This document shows positions 1-44,895 of a stretch of 44,895 nucleotides of DNA, one piece after another. The translations under genes were made by a program, and so were the position numbers. The stretch comes from Candidatus Magasanikiibacteriota bacterium. Lineage in GTDB: Bacteria; Patescibacteriota; Patescibacteriia; Magasanikbacterales; GWA2-37-8. Position 1 is the first letter of the stretch; each line of letters starts with the position of its first letter. Below the pieces are notes generated by a model, which saw only the letters and a list, made by a program, of their open reading frames with translations, searched no databases and was not told the origin of the DNA. The stretch spans positions 1 to 44,895 of the forward strand of contig SICD01000004.1 of assembly GCA_009694865.1 (NCBI GenBank), in the 5' to 3' direction.

Positions 1-193
1 ATTCTAGAGCGCCCTGAATTTGTTTTAAATCGGACAACCGCGTGGCATCGCGCGCTTTTTGCTTGGCCGAACCAAGGGCAACAACTGCCAAAGTGGACAA
101 AAGACCGATAATAGCAATCACGACCAAGAGTTCAATTAAAGTAAAGCCACTGCCGCGAGTTTTCCGGCGCCCTTTTTCACTTGCATACAGCAT
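1..193 (-). CDS. Type IV pilin / pseudopilin, N-terminal part (truncated by window edge)
   Basis: Reverse complement from ATG at 193 reads MLYASEKGRRKTRGSGFTLIELLVVIAIIGLLSTLAVVALGSAKQKARDATRLSDLKQIQGALE: prepilin cleavage motif G|FTLIE plus hydrophobic helix. Confidence 0.93.
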   Translation of the reverse strand, partial: MLYASEKGRRKTRGSGFTLIELLVVIAIIGLLSTLAVVALGSAKQKARDATRLSDLKQIQGALE

Positions 194-196
194 AGA

Positions 197-1024
197 CTAA
201 AAAAGCTTAAAGGAGTTAAAAAAGAAATCTCTGTTGTCTGCATTATCTCGTTGATTTTTAGTCGCATCAAGCACATACAGCCTACTGCCTTTCAAAAATA
301 TTATGGTGCGCTTTTCCGAATTTAAGTATTGTGTTTCGAGAGGGAACACAAATGAATCAATATAACTAAGAGCCGGACGGCCATTGAAAGAGACAACGGT
401 TGATGTCGGGGCTGGCGAATTAGGCAGCTCACTAGCTAATTCGGCACGATATCCTTTTATAAATTTTATCTGATCCACTTCGTTCGTTTGATCGAAGTTA
501 ATATCTAAATAAGTGTACACGCCCACAGTATAAGCTAGAGGAATTGTATAAAAATGTGCCGTCCTCTTCCTGCCCGCCTTATCAGTTAGTGGCTCATCAT
601 AATTGGACACGTTGGGTTTTTTAGGGAATACTACGGAGAATTGATCCTTAGCCGAGGTAAATGGTATCCACGTTTTAGTATCCGCGGAAGCTGTTTGCGT
701 CGCTTTATCGGATTTTACTTGTAGTTGGAGTAACAAAACAGGAACTAACAATGTTAGCAAGATGAGAACCAAAGTGATCGCTATTTGTGAAAAACGGAGA
801 CCAAATTTTTTATACAGAGCCACGCCAAATAAAACGAAATAAATAGGAATACCAATCGACCCAAAAAACCCGCCAATCATTCCAGCCACTATCACAATGC
901 CAATTAAAGTCCACGGCGAAGCTTTTTCAGCTTTAAACACATATTTTACCATCACAAGTAAAATTATGAACTGCGCTATGGGTACCAATATTTGTGAAAG
1001 TATTAATGTGGTGAACAAACTCAT
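197..1024 (-). CDS. Hypothetical membrane protein (N-terminal TM helices, soluble C-terminal domain)
   Basis: 275 aa ORF with hydrophobic N-terminal segments. Confidence 0.7.
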   Translation of the reverse strand: MSLFTTLILSQILVPIAQFIILLVMVKYVFKAEKASPWTLIGIVIVAGMIGGFFGSIGIPIYFVLFGVALYKKFGLRFSQIAITLVLILLTLLVPVLLLQLQVKSDKATQTASADTKTWIPFTSAKDQFSVVFPKKPNVSNYDEPLTDKAGRKRTAHFYTIPLAYTVGVYTYLDINFDQTNEVDQIKFIKGYRAELASELPNSPAPTSTVVSFNGRPALSYIDSFVFPLETQYLNSEKRTIIFLKGSRLYVLDATKNQRDNADNRDFFFNSFKLF

Positions 1025-1044
1025 ATTTATTTAAGACAAAAAAA

Positions 1045-1425
1045 TTATTGTTTTAAAACAATCCGCACTTTCTCTACCACTTCCGATGGTTTAAAATGCG
1101 CCTTAATTAAATAATCCACCGCTCCGGCCTCCAATCCTTTTTCGACATCATCTTTTTGCCCTAAATTGGTTAGTAAAATAACCGGAATTTTTTTAGTCGC
1201 TGCGTCCGCCTTTAATTTTGCCAAAACACCAAAGCCGTCCAATTTGGGGAGTAAAATATCCAAAAGGATAATATCCGGCTTTTTCTTCTTGGCATCGGCA
1301 AGTCCTTTTTCACCATCACCCGCCACGCTCACTTTAAAATTTTCCATTTCAAATTTTTTCTGGTAAATACCAGCCAAAAAAGTATCATCTTCAACCAGGA
1401 GCACGTGAATTTGTTTTGTTTCCAT
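1045..1425 (-). CDS. Stand-alone response regulator receiver domain protein
   Basis: LLVEDD...PDIILLDILLPKLDGFGVL...ILLTNLG...DYLIKAHF: CheY-like acidic pair, Asp, T and K motifs. Confidence 0.93.
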   Translation of the reverse strand: METKQIHVLLVEDDTFLAGIYQKKFEMENFKVSVAGDGEKGLADAKKKKPDIILLDILLPKLDGFGVLAKLKADAATKKIPVILLTNLGQKDDVEKGLEAGAVDYLIKAHFKPSEVVEKVRIVLKQ

Positions 1426-1529
1426 AAATAAAGAGTTATAAAGTTATCAAGTAGAAAGTTCATAAAGGATTTTGGGCGAGACACCCTTTAAACTTTATAA
1501 CTTTATAAACTTTTAACTTCGTTACATGA

Positions 1530-2687
1530 TTATACCATATTTCTTAAAGTAAGACCAATCGCCACTGCCATGCGTGGCCCAATTGAGCGCAACAACGGTT
1601 TGAGACGTTCTTGATAGACTACCCGACCCCACGGGTCGCCGATATAACATTTAATTTTAAATTTCTCGGCAATGGCATCGGTTAAGTAGGGCAAATGAGC
1701 CGCTCCCCCCGTAAACACCACCTTCTCGGGACGTTTTTGTTCATTACCGCTTTGGCGAAAATACAAATCAAAACTAAATTCAATTTCTTTGGCAATCGGT
1801 TCAATAATACTATCAAATAAATCAAAAAACTTCTCCCGCGACACCCCTATTTTTCCGCCCGAAAGAAAAAAACTATCAAACAAGTCGTGCTTTATTTGCT
1901 CCACAACCGTATCATCTACCCCCAAAACACGCTTTAAAATAGCGTTAATCCGCGTACCCCCCATTTCAATACTATGATGCGTAATAGGCACTGCCCGGTC
2001 GATAATAAAAAAATTGGTGCGCTCAGCGCCAATATCCACCAGCATGGTTACCGCCATATCTCGCCCAATAAGGGAGCGGGACAGCGCCATCGACTCGGGT
2101 TCCAACGAATCAAGCTTAAGGCCGGCCGCTTGAAAAATTTTGGTATAATACACTACCAAAGAACGTGGTACCGCGTTTACCAAAACGCGCTGACTTTTGT
2201 CTCCCGCGAGCGTGGGCAATATTTGGTAATCGAGGGCGGTTTCTTCCAAACTATACGGCAACAACTTTTTAATTTCCGCTTTTAAAATTTTATCAAACTC
2301 CTGCTTTTTAACTAAGGGAAGTGTGACAATAGCGTGGAACACCCCTGACACCGGCAAACTAACCACCGCGATTTTAGAAATGGTCTTCGCGGCTTGGCAC
2401 ACTTCCTTAATCATGGCGGCATAACGGTCAATCTTATCATCATCAATTTGTTCAGGCGTAGGCGGAGTGGAAGATTCAGAGGATACCATCTGGCCCGCCG
2501 CCGCTCGGCGGAGCTCATCGATTGATTTTTCTTGAACCGCCAACAGATGGTGCACATCCTGCGCTTCCGAGGTAAATCCGTAGGTAAACAAAACCGGACG
2601 GTTTTTCTCCCGCCTTAATTCCACCAGCTTAACACCGCCGGCCCCAAGGTCGACACCCAGATATGATTTTGGTTTGCCAAATAACAT
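1530..2687 (-). CDS. pilM: Type IV pilus assembly protein PilM (actin-like ATPase)
   Basis: MLFGKPKSYLGVDLGAGGVKLVEL..., ...MLVDIGAERTNFFII..., VVFTGGAAHLPYL; internal Met chosen over the longer ORF. Confidence 0.9.
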   Translation of the reverse strand: MLFGKPKSYLGVDLGAGGVKLVELRREKNRPVLFTYGFTSEAQDVHHLLAVQEKSIDELRRAAAGQMVSSESSTPPTPEQIDDDKIDRYAAMIKEVCQAAKTISKIAVVSLPVSGVFHAIVTLPLVKKQEFDKILKAEIKKLLPYSLEETALDYQILPTLAGDKSQRVLVNAVPRSLVVYYTKIFQAAGLKLDSLEPESMALSRSLIGRDMAVTMLVDIGAERTNFFIIDRAVPITHHSIEMGGTRINAILKRVLGVDDTVVEQIKHDLFDSFFLSGGKIGVSREKFFDLFDSIIEPIAKEIEFSFDLYFRQSGNEQKRPEKVVFTGGAAHLPYLTDAIAEKFKIKCYIGDPWGRVVYQERLKPLLRSIGPRMAVAIGLTLRNMV

Positions 2688-2765
2688 ATACACCATTATA
2701 GCAAGAAACAAGGTAAAGTTACACTGGTACTGTTGATAAGTATCAAAAAATAAGATAGAATGCAA

Positions 2766-2879
2766 AGGCCAAAGGCCTAATATCTAATGACTAATAAAAT
2801 ACCCAATACTAAATGCCGAAATTTGACATTGGAAATTTTATTAGAAATTAGGATTTAGAACTTAGACATTAAAAACAGT
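2766..2879. repeat. AT-rich imperfect inverted repeat upstream of cysS
   Basis: CTAATATCTAATGACTAATAAAAT... opposed to ...AAATTTTATTAGAAATTAGGATTTAG. Confidence 0.5.
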
Positions 2880-4337
2880 ATGCTTCGCCTATACAACACC
2901 CTCACCCGCAAACTTGAGCCTTTTGAAACCCTTAAAAAAGGTAGCGTCGGCCTCTACACCTGCGGCCCCACCGTGTATAACTACGCCCACATTGGCAATT
3001 TACGCACTTATATTTTTGAGGATATTTTAAAACGCACCCTCCTGTACAATGGCTACAAAGTTAAGCACGTAATGAATATTACGGATGTAGGGCACCTAAC
3101 CAGCGATGCCGACGAAGGCGAAGATAAAATGGAAAAAGGCGCCGCGCGCGAAGGCAAAACCGCCTGGGACATTGCCGAGTTTTATACTAAAGCATTTTTG
3201 CACGACCTTAAAGACCTAAACATTCTCCCAGCCGACAAACACCCCCGCGCCACTGATTACATCAAGGAACAAATTAAACTGGTCGCAACATTAGAAAAAA
3301 AAGGCTTTATCTACCAAACGAGTGACGGTGTTTATTTTGACACTTCCAAACTATCCGACTACGGCAAACTCGCCGGGCTCAAAAAACAATCGCTCAAAGC
3401 TGGTGCGCGCATCGACATGGGAGAGAAAAAACATATTACAGACTTCGCGCTCTGGAAGTTCTCGTCTCGCGTGTCCCCCTCTGCCCGAGAGGGGGCTCGA
3501 GGGGAGAGGGAGAAACGTCAAATGGAATGGAAAAGTCCGTGGGGCGTTGGCTTTCCTGGCTGGCACTTAGAGTGCTCGGCCATGTCCGAAAAATTCCTGG
3601 GTCAGCCGTTTGATATTCACTGCGGGGGCATTGACCACATTCCTGTACACCACACCAACGAAATAGCGCAGAGCGAAGCCGCCTACGGCAAACCCTTGGC
3701 CAATTACTGGCTCCACGGTGAATTTTTAGTTATTCCCGGTGGCGATAAAATGGCTAAGTCTAGCGAAAATTTTATCACACTCGAGTCGCTCAAGAAACAT
3801 GACATATCCCCACTCGCGTACCGCTATTTTTGTTTACAGACACATTATAGAAAGCCTCTCACGTTTAGTTGGAAGGCTTTAGAGGCCGCGCAAAACGGCC
3901 TAAATCATCTTTACGCCGCGTCGGCATCACTCGCCGGTTCAATTGTCATTCCGAGCGAGGCTCGCGCCGACGAGGTCGAAGATACTCCGAGGAGTGAATC
4001 TCTGTCTCAATCAATCACCAATCAATTCCTCACCCACCTCAACTCCGACCTCGATCTCCCCGCCGCCCTTGCCCTCTTCTGGCAATCACTCAAAAATCAC
4101 TCAATCACACAAAAACAATTATTCCAATTCGATGAAGTGCTTGGCTTAGACATCAAATCCCACTTAAAAAAACCAATCGAAAAAATTTCTGCTGCTGCTC
4201 AAAAATTCGTTTCCGAACGCAACACCGCCCGCGCCGCCAAAGACTGGCCCAAGAGCGACGAACTCCGTAAAAAATTAGAGGAGATGGGATATGAAATTAA
4301 AGACACCAAAGACGGAACCGAAATAACAAACAAATAA
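2880..4337 (+). CDS. cysS: Cysteinyl-tRNA synthetase with two in-frame repeat-derived insertions
   Basis: [80 protein letters not shown]. Confidence 0.96.
3464..3515 (+). repeat. Palindromic repeat inserted in cysS (insert 1)
   Basis: Perfect hairpin CCCCCTCT-GCCCG-AGAGGGGG at 3475-3495; encodes [14 protein letters not shown] between DFALWKFS and [11 protein letters not shown]. Confidence 0.75.
3943..4010 (+). repeat. Palindromic-family repeat inserted in cysS (insert 2)
   Basis: TTGTCATTCCGAGCGAGGCTCGCGCCGACGAGG...GAATCTCTGTCTCAA, shared with the secA insert; encodes [22 protein letters not shown]. Confidence 0.85.
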
Positions 4338-4338
4338 T

Positions 4339-4980
4339 ATGCCAGATTTTTATAAAGCGTATATGCCTGGGCCGAACGACCCTCGTTTTCCTCCAGAAAT
4401 TGAAACAAATATGCATGTGACTGAAGTGCCAATTTCACTTGAAGATAGCGCTTTCGCGAACAGTGAACGCGGTTTGTTCCATAGGTATGTTACCGACCTT
4501 GATTTAACACCTGATGATTTTAAAAAAGCCATCCTCGATGTTGGAGCTGACGGAGCAAAATTTGCCAACTTCGCAAAAGAAAATGGAATTAGTGACAATA
4601 TTTTTTCGGTTGATATTGGGCACAACTTGGCAGGCAAACAAAAGGCAGTTAGGGCTGACGCTAATGCTCTTCCATTTAAAGACAGCTCTTTCGATTTAGT
4701 GATTTCACACTATTCGGTACCCGGACACGAGGATACAGCTATAATTCGCGAGATGATACGAGTCGCAAAGAAAGAAGTTCGATTTGGGCTCAAGAATATG
4801 GGTACGAATAATCAGGTAATAAAACGGGAATACGATTCACTAAAAGCTACTCTAGAAAATCTGGCGCGCGAAGAAAATCTGACAGTTGAAGAAGTGCCTA
4901 AAGAGTTAAGACGTAGAAAAGACTCTACAGCAAAGGGATTTTTTAGCTATTTTCGAATTATTAAACCATCACATCAATAG
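4339..4980 (+). CDS. Probable class I SAM-dependent methyltransferase
   Basis: ILDVGADGAKFANFAKENGI (motif I-like) and VRADANALPFKDSSFDLVISHYS (motif IV-like). Confidence 0.65.
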   Translation: MPDFYKAYMPGPNDPRFPPEIETNMHVTEVPISLEDSAFANSERGLFHRYVTDLDLTPDDFKKAILDVGADGAKFANFAKENGISDNIFSVDIGHNLAGKQKAVRADANALPFKDSSFDLVISHYSVPGHEDTAIIREMIRVAKKEVRFGLKNMGTNNQVIKREYDSLKATLENLAREENLTVEEVPKELRRRKDSTAKGFFSYFRIIKPSHQ

Positions 4981-5007
4981 AGGTTTAAAATTTGTCATTT
5001 TCCAACT

Positions 5008-5286
5008 ATGCCAGCTTACAAGACCAAGGCAAAAAAACTGCCCGGCACTCACTGGTGGCAAGTATCAAGAAAGGCTTTTGGCCTGTATAAACAAATAACC
5101 TCTAAAACAAAACGCCGCCCCTACATCAGGTCGGCATACTTTAACAAACAAAAAATCTTTCTAGGACTATTTTGGAGTCATCTGCACGAAAAAGATAATA
5201 TTCGTGATAAGGTCAGACGTTTAAAATTCTTTTGGAATAGAGCCTTAAAAGCAAAAAAGGACTTCCGACCAAGTTGGGGTGTATAA
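5008..5286 (+). CDS. Small basic hypothetical protein
   Basis: 92 aa Lys/Arg/Trp-rich ORF; function not recognised. Confidence 0.5.
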   Translation: MPAYKTKAKKLPGTHWWQVSRKAFGLYKQITSKTKRRPYIRSAYFNKQKIFLGLFWSHLHEKDNIRDKVRRLKFFWNRALKAKKDFRPSWGV

Positions 5287-5407
5287 ACCCCGGCCAAAAG
5301 CCTTTTTCTATATACCAGATTATCATACCTATAAAATTTGTCAAGCGGAGCCTGTGGATTGGCGATAGCCTGGATAGGCAAAAAACTGCAAACAATTAAT
5401 TATTCCT

Positions 5408-6079
5408 ATGCTCACCACCGAAAAATTTGCCGGCGATAAAAAGGTAGGCCTATCGCTCTTGGGAAAATGGGAGAAAAAATTTGTTGATGCCTACGTTGGA
5501 AAAATCCCCAAAAGCATTGAAACCTATCATCTCACACTCTCCACAATCGTCTGGTGCGCTTTTATTGTACTCTTTGGCTACCTCGCCAAATACGATGTCC
5601 GTTGGTTTTGGGGAACCAGCATAATGATTGTACTCCAATACCTCACCGACCTATTTGACGGCGCCGTGGGGCGGTACCGCAACACCGGCCTCATTCACTG
5701 GGGTTACTACATGGACCACTTTTTGGACTACATATTTTTATGCGCCGTCCTCATTGGTTACTCCTTCACTTTCCTGGATCGTTTTAATACCATCTTCTTT
5801 ATTTTAGCCAGCTACGGGGCTTTCATGGTCAATTCCTACCTCTCATTTTCCGCCACGAACGAATTCCGCATCGCCTACTTTAAAATCGGCCCTACCGAAA
5901 TTCGCCTGTCATTCATTATCACCAACATCTTAATTATATTTTCAAAAGACAAAGTACCGCTCACGAGCCTCCTCCCTATTATCTTTTGGTTGTCGATGGC
6001 TGGGCTAACCGTAGTTGTGTATACTACCCAAAAAATGATGTGGAAAAAAGATATGGAAAACAAAAAATCCCTTACTTAA
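5408..6079 (+). CDS. CDP-alcohol phosphatidyltransferase-like membrane protein
   Basis: DLFDGAVGRYRNTGLIHWGYYMDHFLD resembles the DGx2ARx8Gx3Dx3D motif (A to G, spacing one longer); multiple TM segments. Confidence 0.65.
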   Translation: MLTTEKFAGDKKVGLSLLGKWEKKFVDAYVGKIPKSIETYHLTLSTIVWCAFIVLFGYLAKYDVRWFWGTSIMIVLQYLTDLFDGAVGRYRNTGLIHWGYYMDHFLDYIFLCAVLIGYSFTFLDRFNTIFFILASYGAFMVNSYLSFSATNEFRIAYFKIGPTEIRLSFIITNILIIFSKDKVPLTSLLPIIFWLSMAGLTVVVYTTQKMMWKKDMENKKSLT

Positions 6080-6129
6080 AGAGATTTTTCGTATCTTTTA
6101 GCAACAAAATTTATTACTAAAAGACGATG

Positions 6130-6180
6130 AAGGACGATGCGAACTCTCTCCCTTCTTTCCTGCTCCTCGCATCGTCCTTT
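6130..6180 (-). terminator. Hairpin terminator for the minus-strand GC-rich ORF
   Basis: AAGGACGATGCGA ... TCGCATCGTCCTT inverted repeat just downstream of the 6196 stop. Confidence 0.65.
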
Positions 6181-6195
6181 CCTTTCTCCTTTTTG

Positions 6196-6681
6196 CTACC
6201 CCGTCGTGGGCTCCCAGCCATTCAGCTTTTTGCCGAGCGTCACTCCCCGGAGCAACAGCTTGTTCTTGATCTCGACCAGCCAACGCGCCACGTCGGTCTT
6301 GCGCTTGCCGTGGAGCTTGCCGCGCGCGATGATCTCACGCTCCGTCCACGCAACCAGCCGGCCGATGATGTCGGCCTCGAGGTTCACCCGGGCGAACTCC
6401 GCCGCCCCTCGTGAGAGCTTCAGCCCGCTGATGGGCTTGTTGAGCAGGTCGGGGTTGATGAAGGTGGCGCGATTGACCAGGGGCGACAAGGCCGAAGCCG
6501 GCGGTGCCGGCGGGGCGCTCTCGACACCCACCTTGATGCCAGGCACCAGGGTGGTGAGCACGTTGAAGAGCGCTTGAGTTATGGCTTCCCTGCCACTGTC
6601 GCTGATGACCCACAAACGGACATCGGTCTTCTCATCGACGAAGTGGTACACACCGCCGCTGCTTTCCGTGTCTTCCGGCAT
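6196..6681 (-). CDS. Orphan hypothetical protein in GC-rich island A
   Basis: 161 aa; RBS AAGGAGG just upstream of ATG; GC-rich codon choice unlike neighbours. Confidence 0.7.
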   Translation of the reverse strand: MPEDTESSGGVYHFVDEKTDVRLWVISDSGREAITQALFNVLTTLVPGIKVGVESAPPAPPASALSPLVNRATFINPDLLNKPISGLKLSRGAAEFARVNLEADIIGRLVAWTEREIIARGKLHGKRKTDVARWLVEIKNKLLLRGVTLGKKLNGWEPTTG

Positions 6682-6872
6682 GGCGCCTCCTTGTGTGAGT
6701 ACTGCGTTAAACTGCTGTTTTACTGATTGTTGGTCTTAAACTTATTTTAATTTAAGCTCAACAATTAGCCCGCGAGTCCCGACTTCCTGTGGTAGGAATG
6801 TCGAGACTCGCGTCTGTGTGCCGGCGCCATCTGGCCTTACGGGGCCAGTGGGCGCACGGGTGTCGCGCCTTT

Positions 6873-7272
6873 CTACGGGCGCACCATGTAATTGCCGTTC
6901 CCGGTCATCGCCTCCACCTGCAACTTGTAGCGGTCGTTGAATCGCAACTTGAAGCCCGGCATGTCGCTGACATCCACCGTGGTCGTGGCCTCGACGCCCT
7001 TGGTGTAGATGTACAGGCGGCTGGTCAGTGCCGCGGTCATCTCGAAGCGCCTGAAATTCCGTGAGGCGTTGTCGTCGGGGTGGACGGCCTTGAGAAGCTC
7101 CTGGGCATCGGGCAACTCGCCATTCGCAACCAGCCCGAGCCGTCCTTCCTTGGCCCAGAGCAAGCTGATGTCGAGTTTGGGGCCACTCTATCGCTCCGTC
7201 CACTCGGACGGTGACAAAGGGCTTGGTATCAGTCTTTTAGACTAACACTAAGCCTCTTACCAACTTTATCAT
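6873..7272 (-). pseudogene. Probably degraded GC-rich ORF (island A, second gene)
   Basis: GAGGAG-ATG at 7272 reads MIKLVRGLVLV then TAA (7239-7237); same frame continues KTDTKPFVTVRVDGAIEW, then a frame change is needed to enter PKLDISLLWAKEGRLGLV...GNYMVRP. Confidence 0.5.
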
Positions 7273-7309
7273 AAATCTCCTCTAAACTAAGCCAAAATTA
7301 TAACATTTG

Positions 7310-7338
7310 ATCATACCACAAAAGAAAGACGCCGTCAA
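7310..7338 (-). promoter_or_regulatory. Sigma70-like promoter for island A
   Basis: TTGACG - 17 nt - TATGAT upstream of GAGGAG-ATG. Confidence 0.6.
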
Positions 7339-7387
7339 GTCGTTTTTGCCTTTGTCCCACTCTACAAAATATGCTATACTAAATCTA

Positions 7388-7915
7388 ATGAACGACCCTA
7401 AACTAGAACCACAATTTAAGCCCACCCCCGAACAGCCGAGTGCCCCACGCACGGAGATTTTGGTTACTCCCAAACGAGAAACGGCCGAATCTAAGGATGA
7501 AGCCACCCCGCTCGAGATTGAAAAAGAAAAATCAACGGTACGAGAAATTAGCGAAATGATTGGCGGCCTCCTCCCGGGCAAACGCCGCCCCCGCCCAACC
7601 GCTATTCCCCAAGTACGCGATGGGGTGACCGTAAAAATAGAAAAAATTATGGAAGACGGAGTAGGCGACGCTTTTAGCCGTCTTTCGCCCGTAGCGCGCG
7701 AAGAATTCAAACTCAAGGGCGAAGAAACCGCCCGCGCCATTCGTCTGCTTCTCCAAAATACACATATTAAAGTCAAAAAAATATTTGAACTAATTTTAAA
7801 CTGGCTCCGCATGCTCCCGGGCATTAACCGATTCTTTTTAGAACAAGAAGCAAAAATAAAAACGGACCGCATCATCGCGATCCATGATAAAGAAATTGGG
7901 AAATTGGGAAATTAA
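7388..7915 (+). CDS. Hypothetical protein upstream of the VirD4-like gene
   Basis: MNDPKLEPQFKPTPEQPS...; C-terminus EIGKLGN* lies inside the repeat arm at 7890-7922. Confidence 0.7.
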   Translation: MNDPKLEPQFKPTPEQPSAPRTEILVTPKRETAESKDEATPLEIEKEKSTVREISEMIGGLLPGKRRPRPTAIPQVRDGVTVKIEKIMEDGVGDAFSRLSPVAREEFKLKGEETARAIRLLLQNTHIKVKKIFELILNWLRMLPGINRFFLEQEAKIKTDRIIAIHDKEIGKLGN

Positions 7916-7922
7916 GAAATTG
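7890..7922. repeat. Left inverted arm flanking four-helix-bundle gene
   Basis: AAGAAATTGGGAAATTGGGAAATTAAGAAATTG, inversely matched by 8321-8361. Confidence 0.75.
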
Positions 7923-7941
7923 TTGCCCGATCCAGTATAGT

Positions 7942-8322
7942 ATGGATGAAAATTATCTTACACTCGATAATTTAGTCGTATATCAGCAGACTCGCGAATA
8001 TAGCCGTCAGGCGTGGCAAATATACGAGCGGCTTAGATGGCAACAAAAAAAGATTATAGGCGATCAAATGATAACGAGTGTTGACTCAGTTGGCGCCAAT
8101 ACTGCCGAAGGGTACGGACGATTTCATTATCTCGACAAAATAAAATTTTACTACAACGCTCGCGGATCGCTCTTAGAATCGAAACACTGGATCGAGCTCT
8201 TTTATGAAAGAAAGATTGTAAATCAGGCAGAACTCAACAAAATGATAAAGTTACAGAGCGAAATTTTACTGAAACTTAATTTGCTTATACAATCCCAATA
8301 CAAACGAAAGACCCAATCGTAA
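7942..8322 (+). CDS. Four-helix bundle protein (S23 / 23S rRNA intervening-sequence family)
   Basis: NLVVYQQTREYSRQAW...GDQMITSVDSVGANTAEGYGRFHYLDKIKFYYNARGSLLES: typical S23/IVS pattern. Confidence 0.85.
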   Translation: MDENYLTLDNLVVYQQTREYSRQAWQIYERLRWQQKKIIGDQMITSVDSVGANTAEGYGRFHYLDKIKFYYNARGSLLESKHWIELFYERKIVNQAELNKMIKLQSEILLKLNLLIQSQYKRKTQS

Positions 8323-8361
8323 ATTTCCTAATTTCTATATTTCCATATTTCTTAATTTCTT
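8321..8361. repeat. Right inverted arm flanking four-helix-bundle gene
   Basis: AAATTTCCTAATTTCTATATTTCCATATTTCTTAATTTCTT, inverse of the 7890-7922 arm. Confidence 0.75.
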
Positions 8362-8381
8362 GCTGACAAATAAGGCATATT

Positions 8382-10946
8382 GTGTTCAACGAAATTCTTA
8401 ATTTCTTTTCCGATTTCGTAAATTACCTGTTATCCAACCAGACTGCTTTTTTTATTACCATCGGAACGGTAGGGTTCGGTGGGATGCTTACACTTATTTT
8501 TATTGTTCGCGGCATTATTCACGATAAAGGCAAGGCGCATAAAGCTTTTCACAAATCAATTCTCCTTATTAAAGTCCCCAAAGAAAAAAAGGGAGAAAGC
8601 CAGGGGCAACAAAACAGCGGCGAAGAGAACATCAACCAGGTGCGCGAACACATTGGCGTTGCCGAAACCTTGTTTAGCGCGGCCGCCGGTCTTAAGCCCA
8701 ACAAAGGTTTCACAAGTTGGCTTTGGGGGAGAAACGACCACATGGCTTTTGAAATTGTAACGAAAGACAATAAAATTTCCTTTTACGTGGCCGTGCCCGA
8801 TAAATTAAAACAATTTTTAGAACAACAAATTCACGCCCAGTACCCGCACGCCGAAATTACCGAGGAGCCGGACTACAATATTTTTCAACCCAACTCGCAC
8901 ATTGTGGCGGCAGAATTATGGTTTAAATTCCGCTCGGCCTTTCCTTTTAAAACCTACAAAAAAATGGAAAGCGACCCCCTCACCGGTCTTTTAAATCCAT
9001 TAAGTAAAATTTTAGGCGATGAAGGCGCGATGATTCAATACGTGGTACGCCCGGCCACACCCAAGTGGCGCCGTGAGGGAGTACGAATGATTAGAGACAT
9101 TAAAGAGGGGCAAAAATTTGAATACGTGGCGCAACGCGGTTGGCTTGGCCGTGGATTATTTCGCTGGAAAAAACAAATCTTCCCCAACAAAAAAGACCCC
9201 GCCAAACAAAATAGCGGCGCTGAGCAATACCACTTAACGCAAATGGAAGAGGAGATGGTTAAATCGATGGAAGAAAAATTAAGTCGCGGTGGTCTTGAGA
9301 TTACGGTTCGCTTGGTGAGCGCGGCTCCAGCTAAAGAAAAAGCGCAAATGAATTTAGAAAATATTCTGAACGCTTTTTCTCAATACAATATTTACCGCTA
9401 CGGCAATTCGTTCGGCGCTATTTTGCCGAAAAAACCCGACCGCCTCATCCGCGAATCAATCTATCGATCATTCGATACGCGTTATTATATGGTTGCCAAC
9501 GCCGAAGAAATGGCCGGCTTCTGGCATTTACCAACTCCGAGCACCGAAACACCCCACCTCAACTGGCTTACTGCCCGTAAAGCCCCGCCGCCGGTAAATA
9601 TGCCCAAAGACGGCATTATGCTCGGCCGGTCAGTATACCGCGGCGAAGAGACTATTGTCCGCATGACCAGAAGCGACCGCCGCCGCCACCTCTATACCAT
9701 TGGTAAATCAGGCTCGGGTAAATCAGTCTTCATCCAAAATTTAGCCGTCCAAGACATTCAAAACGGTGAAGGGGTTTGTGTGGTTGACCCGCACGGAGAT
9801 TTTGTGGAATACGTGCTTCAACATATTCCCAAAAACCGCATTGACGACGTAATTTGTTTTAGCCCCGCCGATGTTGATCGCCCCATCGGTTTAAACATGT
9901 TGGAAGCTAAAACCGAAGAACAAAAAGATTTCGTGACACAAGAAATGATTTCCATTTTCTACAAACTGGTAACCGACCCCTCCATGATCGGCCCCATGTT
10001 TGAGCACAACATGAGAAATGTAATGTTAACCCTAATGTCTGATATGGTTAACCCTGGTACCATCGCCGAAATTCCCCGCATGTTTACCGACGACGCCTTT
10101 GTGGCCAAATGGAAAAAGAAATTAAAAGACCCGGTCGTCTTGGCTTTTTGGGACAAAGAAATGGCCAAAACTTCCGACTTCCATAAATCAGAAATGTTGG
10201 GCTACCTCATTTCCAAAGTCGGCCGTTTTACCGAAAACGCCATGGTACGGAACATCATCGGCCAGAGTCATTCCGGTTTTAGTTTCCGCGAAGTCATGGA
10301 CAAGAAAAAAATTCTCCTCGTTAATTTATCCAAAGGCTTGGTGGGAGAAATTAACGCCAATCTCCTCGGCATGATTGTGGTCTCAAAATTACAAATGGCC
10401 GCCCTGGAACGCGCCAGCCTCCCCGAAGAACAGCGTAGTGATTTTTATCTCTACATTGATGAATTCCAAAACTTCATTACCGATTCCATCGCCACCATTC
10501 TTTCCGAAGCCCGTAAATACCGCTTGGAACTTATTATTGCCCACCAGTATATGAAACAACTGGAAGACAACAAAGGCAAAACCACGGTGCGCGATGCCGT
10601 GCTTGGTAACGCCGGTACCATCGTCGCTTTCCGCATGGGCGTGGAAGACGCGGAAGTGCTCGCCAAAGAATTCGCGCCGGTCTTTGGCGCCTACGATTTG
10701 GTAAATATCGAGCAATACACCGCCTATACCAAACTCCTTATTGACAACACCGCCTGTAAGCCGTTTAATATGATGACCTACCCCCCACTCCCCGGCAACA
10801 AAGAACTAGCCGCCGCCATCAAAGAACTCTCTCGCCTTAAATACGGCCGCCCGAGGGAAATTGTAAATGCGGAGATAATGGAAAGAGCCCAGTTGGGGGT
10901 GGCAGCGAAATCGAGCGAGACAGAATTAAGTGAAGCGTCGCTGTAA
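8382..10946 (+). CDS. VirD4/TraG/HerA-like type IV secretion ATPase, membrane-anchored
   Basis: Walker A GKSGSGKSVFIQNL, Walker B FYLYIDEFQNF, GVCVVDPHGDF, N-terminal TM. Confidence 0.9.
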   Translation: MFNEILNFFSDFVNYLLSNQTAFFITIGTVGFGGMLTLIFIVRGIIHDKGKAHKAFHKSILLIKVPKEKKGESQGQQNSGEENINQVREHIGVAETLFSAAAGLKPNKGFTSWLWGRNDHMAFEIVTKDNKISFYVAVPDKLKQFLEQQIHAQYPHAEITEEPDYNIFQPNSHIVAAELWFKFRSAFPFKTYKKMESDPLTGLLNPLSKILGDEGAMIQYVVRPATPKWRREGVRMIRDIKEGQKFEYVAQRGWLGRGLFRWKKQIFPNKKDPAKQNSGAEQYHLTQMEEEMVKSMEEKLSRGGLEITVRLVSAAPAKEKAQMNLENILNAFSQYNIYRYGNSFGAILPKKPDRLIRESIYRSFDTRYYMVANAEEMAGFWHLPTPSTETPHLNWLTARKAPPPVNMPKDGIMLGRSVYRGEETIVRMTRSDRRRHLYTIGKSGSGKSVFIQNLAVQDIQNGEGVCVVDPHGDFVEYVLQHIPKNRIDDVICFSPADVDRPIGLNMLEAKTEEQKDFVTQEMISIFYKLVTDPSMIGPMFEHNMRNVMLTLMSDMVNPGTIAEIPRMFTDDAFVAKWKKKLKDPVVLAFWDKEMAKTSDFHKSEMLGYLISKVGRFTENAMVRNIIGQSHSGFSFREVMDKKKILLVNLSKGLVGEINANLLGMIVVSKLQMAALERASLPEEQRSDFYLYIDEFQNFITDSIATILSEARKYRLELIIAHQYMKQLEDNKGKTTVRDAVLGNAGTIVAFRMGVEDAEVLAKEFAPVFGAYDLVNIEQYTAYTKLLIDNTACKPFNMMTYPPLPGNKELAAAIKELSRLKYGRPREIVNAEIMERAQLGVAAKSSETELSEASL

Positions 10947-10954
10947 ATAAACCT

Positions 10955-10984
10955 ACAATTCTTCGCTGCGCTCAGGATGACACT
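10955..10984. repeat. Intergenic TTCTTCGC...CTCAGGATGACA repeat fragment before dnaX
   Basis: AATTCTTCGCTGCGCTCAGGATGACA, matching repeat ends at 13478-13503 and 34728-34806. Confidence 0.7.
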
Positions 10985-10987
10985 TTT

Positions 10988-12580
10988 ATGACAACCTTAT
11001 ATCGAAAATATAGGCCCCAACAATTTTCCGACCTCACCGGCCAGGAACATATTGTGCAAACCGTGATGAACGAAATTACGCTTAATAAAATCGCGCACGC
11101 TTATTTATTTTCCGGACCGCGCGGTGTTGGCAAAACCACGCTCGCTCGCCTCTTGGCTAAGGCCGTCAACTGCCCAAACCGCAAAGCGGGAACGAGTGAA
11201 CCGTGCGGAACTTGTTCCTCGTGCCAGGAAATTGCCACGGGACGAAACATTGACGTAATTGAAATTGACGCCGCCTCCCACACCGGCGTGGACAGCGTGC
11301 GGGAAAATATTATTGAGAACGCGCAGTTTAAGCCAACCAAATCCCCCTACAAAGTTTTTATTGTGGACGAAGTCCACATGCTTTCTAACAGCGCTTTTAA
11401 CGCGCTTTTAAAAACACTCGAGGAGCCACCGGCCCACGTTATTTTTGTCTTAGCGACAACCGAACTCCACAAACTCCCGGCCACGGTAGTTTCCCGTTGC
11501 CAACGGTTTACTTTTAAAAAAATCCCTAGCGACTTAATGATGACGCGCCTTAAAAAAATCTGTAGTGATGAAGACGTCAAAGTGGATAAAGAAGTGTTGC
11601 AACGCATTATTATTAAAAGCGAAGGCGGCATGCGCGATGCGGAAAGTTTGCTCGGACAAATTCTGTCGCTCAATCTTAAAAAGATTACCGCCGCCGACGC
11701 GGAACTGATGCTTCCGGTATCCAACATTGGTTCGGCGGTTGCGCTTTTGGAAAAATTGTTCGCTGGCGAAACTGGGGAAGCTCTTAGACTTTTAGAAACT
11801 ACTGTCGCCGACGGTATAAACCTGGATCAATTCGCGTTAGACTTGTTGGACGCGCTCCACGCGCTTCTCCTAGTTGTCAGCGGCGCACCAGATTCACTGG
11901 GCGATTTCTCCGAAGACACACTCAAAAAATTAAAATCTCTCGGAACTAAAATCGAACCAGCTACTCTCCTCGCCCTCACCGATTCGCTTCTCAAACGCCG
12001 CCAGGATATGAAAACCTCACCCGTACCACAATTACCCCTGGAACTTTTGGTAGTGGAATTTGTTAATGTTAAGACAACCTCTCCCACCGCCCTCTCCTCT
12101 GCTGAGGCGAGGGATATCGTCGCCACCTCCCCTTCGCAAAGGGGAGGGCAGGGAGAGGTCTCGCCTATCGCTCCAATCACCAACACCAAACCCCACACCC
12201 TTAAAGACTCCATCACCGCCGCCATCTCGATCATCACCCATCGCCATACTATTACGACCACACTCGAAACGATTACCGAACGTTGGGCTGAGCTGATTGC
12301 CAAAATTGGGCAGCAAAATCATTCCCTCACCTTTATTTTAAGCGCGGTTAAACCAACCGCTGTTTCTCACAGCGGGCTTACACTTTCCGTCCCCTATTCC
12401 CTCCATCGCGATAAACTGATGGAAGTAAAAAATCGTATGATGATTGAATCGTGCCTCAATGAATTATTTGGAGAAAAAATTCCGCTGGTGTGCGAAGTCG
12501 CCGCCATCGATAACACTTCCTCCGCCGACACCGAAATTAATAGCCTCGCCATGCAATTTGGGGGTGAGGTGGTCAATTAG
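10988..12580 (+). CDS. dnaX: DNA polymerase III gamma/tau subunit with in-frame repeat insertion
   Basis: MTTLYRKYRPQQFSDLTGQEHIVQTV, GPRGVGKTTLARLLAKAVNC, zinc-binding Cys cluster, VDEVHMLSNSAFNALLKTLEEPP. Confidence 0.96.
   Translation: MTTLYRKYRPQQFSDLTGQEHIVQTVMNEITLNKIAHAYLFSGPRGVGKTTLARLLAKAVNCPNRKAGTSEPCGTCSSCQEIATGRNIDVIEIDAASHTGVDSVRENIIENAQFKPTKSPYKVFIVDEVHMLSNSAFNALLKTLEEPPAHVIFVLATTELHKLPATVVSRCQRFTFKKIPSDLMMTRLKKICSDEDVKVDKEVLQRIIIKSEGGMRDAESLLGQILSLNLKKITAADAELMLPVSNIGSAVALLEKLFAGETGEALRLLETTVADGINLDQFALDLLDALHALLLVVSGAPDSLGDFSEDTLKKLKSLGTKIEPATLLALTDSLLKRRQDMKTSPVPQLPLELLVVEFVNVKTTSPTALSSAEARDIVATSPSQRGGQGEVSPIAPITNTKPHTLKDSITAAISIITHRHTITTTLETITERWAELIAKIGQQNHSLTFILSAVKPTAVSHSGLTLSVPYSLHRDKLMEVKNRMMIESCLNELFGEKIPLVCEVAAIDNTSSADTEINSLAMQFGGEVVN
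12078..12158. repeat. Palindromic repeat inserted in dnaX
   Basis: CCTCTCCC...GGGAGAGG ends and inner CCTCCCCTTCGCAAAGGGGAGG hairpin; encodes about TSPTALSSAEARDIVATSPSQRGGQGEV. Confidence 0.8.
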
Positions 12581-12647
12581 AAACCCCAAGCTAAAACATT
12601 GACTTTTTACTCCCCGCTGTGTTAAAATTGCGGGGTTATTTAGAAAT

Positions 12648-12677
12648 TCCGAGGTCGGCTAACGGTAGGCCAGCAGA
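12648..12677 (+). pseudogene. Truncated tRNA 5' half
   Basis: TCCGAGGTCGGCTAACGGTAGGCCAGCAGA resembles acceptor 5' strand + D arm + anticodon stem start of the neighbouring tRNA-Gln; no matching 3' half. Confidence 0.6.
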
Positions 12678-12681
12678 ATCT

Positions 12682-12711
12682 TCCGCCAAAGGCGGACCCG
12701 CCTCTGGCGGG
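12682..12711. repeat. Tandem hairpin palindrome adjoining the tRNA fragment
   Basis: TCCGCC-AAA-GGCGGA followed directly by CCCGCC-TCT-GGCGGG. Confidence 0.8.
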
Positions 12712-12724
12712 GAATCATCATTAT

Positions 12725-12795
12725 TCCGAGATCGTCTAATGGTAGGACCCAAGACTCTGAATCTTGGTATCTAGGTTCGAATCCTAGTCTCGGAA
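12725..12795 (+). tRNA. tRNA-Gln (anticodon CUG)
   Basis: TCCGAGA/TCTCGGA acceptor, D arm, anticodon arm CAAGA-CTCTGAA-TCTTG (CTG), T arm CTAGG-TTCGAAT-CCTAG. Confidence 0.93.
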
Positions 12796-12800
12796 CAAAT

Positions 12801-12866
12801 AAAAAACCACCTGCTCGACATTTTCCACACTGGTGAAAAACAACGAGCATTGAGGTGGTTTTTTTC
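12801..12866. terminator. Bidirectional hairpin terminator between tRNA-Gln and island B
   Basis: AAAAAACCACCT...CGAGCATTGAGGTGGTTTTTTT. Confidence 0.8.
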
Positions 12867-12926
12867 GCTTAGCCTTGCCGCCACGATCCCCCGAACTGCC
12901 GGGACGTGGCGGGTGATGACTGCTCG

Positions 12927-13256
12927 CTAGAAGTCGACCACTTTGATGTGATCGGCAGTTCCGTGCTTCCAGCCCGGGTTGAACTCCGGCCGGTGGAACG
13001 TCCGGCGGTAGCGTCGATCGAGGCGACCATTATCGCCCCCTTGTCGCACCTGGGTCGCAGTCATGACGACGAGCGTAGCGGCGTGTCCGAATCCCCGCTT
13101 GATCGCCAGCCGCCAGGCCTCATCGACGGTTGGTGCCCGTCCCAGCTTCGCAACAGCGTTCGCGACCTGGTTCGCCTTCATCCCGTCCATGCCGGCGACG
13201 ATCTTCATCACGACTTCTCCACCTTTGCGAACCGTGACCAAACCTTGCGTGGCCAT
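12927..13256 (-). CDS. Orphan hypothetical protein in GC-rich island B
   Basis: MATQGLVTVRKGGEVVMKIVAGMDGMKANQVANAV...; RBS AGGAGGT, perfect promoter upstream, terminator downstream. Confidence 0.8.
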   Translation of the reverse strand: MATQGLVTVRKGGEVVMKIVAGMDGMKANQVANAVAKLGRAPTVDEAWRLAIKRGFGHAATLVVMTATQVRQGGDNGRLDRRYRRTFHRPEFNPGWKHGTADHIKVVDF

Positions 13257-13289
13257 TTCCACCTCCTGTCGTACATTCGACGACCAGGG

Positions 13290-13317
13290 AGTATAACAAA
13301 TAGTTCTATTTTGTCAA
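13290..13317 (-). promoter_or_regulatory. Sigma70-like promoter for island B
   Basis: TTGACA - 16 nt - TATACT; followed by GTCGT-N7-ACGAC hairpin before the RBS. Confidence 0.8.
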
Positions 13318-13396
13318 TAGCTTGTAAGATCATAAAAGCTAAAATTAGCCAAATATTTGACAAAACAACTAATCTAAGCCATAATATCGACTCTTA

Positions 13397-13503
13397 AGTT
13401 GAGCCCTCAGCCACTCATCGGGCTCACCTACCCCTACCCCGCCCAAGCGTGGAATAATGCTTACGACGGTGAGAGTGATTCTTCGCTTCACTCAGAATGA
13501 CAA
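13397..13503. repeat. Intergenic composite palindromic repeat before dus
   Basis: CTCACCTACCCCTACCCCGCCCAAGCGTGGAAT resembles the dus internal repeat; ends GATTCTTCGCTTCACTCAGAATGACAATT. Confidence 0.75.
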
Positions 13504-13507
13504 TTTT

Positions 13508-14644
13508 ATGATATCCGGTTTCTGGAAAAACTTACCCAAACCAATTTTTGGCCTCGCTCCCATGGCCAATGTTACTGACGCCGCCTTTCGGCGCATCATC
13601 GCGAAATATGGTAAGCCGGACGTAATGTGGACCGAATTTGTTTCCTGCGACGGTTTGCAATCTCCGGGACAAAAAGAACTCCTGGTAGATTTTATGTACA
13701 GCGAACCGGAGCGCCCCATTGTAGCGCAAATTTTTGGCAGTAAACCAGATAATTTTTACAAAACCGCGCTTCTCATTCAAGAACTTGGCTTTGATGGCAT
13801 TGATATTAACATGGGCTGCCCCGATAGGAACGTGGAAAAACAATGCGCTGGCGCAGCCATGATGAAAAACCCCAAGCTGGCGCAGGAGTGCGTGGCCGCG
13901 ACCAAACGGGGCGCTGGCAAACTCCCCATTTCTATAAAAACCCGGCTGGGATTTAACAAAAACGAACTCGATACCTGGCTCCCCACCCTACTTGAGACTG
14001 ACGTGTCCGCTATTACCATTCACGCCCGCACCAGAAAAGAAATGTCCCAAGTTCCGGCCCGCTGGGAAGAAATTGCTCGCGCCGTTGCGATTCGTGATAA
14101 ATTTGATAATTCTTCAAACAAAACTCTCATCATCGGCAACGGAGACGTTATCGACATTGCCGACGCTAAACAAAAAATTGTCGCTACTGGTTGTGACGGC
14201 GTTATGATTGGCCGCGGAATTTTTGGCAATCCGTGGTTGTTCCGTAATTGTCATTCTGAGGCGCAAACAATTCCCCGCTTGGGCGGGGTAGGGGTGGGTG
14301 AGACTTTGCGTGGCCAACACTCACCGGCCTCACCCACCCCTGGCCGCGAGGCCTTCCCCGCCCAAGCGGGGAATTGGCCATCGCCAGCCACGGAAGTGGA
14401 CATTGCCGAAAAACTCCGCGTGATGGTAGAGCACACCAAACTCTTCGAAAAACTCCTCGGCGACAAAAAAAACTTCCACATTATGAAGAAGCACTACAAA
14501 GCGTATGTGAATGGATTCGCTGGAGCGAAGGAACTACGGATAAAATTGATGACGGAAGCGGAGGACGCTAGCGCGGTTGAAAAAATAGTTGAAAAATTTA
14601 TCCAAATAACAAATTCTCCGGCGGCACCCCTTCCTCTTGCGTAG
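13508..14644 (+). CDS. dus: tRNA-dihydrouridine synthase with in-frame repeat insertion
   Basis: LAPMANVTDAAFRRIIAKYG, DGIDINMGCPDRNVEKQCAGAAMMKNP, ITIHARTRKEMSQVPARW, GVMIGRGIFGNPWLF. Confidence 0.93.
   Translation: MISGFWKNLPKPIFGLAPMANVTDAAFRRIIAKYGKPDVMWTEFVSCDGLQSPGQKELLVDFMYSEPERPIVAQIFGSKPDNFYKTALLIQELGFDGIDINMGCPDRNVEKQCAGAAMMKNPKLAQECVAATKRGAGKLPISIKTRLGFNKNELDTWLPTLLETDVSAITIHARTRKEMSQVPARWEEIARAVAIRDKFDNSSNKTLIIGNGDVIDIADAKQKIVATGCDGVMIGRGIFGNPWLFRNCHSEAQTIPRLGGVGVGETLRGQHSPASPTPGREAFPAQAGNWPSPATEVDIAEKLRVMVEHTKLFEKLLGDKKNFHIMKKHYKAYVNGFAGAKELRIKLMTEAEDASAVEKIVEKFIQITNSPAAPLPLA
14248..14380. repeat. Large palindromic repeat inserted in dus
   Basis: AATTCCCCGCTTGGGCGGGG...CCCCGCCCAAGCGGGGAATT plus GGGGTGGGTGA/TCACCCACCCC; begins TTGTCATTCTGAGG. 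Confidence 0.88.
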
Positions 14645-16040
14645 CATCGCTCTCGATGGGGAGCGCCATCGGCGCTGGTTCGTGATGTGCTGACGCCATC
14701 CCCTTGCGCCGCAGAGGCGTTTCACTCCACTCCACCGGCAAACCGGTCGGCGGCTCGGCTCGTTTATAACCAGCTTTCTGCAACAGCGGCGTCTTTACAA
14801 ACGGCAGTGGAAAATGCCAAATAGTGGCCAATTCTTCAATATTCAAAATATAGCCATTGGACTTTTTCCACCTCATTTTGCGTTTTTTAAATGTTTTTAC
14901 AAACGTGTTCTGCATGCGATAACTCTTAGTATGGTGTCGATCATAAGAAGCGTGCGTATTCATATACGGCACGATTGAGTTTCGGTTCTGCATATGGAAC
15001 TGACTTAACGACCCAACAAAACCATCAATACAGCGGTTGGGATGAAACACTTCTTTACGCGCCGCGTACAATACCCGCATCTTAGTTTTAAAACCAATTT
15101 TAGAAATTTTGTCTTCAATCGCTTCCACGGTCTTCTTTGCGCCGGGGGTGAGCTTATCAGCGGTTGTTCCACGATCTTCCTCGTGCCCTTCACTGGGTTC
15201 AAAATTCCAATGCCACACATTGCCGAGCTCAGTCATTATCGCCATAGGGATACTAGCGAATTTAGCCGCGATGGACTCACTGTGATGCGTCTCATTACCC
15301 ATCAATTTTTTTACCAAATCTATTCCTTTTTCTTTCCAACCGCCATTGGTTGGCTCAATTATAAGTTGCATCCACAAATTTTCTCCGTGACCGAGACGCG
15401 TAAAATTTTCCAAAATCGCCGCCATCGGATCACTAAACACGGCGTCTTTGCTTAAATTATATTCAAAATTTTCATAGGTGCGAATGGGGTAGGCGTCATC
15501 ATCGGCTAATTTAAACTCCACGCCAATCATATCGTACTCGGCATTGGGGTAACGACTGGGAATAGCATCAATATAATCCTCCACTTCCGTAATTTCCGCT
15601 TCGGTATATTGGGCGTAAATCGCCGCCTCAATCAAATCCCGATACTCCACTTCCGTGCGCACTAAAAATTGAATATACCCTTCAATGCTTACAATTTCAA
15701 AACTAAACCATTTTTGTTTTTTCCCCAGCCAAAATTTATCAAACAACGAGATATGCGGCACAGCGCCGCTCAAATGGGCGAAAATTTGCTCTACGGCTTT
15801 AGGAGTTTGAATAAAAAGCGGCGGAATATCCACGGCCAACACCACCCACTCCCAATGTGGAATATATTTAGTGTCTTCGCGATACTTCACCCACAATTCG
15901 GCCAATGCCTTAACAAAAAATAAAATAAGAACAACCCAGCCAATCACGGCAAACAAAACCACGGCCATCTCGGGGACGCCTAAACTCATAAACCAACCCC
16001 AAAACGAAAAATCAATTGTGAGTCCCGGAAATATTTCCAT
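14598..16040 (-). CDS. Membrane protein paralogous to the N-terminal half of the VirD4-like ATPase
   Basis: YAQYTEAEITEVEDYID vs HAQYPHAEITEEPDYNI; WKEKGIDLV vs WRREGVRMI; no Walker motifs. Confidence 0.75.
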   Translation of the reverse strand: MEIFPGLTIDFSFWGWFMSLGVPEMAVVLFAVIGWVVLILFFVKALAELWVKYREDTKYIPHWEWVVLAVDIPPLFIQTPKAVEQIFAHLSGAVPHISLFDKFWLGKKQKWFSFEIVSIEGYIQFLVRTEVEYRDLIEAAIYAQYTEAEITEVEDYIDAIPSRYPNAEYDMIGVEFKLADDDAYPIRTYENFEYNLSKDAVFSDPMAAILENFTRLGHGENLWMQLIIEPTNGGWKEKGIDLVKKLMGNETHHSESIAAKFASIPMAIMTELGNVWHWNFEPSEGHEEDRGTTADKLTPGAKKTVEAIEDKISKIGFKTKMRVLYAARKEVFHPNRCIDGFVGSLSQFHMQNRNSIVPYMNTHASYDRHHTKSYRMQNTFVKTFKKRKMRWKKSNGYILNIEELATIWHFPLPFVKTPLLQKAGYKRAEPPTGLPVEWSETPLRRKGMASAHHEPAPMALPIESDATQEEGVPPENLLFG

Positions 16041-16131
16041 ATCGCAGTTGAAAGTTTAAAGTTATAAAGTTCAAAGGACGCGTAACAACTGTTACTTTAC
16101 AAACTTTCTACTTTATAACTTTATAAGCTCA

Positions 16132-16320
16132 CTAATGGTGCTTGCCTCCGCCGTGTCCGCCGGCATCCACAAATTTATACACGCCGCCGTAAATAATGAG
16201 GCAGCCAAACGCCACCCACCACCACCCATGCCCGCCCGATATATAGCCGCTCCAAAAGGCCATGAGGGTGATAAGCGTGAATACAAAGGCAATAATATGT
16301 CGTAATACGGTATCGTTCAT
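16132..16320 (-). CDS. Small two-TM hypothetical membrane protein
   Basis: MNDTVLRHIIAFVFTLITLMAFWSGYISGGHGWWWVAFGCLIIYGGVYKFV, His/Gly-rich tail. Confidence 0.65.
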   Translation of the reverse strand: MNDTVLRHIIAFVFTLITLMAFWSGYISGGHGWWWVAFGCLIIYGGVYKFVDAGGHGGGKHH

Positions 16321-16599
16321 ATGGATAATTTAGAGTTTATTTAAAAATTGTCAGCCAAAGACTGATCCGCCTGTGGCGGATAAGATTACCAATAGTATAG
16401 CATATTTGCAAGAATTACGGAATAAAACAAAAAACAGCCTTAATAAAAGCTGCTTTAGTTCCTCCCCGATGCTACGTGTCGGGGATATCACGGCACGGCT
16501 ACGTGCGTTGTGAGTTTTGCGGTGGCCAGTGCCGCGCTAGCGTCCGCTCATCTTGCGAGAGCGTACGGCCCCATTGCGGGGCGGTTGGTTGGCCGATGA

Positions 16600-17013
16600 C
16601 TACTCTGCCTGTCGACGGAGACCGGAGTGCTCGCGGGACAGGACGCGGTCGTGCTGCCGGTATTCACCGGAACGCAGGTCGTAACACGCCTCGTCCTGGA
16701 AAATACAGTTCTGAGCCTTGCTGAAAGCGAGGACGACCGCGCGGACACCCTCACCCTTGGCCAGCTCGATGGTGATCTCCACTCGCTCGGAGAGCCCGAT
16801 CGCTGCCATGAGGTCGTTGAAGTCATCGTAACCGAGGTTCACCTTGATGCCCGCACAGCACATCAAAGCGATCTTCTGAGCGAACTCCATGACCGCGGAG
16901 ACACCCAGAAACTGATTGACCTCGTCTTCGGCGCTCCGGTTCAAGGTCTCCTTGAGCCAGGGATTGAAAAACGTCGTGCACTTCTTGACTCGGGTTCGCT
17001 TGGGCTTTTTCAT
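16600..17013 (-). CDS. Orphan hypothetical protein in GC-rich island C
   Basis: MKKPKRTRVKKCTTFFNPWLKETLNRSAEDEVNQFLGV...; RBS AAGGAG; GC-rich codons. Confidence 0.75.
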   Translation of the reverse strand: MKKPKRTRVKKCTTFFNPWLKETLNRSAEDEVNQFLGVSAVMEFAQKIALMCCAGIKVNLGYDDFNDLMAAIGLSERVEITIELAKGEGVRAVVLAFSKAQNCIFQDEACYDLRSGEYRQHDRVLSREHSGLRRQAE

Positions 17014-17079
17014 GCGATTTCTCCTTGTGGATTGGCTCGCTTGGGCCGTTAAGGGTGCATGCAATCGGCAGCGCCTTCC

Positions 17080-17114
17080 CTCTCTACCAAGCCAAGGCTT
17101 AGCGTAATAGAGAG
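17080..17114 (-). promoter_or_regulatory. Nested hairpin in 5' leader of island C ORF
   Basis: CTCTCTA...TAGAGAG enclosing AAGCC-AA-GGCTT. Confidence 0.65.
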
Positions 17115-17138
17115 AAAAACCGCATCTCAAAACAAATG

Positions 17139-17167
17139 ACTATATCACAAAAAACCAACCCTGTCAA
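17139..17167 (-). promoter_or_regulatory. Sigma70 consensus-like promoter for island C
   Basis: TTGACA - 17 nt - TATAGT on the minus strand. Confidence 0.8.
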
Positions 17168-17177
17168 GGGGTTGGTT
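17149..17177 (-). terminator. Rho-independent terminator downstream of secF
   Basis: Minus strand AACCAACCC-CTTGACA-GGGTTGGTTTTTT: 9 bp stem plus T tract. Confidence 0.8.
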
Positions 17178-17220
17178 GTAATCACAAATATTACAATCTT
17201 CTAATATTCTAATCTTCAAT

Positions 17221-18132
17221 CTACGCCACTCGCCTCTGCCACTTCTCCACCATTGCCAAAAGCGGGCTCGCAATAAAAATAGACGAATACGCCCCGCTCG
17301 CCATACCAATAAAGAGCGCCAAAGCAAAATAATGAATCGTGGGGCCGCCGAGAAAATACAAGGCACCGAGCGGAATCAGAACGGTAAGCGTGGTGTTAAT
17401 CGAACGCATTAAAGTTTCATTGAGTCCATTATTCACCATCGTACTAAAATCATCAGACTTGCGCAATTGCAAATTCTCACGCACGCGATCAAACACCACA
17501 ATCGTATCATTTACTGAAAATCCTAAAACTGTAAGCAGAGCCACCACAAACGCGATATCTACCTCCACGCCTTTAAAATGCCCTAAAACAGCAAATACAC
17601 CTAGCACTAAAATAATATCGTGAATCATAGCCAAAACCGCCACCGTACCATACTTCCAACTCGCTACCGGCCGAGAAACCTTGCGAAACGCGTAAGCCAT
17701 ATAAAGAACAATGCCGAGACTCACCGCGATAATTGCCCAAATCGCGCGCTGGCGCAATTGTGAACTAACAGCCGAACCAATCGTCTCAAACCGCTCTTCG
17801 CGAATTTCAGCGCCATTTTTGCCAAACTGACCGCGAATATTTTTGAGTATGGCTTGGTGCTGTTCCTCGCTTAAAAAATTGGTACGGACAATCATTTTTT
17901 GGTCGCCGGATTTTTGGACAACAGTATCGTTAAAACCAGCTTCCGTAAACAAAGGCTTAATGGCTTCACTGCTGGGTCGGTTAGCGCTAAACGACAGCTC
18001 CAAAAGAGAGCCGCCGGTAAAATCAATTCCCGGCTCAAGACGCCACACCACCAACGCCGCCAAGGATACCGCTACGGTCACGACACCTATGGCAAGCCAA
18101 ATTTTTGAATATTTAATAAAAGGAATAATCAT
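17221..18132 (-). CDS. secF: Protein translocase subunit SecF
   Basis: GIDFTGGSLLELSF, FSVNDTIVVFDRVREN, NTTLTVLIPLGALYFLGG; ATGA overlap with secD stop. Confidence 0.95.
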   Translation of the reverse strand: MIIPFIKYSKIWLAIGVVTVAVSLAALVVWRLEPGIDFTGGSLLELSFSANRPSSEAIKPLFTEAGFNDTVVQKSGDQKMIVRTNFLSEEQHQAILKNIRGQFGKNGAEIREERFETIGSAVSSQLRQRAIWAIIAVSLGIVLYMAYAFRKVSRPVASWKYGTVAVLAMIHDIILVLGVFAVLGHFKGVEVDIAFVVALLTVLGFSVNDTIVVFDRVRENLQLRKSDDFSTMVNNGLNETLMRSINTTLTVLIPLGALYFLGGPTIHYFALALFIGMASGAYSSIFIASPLLAMVEKWQRRVA

Positions 18133-20177
18133 ATTTTTTTGTTTCCCAAAAATAACCAATTCGCTTTATCGGTAAAAAATCCAAACACAAAACGCATTAC
18201 CACGCGAGTAATAACAATGTTGGTAAACAAACTCACAATGGTACCAATCGCTAAAACGGTAGCAAAACCCTGAATAAACCCGCTCCCAAACCAAATAAGA
18301 AGCGCGCAACTAATCAACCCGGTAGCATGGCCATCGCGAATCGATGGCCAAGCCCGCAGAAACGATTCCTCGCTCGCGCTTTTCAACAGCTTGCCTAAAC
18401 GCAACTCTTCTTTCAGGCGCTCAAATACCAGCACATTCGCATCCACCGCCATGCCAATGGAGAGAATAAACCCAGCAATGCCGGCTAAAGTTAAGGTTAC
18501 GCCGATTAATTTAAAAATTGCTAGGTTAAGCGCCGCGTACACGGCCAATGAAAATACCGAGAGCAAACCAGGCAACCGATAGTAGAGGACCATAAAAATC
18601 ATGACGATAATAAGACCAACCACACCCGCTTTAAAACTTTTGGCAAGTGAATCTGCCCCCAAGGTCGCGTCTACCTTTTCTTGACTAATAAGTTCTACCG
18701 GCACAGGAAGCGCCCCGGAATTTAGTCGCTGGGCCAAAAGCTTGGCTTCGGCAAAACCAAACGTGCCGCTAATAACGGCACTACCGCTAGTTATGGGTTC
18801 ATTAACCACCGGCACACTAATTGGATCATTGTCCAAAAATATCGCTACTTTCTTGCCAGCGTTTCTGGTAGTAATTTCACCAAATAATTTAGTTCCTTCA
18901 TCGTCAAACTGCAAACTAACTTGTATCTGGCCAGTGCGCGAATCCTGGGTGACCTCGGCCCGCTTTAATTGCTTGCCCGACAGGCCGGTAACTTTCCATT
19001 GTTCGGACGGCGGCACGAAATCGGATGTCTGTTTGTATTTTAATAAAATCCTAGCAATCTTATAGGTCAAGGGGGTTGTTTCGCCCTTTTTATAAATAAG
19101 ATGATAACCAAAAGACGTTTCAACCGGATCGGAAATAGTACCGACGGCCATAGAAAATGCTGCTGTTGCGAATTCTGGCACCATCATTTCTTTCTTAAAA
19201 CTACCCAAATCGCCGCCTCTGTCCCCCGCTCCCGGTTCGGTAGAATTGGCTTTTACAAGCTCAACAAAATTTTGCGGCGTCGCTTGCTTTTTTAATTCCT
19301 GAACTTTCACGAACACCTCTTGTTTGGTTAAAGTGCTGGCGCAACCCTGAACGCCCTTGTAACAAACCAAAATATGAGCCGCTTGGACTTCTTTCTTCCC
19401 CGGTTGTTGCGCAAAACGTTTTACCACATTAACGCTACCGGAAGTTTTAATCACCGGATTAGAAACATCGCCATCTTTATGCGCCTTGGCCCAAGCATAC
19501 ATTTCTGGATATTGTTCTGGAGTAATAAATCCCAAATCGCCGCCATTGTTTTTAGTTTTGTCATCTTCCGAGTATTTGGCGACGACCTCCGCGAATGGTA
19601 CACCGCTCTTAATTTCGGCCAAGGCTTTGGTGGAAGAGACGTTGACGCGAGCATTAAAAAGGGCTAATTGTTTTTTCTCATCCGCGGTTAAATCACGGGG
19701 CGGCACATTATTCTCTTCTTTAAACTCCAAAACCGGCGTCTCGCCAATCATTTTAATCGCCTGATTCACGTTCGTAACACCTGGAAGCTCTACGATAATA
19801 CGGTACGCTTGCGCCACTTTCGTGGTTTGTACCAGCGGCTCGGCCACTCCCAACCCTCCCCGCACACGGCGTTCAATAACATCACGCACACCCTCCACCG
19901 CGCTTGCGCGGTCACCCGGCGCAATAGTATCAGTCTTAGCTTCGTAAATAAGATGCGCCCCACCCTGCAAATCCAGCCCCAAATTAAAGCCTTTGGCTGG
20001 CAGTGTTGGAATCCCCAGGTTGGTTACGCCGTTCACCGCATTAATACCGCGATTGGCATAGGTTGGCGCGACCACCAGCAAACACAATAAAAAAAGCACA
20101 ACGGAACCAGCCGTGCGCCAGGCAATTTGGGGGCGGGTATAAGTTTTAGTAGTTGGACGTCTGGATTTAACTGCCAT
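18129..20177 (-). CDS. secD: Protein translocase subunit SecD with internal parvulin-like region
   Basis: GFNLGLDLQGGAHLIYE, ERRVRGGLGVAEP..., GMAVDANVLVFERLKEEL; internal KKEVQAAHILVCYKG...AGDRGGDLGSFKKEMMVPEF...VETSFGYHLIYK. Confidence 0.94.
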   Translation of the reverse strand: MAVKSRRPTTKTYTRPQIAWRTAGSVVLFLLCLLVVAPTYANRGINAVNGVTNLGIPTLPAKGFNLGLDLQGGAHLIYEAKTDTIAPGDRASAVEGVRDVIERRVRGGLGVAEPLVQTTKVAQAYRIIVELPGVTNVNQAIKMIGETPVLEFKEENNVPPRDLTADEKKQLALFNARVNVSSTKALAEIKSGVPFAEVVAKYSEDDKTKNNGGDLGFITPEQYPEMYAWAKAHKDGDVSNPVIKTSGSVNVVKRFAQQPGKKEVQAAHILVCYKGVQGCASTLTKQEVFVKVQELKKQATPQNFVELVKANSTEPGAGDRGGDLGSFKKEMMVPEFATAAFSMAVGTISDPVETSFGYHLIYKKGETTPLTYKIARILLKYKQTSDFVPPSEQWKVTGLSGKQLKRAEVTQDSRTGQIQVSLQFDDEGTKLFGEITTRNAGKKVAIFLDNDPISVPVVNEPITSGSAVISGTFGFAEAKLLAQRLNSGALPVPVELISQEKVDATLGADSLAKSFKAGVVGLIIVMIFMVLYYRLPGLLSVFSLAVYAALNLAIFKLIGVTLTLAGIAGFILSIGMAVDANVLVFERLKEELRLGKLLKSASEESFLRAWPSIRDGHATGLISCALLIWFGSGFIQGFATVLAIGTIVSLFTNIVITRVVMRFVFGFFTDKANWLFLGNKKI

Positions 20178-20252
20178 AAATATAAAGCAATAAAAACTCC
20201 CAAAATTGTACCTTAAGCCATTTTTTTTGGCAAGGGGATAACCCCACTTATA

Positions 20253-20699
20253 TTATATCTCTCGATCCATCCACACATAGCTACCACCTTCCGCAAACCC
20301 CTGTTTCTTCATAAAAGCAAGCGTCCTCCTACGATTCTTGGTCGTAACCCACGCGTAAATATGAGTGATCCCTTTTTTCTTTAAAACAGCCCTGGCAGTT
20401 GCATAAAGCGCTTGCCCCATTCCTTTACCCCGCGCGCCTTTAGCTACCACTAAATAAACCAGACACGCTTCATTATAAATTGCCGTGCGTTCAATGTCGC
20501 GAGTATTAATATAAATAAATCCCTGAAGCGTCTTTCCCTCCCGAGCGCACAAAAATACGCCGTGACGGTTTTTAATTGCCGCCTTAAATTCCGTTGGATG
20601 CATAAACGGCTGAATCGCGCTCACACGGAGTTCTGGTGTTTTTTCACCCAAGGCGTATAACTTATTAAAATCTTTAAGACTAGCGCGGCGAATACTCAT
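20253..20699 (-). CDS. GNAT family N-acetyltransferase
   Basis: YLVVAKGARGKGMGQALYATARAVLKKKG (acetyl-CoA binding motif A). Confidence 0.85.
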   Translation of the reverse strand: MSIRRASLKDFNKLYALGEKTPELRVSAIQPFMHPTEFKAAIKNRHGVFLCAREGKTLQGFIYINTRDIERTAIYNEACLVYLVVAKGARGKGMGQALYATARAVLKKKGITHIYAWVTTKNRRRTLAFMKKQGFAEGGSYVWMDREI

Positions 20700-20703
20700 A
20701 GAC

Positions 20704-21120
20704 TCAAGCAGCTCCTCCAATTACATACTTTCCCAATTGGGCTTTATTTATAGCTTCCACCACCCTTACTCTATCAGCGCTATCAGGATGTGCAAAGGAA
20801 TTACAAAAAAAGACTTTCAAATCCCCTCTCGTTTTTCGATAGACGAAGCGGATCCCTTGCGAACCTTGTTCTACAAGAGGTATACCTAAAGCGGCGGCTT
20901 CGGTTAACAAAAATTTTTTTTCGATATTCTGTTCGACTATGCTAAATCCAAGACCTCGCAAAACTTCCCCAATTTTTCTTAAAATCTGTAAGTGAAATTC
21001 AGCTGCAACTTCTTGTTCTTCCTCTCCTAAACGTCTAGTTGAAGGATACGTCATGACCGTGTCATGATTTCCGCCTTTTTCTGATAAAGTCATACTCATT
21101 AAAATAAAGTTACTTCCCAT
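20704..21120 (-). CDS. Hypothetical protein
   Basis: ORF MGSNFILMSMTLSEKGG...QLGKYVIGGAA; start uncertain. Confidence 0.55.
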   Translation of the reverse strand: MGSNFILMSMTLSEKGGNHDTVMTYPSTRRLGEEEQEVAAEFHLQILRKIGEVLRGLGFSIVEQNIEKKFLLTEAAALGIPLVEQGSQGIRFVYRKTRGDLKVFFCNSFAHPDSADRVRVVEAINKAQLGKYVIGGAA

Positions 21121-21239
21121 GACACTTCTTAAACTTTTTTTCACCCCCGCCCGCCTCTCGGTCCATCGCGCAGACCATTCGGCGCTGCGGCACCCGCACT
21201 GCACGGCGGACTCCGCTTATAAGGAAATAATTACAAAAT

Positions 21240-24104
21240 TTATCCTCCATGGCATTGCTTGAATTTCTTTGGACGGCCGTCCGGGTGTTTCGCTCCGCAA
21301 TAACACGGGTCATTACGACCGATATCTTCCCCGGTTGGAGTTTTTGGTTTCGCGCTAGAATAGACAATTTTCGCGCCGCTTCCCTCGCCAGAATTTGACG
21401 CGCCTGGGCCAAACGCGCCGCCAATATCCGAATCACTCGCGCCCTGCAAAATTAAGTTACGCTGCTGCATCACGCTCGGAGCGAGGTCAATGCCTAAACT
21501 CACCTTATATATAGTGTAGACCACTTCCTTTTGTATCAAACTCAAAAGCTCATTAAACATTCGATACGTTTCTTTTTTATATTCAACCAAAGGATCACGC
21601 TGACCATACCCGCGGAGGCCAATACCCGTCCGCAAATAATCAATGGCCACCAAATGTTCCACCCATAAATTGTCAATCGAACGAAGCAAAATCTGCTTTT
21701 CTATCTCTAGCATCATCTCTGGATGTGGCACTTTTTTAACTAACAAATCATCGTATTTGGTATTGGCTAACTGGGAAAGATACTCGATAATTTTGGTACG
21801 CTCTTCCACGTCTTGAAGTTTTTGTTGGTCAGGGCGGCTAAACAAGAGTAGGGTATTTTTTTCCGCCTCCGCCAACGGAAAAATAGTAGCTGCCGTTTCA
21901 GCAATTTCCTTCATGTCCCAGTCACGCGCGTCCTCGGCGTTGGTGTGGAACGACACCACCTGTTCAATTTCTTGATCAATCATTTCAAAAATCATGGAAC
22001 GAAGCGTCGATAGATTTTTTTGAGCAAACGCTTCCAAAACAGCGCGCCGTTTTCCATAAATAACCTGGCGATGCCGGTTAATTACATCGTCATATTCCAA
22101 CAAGTGCTTACGGGTATCAAAATGAAAACCTTCCACCTTCTTTTGCGCAGACTCAATAATCCGCGTAATCGTACGTTGTTCAATCGGCATGTCATCTGGT
22201 ACTTTCAGCGTATTCATAACATTCTTAATTCGCTCGCCGGCAAAAATCCGCATCAAATCATCTTCGGTGGAAAGATAAAACTGCGTCTCGCCCGGGTCGC
22301 CCTGGCGCGCCGCGCGACCGCGCAACTGGTTATCAATACGCCGCGATTCATGCCGTTCCGTCCCGAGCACAAAGAGCCCCCCAGCCTCCTTAGCCTTCCG
22401 AGCCTCCCCAGCCTCAACTGGATTGCCGCCTAAAATAATATCAACACCGCGCCCGGCCATATTGGTCGCGAGCGTCACGGCCCCGGGTCGGCCGGCTTGG
22501 GCGATAATTTCGCCTTCTCGTTCGTGATTTTTAGCATTTAAAATTTCGTGTTTAATTCCCTCTTGCTCTAAATACAAACTCAATCGCTCATTTTTTTCTA
22601 CCGAAATGGTACCAATAAGTACCGGCTGGCCTTTGGCTTGAAACTCCCGCACTTCTTTGGCAATCGCTTTATTCTTTGCGTCTTCAGTTTTATAAATTCG
22701 ATCCGGCCGGTCAAAACGCTTGTTCGCACGGTGCGTCGGAATCACAACCACCTCAAGTTTGTAAATCTTGCCAAACTCTTCCGCCTCGGTTACCGCTGTA
22801 CCGGTCATGCCCGATAATTTACTGTACATACGGAAATAATTCTGAAACGTAATTGTGGCCATGGTCTGGCTTTCACGCTGAATGGGCACATTTTCTTTGG
22901 CTTCAATCGCTTGATGCAAACCTTCGGAATAACGGCGACCAGGCATTTTACGACCCGTAAACTCATCCACAATAATTACTTCCCCGTTTTCAATAACGTA
23001 ATCGCGATCCCGCTTAAATAACGCCTTCGCGCGCAAGGCCTGCTCCACGTGATGCACGGTCGCCATACCTCCTTCGGCATAAATATTTCCCACTCCCAGC
23101 CACCCTTCCATTTTTTTAATACCCCCAGCGGTGAGCGTGGACGCGCGCATTTTTTCGTCAATATTAAAATCCTCGTTCTCCAGCAATCGCTCCACCAACT
23201 CGGCATATTTGTAGTACATCTCCGTCGCCTTCTCGGCCGGCGCCGAAATAATGAGCGGAGTTCTAGATTCATCAATTAAAATCGAATCTACTTCGTCCAC
23301 AATCGCGTAATTCAAGCCACGCTGGCTCATTTCTGCCAAATCCCCCACCATGTTATCGCGCAAATAATCAAATCCGAATTCATTATTGGTTCCGTAAACG
23401 ATGTCGCATTTATACGCATCCTGCCGGCTACATTTTTCTAAATGGTCGTACTCAACCTTATACATCCCAGCTTTTTCTTCGTCATTTTCACTTTCCGCTT
23501 TGTCATCCCGAATCCCCTTCGCAGGGGTGAGGGATCTCTGTCCGTCGGTTGGTTGAGACAGAGATTCCTCGTCGCCGCGAGGCTCGCTCGGAATGACAAA
23601 CTGTTGCGCTTGATATTTATACGACACCAACAAATTTTGAATTATTCCTACACTCAACCCAAGATAGTCGTATATCTGCCCCATCCACACCGCATCACGT
23701 TTGGCCAAATAATCATTCACGGTAACCACATGCACCCCTTGGCCGCTCAATGCGTTTAAATACGCGGGTAGAGTCGCCACCAGCGTCTTGCCCTCACCAG
23801 TTCTCATTTCAGAAATAGTACCGCGGTGGAGGGCGACCCCGCCAATCAGCTGCACGTCAAAATGGCGCATCCCGGTAACGCGCCGCGCCACTTCGCGAAC
23901 TGTTGCGAAAGCTTCGGGAAGAATATCATCCAGCGTCTCACCCTTGGCTAAACGTTCCTTGAGTTCCGGAGTTTTAGCTTTTAATTCAACCTCGCTCAAT
24001 TCCAAAAGTCCTGGCTCAAAGCCATTTATCTTTTCAATAATTGGTTGGATTTCGGAAATCACCTTAACATTCGGATCGCCGAAGAGTTTAGTAAGAAATG
24101 ACAT
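21240..24104 (-). CDS. secA: Preprotein translocase SecA with in-frame repeat insertion and C-terminal SEC-C motif
   Basis: MRTGEGKTLVATLPAYLNAL, YGTNNEFGFDYLRDNM, VDEVDSILIDESRTPLIISAP, TNMAGRGVDIILGG; C-terminal CYCGAKHPDGRPKKFKQCHGG. Confidence 0.97.
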   Translation of the reverse strand: MSFLTKLFGDPNVKVISEIQPIIEKINGFEPGLLELSEVELKAKTPELKERLAKGETLDDILPEAFATVREVARRVTGMRHFDVQLIGGVALHRGTISEMRTGEGKTLVATLPAYLNALSGQGVHVVTVNDYLAKRDAVWMGQIYDYLGLSVGIIQNLLVSYKYQAQQFVIPSEPRGDEESLSQPTDGQRSLTPAKGIRDDKAESENDEEKAGMYKVEYDHLEKCSRQDAYKCDIVYGTNNEFGFDYLRDNMVGDLAEMSQRGLNYAIVDEVDSILIDESRTPLIISAPAEKATEMYYKYAELVERLLENEDFNIDEKMRASTLTAGGIKKMEGWLGVGNIYAEGGMATVHHVEQALRAKALFKRDRDYVIENGEVIIVDEFTGRKMPGRRYSEGLHQAIEAKENVPIQRESQTMATITFQNYFRMYSKLSGMTGTAVTEAEEFGKIYKLEVVVIPTHRANKRFDRPDRIYKTEDAKNKAIAKEVREFQAKGQPVLIGTISVEKNERLSLYLEQEGIKHEILNAKNHEREGEIIAQAGRPGAVTLATNMAGRGVDIILGGNPVEAGEARKAKEAGGLFVLGTERHESRRIDNQLRGRAARQGDPGETQFYLSTEDDLMRIFAGERIKNVMNTLKVPDDMPIEQRTITRIIESAQKKVEGFHFDTRKHLLEYDDVINRHRQVIYGKRRAVLEAFAQKNLSTLRSMIFEMIDQEIEQVVSFHTNAEDARDWDMKEIAETAATIFPLAEAEKNTLLLFSRPDQQKLQDVEERTKIIEYLSQLANTKYDDLLVKKVPHPEMMLEIEKQILLRSIDNLWVEHLVAIDYLRTGIGLRGYGQRDPLVEYKKETYRMFNELLSLIQKEVVYTIYKVSLGIDLAPSVMQQRNLILQGASDSDIGGAFGPGASNSGEGSGAKIVYSSAKPKTPTGEDIGRNDPCYCGAKHPDGRPKKFKQCHGG
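23501..23598. repeat. Palindromic repeat inserted in secA
   Basis: TGTCATCCCGA...TCGGAATGACA ends, inner GGGATCTCTGTC...GACAGAGATTCC; encodes FVIPSEPRGDEESLSQPTDGQRSLTPAKGIRDDK. Confidence 0.9.
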
Positions 24105-24147
24105 GATTTAGCGAAATCATGCCGCGTAACGTCCTTTGAAACGCGGC
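24102..24147 (-). promoter_or_regulatory. Twin-hairpin leader at secA start codon
   Basis: GCCGCGT-TTCAAAGGACGTT-ACGCGGC followed by CATGATTT-CGCT-AAATCATG, whose last ATG is the secA start. Confidence 0.7.
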
Positions 24148-24254
24148 GAAATAACTTAAAATATCCCCATCCTTAATAGGGATTTGTATAAACTATACCA
24201 CCTTTAAACAATTTTGTCTATATGTTATAATGGAGCGGATTAACTATTATTTCT

Positions 24255-26003
24255 ATGAAAAAATTACTTCCCTATGGCGGAGCGCTCCTGGCTCTGGCCG
24301 CCACGGCAGGGCTATCTGGTTTCACCCCCGCTTTATTTCATATTTTTGAAAAAAACAGCGAGCATGAGCTCCTTAGCATCTTCTTCCAAATTGGCCTATT
24401 GTTTGTATTAAGCTTTATTGTTTTCTATATCTCCCATATTACGGCGCTACCTTCATTTGTTATCGCTATTTTCTTCGGCATCGCCGCCCAAAAAGCATTA
24501 TTACCTATCGTCACTCGCCACGAACTCCTGGGCGCGATTGTGGGATTGAGCGCCACGCTCATCCTCTTTAGCGGCGGTCTGGAAACTCCCTTTGCCAACT
24601 TTAAAAAACTCTTGGGCCGCATTATCTCGCTATCGTTTATAGGCCTGTTTATTACGGCCGCCACTTTCTCACTGGCAGTACTCTCAATTGGTCGTTTTTT
24701 AGGGGCGGAGGTGCCGCTGGTTATAGCGGTGCTCCTCGGGGCCGTACTGTCTTCCACCGACCCAGCGGCCATTATTCCCATACTCAAACGTTTACGTTTT
24801 TTTAATCGTTCCACCAAAGACCTCATTATTTCTGAAAGCGCGGTCACTGATGTTACAGGCACGCTCCTCACTATCGCCTTCCTGGCGCTCATCGCGGCCG
24901 GTACCGCTCTGCCATCGGTGGGCGCATGGTACGCTAGCATCTTTTCCGCTCACAGCGGGGTAATTGTACTGCGACAAATTGTATTTGGCATCGCTTTTGG
25001 CGTGGTTGGCTATGGATTTTTAGAACTGCTCCAGCGCCTCAAGAGGCGTCATGAGCGCGAATTTGAGGCTGACTCAGCCTTCTTTTTGTTTGTTCCGGTA
25101 ATTATCTTTGCCATTGCCGTGTCATTTGGCGGCAGCGGATACTTGGCCGCCTTTATTGCCGGGCTTATTTTTAATCTCACCGAACATCTGTACCAAACCG
25201 AGCGGTTTTTTAACCACGTTATTGATGGATTTTTAAAGCCCATGATTTTTATTCTGCTTGGCGCGCTGGTCAACGTCAATGAGTTGGTAAACTACGCGGC
25301 CGTTGGAATAGTGTCTGCCCTGGTGTTTATGGTTATCATCCGCCCCCTGGCCGTTTTTATTTCGCTCGGTCCATCATGTTGGTTGGGGCGGGAACGCTTA
25401 TCCATCAGGGATTTGCTCTTTATAGCCTGCGTGCGGGAAACAGGCGCTATACCGGCGGTTCTGCTTATTACCATCGCCAGCCTTGGCCTCCCCTACACGC
25501 AAGCCCTGGTGGCCATTGGCATGTGGGTAATTTTACTTACACTTATTATTGAACCAATTATGACCCCGGCAGTAGCTCGGCTTTTAAAAGTAGCGGAGCT
25601 TATTGAAGATGAACATAAAGCTGAAGTCGGACCTAGCCCGGTGGCGCTTCTCGGTACGCGCGGGCGATCCTTTATCAATCGGCTGCCGCGTGTGGCGGAA
25701 TGGGCAAATAAACACTCTATTAAACGAGTAATAGTCCTCTTATGCTTGGAGAACAAATTTACTGCAAAGCTCGAACAAGAAATTATCGCTGAAGCAGAAC
25801 AAGAGTTTGCTCGTCTCAACACTACCCTTCCTCACAAATTGGAATTCTCGGTTTTAAGCCGTCGCGGTTTTTTACAGACAAATATCAAAACGCTGGCGGA
25901 AAAAGATACGAGTGTAACGGCTATATTTGTAGGCCATAAAATGCTTGATTTTAGGCTAAAAGAAATTAAAAAACTGCACGCTCCTCTCTATTTCATGGAA
26001 TAA
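24255..26003 (+). CDS. CPA-family Na+(K+)/H+ antiporter
   Basis: Multi-TM; LGAVLSSTDPAAIIPILKRL, SESAVTDVTGTLL, FFNHVIDGFLKPMIFILLGALV. Confidence 0.88.
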   Translation: MKKLLPYGGALLALAATAGLSGFTPALFHIFEKNSEHELLSIFFQIGLLFVLSFIVFYISHITALPSFVIAIFFGIAAQKALLPIVTRHELLGAIVGLSATLILFSGGLETPFANFKKLLGRIISLSFIGLFITAATFSLAVLSIGRFLGAEVPLVIAVLLGAVLSSTDPAAIIPILKRLRFFNRSTKDLIISESAVTDVTGTLLTIAFLALIAAGTALPSVGAWYASIFSAHSGVIVLRQIVFGIAFGVVGYGFLELLQRLKRRHEREFEADSAFFLFVPVIIFAIAVSFGGSGYLAAFIAGLIFNLTEHLYQTERFFNHVIDGFLKPMIFILLGALVNVNELVNYAAVGIVSALVFMVIIRPLAVFISLGPSCWLGRERLSIRDLLFIACVRETGAIPAVLLITIASLGLPYTQALVAIGMWVILLTLIIEPIMTPAVARLLKVAELIEDEHKAEVGPSPVALLGTRGRSFINRLPRVAEWANKHSIKRVIVLLCLENKFTAKLEQEIIAEAEQEFARLNTTLPHKLEFSVLSRRGFLQTNIKTLAEKDTSVTAIFVGHKMLDFRLKEIKKLHAPLYFME

Positions 26004-26006
26004 CCT

Positions 26007-26237
26007 ATGCCACCAGAACGAAAAAACCTTATACGCGATGGACTCATTATACTTATGAGTATTGGGGTTGCCGTTCTCCTGGTTACCGGCGGGTGGTTAG
26101 AAAACATATTCCATTCCATTAAAGGTTTTGAGTACATGGGCAGTTTGGTAGCCGGAATCTTTTTTACTTCTGTCTTTACCAGCATTCCCGCCGCGGCCGT
26201 TCTTGGTGAAATTGCTCAAGAAATTCAGTCATCGTGA
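26007..26237 (+). CDS. Small membrane protein, N-terminal half of a likely split gene
   Basis: TM ORF ending EIAQEIQSS*, overlapping next ORF by GTGA. Confidence 0.6.
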   Translation: MPPERKNLIRDGLIILMSIGVAVLLVTGGWLENIFHSIKGFEYMGSLVAGIFFTSVFTSIPAAAVLGEIAQEIQSS

Positions 26238-26572
26238 CTGCGGTATTTGGCGGGCTGGGGGCTGTGTGCGGAGACATGATTGTTTTTCGCTTTGTAAAAA
26301 ATCACGTAAGCAACGACTTTGAATATATAGTTAAATCGCTTAAAAAACAAAAACGGCTACTTTTTTTCAGAAGCCGCTTTTGGAAACTCAAGGCAATACG
26401 TTTTGTTATCCCTCTCCTCGGCGCGCTTATTATTGCGTCGCCTTTGCCGGACGAACTGGGTTTAATGCTGCTTGGGCTGTCCAAGGTAAGGATGCGCGTT
26501 TTTATCCCGCTTAGTTTTTTTCTCAATACGGCGGGTATTTTTATTATCGGAATCGTTGCTAAAAATCTGTAA
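26234..26572 (+). CDS. Small membrane protein, C-terminal half of a likely split gene
   Basis: GTG start; TAVFGGLGAVCGDMIVFRFVKNHV..., continues the topology of 26007-26237. Confidence 0.6.
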   Translation: MTAVFGGLGAVCGDMIVFRFVKNHVSNDFEYIVKSLKKQKRLLFFRSRFWKLKAIRFVIPLLGALIIASPLPDELGLMLLGLSKVRMRVFIPLSFFLNTAGIFIIGIVAKNL

Positions 26573-26584
26573 CAAACGCGCTGA

Positions 26585-26622
26585 ATTAAAACCACTCGTA
26601 AAATGTGAGTGGTTTTAATTTT
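26585..26622. terminator. Bidirectional terminator between convergent transporter genes
   Basis: ATTAAAACCACTC-N9-GAGTGGTTTTAAT. Confidence 0.85.
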
Positions 26623-26626
26623 AAAA

Positions 26627-28414
26627 TTATTCCAAAATAATCCGTACCCCGCCAAACTCGCGGTACTCAAATTCATGCGAATCATGAATGGAACCGATGA
26701 ATACATAATTTAAAGGTATGTTGTTGTGCCGGGCAAATTCGTGAATAGTTTGCGGGGAAAAAGAATCTTTAACATATTTAAACTTTACCCGAAAATGGGG
26801 GAAGACGCCGGCCAACTTTAACACGGGAATAACGTGCTTAATTTCTTCGTGCTCGCCTTTATCCCCCTTACCGCAATGTACAAAGGTAATGTTGCGTCCG
26901 CCTTCGTTATGGTGCACGTACTCCAGCGCTCGAAAAATATTTTTACTGTGGTGGAGAAACACATAGTACATAATATTCTCGGCCGAATCCTCCAGGCGCG
27001 CGAAATAGCGTCGCAGAACGCCAATGGGAATAACCGTAAAAGCCCGTCGCATATTTTTATAAAAATCTTTTTTGAAAATCATGGTTAAAACTACCAAAAA
27101 AGTCGGCACAAAATACACCAAGAAATAAAGGACATTTTGCGTATCAGCTTCAATTCTGCCAATCAGCCCCACCATAGTGGTGAGAGCCGCTAACATTACC
27201 ACCACCACTGATGCTTGATACGACCGTTTAAGTTCCGGCCGGGTAAGACGCAAAACGAGGTTGCCGATGGCAAAAAGCGTCATGACGCTCAAAAAACTAA
27301 TAGTATAAACGCCGGCCAAAGACAATAAATTACCTCGAGTCAATAGTAAAATCGACGAACACAACAGGAAGAACATCAGTACAATTCGCGGATAAGAACC
27401 GCGATCATTCTTTTTTGCTAGAAAGGATGGTAAAACATTATCCATGGCCATACGATTGATAAGACCAGATACCCCAATGTAGCCAGTAAGAACCGCTCCG
27501 CACAAAACCAAAAAAGCATCAATACCAATCAGACCAAGCATCACGAGCCCGCCATACTGATACCCCACCGCTCCCAAGACAAAATCTTTTTCCACCACAA
27601 TTTGCGCTAAAGGCAAAATGAGTAGTGTTACCATGGCAATAAGAGGATTAAAAACCATCACGCCAGCCGTCATATTACGAAGTGTTTTGCGAAATACGCC
27701 CGGGGCCTGCTCTTCCACAAAATCAGCCGAACTCTCAAAACCGGAAATACCGAGGAGCGATACGGAAAAACCAAAAAATAACACCTGCCATAGCCCGCCG
27801 TGCGTGGCTACGAGTTGTTCGGTTGCCACCCAATTGCTGGCGGCAATCGCTCCCCCGCCGAAAAAAATAACGTACCAAACGCCAGCCAAAACAAACAAAG
27901 TCAAAGTTATGATATGAAAACTAAAAATACCGGCCGCCACTTTGGCCGAGTCGCGCACCCCCGCGATTACCAGAAGAGCAAACGCTAGCATTACGCCAAT
28001 CGTGAGAGGTATTATTAAACTACTAAACGTGATTGAGGCAAACCCCAAATTAAAACGCCCAAACAATTTGCTTAAAAAATACAATAAATACTCCACTCCG
28101 GTCTTGGCAGAAATAACCACGGTAGCCAGGTATGACAGCGCGGTCATGGTGCCGGCCACCGAAGCGGCAATTTTACTGGTAGAATTAAGGAGCGCGTTAT
28201 ACGCCCCCCCATTCACGGGCAAAGCTTCTACGACTTCTTGGTAAACCGACCGATAAAGTAAAAGCACAACGCCGACCAAGAGCAGCACCAATGGCGCGTA
28301 CATCCCAGCAAATAAAGCGGCAATTCCGGAAACATACAACGCCGAACTTAAAATATCATTACCGCAAATGGCCGTGGCGAAAAATTGATTTAGTTTATGA
28401 ATTTGTTTTTTCAT
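26627..28414 (-). CDS. APC superfamily amino-acid permease with C-terminal cytoplasmic domain
   Basis: GNDILSSALYVSGIAALFAGMYAPLVLLLVGVVLLLYRSVYQEVVEALPVNGGAYNALLN; FGFSVSLLGISGFESSADFVEEQ. Confidence 0.87.
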   Translation of the reverse strand: MKKQIHKLNQFFATAICGNDILSSALYVSGIAALFAGMYAPLVLLLVGVVLLLYRSVYQEVVEALPVNGGAYNALLNSTSKIAASVAGTMTALSYLATVVISAKTGVEYLLYFLSKLFGRFNLGFASITFSSLIIPLTIGVMLAFALLVIAGVRDSAKVAAGIFSFHIITLTLFVLAGVWYVIFFGGGAIAASNWVATEQLVATHGGLWQVLFFGFSVSLLGISGFESSADFVEEQAPGVFRKTLRNMTAGVMVFNPLIAMVTLLILPLAQIVVEKDFVLGAVGYQYGGLVMLGLIGIDAFLVLCGAVLTGYIGVSGLINRMAMDNVLPSFLAKKNDRGSYPRIVLMFFLLCSSILLLTRGNLLSLAGVYTISFLSVMTLFAIGNLVLRLTRPELKRSYQASVVVVMLAALTTMVGLIGRIEADTQNVLYFLVYFVPTFLVVLTMIFKKDFYKNMRRAFTVIPIGVLRRYFARLEDSAENIMYYVFLHHSKNIFRALEYVHHNEGGRNITFVHCGKGDKGEHEEIKHVIPVLKLAGVFPHFRVKFKYVKDSFSPQTIHEFARHNNIPLNYVFIGSIHDSHEFEYREFGGVRIILE

Positions 28415-28463
28415 ACAAAAAGATACTCAGTAGTATATCACAAAAATGACTTCAAAACAAAAC

Positions 28464-28486
28464 AAAAAACGCCCCTGTCGGGCGGA
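28464..28486 (-). terminator. Terminator downstream of receiver gene
   Basis: Minus strand CGCCC-GACAG-GGGCG-TTTTTT. Confidence 0.8.
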
Positions 28487-28517
28487 TTTGGCTGTCATCC
28501 TGAAAAAACGAGGTTTT

Positions 28518-28895
28518 TTAATTCGTCAAACCAAATTTATCATGCACCTTTTTTACCAAATCAGCTAACATCCAATCTGATTTCACTAAATAGTCTCCCA
28601 CATCGTGCGTTAACGCTTCAGCCACTTTTTCTGAGTCGCTTAAATTAGTGAGGATAATAACCGGAACAGACACGCCCCATTCATCACGACGCAAATCACG
28701 GAGTATTTCCATACCACTCAAACCAGGTAGCAACAAATCTAAAAGAATCAAATCGGGATGGTGGCTTTTGGCCATCGCCAAACCCTCAACACCATCTTTT
28801 GCTTGGAGTATAACAAACCCTTCTTTCTCAAATTTTTGCGTTAAAGCCCGGAGCAAAGGTAATTCATCCTCCACGATCAAAATAGTTTTAGGCAT
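28518..28895 (-). CDS. Stand-alone response regulator receiver protein
   Basis: ILIVEDELPLL...PDLILLDLLLPGLSGMEIL...IILTNLSD...DYLVKSDW. Confidence 0.93.
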   Translation of the reverse strand: MPKTILIVEDELPLLRALTQKFEKEGFVILQAKDGVEGLAMAKSHHPDLILLDLLLPGLSGMEILRDLRRDEWGVSVPVIILTNLSDSEKVAEALTHDVGDYLVKSDWMLADLVKKVHDKFGLTN

Positions 28896-28960
28896 ACAAA
28901 TTATGAGACTTGTTAAATTAAACCAACTGTACCACAGATGCCTTATTTCGTCAACGCTAG

Positions 28961-30235
28961 CTATCCAATTTTAGCTGTGGGCATGGGTGGCGTCGACGCG
29001 TCCACGGCAATAAGCTGACGGTCGCCGCCGTGAGGAGTGCTACCAATAAGTGGGATGCTGACGTAGAAAGTGGTGCCTTTATTTTCTTCCGATTGAAACC
29101 AAATTTTGGCATTGGATGCTTCCACAATCATTTTAGAAATGTATAAACCAATGCCCGATCCTTCTGTAACGGCGTGAATAGCATTTTCGGTGCGGAAAAA
29201 CTTTTCAAAAATGCGCGGCTGGACATCTTTAGCTATGCCGATACCATCATCTTTCACGCTAATCACATAGTCTTTAGACTGACCCTTAAAAAGAGTTACT
29301 ACTACCGCACACTTGCCTTCAGTCGAATAACGAAGAGCGTTGGTAAGAAGATTGTGAACAACCTGACGCATAAGTACCCCATCGAGCGGAATAAGCGGAA
29401 CTTTTTCTGGCGGCTGATTGAATATAATAGTACAATTACGAGCGCGCGCCAATGGTTCAATTTCCTTAATAATATCATTTATAAAAGGTATTAATTCAAG
29501 GGGTTTTGGCTCAATTTTAAGCCGGCCTGATTCCAAACGCGACACGTTAAGAAATTCATTAACAATCTGGATCATGCGATGACTGCCTTTATACACTTCT
29601 TGCAAAAATGATTTTTGTTCATCGGTAATTGGTCCGGTGTCACCCGAAAGCAACATTTCAATATACCAATTGATGGCGGTCAACGGGGTCCTCAGCTGGT
29701 GCGAAGCCAGTGATACGAACTCAGTTTTAGCTTCATCGATTTCTTTCTCACGCGTAATATCCCGAAATGTTACCACCGCGCCGATAATTTTTTGCTTCAA
29801 TAGCACTGGGGCGGCGGTAACCGCCGCTGGAAAACGGGTTTTGGTATCAGACCGCACAAAATAATAGGTGGTGGTCGTGGCCGAAGTAGAAATAACTTTT
29901 TGACCGGAGGACGTGGCCAGATGTATTGGACGTCTCTCTGGAGAAAGTGGCGCCCCGTTTGATTCCACCATCGGAATAGCATCGACGACATATTTTCCCA
30001 CTACTTCCGCGAGCGGTAAACCAAGCAATTCTTCGGCCGCCCGGTTCATAAGCATGATTTTGCCCACATTATCAGTCACAATCAAACCATCGCCAATACT
30101 TGCCAAAAAAACTTTATCAAGTGCTTGTTCTTCGGCCAAGCGGCGACTCTGGCGCGCCACCCCAAAATTGAAACCAATAAGCGCCCCGGCAACGGCGACG
30201 CTTATTATTAAAAATAAAAAATAAAATAACCCCAT
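28961..30235 (-). CDS. Membrane-anchored PAS sensor histidine kinase
   Basis: PAS region, H-box LASHQLRTPLTAINWYIEM, N-box NLLTNALRYS, VKDDGIGIAKDVQPRIFEKFFR, GSGIGLYISKMIVE. Confidence 0.94.
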   Translation of the reverse strand: MGLFYFLFLIISVAVAGALIGFNFGVARQSRRLAEEQALDKVFLASIGDGLIVTDNVGKIMLMNRAAEELLGLPLAEVVGKYVVDAIPMVESNGAPLSPERRPIHLATSSGQKVISTSATTTTYYFVRSDTKTRFPAAVTAAPVLLKQKIIGAVVTFRDITREKEIDEAKTEFVSLASHQLRTPLTAINWYIEMLLSGDTGPITDEQKSFLQEVYKGSHRMIQIVNEFLNVSRLESGRLKIEPKPLELIPFINDIIKEIEPLARARNCTIIFNQPPEKVPLIPLDGVLMRQVVHNLLTNALRYSTEGKCAVVVTLFKGQSKDYVISVKDDGIGIAKDVQPRIFEKFFRTENAIHAVTEGSGIGLYISKMIVEASNAKIWFQSEENKGTTFYVSIPLIGSTPHGGDRQLIAVDASTPPMPTAKIG

Positions 30236-30243
30236 AAATCTTT

Positions 30244-30690
30244 CTAGCGGGTCACACTAATTACAGCGCCTTGTTCAGCGTTGGGAGCACTTACTGTGAC
30301 GCGATTATTGGCTGTTTTTACAATTCTATAACACACCCCATTCGCGTTACATCCACCCCCTGGATCGGTCGGCATAGCCGTCAAATATTTTTCACTAGCT
30401 GTCAAAACGCTCAAGTCGATTAGCCCGGCGCAATTGCCGCCGGTTTTACAAATTTCGGTTACAACATTAGTAATGCCCGGTGGAAGAGCGCCGTTAGAGT
30501 CAATCGCGTATTGATACACCGCATCAATAATTGTCTTAACATCCACCCGCCGCGTAGCGTTCCGCGTATCGCCCAATTGCTTGGTGGGATTAATGGCAAT
30601 AATAATGATACTGGCTAAAATAGAAATAGCCGCCACCACGAGCAAAATTTCAATTAAGGTAAACCCATGTTTATGTTCGTTGCTCATCAT
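30244..30690 (-). CDS. Pseudopilin
   Basis: HGFTLIEILLVVAAISILASIIIIAINPTKQLGDTRNATRRVDVKTIIDAVYQY. Confidence 0.93.
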   Translation of the reverse strand: MMSNEHKHGFTLIEILLVVAAISILASIIIIAINPTKQLGDTRNATRRVDVKTIIDAVYQYAIDSNGALPPGITNVVTEICKTGGNCAGLIDLSVLTASEKYLTAMPTDPGGGCNANGVCYRIVKTANNRVTVSAPNAEQGAVISVTR

Positions 30691-30699
30691 ACAAAAACA

Positions 30700-31200
30700 C
30701 TAGCGAGTTACGCTGATTACAGCTCCTTGTTCTGCTCCTGGGGCGCAAACTGTGATGCGTCCGTTGACTGATTTAGAAATTCTATAACACACCCCATTGG
30801 CATTACAGGCGGGAACGGTTTGATTGGGATCTTTGGGGAAGGCTGTCAAATATTTCTCAGCTAAAATTAAAGCGGAAATATCAACCACACCAGCCGCGCA
30901 GGGGGCGGTTTTACAAATTTCACTAGCGGCGAGCGCGCCCGAACAAACCCCAACCGGAATTGGACTTGCGACCGTATCTGGCAATTTGCCGCTGTTATCA
31001 ATTACATACTGATACACCGCGTCCAAAATCGTACCCACATCTACCCGGCGCTGGGCATTGCGAGTATCGGCCAATTGTTTACCGGGGTTAATAGCCACGA
31101 TTACTATACCGGCTAAAATTGCAATGGCCGCGACGACCAAAAGAATTTCGAGTAAAGTAAAACCGCCTGGCGTCTTGATGTGCTGATTATTTCTTCGCAT
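30700..31200 (-). CDS. Pseudopilin, tandem paralogue of 30244-30690
   Basis: GGFTLLEILLVVAAIAILAGIVIVAINPGKQLADTRNAQRRVDVGTILDAVYQY; start placed at MRRNNQH, longer ATG at 31218 possible. Confidence 0.92.
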   Translation of the reverse strand: MRRNNQHIKTPGGFTLLEILLVVAAIAILAGIVIVAINPGKQLADTRNAQRRVDVGTILDAVYQYVIDNSGKLPDTVASPIPVGVCSGALAASEICKTAPCAAGVVDISALILAEKYLTAFPKDPNQTVPACNANGVCYRISKSVNGRITVCAPGAEQGAVISVTR

Positions 31201-31282
31201 ATGATTTAACGAAATCATGCCTGATTCAACAGAATCATGTCGCGTAGTGTCCTTTGAAACGCGACCTGTCCTTTGAAGCGCG
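31201..31282 (-). promoter_or_regulatory. Twin-hairpin leader related to the secA leader
   Basis: CGCGTTTCAAAGGACACTACGCG, GATTCTGTTGAATC and ATGATTTCGTTAAATCAT hairpins; extra CGCGCTTCAAAGGACAGG copy upstream. Confidence 0.65.
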
Positions 31283-31366
31283 GCTTAAATAATAAATAAA
31301 TTATTCTATAGTATACCACACATCCTAGCAAAAGCTAAACAGCATCGACCATGGCCCTGTTGATAA

Positions 31367-31759
31367 CTAAAAATCCGGTACTTCCTGCCAGCTAATTATA
31401 TGAATCTGGGGATTAATCGCGTCTAAGATAATTTTTTCTTTGCGCGTAATCGTGCCAACTGTACCTAAGATAGTAATCTGGCGGTTCTCACCAGCAAACT
31501 TTATAACGGTATACGTACAAGTACCATCTCCCAAAATAATATTCGCTTGCCCGAAAAAATCGGTATTTCCGCGAACCTGTTCCAAGGCCTCTTCGGCGCA
31601 GGCATCGGACAACCATCGAGCCTGTGTCGATTGCTCCATTGCTAAACTTGTTTTACTGTTCCCCACTCCAAACCACAGCAGGGCCGCCCCAATACTAAAA
31701 CCCACCGCCCCAATTAAGAGAACACTTAGCAAAGTTATAAAACCGCGATTATTGATCAT
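31367..31759 (-). CDS. PilX-like pilus-locus membrane protein
   Basis: MINNRGFITLLSVLLIGAVGFSIGAALLWFG...QARWLSDACAEEALEQ in a pseudopilin cluster. Confidence 0.65.
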   Translation of the reverse strand: MINNRGFITLLSVLLIGAVGFSIGAALLWFGVGNSKTSLAMEQSTQARWLSDACAEEALEQVRGNTDFFGQANIILGDGTCTYTVIKFAGENRQITILGTVGTITRKEKIILDAINPQIHIISWQEVPDF

Positions 31760-31765
31760 ACAGAA

Positions 31766-32293
31766 TTATCGAAGGCTCGCCGAACCAATAAAATCTTTCT
31801 TGTAATTAAATTCATTGCGCCCAATAGGGTTAATATGAGTGATGGTAAAAGACAACTGTACCGTGCCGGATGTTTGCGGACGTGATAAATTCTTAAAATT
31901 AACTCCGCTCACTATTACTCGATTATTGGTCAATGCTACACTGGGAGCGTTACCCTCTTGCAATATTAAAGCGCCATTCTGCAGATTCACCACCGTCGGG
32001 CTCTTGGCGCCATCGAGGACAACAAAGTTAAGTGTTGAGCCGTTCCCTGGCGCCGCTGGAATGTTAATTTGAGTAGCATTGCGCATAAGTTGTGAAACGA
32101 TCGCCAAAACCTGTTGCCCCTGACCATCAACCTCGGCGATCACTTGACTGCGTACGCGCGTGCGGAGTAAAAAAGATAAAAAAACCGCCACCGTAGTCAA
32201 CATTATCGCGGCGCATGAAATATATAGCAGAAGTTCAATTAAGGTAAAACCCTTTCTGCCTAAGCTTGGTTCATTTATTTTGACATTTAACAT
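31766..32293 (-). CDS. PilW/GspJ-like pseudopilin
   Basis: GRKGFTLIELLLYISCAAIMLTTVAVFLSFLLRTR. Confidence 0.8.
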   Translation of the reverse strand: MLNVKINEPSLGRKGFTLIELLLYISCAAIMLTTVAVFLSFLLRTRVRSQVIAEVDGQGQQVLAIVSQLMRNATQINIPAAPGNGSTLNFVVLDGAKSPTVVNLQNGALILQEGNAPSVALTNNRVIVSGVNFKNLSRPQTSGTVQLSFTITHINPIGRNEFNYKKDFIGSASLR

Positions 32294-32311
32294 TTGGATT
32301 TTGATATTACA

Positions 32312-32803
32312 TTACGGACCTGGCGGAGGTGGCGGCACTACCACTCGACGCCAATTTGTGAGATAGGTGGTAAGATTAATTTGCCCGCTCCGACGGATGT
32401 TTTCTTGCCACGCAACCGTGGCAACTACTTTTTTTCGGTTCAAATCAAGACTCGTTATGGTAAGCTGGCGAGCATAAACACCAACAGTGTCGGAAACGCC
32501 GGAAAAAACCCACTGATTGTTGCTAACAGCCAAACCGTGGACGCCATCAACTAGGAGGGCATAATCCGCGTCACGCATATTGCGAACAGCGACCATCGAT
32601 TCATCGGCCAAAGCAACAGCCGCGCCGCGCTGACCAGCAATAACCACCGCTTCTTCTCCATATAACAATGTACCCGCCAATCCGGTGGTAATAAGCGCAA
32701 AAAGAGCCGAGGCTAAAATAACCTCAACAATAGTAAAACCGCTCGCTTGGTTTTTAGTAAGCCAGCGTGCCTTTGTTCGTAAGGGTAATTGTGTGAACAT
32801 CAT
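32312..32803 (-). CDS. PilV/GspI-like pseudopilin
   Basis: ASGFTIVEVILASALFALITTGLAGTLLYGEEA. Confidence 0.8.
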   Translation of the reverse strand: MMFTQLPLRTKARWLTKNQASGFTIVEVILASALFALITTGLAGTLLYGEEAVVIAGQRGAAVALADESMVAVRNMRDADYALLVDGVHGLAVSNNQWVFSGVSDTVGVYARQLTITSLDLNRKKVVATVAWQENIRRSGQINLTTYLTNWRRVVVPPPPPGP

Positions 32804-33218
32804 TATTAGAGGCGGTAAGAGTAAGCGCGCCGACGGGGGTCGGTTCGCCCAGGACTTTAGAGAAAACTATTTCCGACCAACCAGCGAAAATGATACCGGT
32901 AGAAAAAGTAAATACTTCATCGGCCGCCGTAATTCGACCGGCATAATTAGACCCTTGAAACAACGTCACAGTGCCGGGCGCCACCGCTACTCCCCAACTA
33001 GTATCGCCATCGTTGGCTTGAGCCAGAACTTGCGCGCGCCGCAAACTTTGCACAATGGAAGCTGTTGCGAGATCTAAATCATTCTTAACATACACCACCT
33101 GATAGAGCGGTAAAAAAATCCCCGCTAAAATTGCGATCAACGAAATCGCCAAAAACATTTCGATAAGCGTAAAACCGGGTGATTGTTTGGATTTGGAAAT
33201 TGATTGCGAGTACGACAT
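32754..33218 (-). CDS. FimT/GspH-like pseudopilin
   Basis: SPGFTLIEMFLAISLIAILAGIFLPLYQVVY. Confidence 0.82.
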   Translation of the reverse strand: MSYSQSISKSKQSPGFTLIEMFLAISLIAILAGIFLPLYQVVYVKNDLDLATASIVQSLRRAQVLAQANDGDTSWGVAVAPGTVTLFQGSNYAGRITAADEVFTFSTGIIFAGWSEIVFSKVLGEPTPVGALTLTASNNDVHTITLTNKGTLAY

Positions 33219-33234
33219 ACGACAAACAAATCAA

Positions 33235-34710
33235 TTACTCCCCCACCACATTCACGTACTTCGCTGACACCCACCCCAGCGCGGCATCGGGCAACACAAT
33301 TTGGTACCAATCACCCTCGCGGGCTTGAAAAGAATAGGCGGATCCGACCTGGGCTTTACCAATCACCTCGCCTTTAGTCGACGGCTCACGACGAATTTTG
33401 AGATAGCCAATTTCGGTGGGCAAAATAATAAGTTTGTTGGACTGCGAAGAAACGGGGGTCGAAGTGGCGACAACAACAGTTGCTGGAAAAAGCGTGGTTG
33501 CCGCGGGCGCAGAAACAACTGGTATAATTGATGTTTCTTCCGTTGCCGGCTGCGGAGCAGACACATCACTCGACTGACTCAAGCCGCCAATTAAACTATA
33601 AATTGGCAAAATGACCGAAAGCGCTACCGCGACCACTCCGAGCCACACCGTTACTAGCAGAATCGGCTCCAAAATCACCGTAAGATTTTTGGTAGTCAAC
33701 TCCGTTTTAGCCTCGTAGACAGCGCCAATATTTAATAAAGTTCCAGGAAGTTTGCCGGATTGTTCTCCAGCGCCAATGAGCTGTTGCATTGCCACGGGAA
33801 ACAATTTATGAGCGCCACGGTACAAACTAAAACTTTTACGAAATGAATTGCCTTCTTCCACGCGATCGTGGAGGTGCGTGTACAATCTTCGAAAACTACG
33901 AAAAACTGTCGCATCACGAATCGCGATCAGAGCGGCCGTAACGGGCAAGCCGGCTTCAAGCAAAGTTCCTAAAATATAGCCAAACCGACCAAGCTCCACT
34001 TCCTGAAGCAAACGGTTCACCCCGGGAGTATGAAATAAAATTGCTTGACCGATAAACTTAGTAGCGGGGAAAATAAATAAAAAATACAACCCCAGTGCGA
34101 TCACGAGCATCACGAACGGAATCACGATTGACCCCCATTTTCCCAAAAAAATTCCCACCGCCATCAGCACCCGCGTAATAAATGGAAGCGGTATGTTAAG
34201 ACCGGTAAAAATACTCGTGAGTCGCGGCAAAATAAACCAAGCGATACCTAAACCCACCACCAGCGCCAAACCAAGCACAAACAAGGGGTACATCATGGCC
34301 GAGCGCATTTTGGAACGAAAACTTTTTTCTTTGCGCTGTTGTTCCACAATCACGTTAAGATTATGAGACAAAGTACCAGCTTCCTCGCCAATTTTTATAA
34401 GCGCGGTAATATGGAGTGGCAACAATCCGCTTTTCTCAAACGCCCGCCAAATTTGCGAACCCGCCTCAATTTCACCTTGCACTTCAAACACAACTTGCTG
34501 TAAAGGCTTGGATTGAATGCTCGTTTTTATTGCCTCCAGTGCCGTTAACACATCCATGCCAGCCGACACGAGCATGGCAAAATTTTCCACAAAATTATCT
34601 TTTTCTTTGCCCGAACCAATCAACGAAAGACGACGAAAAAACCGAGATTGTGAGACAGACACGGCAGGTCGCGACAATTTGGTTTCGCTATTTTGAACTT
34701 TGGATTTCAT
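33235..34710 (-). CDS. pilC: Type IV pilus inner membrane protein PilC with C-terminal SH3b domain
   Basis: Type II secretion F repeats, then Pro/Ser/Thr linker and GYLKIRREPSTKGEVIGKAQVGSAYSFQAREGDWYQIVLPDAALGWVSAKYV. Confidence 0.93.
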   Translation of the reverse strand: MKSKVQNSETKLSRPAVSVSQSRFFRRLSLIGSGKEKDNFVENFAMLVSAGMDVLTALEAIKTSIQSKPLQQVVFEVQGEIEAGSQIWRAFEKSGLLPLHITALIKIGEEAGTLSHNLNVIVEQQRKEKSFRSKMRSAMMYPLFVLGLALVVGLGIAWFILPRLTSIFTGLNIPLPFITRVLMAVGIFLGKWGSIVIPFVMLVIALGLYFLFIFPATKFIGQAILFHTPGVNRLLQEVELGRFGYILGTLLEAGLPVTAALIAIRDATVFRSFRRLYTHLHDRVEEGNSFRKSFSLYRGAHKLFPVAMQQLIGAGEQSGKLPGTLLNIGAVYEAKTELTTKNLTVILEPILLVTVWLGVVAVALSVILPIYSLIGGLSQSSDVSAPQPATEETSIIPVVSAPAATTLFPATVVVATSTPVSSQSNKLIILPTEIGYLKIRREPSTKGEVIGKAQVGSAYSFQAREGDWYQIVLPDAALGWVSAKYVNVVGE

Positions 34711-34727
34711 ACAAAAAGTTGTCATCC

Positions 34728-34806
34728 TGAGCGGAGCGAAGGATCTTCTTTGCTCCCGTTCGCTTGAGTAATAGGAAGATTCTTCGTTTCACTCAGAATG
34801 ACAATT
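34728..34806. repeat. Intergenic palindromic repeat between pilC and pilB
   Basis: TTGTCATCCTGAGCGGAGCGAAGGATCTTC...GAAGATTCTTCGTTTCACTCAGAATGACAA. Confidence 0.88.
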
Positions 34807-34815
34807 GTGTAATTC

Positions 34816-36483
34816 TTATGACGTGTGCCTTATTTCGGGCGGAGCGGCCACGCGCGCTAACTCTTCAATCGTGGTCAAACCATTTTTTATCTTCTCCACC
34901 CCATCCTCAAACATTGAGCGCGCCCCTTGCTTTTGCGCTAAATCCCAAATTTGTTTAGTGGACGGATGTTGCAAAAGCAAATCTTTCATCTCGGGCGTCA
35001 TGGGAATAAATTCAAACACCGCCGTGCGACCCTTAAAACCGGTTTGGCCGCAATTGGCGCACCCTTTGCCGGCGTACAAAGTGAGTGACTTTTTAGAAAA
35101 ATAGTGGGACATGCCAGGAACTTTTTTTTCAATATCAGAGGGCGATAATGTGACAGCGTGACGGCAGTTCTCACAAATTTTACGCACCAGTCGCTGGGCG
35201 ATGACAACTTCGAGAGTTGACGCCAAGAGAAACGGCTCAATACCCATATCGAGCAAGCGGGGCAAAGCGGTGGCGGCATCATTAGCGTGAAAAGTAGACA
35301 AGAGCAAATGTCCGGTCAAGGCCGCATTAACGGCAATTTCAGCCGTTTCACCATCACGAATTTCACCAACGAGGATAATATCTGGGTCTTGCCGCGCGAT
35401 TGACCGCAACCCCTTGGCAAAGGTAAGATTCGTCTGGGTGTTAATTTGAATTTGATTAATCCCGGGTAGATGATACTCCACCGGATCTTCAATGGTGGTA
35501 ATATTTACCTCGGGACGATTAAGAGTTTTGAGGAGCGCGTAGAGGGTGGTTGTTTTCCCCGAACCGGTCGGGCCGGTCACCAAAATCATCCCAAAAGGCT
35601 TTTTAGCCGCTTTAAAAAATAATTCCTGATCCATTGCCGAAAGACCCACATCCCCTAGAGCAAACCCTTGAATATACTGCGATAAAACGCGCAACACAAT
35701 TTTTTCGCCACTCAAAGTCGGAAGAATTGACACGCGAAAATCCAACACTTGCTTGTTCTTATCCGTATATCTAATGGCGCCGTCCTGAGCGGAAAAATGG
35801 TCATCAATTCTAAGGTGCGCTTGCACTTTTACCCGGTTAAGCACATTATCATAATGTTCGGTGGGAATCCGGCCCGCCTCGTGAAGGACACCGTCGACGC
35901 GGAACCGCACTTCCACATCTTTATCCTGCGGTTCAAAATGAATATCCGAACAGCGAAACGCCACCGCGTCTTCAATAATCGCGTCAATCAATTCCGGCGC
36001 CACTCGTTTGCTTACCTTGATGATGTCGGTAAAACGCGTGGATAATTTTTTTCGATAATGAATTAAAGTGGCTTCAATATCTTCCGGCAAGGCATAAGCC
36101 ACGCTCACTTTGCTAGATCCAAAAATCTTTTTGAGCGCGCCACCCAACCCTTCCGCCACGGGATTATCGGTCGCCACGGTGATCCCCTTTTTTGTTTCAT
36201 TAAAAAAAACCACGCGGAATTGAACGGCAATTTCTTCCGGAATTTTGGCAGTTTGCTCGGCTGAAGGCTGGGCGCTATTTAAATCGGCATAGGTGGCCTT
36301 AAAAGATTCCGCCATCGCCTGCCCCACCAAATCTTTGGTAACCAGCCCCTGTGCCAAGAAAAAATCTACAACACCAACATGATTTTTCTCTTTGGCCGCT
36401 TCGGCCGCTTTCACGTCATCCTCGGTAACATAATTGCCTTTAAGAAGAAGGTCTTTGATTATATCGTCAGATATACTTAACAT
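34816..36483 (-). CDS. pilB: Type IV pilus assembly ATPase PilB
   Basis: GPTGSGKTTTLYALLKTL, TIEDPVEYHLPGINQIQIN, RQDPDIILVGEIRDGETAEIAVNAALTGHLLLSTFHAND, CxxC pairs. Confidence 0.97.
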   Translation of the reverse strand: MLSISDDIIKDLLLKGNYVTEDDVKAAEAAKEKNHVGVVDFFLAQGLVTKDLVGQAMAESFKATYADLNSAQPSAEQTAKIPEEIAVQFRVVFFNETKKGITVATDNPVAEGLGGALKKIFGSSKVSVAYALPEDIEATLIHYRKKLSTRFTDIIKVSKRVAPELIDAIIEDAVAFRCSDIHFEPQDKDVEVRFRVDGVLHEAGRIPTEHYDNVLNRVKVQAHLRIDDHFSAQDGAIRYTDKNKQVLDFRVSILPTLSGEKIVLRVLSQYIQGFALGDVGLSAMDQELFFKAAKKPFGMILVTGPTGSGKTTTLYALLKTLNRPEVNITTIEDPVEYHLPGINQIQINTQTNLTFAKGLRSIARQDPDIILVGEIRDGETAEIAVNAALTGHLLLSTFHANDAATALPRLLDMGIEPFLLASTLEVVIAQRLVRKICENCRHAVTLSPSDIEKKVPGMSHYFSKKSLTLYAGKGCANCGQTGFKGRTAVFEFIPMTPEMKDLLLQHPSTKQIWDLAQKQGARSMFEDGVEKIKNGLTTIEELARVAAPPEIRHTS

Positions 36484-36505
36484 AAAAATTATTGGTTAAT
36501 TGAAA

Positions 36506-36606
36506 CTCGTCATCACGAGCGAGCTCAAGGCGAGCGTCGTGATCCCCTAGCTTACGAACTTCCTAAGCTAGGGGATTGCTACGTCGCTTCGCTCCTCGCA
36601 ATGACG
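36506..36606. repeat. Intergenic palindromic repeat between pilB and a receiver gene
   Basis: GTCATCACGAGCGAGC...GATCCCCTAGCTTA...TAAGCTAGGGGATTGCTACGTCGCTTCGCTCCTCGCAATGAC. Confidence 0.88.
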
Positions 36607-36607
36607 C

Positions 36608-36985
36608 CTATTTAATTGCTTCTTGCACGTGTTGCACAAGCTCGCTTAAAGACGTATTTGATTTTACGAAATATCCCTTCGCTCCCAAATCGCGGGCCTT
36701 TTTTTCATCTTCTTCCTGCCCCAAATTGGAGGTAACAATTACGTTTGCTTTCTTGCCTTTTTTCTTCAAAGTCTCCAAAATTTCAAACCCATTCATCTTG
36801 GGCAAGATTAAATCTAGCAGAATCAAATCGAAATCTTCGTCAGTTGCAATTTTTAACGCCTCCTCGCCATCATAGGCCACCTTTACGTCAAACCCGGAAT
36901 GATGCAGTTTTAATTCCAACGCACGGGCCACCGGCCGCTCATCCTCCACAATTAAAATTTTTTTTCCTCCCGCCGCTTTTGGCAT
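36608..36985 (-). CDS. Stand-alone response regulator receiver protein
   Basis: ILIVEDERPVARALELKL...FDLILLDLILPKMNGFEIL...VIVTSNLGQ...GYFVKSNTS. Confidence 0.93.
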   Translation of the reverse strand: MPKAAGGKKILIVEDERPVARALELKLHHSGFDVKVAYDGEEALKIATDEDFDLILLDLILPKMNGFEILETLKKKGKKANVIVTSNLGQEEDEKKARDLGAKGYFVKSNTSLSELVQHVQEAIK

Positions 36986-37125
36986 AAAGTAATCAGAAGC
37001 TGAAGATAAATCAAATAAACTGGTGCCGCTTATTCCAGTGGTTTAATTATACCATAAATAGTGAAAGCGACCTATATACTTGACAAAATACAAATTATAT
37101 AATACTGTTTGATGTTAAATTGTAA

Positions 37126-37187
37126 CTTGAGAATCTGCTTGATCCCGCCGTAGCGATGATGCTACGTTGAATCAATGGGGTCTCAAG
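37126..37187 (+). promoter_or_regulatory. Nested hairpin leader of island D ORF
   Basis: CTTGAGA...TCTCAAG enclosing TTGAT...ATCAA and CGTAGC-GATGAT-GCTACG. Confidence 0.7.
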
Positions 37188-37213
37188 ACCGCGCAACAAC
37201 GAGGGAGCGTGCC

Positions 37214-37657
37214 ATGAAAATGGATAAGATGCGGAAGTACGCCCTGGCCAAGCGGGCGCGAATGATCCTCGGAGTGGTCATTGGGTTGGCGATCCTGGTC
37301 GGCTCCATCCTGGGCTCCCGCCAGGAGCTGATCATGCGGCGAGGCCAACAGGGCAGCGAGATCACGCTCGAGGTCGCGATCTTCCTCGCCATCGCGATCC
37401 TGGCGCTGGGGTCGGTGATCGCCCTCGCCGTCGTGCAGCACATCTGGATACTCCCCGTCGAGGAGGAGCTGCACAAGGTGCACTTGGAGAAGTACAAAGG
37501 GCAGCTCGACGCGGCAGTCAAGGCCGCGTGGGAGAAGGTGGCAGTCGTCCGGGCCGAGGTGAAAGAAAAAGAGCGAGAACTCGAAGAAGCCAAGGCAATG
37601 GTCGCGGCCCTTCGCCGGCACGATCGGATGGATTCCAAACGGCGACCGAAGGCGTAA
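37214..37657 (+). CDS. Orphan small membrane protein, two TM segments plus coiled coil (GC-rich island D)
   Basis: RBS GAGGGAG upstream of ATG; MILGVVIGLAILVGSIL, VAIFLAIAILALGSVIALAVVQHIWIL, then charged heptad-like helix. Confidence 0.78.
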   Translation: MKMDKMRKYALAKRARMILGVVIGLAILVGSILGSRQELIMRRGQQGSEITLEVAIFLAIAILALGSVIALAVVQHIWILPVEEELHKVHLEKYKGQLDAAVKAAWEKVAVVRAEVKEKERELEEAKAMVAALRRHDRMDSKRRPKA

Positions 37658-37673
37658 CGTCGCAACGAGCGCC

Positions 37674-37777
37674 AACCCACCCTCGGCTTCCGAGGGTGTG
37701 GGACCAAGAGAAACAACAAAACCACCTCACCTAATGAGCTTTAAAAAAAATTTAAAATTCATTAGGGTGGTTTTGTA
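37674..37777 (+). terminator. Two consecutive terminator hairpins after island D ORF
   Basis: CCCACCCTCGG-CTT-CCGAGGGTGTGGG; AAAACCACCTCACCTAATGA...TCATTAGGGTGGTTTT. Confidence 0.8.
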
Positions 37778-37786
37778 AAAAATAAC

Positions 37787-37815
37787 CCGCCCCACAACTG
37801 TGGGGCGGATTTTAT
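37787..37815. terminator. Strong hairpin terminator
   Basis: CCGCCCCACA-AC-TGTGGGGCGG followed by ATTTTATTT. Confidence 0.85.
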
Positions 37816-37885
37816 TTAAATTTACTACACAATTAACGAAACTTGCTCCGAATTCTAACCTTTTTAAGATGCTACAAAAAACATT

Positions 37886-38818
37886 TTATTCAAAATATGG
37901 CACCTGCCACCACTCCCACGGATCCACAAATCGATGCCTACGTTCAAGCGCGGCAAGAGCTTTCCCATCTTCTTTGGAGAGTTCGAAATCAAACACCGAA
38001 ATATTTTCCCGCAACCTCGTGGGCGAAATACTTTTGGGTATTACAATCGTATTGCGCTCCACCGCCCAACGAATGAGTATTTGGCCGGGTGTTTTATTGT
38101 GCCGTTCAGCCATCGCCACAACAATTTTATCTTGCAATAAAACAGGTTCATCAGATTTGCCTTTGATTGTCCCGGGCGTACCAAGCGGCGAATACGCGGT
38201 AACCACAATACCCTGGCGCTGACAAAACTCCACCAACCGCGATTGCTGATTATACGGGTGGAGTTCAATTTGATTCACAGCCGGTTTAATTCTGGCGTAG
38301 GTCAATAAGTCAAAAAGCGCAAGGCCAGTAAAATTAGCAACACCAATGGCTTTAACCAGCCCGGCATCCACCAGGTTCTCTAACGCTTCCCACGTTTCTC
38401 GCACTGGGATGCGCGGCGAGGTACCAGAAACAACGTGTTCAATAACACGGCTAACCAAATGAGGCGACTCCGCAATTCCCCAATGCATTAAGTACAAATC
38501 CAAATAATCGAGTTGTAAATCGTGGAGTGTTTTTTTGCACGCGGTGACGACATCGCCTGAAGCATGCGCGGTGTTCCACAATTTACTTGTAATAAAAACC
38601 TCTTCGCGTTTTACTTTTCCACTGGAAAAAACTTTTTTAAACGCAACTCCAATTTCTGGTTCATTTTCATAAATTGCCGCACAATCAATGTGCCGATAAC
38701 CGGCCTCAAGAATAGCGTGTTCGACCGCGACTCCAACAACCCCCGGTGGTGATTTCCAGGTACCAAGGCCGAGGAGGGGTATGGAGGCGCCGGTGTTTAG
38801 GGTGATGGCGTTGTTCAT
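37886..38818 (-). CDS. Aldo/keto reductase
   Basis: LNTGASIPLLGLGTWKSPPG, GYRHIDCAAIYENEPEIG, LDYLDLYLMHWG, VIPKSISPTRLRENISVFDFEL. Confidence 0.94.
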   Translation of the reverse strand: MNNAITLNTGASIPLLGLGTWKSPPGVVGVAVEHAILEAGYRHIDCAAIYENEPEIGVAFKKVFSSGKVKREEVFITSKLWNTAHASGDVVTACKKTLHDLQLDYLDLYLMHWGIAESPHLVSRVIEHVVSGTSPRIPVRETWEALENLVDAGLVKAIGVANFTGLALFDLLTYARIKPAVNQIELHPYNQQSRLVEFCQRQGIVVTAYSPLGTPGTIKGKSDEPVLLQDKIVVAMAERHNKTPGQILIRWAVERNTIVIPKSISPTRLRENISVFDFELSKEDGKALAALERRHRFVDPWEWWQVPYFE

Positions 38819-40332
38819 ATTTCTTTTTGGCCAACAAGCTCTGCTAAAGCCACAACGCCTTCACGTACGGCCAGCGCTAATAATATACGTCGTTCTGAAA
38901 AAGAAAGCGAATCGGAGCTTACTAATCCTATCAGCTTGCGTTTACTTTGAATATATCTCTCTTCGGCGAGAATGGGATTCAACTCTGGATACGGCACCAT
39001 TAGCTCTAAATCAAAGCCAACCACTTCGAGAGTAACTCTTGGACTTTCTCTAGTTATATATACATGCTCATTCTTATCGTCGCTTTCAAGACCGAGACGA
39101 TTTTGCGCTCGCGTCAATTCCAGATATGCTATACAATATAAAAATTCGTCCTTAGCTGCCACAAAATCCTCAAATGTTAAATCACTTAATTTGCCATCTG
39201 TTTTTAACTTCCGATCTTTTTCTACAAAAAAATATTTAACATACTCATTCTCCCGCAACGCTTCTGATATCGTAGTAAGAGTGGCCGCTTTATCAAGACG
39301 AAGCGCTAGCTCTGTTACCTGCGTAAACTCTTCTTTAAATTCTTCGGGATTTCGCACAATAGCCTCGCGGAGCGAGGGGCCGTTGTATTCAAAAGCTGGC
39401 TCGTACTTATACAAAACAAATTGATAGCCATCTGGCATGGTAACGCAGCCAATCGGCATTTCGAAACGAACACGCACGCGATCGTTCTCAGCTTGGCCAA
39501 AATCTTCTAATTGTTTTGCAATTTGAAATTCCTGTTTGGATGAGTGAAATTTATTTATATCTACCGACAAATTAGCGCGATACTGTTTCGTACGATGCTC
39601 CTTTAAAACGTACTTCTGCCCCTTAATTGTCACAATCGAGACGCGAGATGTGTCGACATATTTTCGTTTCTCCCAAAGCGTGGGATCAAGAACCTCTGCG
39701 TCAATATTTGGATAGTTTGTATTAACGGCAATTTCAATACCATTTGGCAATGTCGTTATACCCTCTGAGTTCCGTGCCAGTGGATGCGGTTGACCGGCAA
39801 CCTCCGCCATCAAAGCCAATAATTTTAAATCACGCGCCATTTCGAAAATTAAAAAACCATATCTCCGAGCAAGGCTGTTGGGGTCGGACAAAAACGGCTC
39901 AAACGTATCGCGATATCGATCAAGAAGCTTGTTGATGCGCGGACTAATTATGGCGAGACGCGTGAATGCCCAATACGGCATCTCCGCAGTTACTGGTTCT
40001 AAGCAAACATGCTCCAGCACGGCCGCGACCTCGGCATTATGCAAAGCTTCCTGCCGAATTACTTCAGAAACATGTGACCATCGCCTATTAATCGATAGCA
40101 GATCTTTATTTATGGCCTTCCATTCCCTTGTTTTTTCAGCGTCTTCTTCACCTGCTCGAATTGTTTCTTCTGCCACCGCTAACCGCGCTTCCCTACTTTT
40201 AGGAAACAGGCGATCGCGGATTATTCTAGGCTTCAATAATTTTTTCGCTTTAACCTGAAAAGGATCCATGACCTGGGCCATCTCATGCGCAATATCTGGA
40301 TCTTTTTCCCAACCAGACGGTTTTTCGCTCAT
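38815..40332 (-). CDS. Large hypothetical protein
   Basis: 505 aa ORF; ATG...TGA overlap with the aldo/keto reductase start; family not recognised. Confidence 0.7.
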   Translation of the reverse strand: MSEKPSGWEKDPDIAHEMAQVMDPFQVKAKKLLKPRIIRDRLFPKSREARLAVAEETIRAGEEDAEKTREWKAINKDLLSINRRWSHVSEVIRQEALHNAEVAAVLEHVCLEPVTAEMPYWAFTRLAIISPRINKLLDRYRDTFEPFLSDPNSLARRYGFLIFEMARDLKLLALMAEVAGQPHPLARNSEGITTLPNGIEIAVNTNYPNIDAEVLDPTLWEKRKYVDTSRVSIVTIKGQKYVLKEHRTKQYRANLSVDINKFHSSKQEFQIAKQLEDFGQAENDRVRVRFEMPIGCVTMPDGYQFVLYKYEPAFEYNGPSLREAIVRNPEEFKEEFTQVTELALRLDKAATLTTISEALRENEYVKYFFVEKDRKLKTDGKLSDLTFEDFVAAKDEFLYCIAYLELTRAQNRLGLESDDKNEHVYITRESPRVTLEVVGFDLELMVPYPELNPILAEERYIQSKRKLIGLVSSDSLSFSERRILLALAVREGVVALAELVGQKEI

Positions 40333-40418
40333 ACATTTAAATTCTTAGTCGATATTTTCATCCTAACAGAAAACAAAAATTTTAACAATATTGTCTTCTT
40401 TGGCAACCAGTCTTTTTT

Positions 40419-41291
40419 TTAATCACGCGTAACGATTGTCCAATCCTCTCCCCCATTTCCCGCCGCCACTATTTTTTGGTATTTTTTAATAACATCTTTT
40501 AAAAATGGAGTATCCAGATGGGTTTGCAATTGCTTGGCATATTGTAAATCTTTCAATATCCATTGAGCAGAAAAGTTTATTGGTTTCGGAATTTTTTTAT
40601 AGTGGCGCCAGGCCATGGTGGTGGCAGCTCCCCCGGGTTTTTGCACCAAAGTATCGCCAACCAACTGAAGATTGAGGCCAATTGCCCGGGCAATTTTAAG
40701 CGCCTCTCCAAAAGCGGCAATGTGGATGGCCGCGAGCATATTCAGTAGTAATTTAAAGCGCATACCAGAACCAGCCTTTCCAAAATACCACACGTGTTCG
40801 CTAATTGCCGCAAGGTCGGTTTCAATTTTATGCAATTTGTTTTTGTTGCCGCCAACCAAAAGCGTTAATGTCCCACCCTCCGCCCCACCACGGCTACCCG
40901 TGAGCGGCATGTCAAAAAAAGTTAAACCTTTTTGATTGCATTTTTTACTTAACTCATCAATCCAACGCACCGAGAGAGTTCCGGAGGCTACTAAATAACT
41001 TTTTTTTGTGGCCCCGTGTAAAATACCATTTTCCCCATACCATACAGCACGTGATGAAGCATCGCTGGCGGTAACTTCAAAAATAATATCACTTTGCGCG
41101 GCCGCAACTTGTGGCGTAGGAGCGGCAATCGCCCCGGCTTTAAGCAAGGGTTTAAGTTTGTCGGAATGTCGATTCCACACGACCACATGATAGCCGTGCT
41201 TTAAAAAATTCAAAGCCATACCACTGCCCATAATACCGGTTCCGATGACGGCAATGGTTTTTAATTTATTTTTGTTGATTTTATTTTTCAT
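40419..41291 (-). CDS. NAD(P)-dependent 3-hydroxyisobutyrate dehydrogenase-like oxidoreductase
   Basis: IAVIGTGIMGSGMALNFLKHGYHVVVWNR, LVASGTLSVRW, FFDMPLTGSRGGAEGGTLTLLVGG. Confidence 0.9.
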   Translation of the reverse strand: MKNKINKNKLKTIAVIGTGIMGSGMALNFLKHGYHVVVWNRHSDKLKPLLKAGAIAAPTPQVAAAQSDIIFEVTASDASSRAVWYGENGILHGATKKSYLVASGTLSVRWIDELSKKCNQKGLTFFDMPLTGSRGGAEGGTLTLLVGGNKNKLHKIETDLAAISEHVWYFGKAGSGMRFKLLLNMLAAIHIAAFGEALKIARAIGLNLQLVGDTLVQKPGGAATTMAWRHYKKIPKPINFSAQWILKDLQYAKQLQTHLDTPFLKDVIKKYQKIVAAGNGGEDWTIVTRD

Positions 41292-41320
41292 AATCTTAAC
41301 ATGGTTTAAAACAACTACAG

Positions 41321-41953
41321 CTACGATTGTAAATATTTTATCGCTTCCTGAAGTTGCTTATTAAAATTATCATCCATACTCAAAACCTTGTAACCATATT
41401 TCGTCGCCTCTTTTTCGAGCCAACGACTGTACAAGGAAACCATTCTACCAACTTTGAAGAACGTTTCTGGCTTTTTAGTTCCAACGATTAGCCAATCATT
41501 CGGAGTCGTGCTTTTGTGGACATCAATGGCAAATTTTTCAGCATTATATTTTACCAAAAAAATAGCTTTAATATTTTTATGGCCATATTTTTTGGTGAGC
41601 TTAGAAGCTAAGCTTGGTTCAATATGATAGCCTTCAATGACGTAATCATTGCCGTCGTTAATCTCACAAATTGCTGCCATATCAATGGCACGAAACGTCT
41701 GCCTGGCTTGCTGGCGTAATACACTCACAATTTTCTGTGGAGTCAGCTTATTATAAAATGCGTCGTTGGTTTTGAGTTTACGACGCAACAGGGTATAAGG
41801 GTGGCTTTTGTTCCACTCCTGTTGCGACATATATTCGCCACTCACTACTTGTAGCGTGTCGGTAGAAATCCAAGGAATACCATATTTTTTTGACATGGTT
41901 TTGGCGAAGGTTGTTTTGCCACAACGCGGTGGACCGCCGATGAGGTAGATCAT
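41321..41953 (-). CDS. P-loop nucleotide kinase-like protein
   Basis: MIYLIGGPPRCGKTTFAKTMSKKYGIPWISTDTL (Walker A). Confidence 0.75.
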   Translation of the reverse strand: MIYLIGGPPRCGKTTFAKTMSKKYGIPWISTDTLQVVSGEYMSQQEWNKSHPYTLLRRKLKTNDAFYNKLTPQKIVSVLRQQARQTFRAIDMAAICEINDGNDYVIEGYHIEPSLASKLTKKYGHKNIKAIFLVKYNAEKFAIDVHKSTTPNDWLIVGTKKPETFFKVGRMVSLYSRWLEKEATKYGYKVLSMDDNFNKQLQEAIKYLQS

Positions 41954-41959
41954 AAAATA

Positions 41960-42541
41960 TTATTTTAAGATTTCTTCCAAAAGTTCAGGAAATCTCTTAA
42001 TCAAAAAAGAGAAATGCCCACGATCTTCAAAACGTATAACTTTTGCCCCAAGTTCTTTCTCGTATACCTTTACCGCATCCAAAATCCCCGCCCAATCATC
42101 ATTAGAGACAAAAATTGTTGTGCTATCTTTTATATTTTTTTGAATATCGGGAGTAATTACAAAATCGTATACGTCCTTAGTAGCCGGCGGGTGATCTGCG
42201 GCGGCATGTCTGGCAGGCGCAATCAGGATGAGCTTTTTTATAATTTTCTGTTTCTCAATAATGTACCTAACACAACTAGCCGCCCCCGCGCTGAGTCCAA
42301 CCAAAACCGTCTCTTCATCAACACCAGCTTCATCAATAACTTTTTTCCATTCACTATAGGGCGCTTCCCATACTTTTGGAACTATGGGACAAGTAACGAG
42401 GTAACCTTTTTTCTCAAGTTGTTTTTTTGTCCACCCCATCCAATTATTCTCGTTGTTGGGGTTGCATTCGGGAATATCAACAACCGGCACGCCATCAATT
42501 GTTTCAGAAAACCTCCCGTATAATAAAATTGCGTTTTTCAT
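41960..42541 (-). CDS. Alpha/beta hydrolase (RBBP9/YdeN-like)
   Basis: VLVGLSAGAASCVRYI nucleophile elbow, FVSNDDWAGI, FEDRGHFSFL. Confidence 0.75.
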   Translation of the reverse strand: MKNAILLYGRFSETIDGVPVVDIPECNPNNENNWMGWTKKQLEKKGYLVTCPIVPKVWEAPYSEWKKVIDEAGVDEETVLVGLSAGAASCVRYIIEKQKIIKKLILIAPARHAAADHPPATKDVYDFVITPDIQKNIKDSTTIFVSNDDWAGILDAVKVYEKELGAKVIRFEDRGHFSFLIKRFPELLEEILK

Positions 42542-43380
42542 ATCTTGGGCAATTGTTTCTTTTTAAACGTTTTAAAATTACCTTTAGAGAGCGCCGACCG
42601 CCCGGTCTTGTGTTCAATTTGTTGGCGAGCCGTGCCAGCAATTGAGCCTCCCTCGCGGGCAATTTGTTTATTCTCCAAAAAATCTTTTGATTCACGCTTT
42701 TCGGAAATTTCTGTGGTCGCGGTTTCGGCGAGCATGTTGAGAACGATTTCCAGATTGGTCATGTTGTCGCGCAGGCTTTCTTTTTTCAGGCCTTTGAGAT
42801 TTTTATATTGTTTGGTTGTTAAGCCCGCCCACGCTTCTGTAATTTCGTCCGTAAGAATCGCGAACTCAGCACCTTCTTTTACCCCCCGTTTTTCCCACTC
42901 ATCCGTGAGCGCTTTCCTTACCTCAATACTTTTGAGGCGTTGGTTGATCCACTCCCGACTTTACCCTTTAAGGAGGTAAGTTTTGAGAGCACGGTTAATA
43001 GCCAGCTCCGGATTAGCGGTTTCTTCCAAACGCTCATAACCAACCCGCGCAAGCCACAGCTTGAAGGGCTCGGCATTGGGCGAGGGAATAGATTGAATGA
43101 AACGGAGCATGGTTTCGGTGTCGGCGACGTCGGTAAGATAATATTTGCCATCCGACGCCTGCATTTTCAGTTGGTGACATTTTGTCACCACCTCACTTCC
43201 TTCTTCCCTAAGCCGTTGACTCAGCTTGTTCCAGTACTTTCTGGGGTCGATACTGCCCGACAGCACGCCGACAATATCCACAACCGAAAAATACCACAAC
43301 TCTTTGTCATCATCCCAGTGACGACGAATTTGCTGGCCATCGAACAGGGCGATGGTGTTAGGTTTGGTTCCTTGGTTCAT
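42538..43380 (-). pseudogene. BRO-N / phage antirepressor-like protein interrupted by an in-frame TAA
   Basis: MNQGTKPNTIALFDGQQIRRHWDDDKELWYFSVVDIVGVLSGSIDPRKYWNKLSQRL...NRALKTYLLKG[TAA]SREWINQRLKSIEVRKALTDEWEKRGVKEGAEFAILTDEITEAWAGLTTKQYKNLKGL...; both halves in one frame. Confidence 0.8.
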
Positions 43381-43494
43381 AAAATTAAGGTGAAAATTGA
43401 AACAACAACTTAAATCCCGCGCGAATAATTATTAAAAATCTCATTTCCTTTGTTTTGTATTGTAGTCATTTTGAGAGAGATGAAAGAGATAGCT

Positions 43495-44439
43495 TTATAG
43501 AAAATTTAATCCGTTAATTATTTCTTCAAATTTTAAAATGGGTTTCACGCCCTTCCCATTTTCTCCATAAAACATTATTTCCATAGCCCCAATAACAAAA
43601 TTTCTAAAAAGAATAACGTCTTTGAGTGTTTTAAGTTCGAGCTTGGTAAGTGTTCGCTGTTTAGTGTACGCCGCAAGATACGTAAAGATGTTTCGAGCAT
43701 CTTTGGTAATATACCAGATATCCCATAAAGTAGAACCCAGACAAACTATAGATGGCGAAAAACTAGCGTCGTCAAAATCGAACACTGCCGTTACACGATT
43801 ATTTTGAACGAGAATATTGTCGTGGGTAATATCGGAATGGTTATAGGCTTGAGGGAGGTTGGCGGGCAACATTGCTTCAAACTTTTTTGCACGCTTAACA
43901 AAATTCTTAACAGCGGTATTTTTAATCGTGGATATTTTGATATGGGGCGAAAATGCCTTTTCCCGCAGATACTTCCAGAATCGTTTTGGTGTAACTAACT
44001 TTTTTGCAAATGCACTACCGAGTTGGTGCATTTTCGCTTGGATTGTGGCGAGGTCTTTGATGGTGCTTTGTGAATAACTTTTTGGATGCTTGCCGCGGGC
44101 AAATTCCATGAGAATATAACTCCACACAGCAGCGCTGTTTTTATACCTTGATACCTGACTCCCAAAAATATTTTTAAACACCTTAGGAGTAGAAATTTTT
44201 GCCTTACTCAAAAACTCCATGAAAGCTATTTCTTGCTCGATATTTTTGATAATTTTTTTATTCTTCTGATATACCCGCAAAACATAGTTTCCTTGGTTGG
44301 TTTTAACCAACAGGGTAGTATTTTCAATACCATGCGGGAATACTTTAAAAGACCGCACTGTGAGGTCATAAGCTTTAAGCAAATCACTTACAATGCGCTT
44401 GTTCAGTTTTATTTGTTTATGTGGTTTAAGTTTTGGCAT
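43495..44439 (-). CDS. Aminoglycoside phosphotransferase / homoserine-kinase-like protein
   Basis: GNYVLRVYQKNKK, YNHSDITHDNILVQNNRVTAVFDFDDASFSP (APH catalytic loop). Confidence 0.85.
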   Translation of the reverse strand: MPKLKPHKQIKLNKRIVSDLLKAYDLTVRSFKVFPHGIENTTLLVKTNQGNYVLRVYQKNKKIIKNIEQEIAFMEFLSKAKISTPKVFKNIFGSQVSRYKNSAAVWSYILMEFARGKHPKSYSQSTIKDLATIQAKMHQLGSAFAKKLVTPKRFWKYLREKAFSPHIKISTIKNTAVKNFVKRAKKFEAMLPANLPQAYNHSDITHDNILVQNNRVTAVFDFDDASFSPSIVCLGSTLWDIWYITKDARNIFTYLAAYTKQRTLTKLELKTLKDVILFRNFVIGAMEIMFYGENGKGVKPILKFEEIINGLNFL

Positions 44440-44484
44440 GTATTGATCGTATTCGGTTTTTGAATATTAAAAATGTTATCACGG

Positions 44485-44895
44485 CTAAACCTTTCGCACC
44501 ATTCTTACCTCTGGCAACATTTTTCCCGAAGGCAACTTGTACAAATCTTTTTTCGGTGTTGCGCCAATCTTTTTGAAACCTAATTTTTTATAAAACACAA
44601 TTGCCGTAGCGTTGTATTTTACCACATCAACAACTATATCCTTTTTGCCCAACCACTCAAACGCCACGCCTGCTAATTTTTGTCCAATACCTTTCCCTTG
44701 GTATCTTGGCAAAACATATATCGCCCCCAGTATATTGCATAGCTTGGCCTTTCTAGCGACACAGAAACCAACAACTTTGTTTGCTTTATTTTTTGCTACC
44801 CAAACTTTAATTATCTTTTTTTTCTGCAAGGTTCCTTCCCAACGCTTATGTCGCTCGGCGCTAACAAAATTTATAACTTTAATATCGCGAACGGT
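44485..44895 (-). CDS. GNAT family N-acetyltransferase (5' end beyond window)
   Basis: AIYVLPRYQGKGIGQKLAGVAFEWL; frame stays open to the window end (TVRDIKVINFVSAERHKRWEGTLQKKK...). Confidence 0.87.
   Translation of the reverse strand, partial: TVRDIKVINFVSAERHKRWEGTLQKKKIIKVWVAKNKANKVVGFCVARKAKLCNILGAIYVLPRYQGKGIGQKLAGVAFEWLGKKDIVVDVVKYNATAIVFYKKLGFKKIGATPKKDLYKLPSGKMLPEVRMVRKV

Follow-up and report, generated by a model that had tools for sequence, protein, structure and literature searches.

Dispersed GC-rich, self-contained gene cassettes, probably acquired horizontally, in a small Patescibacteria genome

Four GC-rich intergenic islands in a Patescibacteria contig probably belong to a genome-wide population of horizontally acquired, moron-like cassettes, each holding a single gene or sometimes two, drawn from a GC-rich pool. 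These genes form a distinct codon class with distinct expression signals; they are inserted as units, their sites turn over among relatives, and common 3′ modules follow ORFs that are otherwise unrelated. The window, which is the whole 44,895-nucleotide stretch of DNA analyzed, is contig C24 of the study genome G000, a Patescibacteria MAG of 987 kb (~0.99 Mb) whose fragmented assembly comprises 55 contigs, with a completeness of 94.7% and a contamination of 0.94%. Genes were called on 986 kb of joined G000 sequence with a purpose-written two-model gene finder, and promoters and terminators are consensus calls from sequence.

GC content in the window peaks at the four islands named in the initial annotation of this DNA (GC 0.58-0.61), with maxima at 6251-7250 (0.60), 12751-13250 (0.58), 16501-17000 (0.60), and 37251-37750 (0.61), against a background of ~0.45. 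The same annotation had assigned a terminator to each island and promoters to at least three, and both assignments are borne out: hairpin or terminator-like structures lie 3′ of A1, B, C, and D, and every island begins, on its 5′ side, with a promoter-like site. The strong ribosome-binding site that it had attributed to every island is present in A1, B, and C, but that of D is weaker. The four islands show no DNA-level similarity to one another. Their features are as follows.

6094-7345, minus strand: island A, GC ~0.60, flanked by the native genes at 5408-6079 and 7460-7915
6196-6681, minus strand: ORF A1, 161 aa, GC3 0.85, no family
6686-6692, minus strand: Shine-Dalgarno (SD) sequence of A1, AAGGAGG
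6120-6192, minus strand: hairpin or terminator-like element 3′ of A1, GGACGATGCGA...TCGCATCGTCC
6873-7163, minus strand: A2 remnant, GC3 0.88, paralog of C48:22999-23445
7310-7338, minus strand: 5′-terminal promoter-like site of island A, TTGACG-17-TATGAT
12803-13317, minus strand: cassette B, from the -35 box through the bulged hairpin, adjoining tRNA-Gln(CTG) at 12725-12796
12927-13256, minus strand: ORF B, 109 aa, GC3 0.74-0.78
13262-13267, minus strand: SD of B, AGGAGG
13290-13317, minus strand: promoter-like site of B, TTGACA-16-TATACT
12863-12914, minus strand: GC-rich 3′ module of B, CCGCCAC...GTGGCGGCAAGGCTAAGCG
12803-12862, minus strand: bulged hairpin ending cassette B, with a 10-bp outer stem and a 5′ bulge of 4 nt, CAAT
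16432-17167, minus strand: cassette C, from the -35 box through the terminator-like hairpin
16600-17013, minus strand: ORF C, 137 aa, GC3 0.78, no family
17021-17026, minus strand: SD of C, AAGGAG
17139-17167, minus strand: promoter-like site of C, TTGACA-17-TATAGT, followed by a stable leader hairpin
16432-16456, minus strand: terminator-like hairpin of C
37080-37775, plus strand: cassette D, from the -35 box through the bulged hairpin
37214-37657, plus strand: ORF D, 147 aa, GC3 0.83, no family
37201-37207, plus strand: weak SD of D, GAGGGAG
37080-37108, plus strand: promoter-like site of D, TTGACA-17-TACTGT
37717-37775, plus strand: bulged hairpin ending cassette D, with a 10-bp outer stem and a 5′ bulge of 4 nt, TCAC

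The small ORFs ascribed to island A are upheld in part. A1 is intact, with no obvious promoter of its own, but A2 is an N-terminally truncated paralog (43% identity) of a C48-encoded protein of 148 aa and is therefore best read as a remnant. A genome-wide scan found no A2 homologs in other Patescibacteria, and no A1 homolog occurs in the 94 other genomes searched; the single match to A1, to the RNA polymerase alpha C-terminal region, is weak and below threshold (E 0.007), and its AlphaFold model is poor. Membrane segments and a coiled coil can be read from the sequence of ORF D.

The codon usage of the islands, which had been expected to be distinct, proves to be that of a class extending over the genome. 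The GC content of third codon positions (GC3) is bimodal among 760 genes of G000, with two Gaussians at 0.472 (sd 0.055) and 0.844 (sd 0.065) that carry weights of 0.91 for native and 0.09 for GC-rich genes. The BIC is -1745 for two components versus -1044 for one, and only 3 genes of at least 60 aa have a GC3 of 0.62-0.70. The GC-rich class comprises ~78 genes (9%) with a median length of 126 aa, scattered over the chromosome and rarely found in operons (4 of 78, versus 161 of 700 native genes); the window contributes five members, the intact A1, B, C, and D and the remnant A2. Most of the class proteins have no family match. The earlier statement that the island proteins resemble neither one another nor recognized families is thus valid for the bulk of the class. 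Among the proteins that depart from it are a response regulator, NDK, and MYG1-like, metallo-β-lactamase-fold, PRPP-synthetase-like, and TPR/OmpA lipoprotein members. The possibility that the islands encode noncoding RNAs was rejected, as frame-specific GC3 shows that they are coding.

The class is also present in relatives from the same family and order, including genomes of 38-40% GC. Cassette GC3 is 0.81-0.89 across genomes in which native GC3 ranges from 0.33 to 0.62, the cross-genome cassette means being biased somewhat upward because the set was chosen by a GC3 threshold. Such near-constancy, together with a mild correlation with host GC3 across 8 genomes, is as expected of a common GC-rich source followed by slow amelioration.

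The signals surrounding these genes also differ from those of native genes, most markedly in translation initiation. Scores of at least 15.5 against a sigma70-type promoter consensus are reached by 48% of cassette genes, compared with 21% of native genes and 1-3% of shuffled sequences. The GC content of cassettes is 0.38 upstream of the -10 box, begins to increase only downstream of that box, reaches 0.6 inside the ORF, and drops ~75 nt past the stop codon. A strong SD precedes 47% of cassette genes versus 3% of native genes; when the SD term is taken out of the gene finder the values are 41% and 1%, the latter equal to background, and only 1 of 34 native genes with starts co-aligned to G001 orthologs has a strong SD. 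Despite native genes that are essentially free of SD sequences, the 16S rRNA of G000 (C35:18176) retains an intact anti-SD, GGATCACCTCCTTT. In relatives, strong SD sequences precede 10 of 40 cassette genes versus 11 of 787 native genes; in the low-GC relatives G018 and G021, most GC-rich genes are without one. Leader structure is likewise stronger in cassettes, with a mean z of -1.8 versus -0.5 for native genes. BoxA-like leaders were considered as a feature of the class and rejected, there being few strong cases and weak enrichment; boxA-like sequences (AGCTCTTTAACAA, AGCTCTTTTACAA) do occur in the G000 cassette leaders C48:22999, C30:7770, and C46:151. The flanks of the last two are 99% identical, and these could represent a single locus interrupted where two contigs end.

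Comparison of orthologous sites indicates that the islands are not fixed in their syntenic positions, a check that the initial annotation had suggested. Orthologs of the genes flanking island A are adjacent in the relative G013, 75 bp apart and with no island between them, and G001 lacks island A as well. The island C site in G001 is instead occupied by a different GC-rich cassette and a HicAB-like pair (L165:2150-3450, a toxin-antitoxin pair as read by eye), and the B site in that genome is rearranged, other genes taking up ~7 kb there. For three further cassettes, C7:53719, C25:6355, and C55:16211, G001 has clean empty sites, at which the gaps between flanking genes are 746 versus 33 bp, 1003 versus 60 bp, and 650 versus 84 bp in G000 and G001, respectively. 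At C7:53719 and C25:6355 the AT-rich promoter lies inside the insert, and the arriving unit therefore runs from promoter to terminator. The family of C1:3006 recurs in G005, at a site without such a gene in G000. Neither target duplications nor a fixed insertion site were seen at the examined insertions, and the heptamer CTAAGCG was rejected as an insertion core, being found at only 6 of 78 cassettes. The chromosomal neighbors of the window cassettes are native Patescibacteria genes with orthologs in relatives; binning contamination was rejected, as the islands lie within contigs and between genes of this kind. The cassettes therefore show both marks of horizontal acquisition, an unusual codon usage and a patchy occupancy of orthologous sites. 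The earlier view of the islands as acquired, self-contained units is well supported by the codon class, from their own promoters, SD sequences, and terminators, and from empty sites at which promoter and terminator fall within the insert.

The same sites bear on the alternative that these are resident genes under a special regime, their codons and signals having been shaped by selection so that, under certain conditions, SD sequences drive a high level of expression. One cassette gene, C18:46235, is conserved in place in G001 with 47% protein identity, between flanks that are 78-89% identical; it is still GC-rich and has been in place since the genus ancestor. The existence in G000 of tRNAs for C- and G-ending codons would also suit residents, as would a mild correlation between cassette GC3 and host GC3 (r 0.78, 8 genomes). 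Empty orthologous sites disfavor this alternative, however, as do the lack of homologs in most relatives and the sharp GC boundaries at insert ends, and it is accordingly regarded as highly improbable.

Under the preferred explanation of acquired moron-like cassettes, each would be inserted in intergenic DNA as a complete transcription unit, in which a consensus promoter that is AT-rich is followed by a structured leader and a strong SD, then by the ORF and a 3′ tail, both GC-rich, and finally by a terminator or hairpin. As the unit brings its own signals, it is predicted to be expressible wherever it is inserted, like a phage moron, in a genome that is poor in SD sequences. The GC-rich ORFs would be of outside origin and may be exchanged between related Patescibacteria and large phages, possibly also with bacteria of high GC content that serve as hosts or prey. 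Uptake could proceed via natural DNA import, and insertion via illegitimate recombination or via recombination at shared 5′ and 3′ modules, the latter being a possible route. Evidence that counts against this explanation includes the lack of any match for most of the proteins, the AT-rich promoters of the inserts, the presence of only one tyrosine recombinase and no Y1 transposase in G000, the insertions without target duplications or a fixed site, the scarcity of strong SD sequences before GC-rich genes of G018 and G021, the long residence of C18:46235, and the restriction of the strict hairpin described below to a minority of cassettes.

As to donors, lipoproteins of Gram-negative type point to GC-rich bacteria and protein B to large phages. 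A lipoprotein signal is found in 6.4% of cassette proteins versus 0.1% of native proteins; one cassette protein is a TPR/TSP3/OmpA lipoprotein matched by TraB-type and OmpA models, and some cassette lipoproteins carry PDL repeats. (A missing lipoprotein signal peptidase was considered and rejected, as the enzyme is present in G000.) Together with a use of SD sequences like that of most bacteria, these proteins are what direct DNA uptake from a GC-rich host or prey would explain, with AT-rich promoters and terminators that arose or were captured later; Myxococcota may be among the candidate donors, as judged from the style of the proteins. Nearly complete absence of database matches for most of the class argues the other way, and recurring AT-rich promoters and shared 3′ modules would be unexpected from independent chromosome fragments, so that this reading is considered unlikely. 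The GC-rich host suggested at the outset would suit a small number of lipoproteins and OmpA/TPR proteins, but it does not readily account for AT-rich promoters unlike those of simple GC-rich chromosome fragments.

The connection with phages comes through protein B, homologs of which are rare. They are found in the relative G093, in a Nealsonbacteria MAG, in a 103-kb viral contig, and as gp18 of the 309-kb phage Tunturi_5, the viral contig and the phage both having a GC content of ~58-59%. The genome-wide scan detected B in two other Patescibacteria only, one further weak match was obtained among 383 other genomes of the phylum, and no plasmid source was found. The Nealsonbacteria homolog stands isolated between lysS- and murG-like genes, in a cassette complete with promoter, SD, and terminator, but its codons are AT-rich. 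The AlphaFold model of B is a confident α/β structure (pLDDT 86.7) for which a fold search gave no significant match; a reading of B as an Ntn-hydrolase was rejected, since proteasome chains recur among the matches with a best E of 0.39, far from significance.

Phage morons are autonomous genes situated between phage genes, each with its own promoter and terminator and with atypical GC content. The G000 cassettes resemble them in being single genes with their own promoters and terminators and an atypical composition, placed between resident genes, and cassette B has relatives in large phages. Unlike morons, the cassettes are chromosomal and dispersed, at ~78 per genome and not in a phage or prophage; they share 3′ modules, are led by SD sequences in an SD-poor genome, and mostly have no phage relatives. 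That they are phage morons in the strict sense, brought by Patescibacteria phages or left from decayed prophages, would account for the moron-like architecture and the viral homologs of B. No phage match was obtained, however, for A1, C, or D or for nine further cassette proteins (~1500 aa), PHROG matches among cassette proteins are few and mostly without function, and no phage structural genes were recognized beside the window cassettes. This origin, also raised in the initial annotation, has direct support for B only and is decidedly unlikely for the class.

The 3′ ends of the cassettes raise a different question. About a fifth of cassettes, B and D among them, end in a bulged hairpin located 43-97 nt past the stop codon, built of an outer stem of 8-11 bp, a bulge of 3-6 nt (mostly 4-5) on the 5′ strand only, and a long inner stem. 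A strict scan identified it after 14 of 76 cassette genes but only 6 of 670 native ones, for an odds ratio of 25 and a P value of 1e-10 that is optimistic because the motif was first noticed in G000 itself; the expectation from shuffled sequences is 0.05. Bulges of 1-9 nt were allowed, and only lengths of 4-6 were obtained. In relatives, the hairpin follows 7 of 40 cassette genes versus 2 of 787 native genes, three of these seven coming from G006 loci examined after the definition had been fixed. Similarity at 3′ ends extends beyond the hairpin: the 112 nt after the stop codon of B are ~80% identical to the corresponding stretch of a C33 cassette although the two proteins have no similarity, the B module is partly common to a G001 cassette, and the 3′ region of C is similar to those of cassettes C11:47320 and C11:56438. 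For the bulged hairpins, Rfam gave nothing beyond generic hairpin hits, which fall far short of its thresholds. A viral contig bearing the GGCRAGGCTAAGCGRAAA motif was rejected as a chance match within a phage gene. Other dispersed hairpin repeats (ATCTCTGGCTCACTC..., AATGTCAAATCAAG...) are seen in native intergenic DNA of G000, for example at C11:3864-3925 and C28:4219-4264. Within the preferred explanation, the bulged hairpin may be a stabilizer of mRNA 3′ ends or a termination element.

It might alternatively be the recognition element of a dispersed mobile cassette system, in which an ORF and its structured 3′ element are recognized by a recombinase or a single-strand mechanism, as in integrons. 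The same 3′ module on unrelated ORFs is in keeping with this, and the bulge lies nearly always on the 5′ strand in the coding sense (14 versus 2, both of the opposite cases being alternative readings of sense hits). Furthermore, the paralogous pair C9:9648 and C17:371 preserves the hairpin by compensatory changes, and G000 and G001 have different cassettes at one site. The outer stem nevertheless has no conserved core sequence, the strict hairpin is missing from most cassettes, and insertions have no fixed target. Neither an integron-type integrase nor a Y1 transposase was found in G000, and its only tyrosine recombinase is not beside any cassette array. A dedicated mobility system is therefore not claimed, and this mechanism is judged quite unlikely. 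Somewhat broader, and doubtful, is the proposal of a dispersed integron-like system of the Patescibacteria, in which unrelated orphan genes would move as expression-ready units, each delimited by a 5′ promoter/SD module and a 3′ bulged-hairpin module, and would bring a second, SD-based translation regime into genomes that otherwise make no use of it.

Integron gene cassettes consist of an ORF and an attC site with a conserved core and paired R and L boxes. The cassettes described here are comparable in their single, mostly orphan ORFs and in a structured 3′ element that recurs in similar form on unrelated ORFs. They differ in being dispersed, with their own promoters, without arrays, and without an integron integrase, and in lacking an attC core sequence and having a different hairpin geometry.

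The setting of horizontal transfer is shared with the genomic islands and individually transferred genes treated by Gios et al. 2025 (PMC12455944), who report that horizontal transfer accounts for as much as 13% of the length of Patescibacteria genomes and that most individual transfers are between Patescibacteria. A keyword scan of that text found no mention of codons and no GC-rich, SD-led, stand-alone class sharing hairpins. Descriptions of such a cassette class, or of SD avoidance in Patescibacteria, were not found in the openly accessible literature; as far as this search reaches, the signature of the class appears to be undescribed. The genome-wide extent, the SD contrast, and the 3′ modules go beyond what had been noted. 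As cassettes make up about a tenth of genes and are recognizable by SD, GC3, and 3′ hairpin, they offer a way to list recently imported genes, and such lists bear on the partners of the uncultured Patescibacteria, whose small genomes have few known functions. They also allow one to ask whether a single cell can run two regimes of translation initiation side by side. Should recombination prove to take place at the 3′ module, this would represent a new mechanism of gene capture.

Several other features of G000 were observed. The family that includes C1:3006-3764 and L089:17886-18623 has a C-terminal LCAGSRxxDGxVP motif and shows 57% identity between genera, at different genomic sites. Its variable tail resembles a diversity-generating target, and a diversity-generating retroelement was rejected for C1:3006, no template repeat having been found in G000. 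A reverse-transcriptase (RVT_1) fragment at C53:21303-21500 (L186) adjoins two GC-rich ORFs. Unlike the dispersed cassettes, C25:11964-16813 is a dense run of GC-rich ORFs with local GC up to 0.81 and could be a larger foreign element. Within the window, pilin-like genes (GFTLIEILL) and others of pilus type follow one another at 28961-34725; as annotated by eye, they suggest type IV pili and possible DNA uptake.
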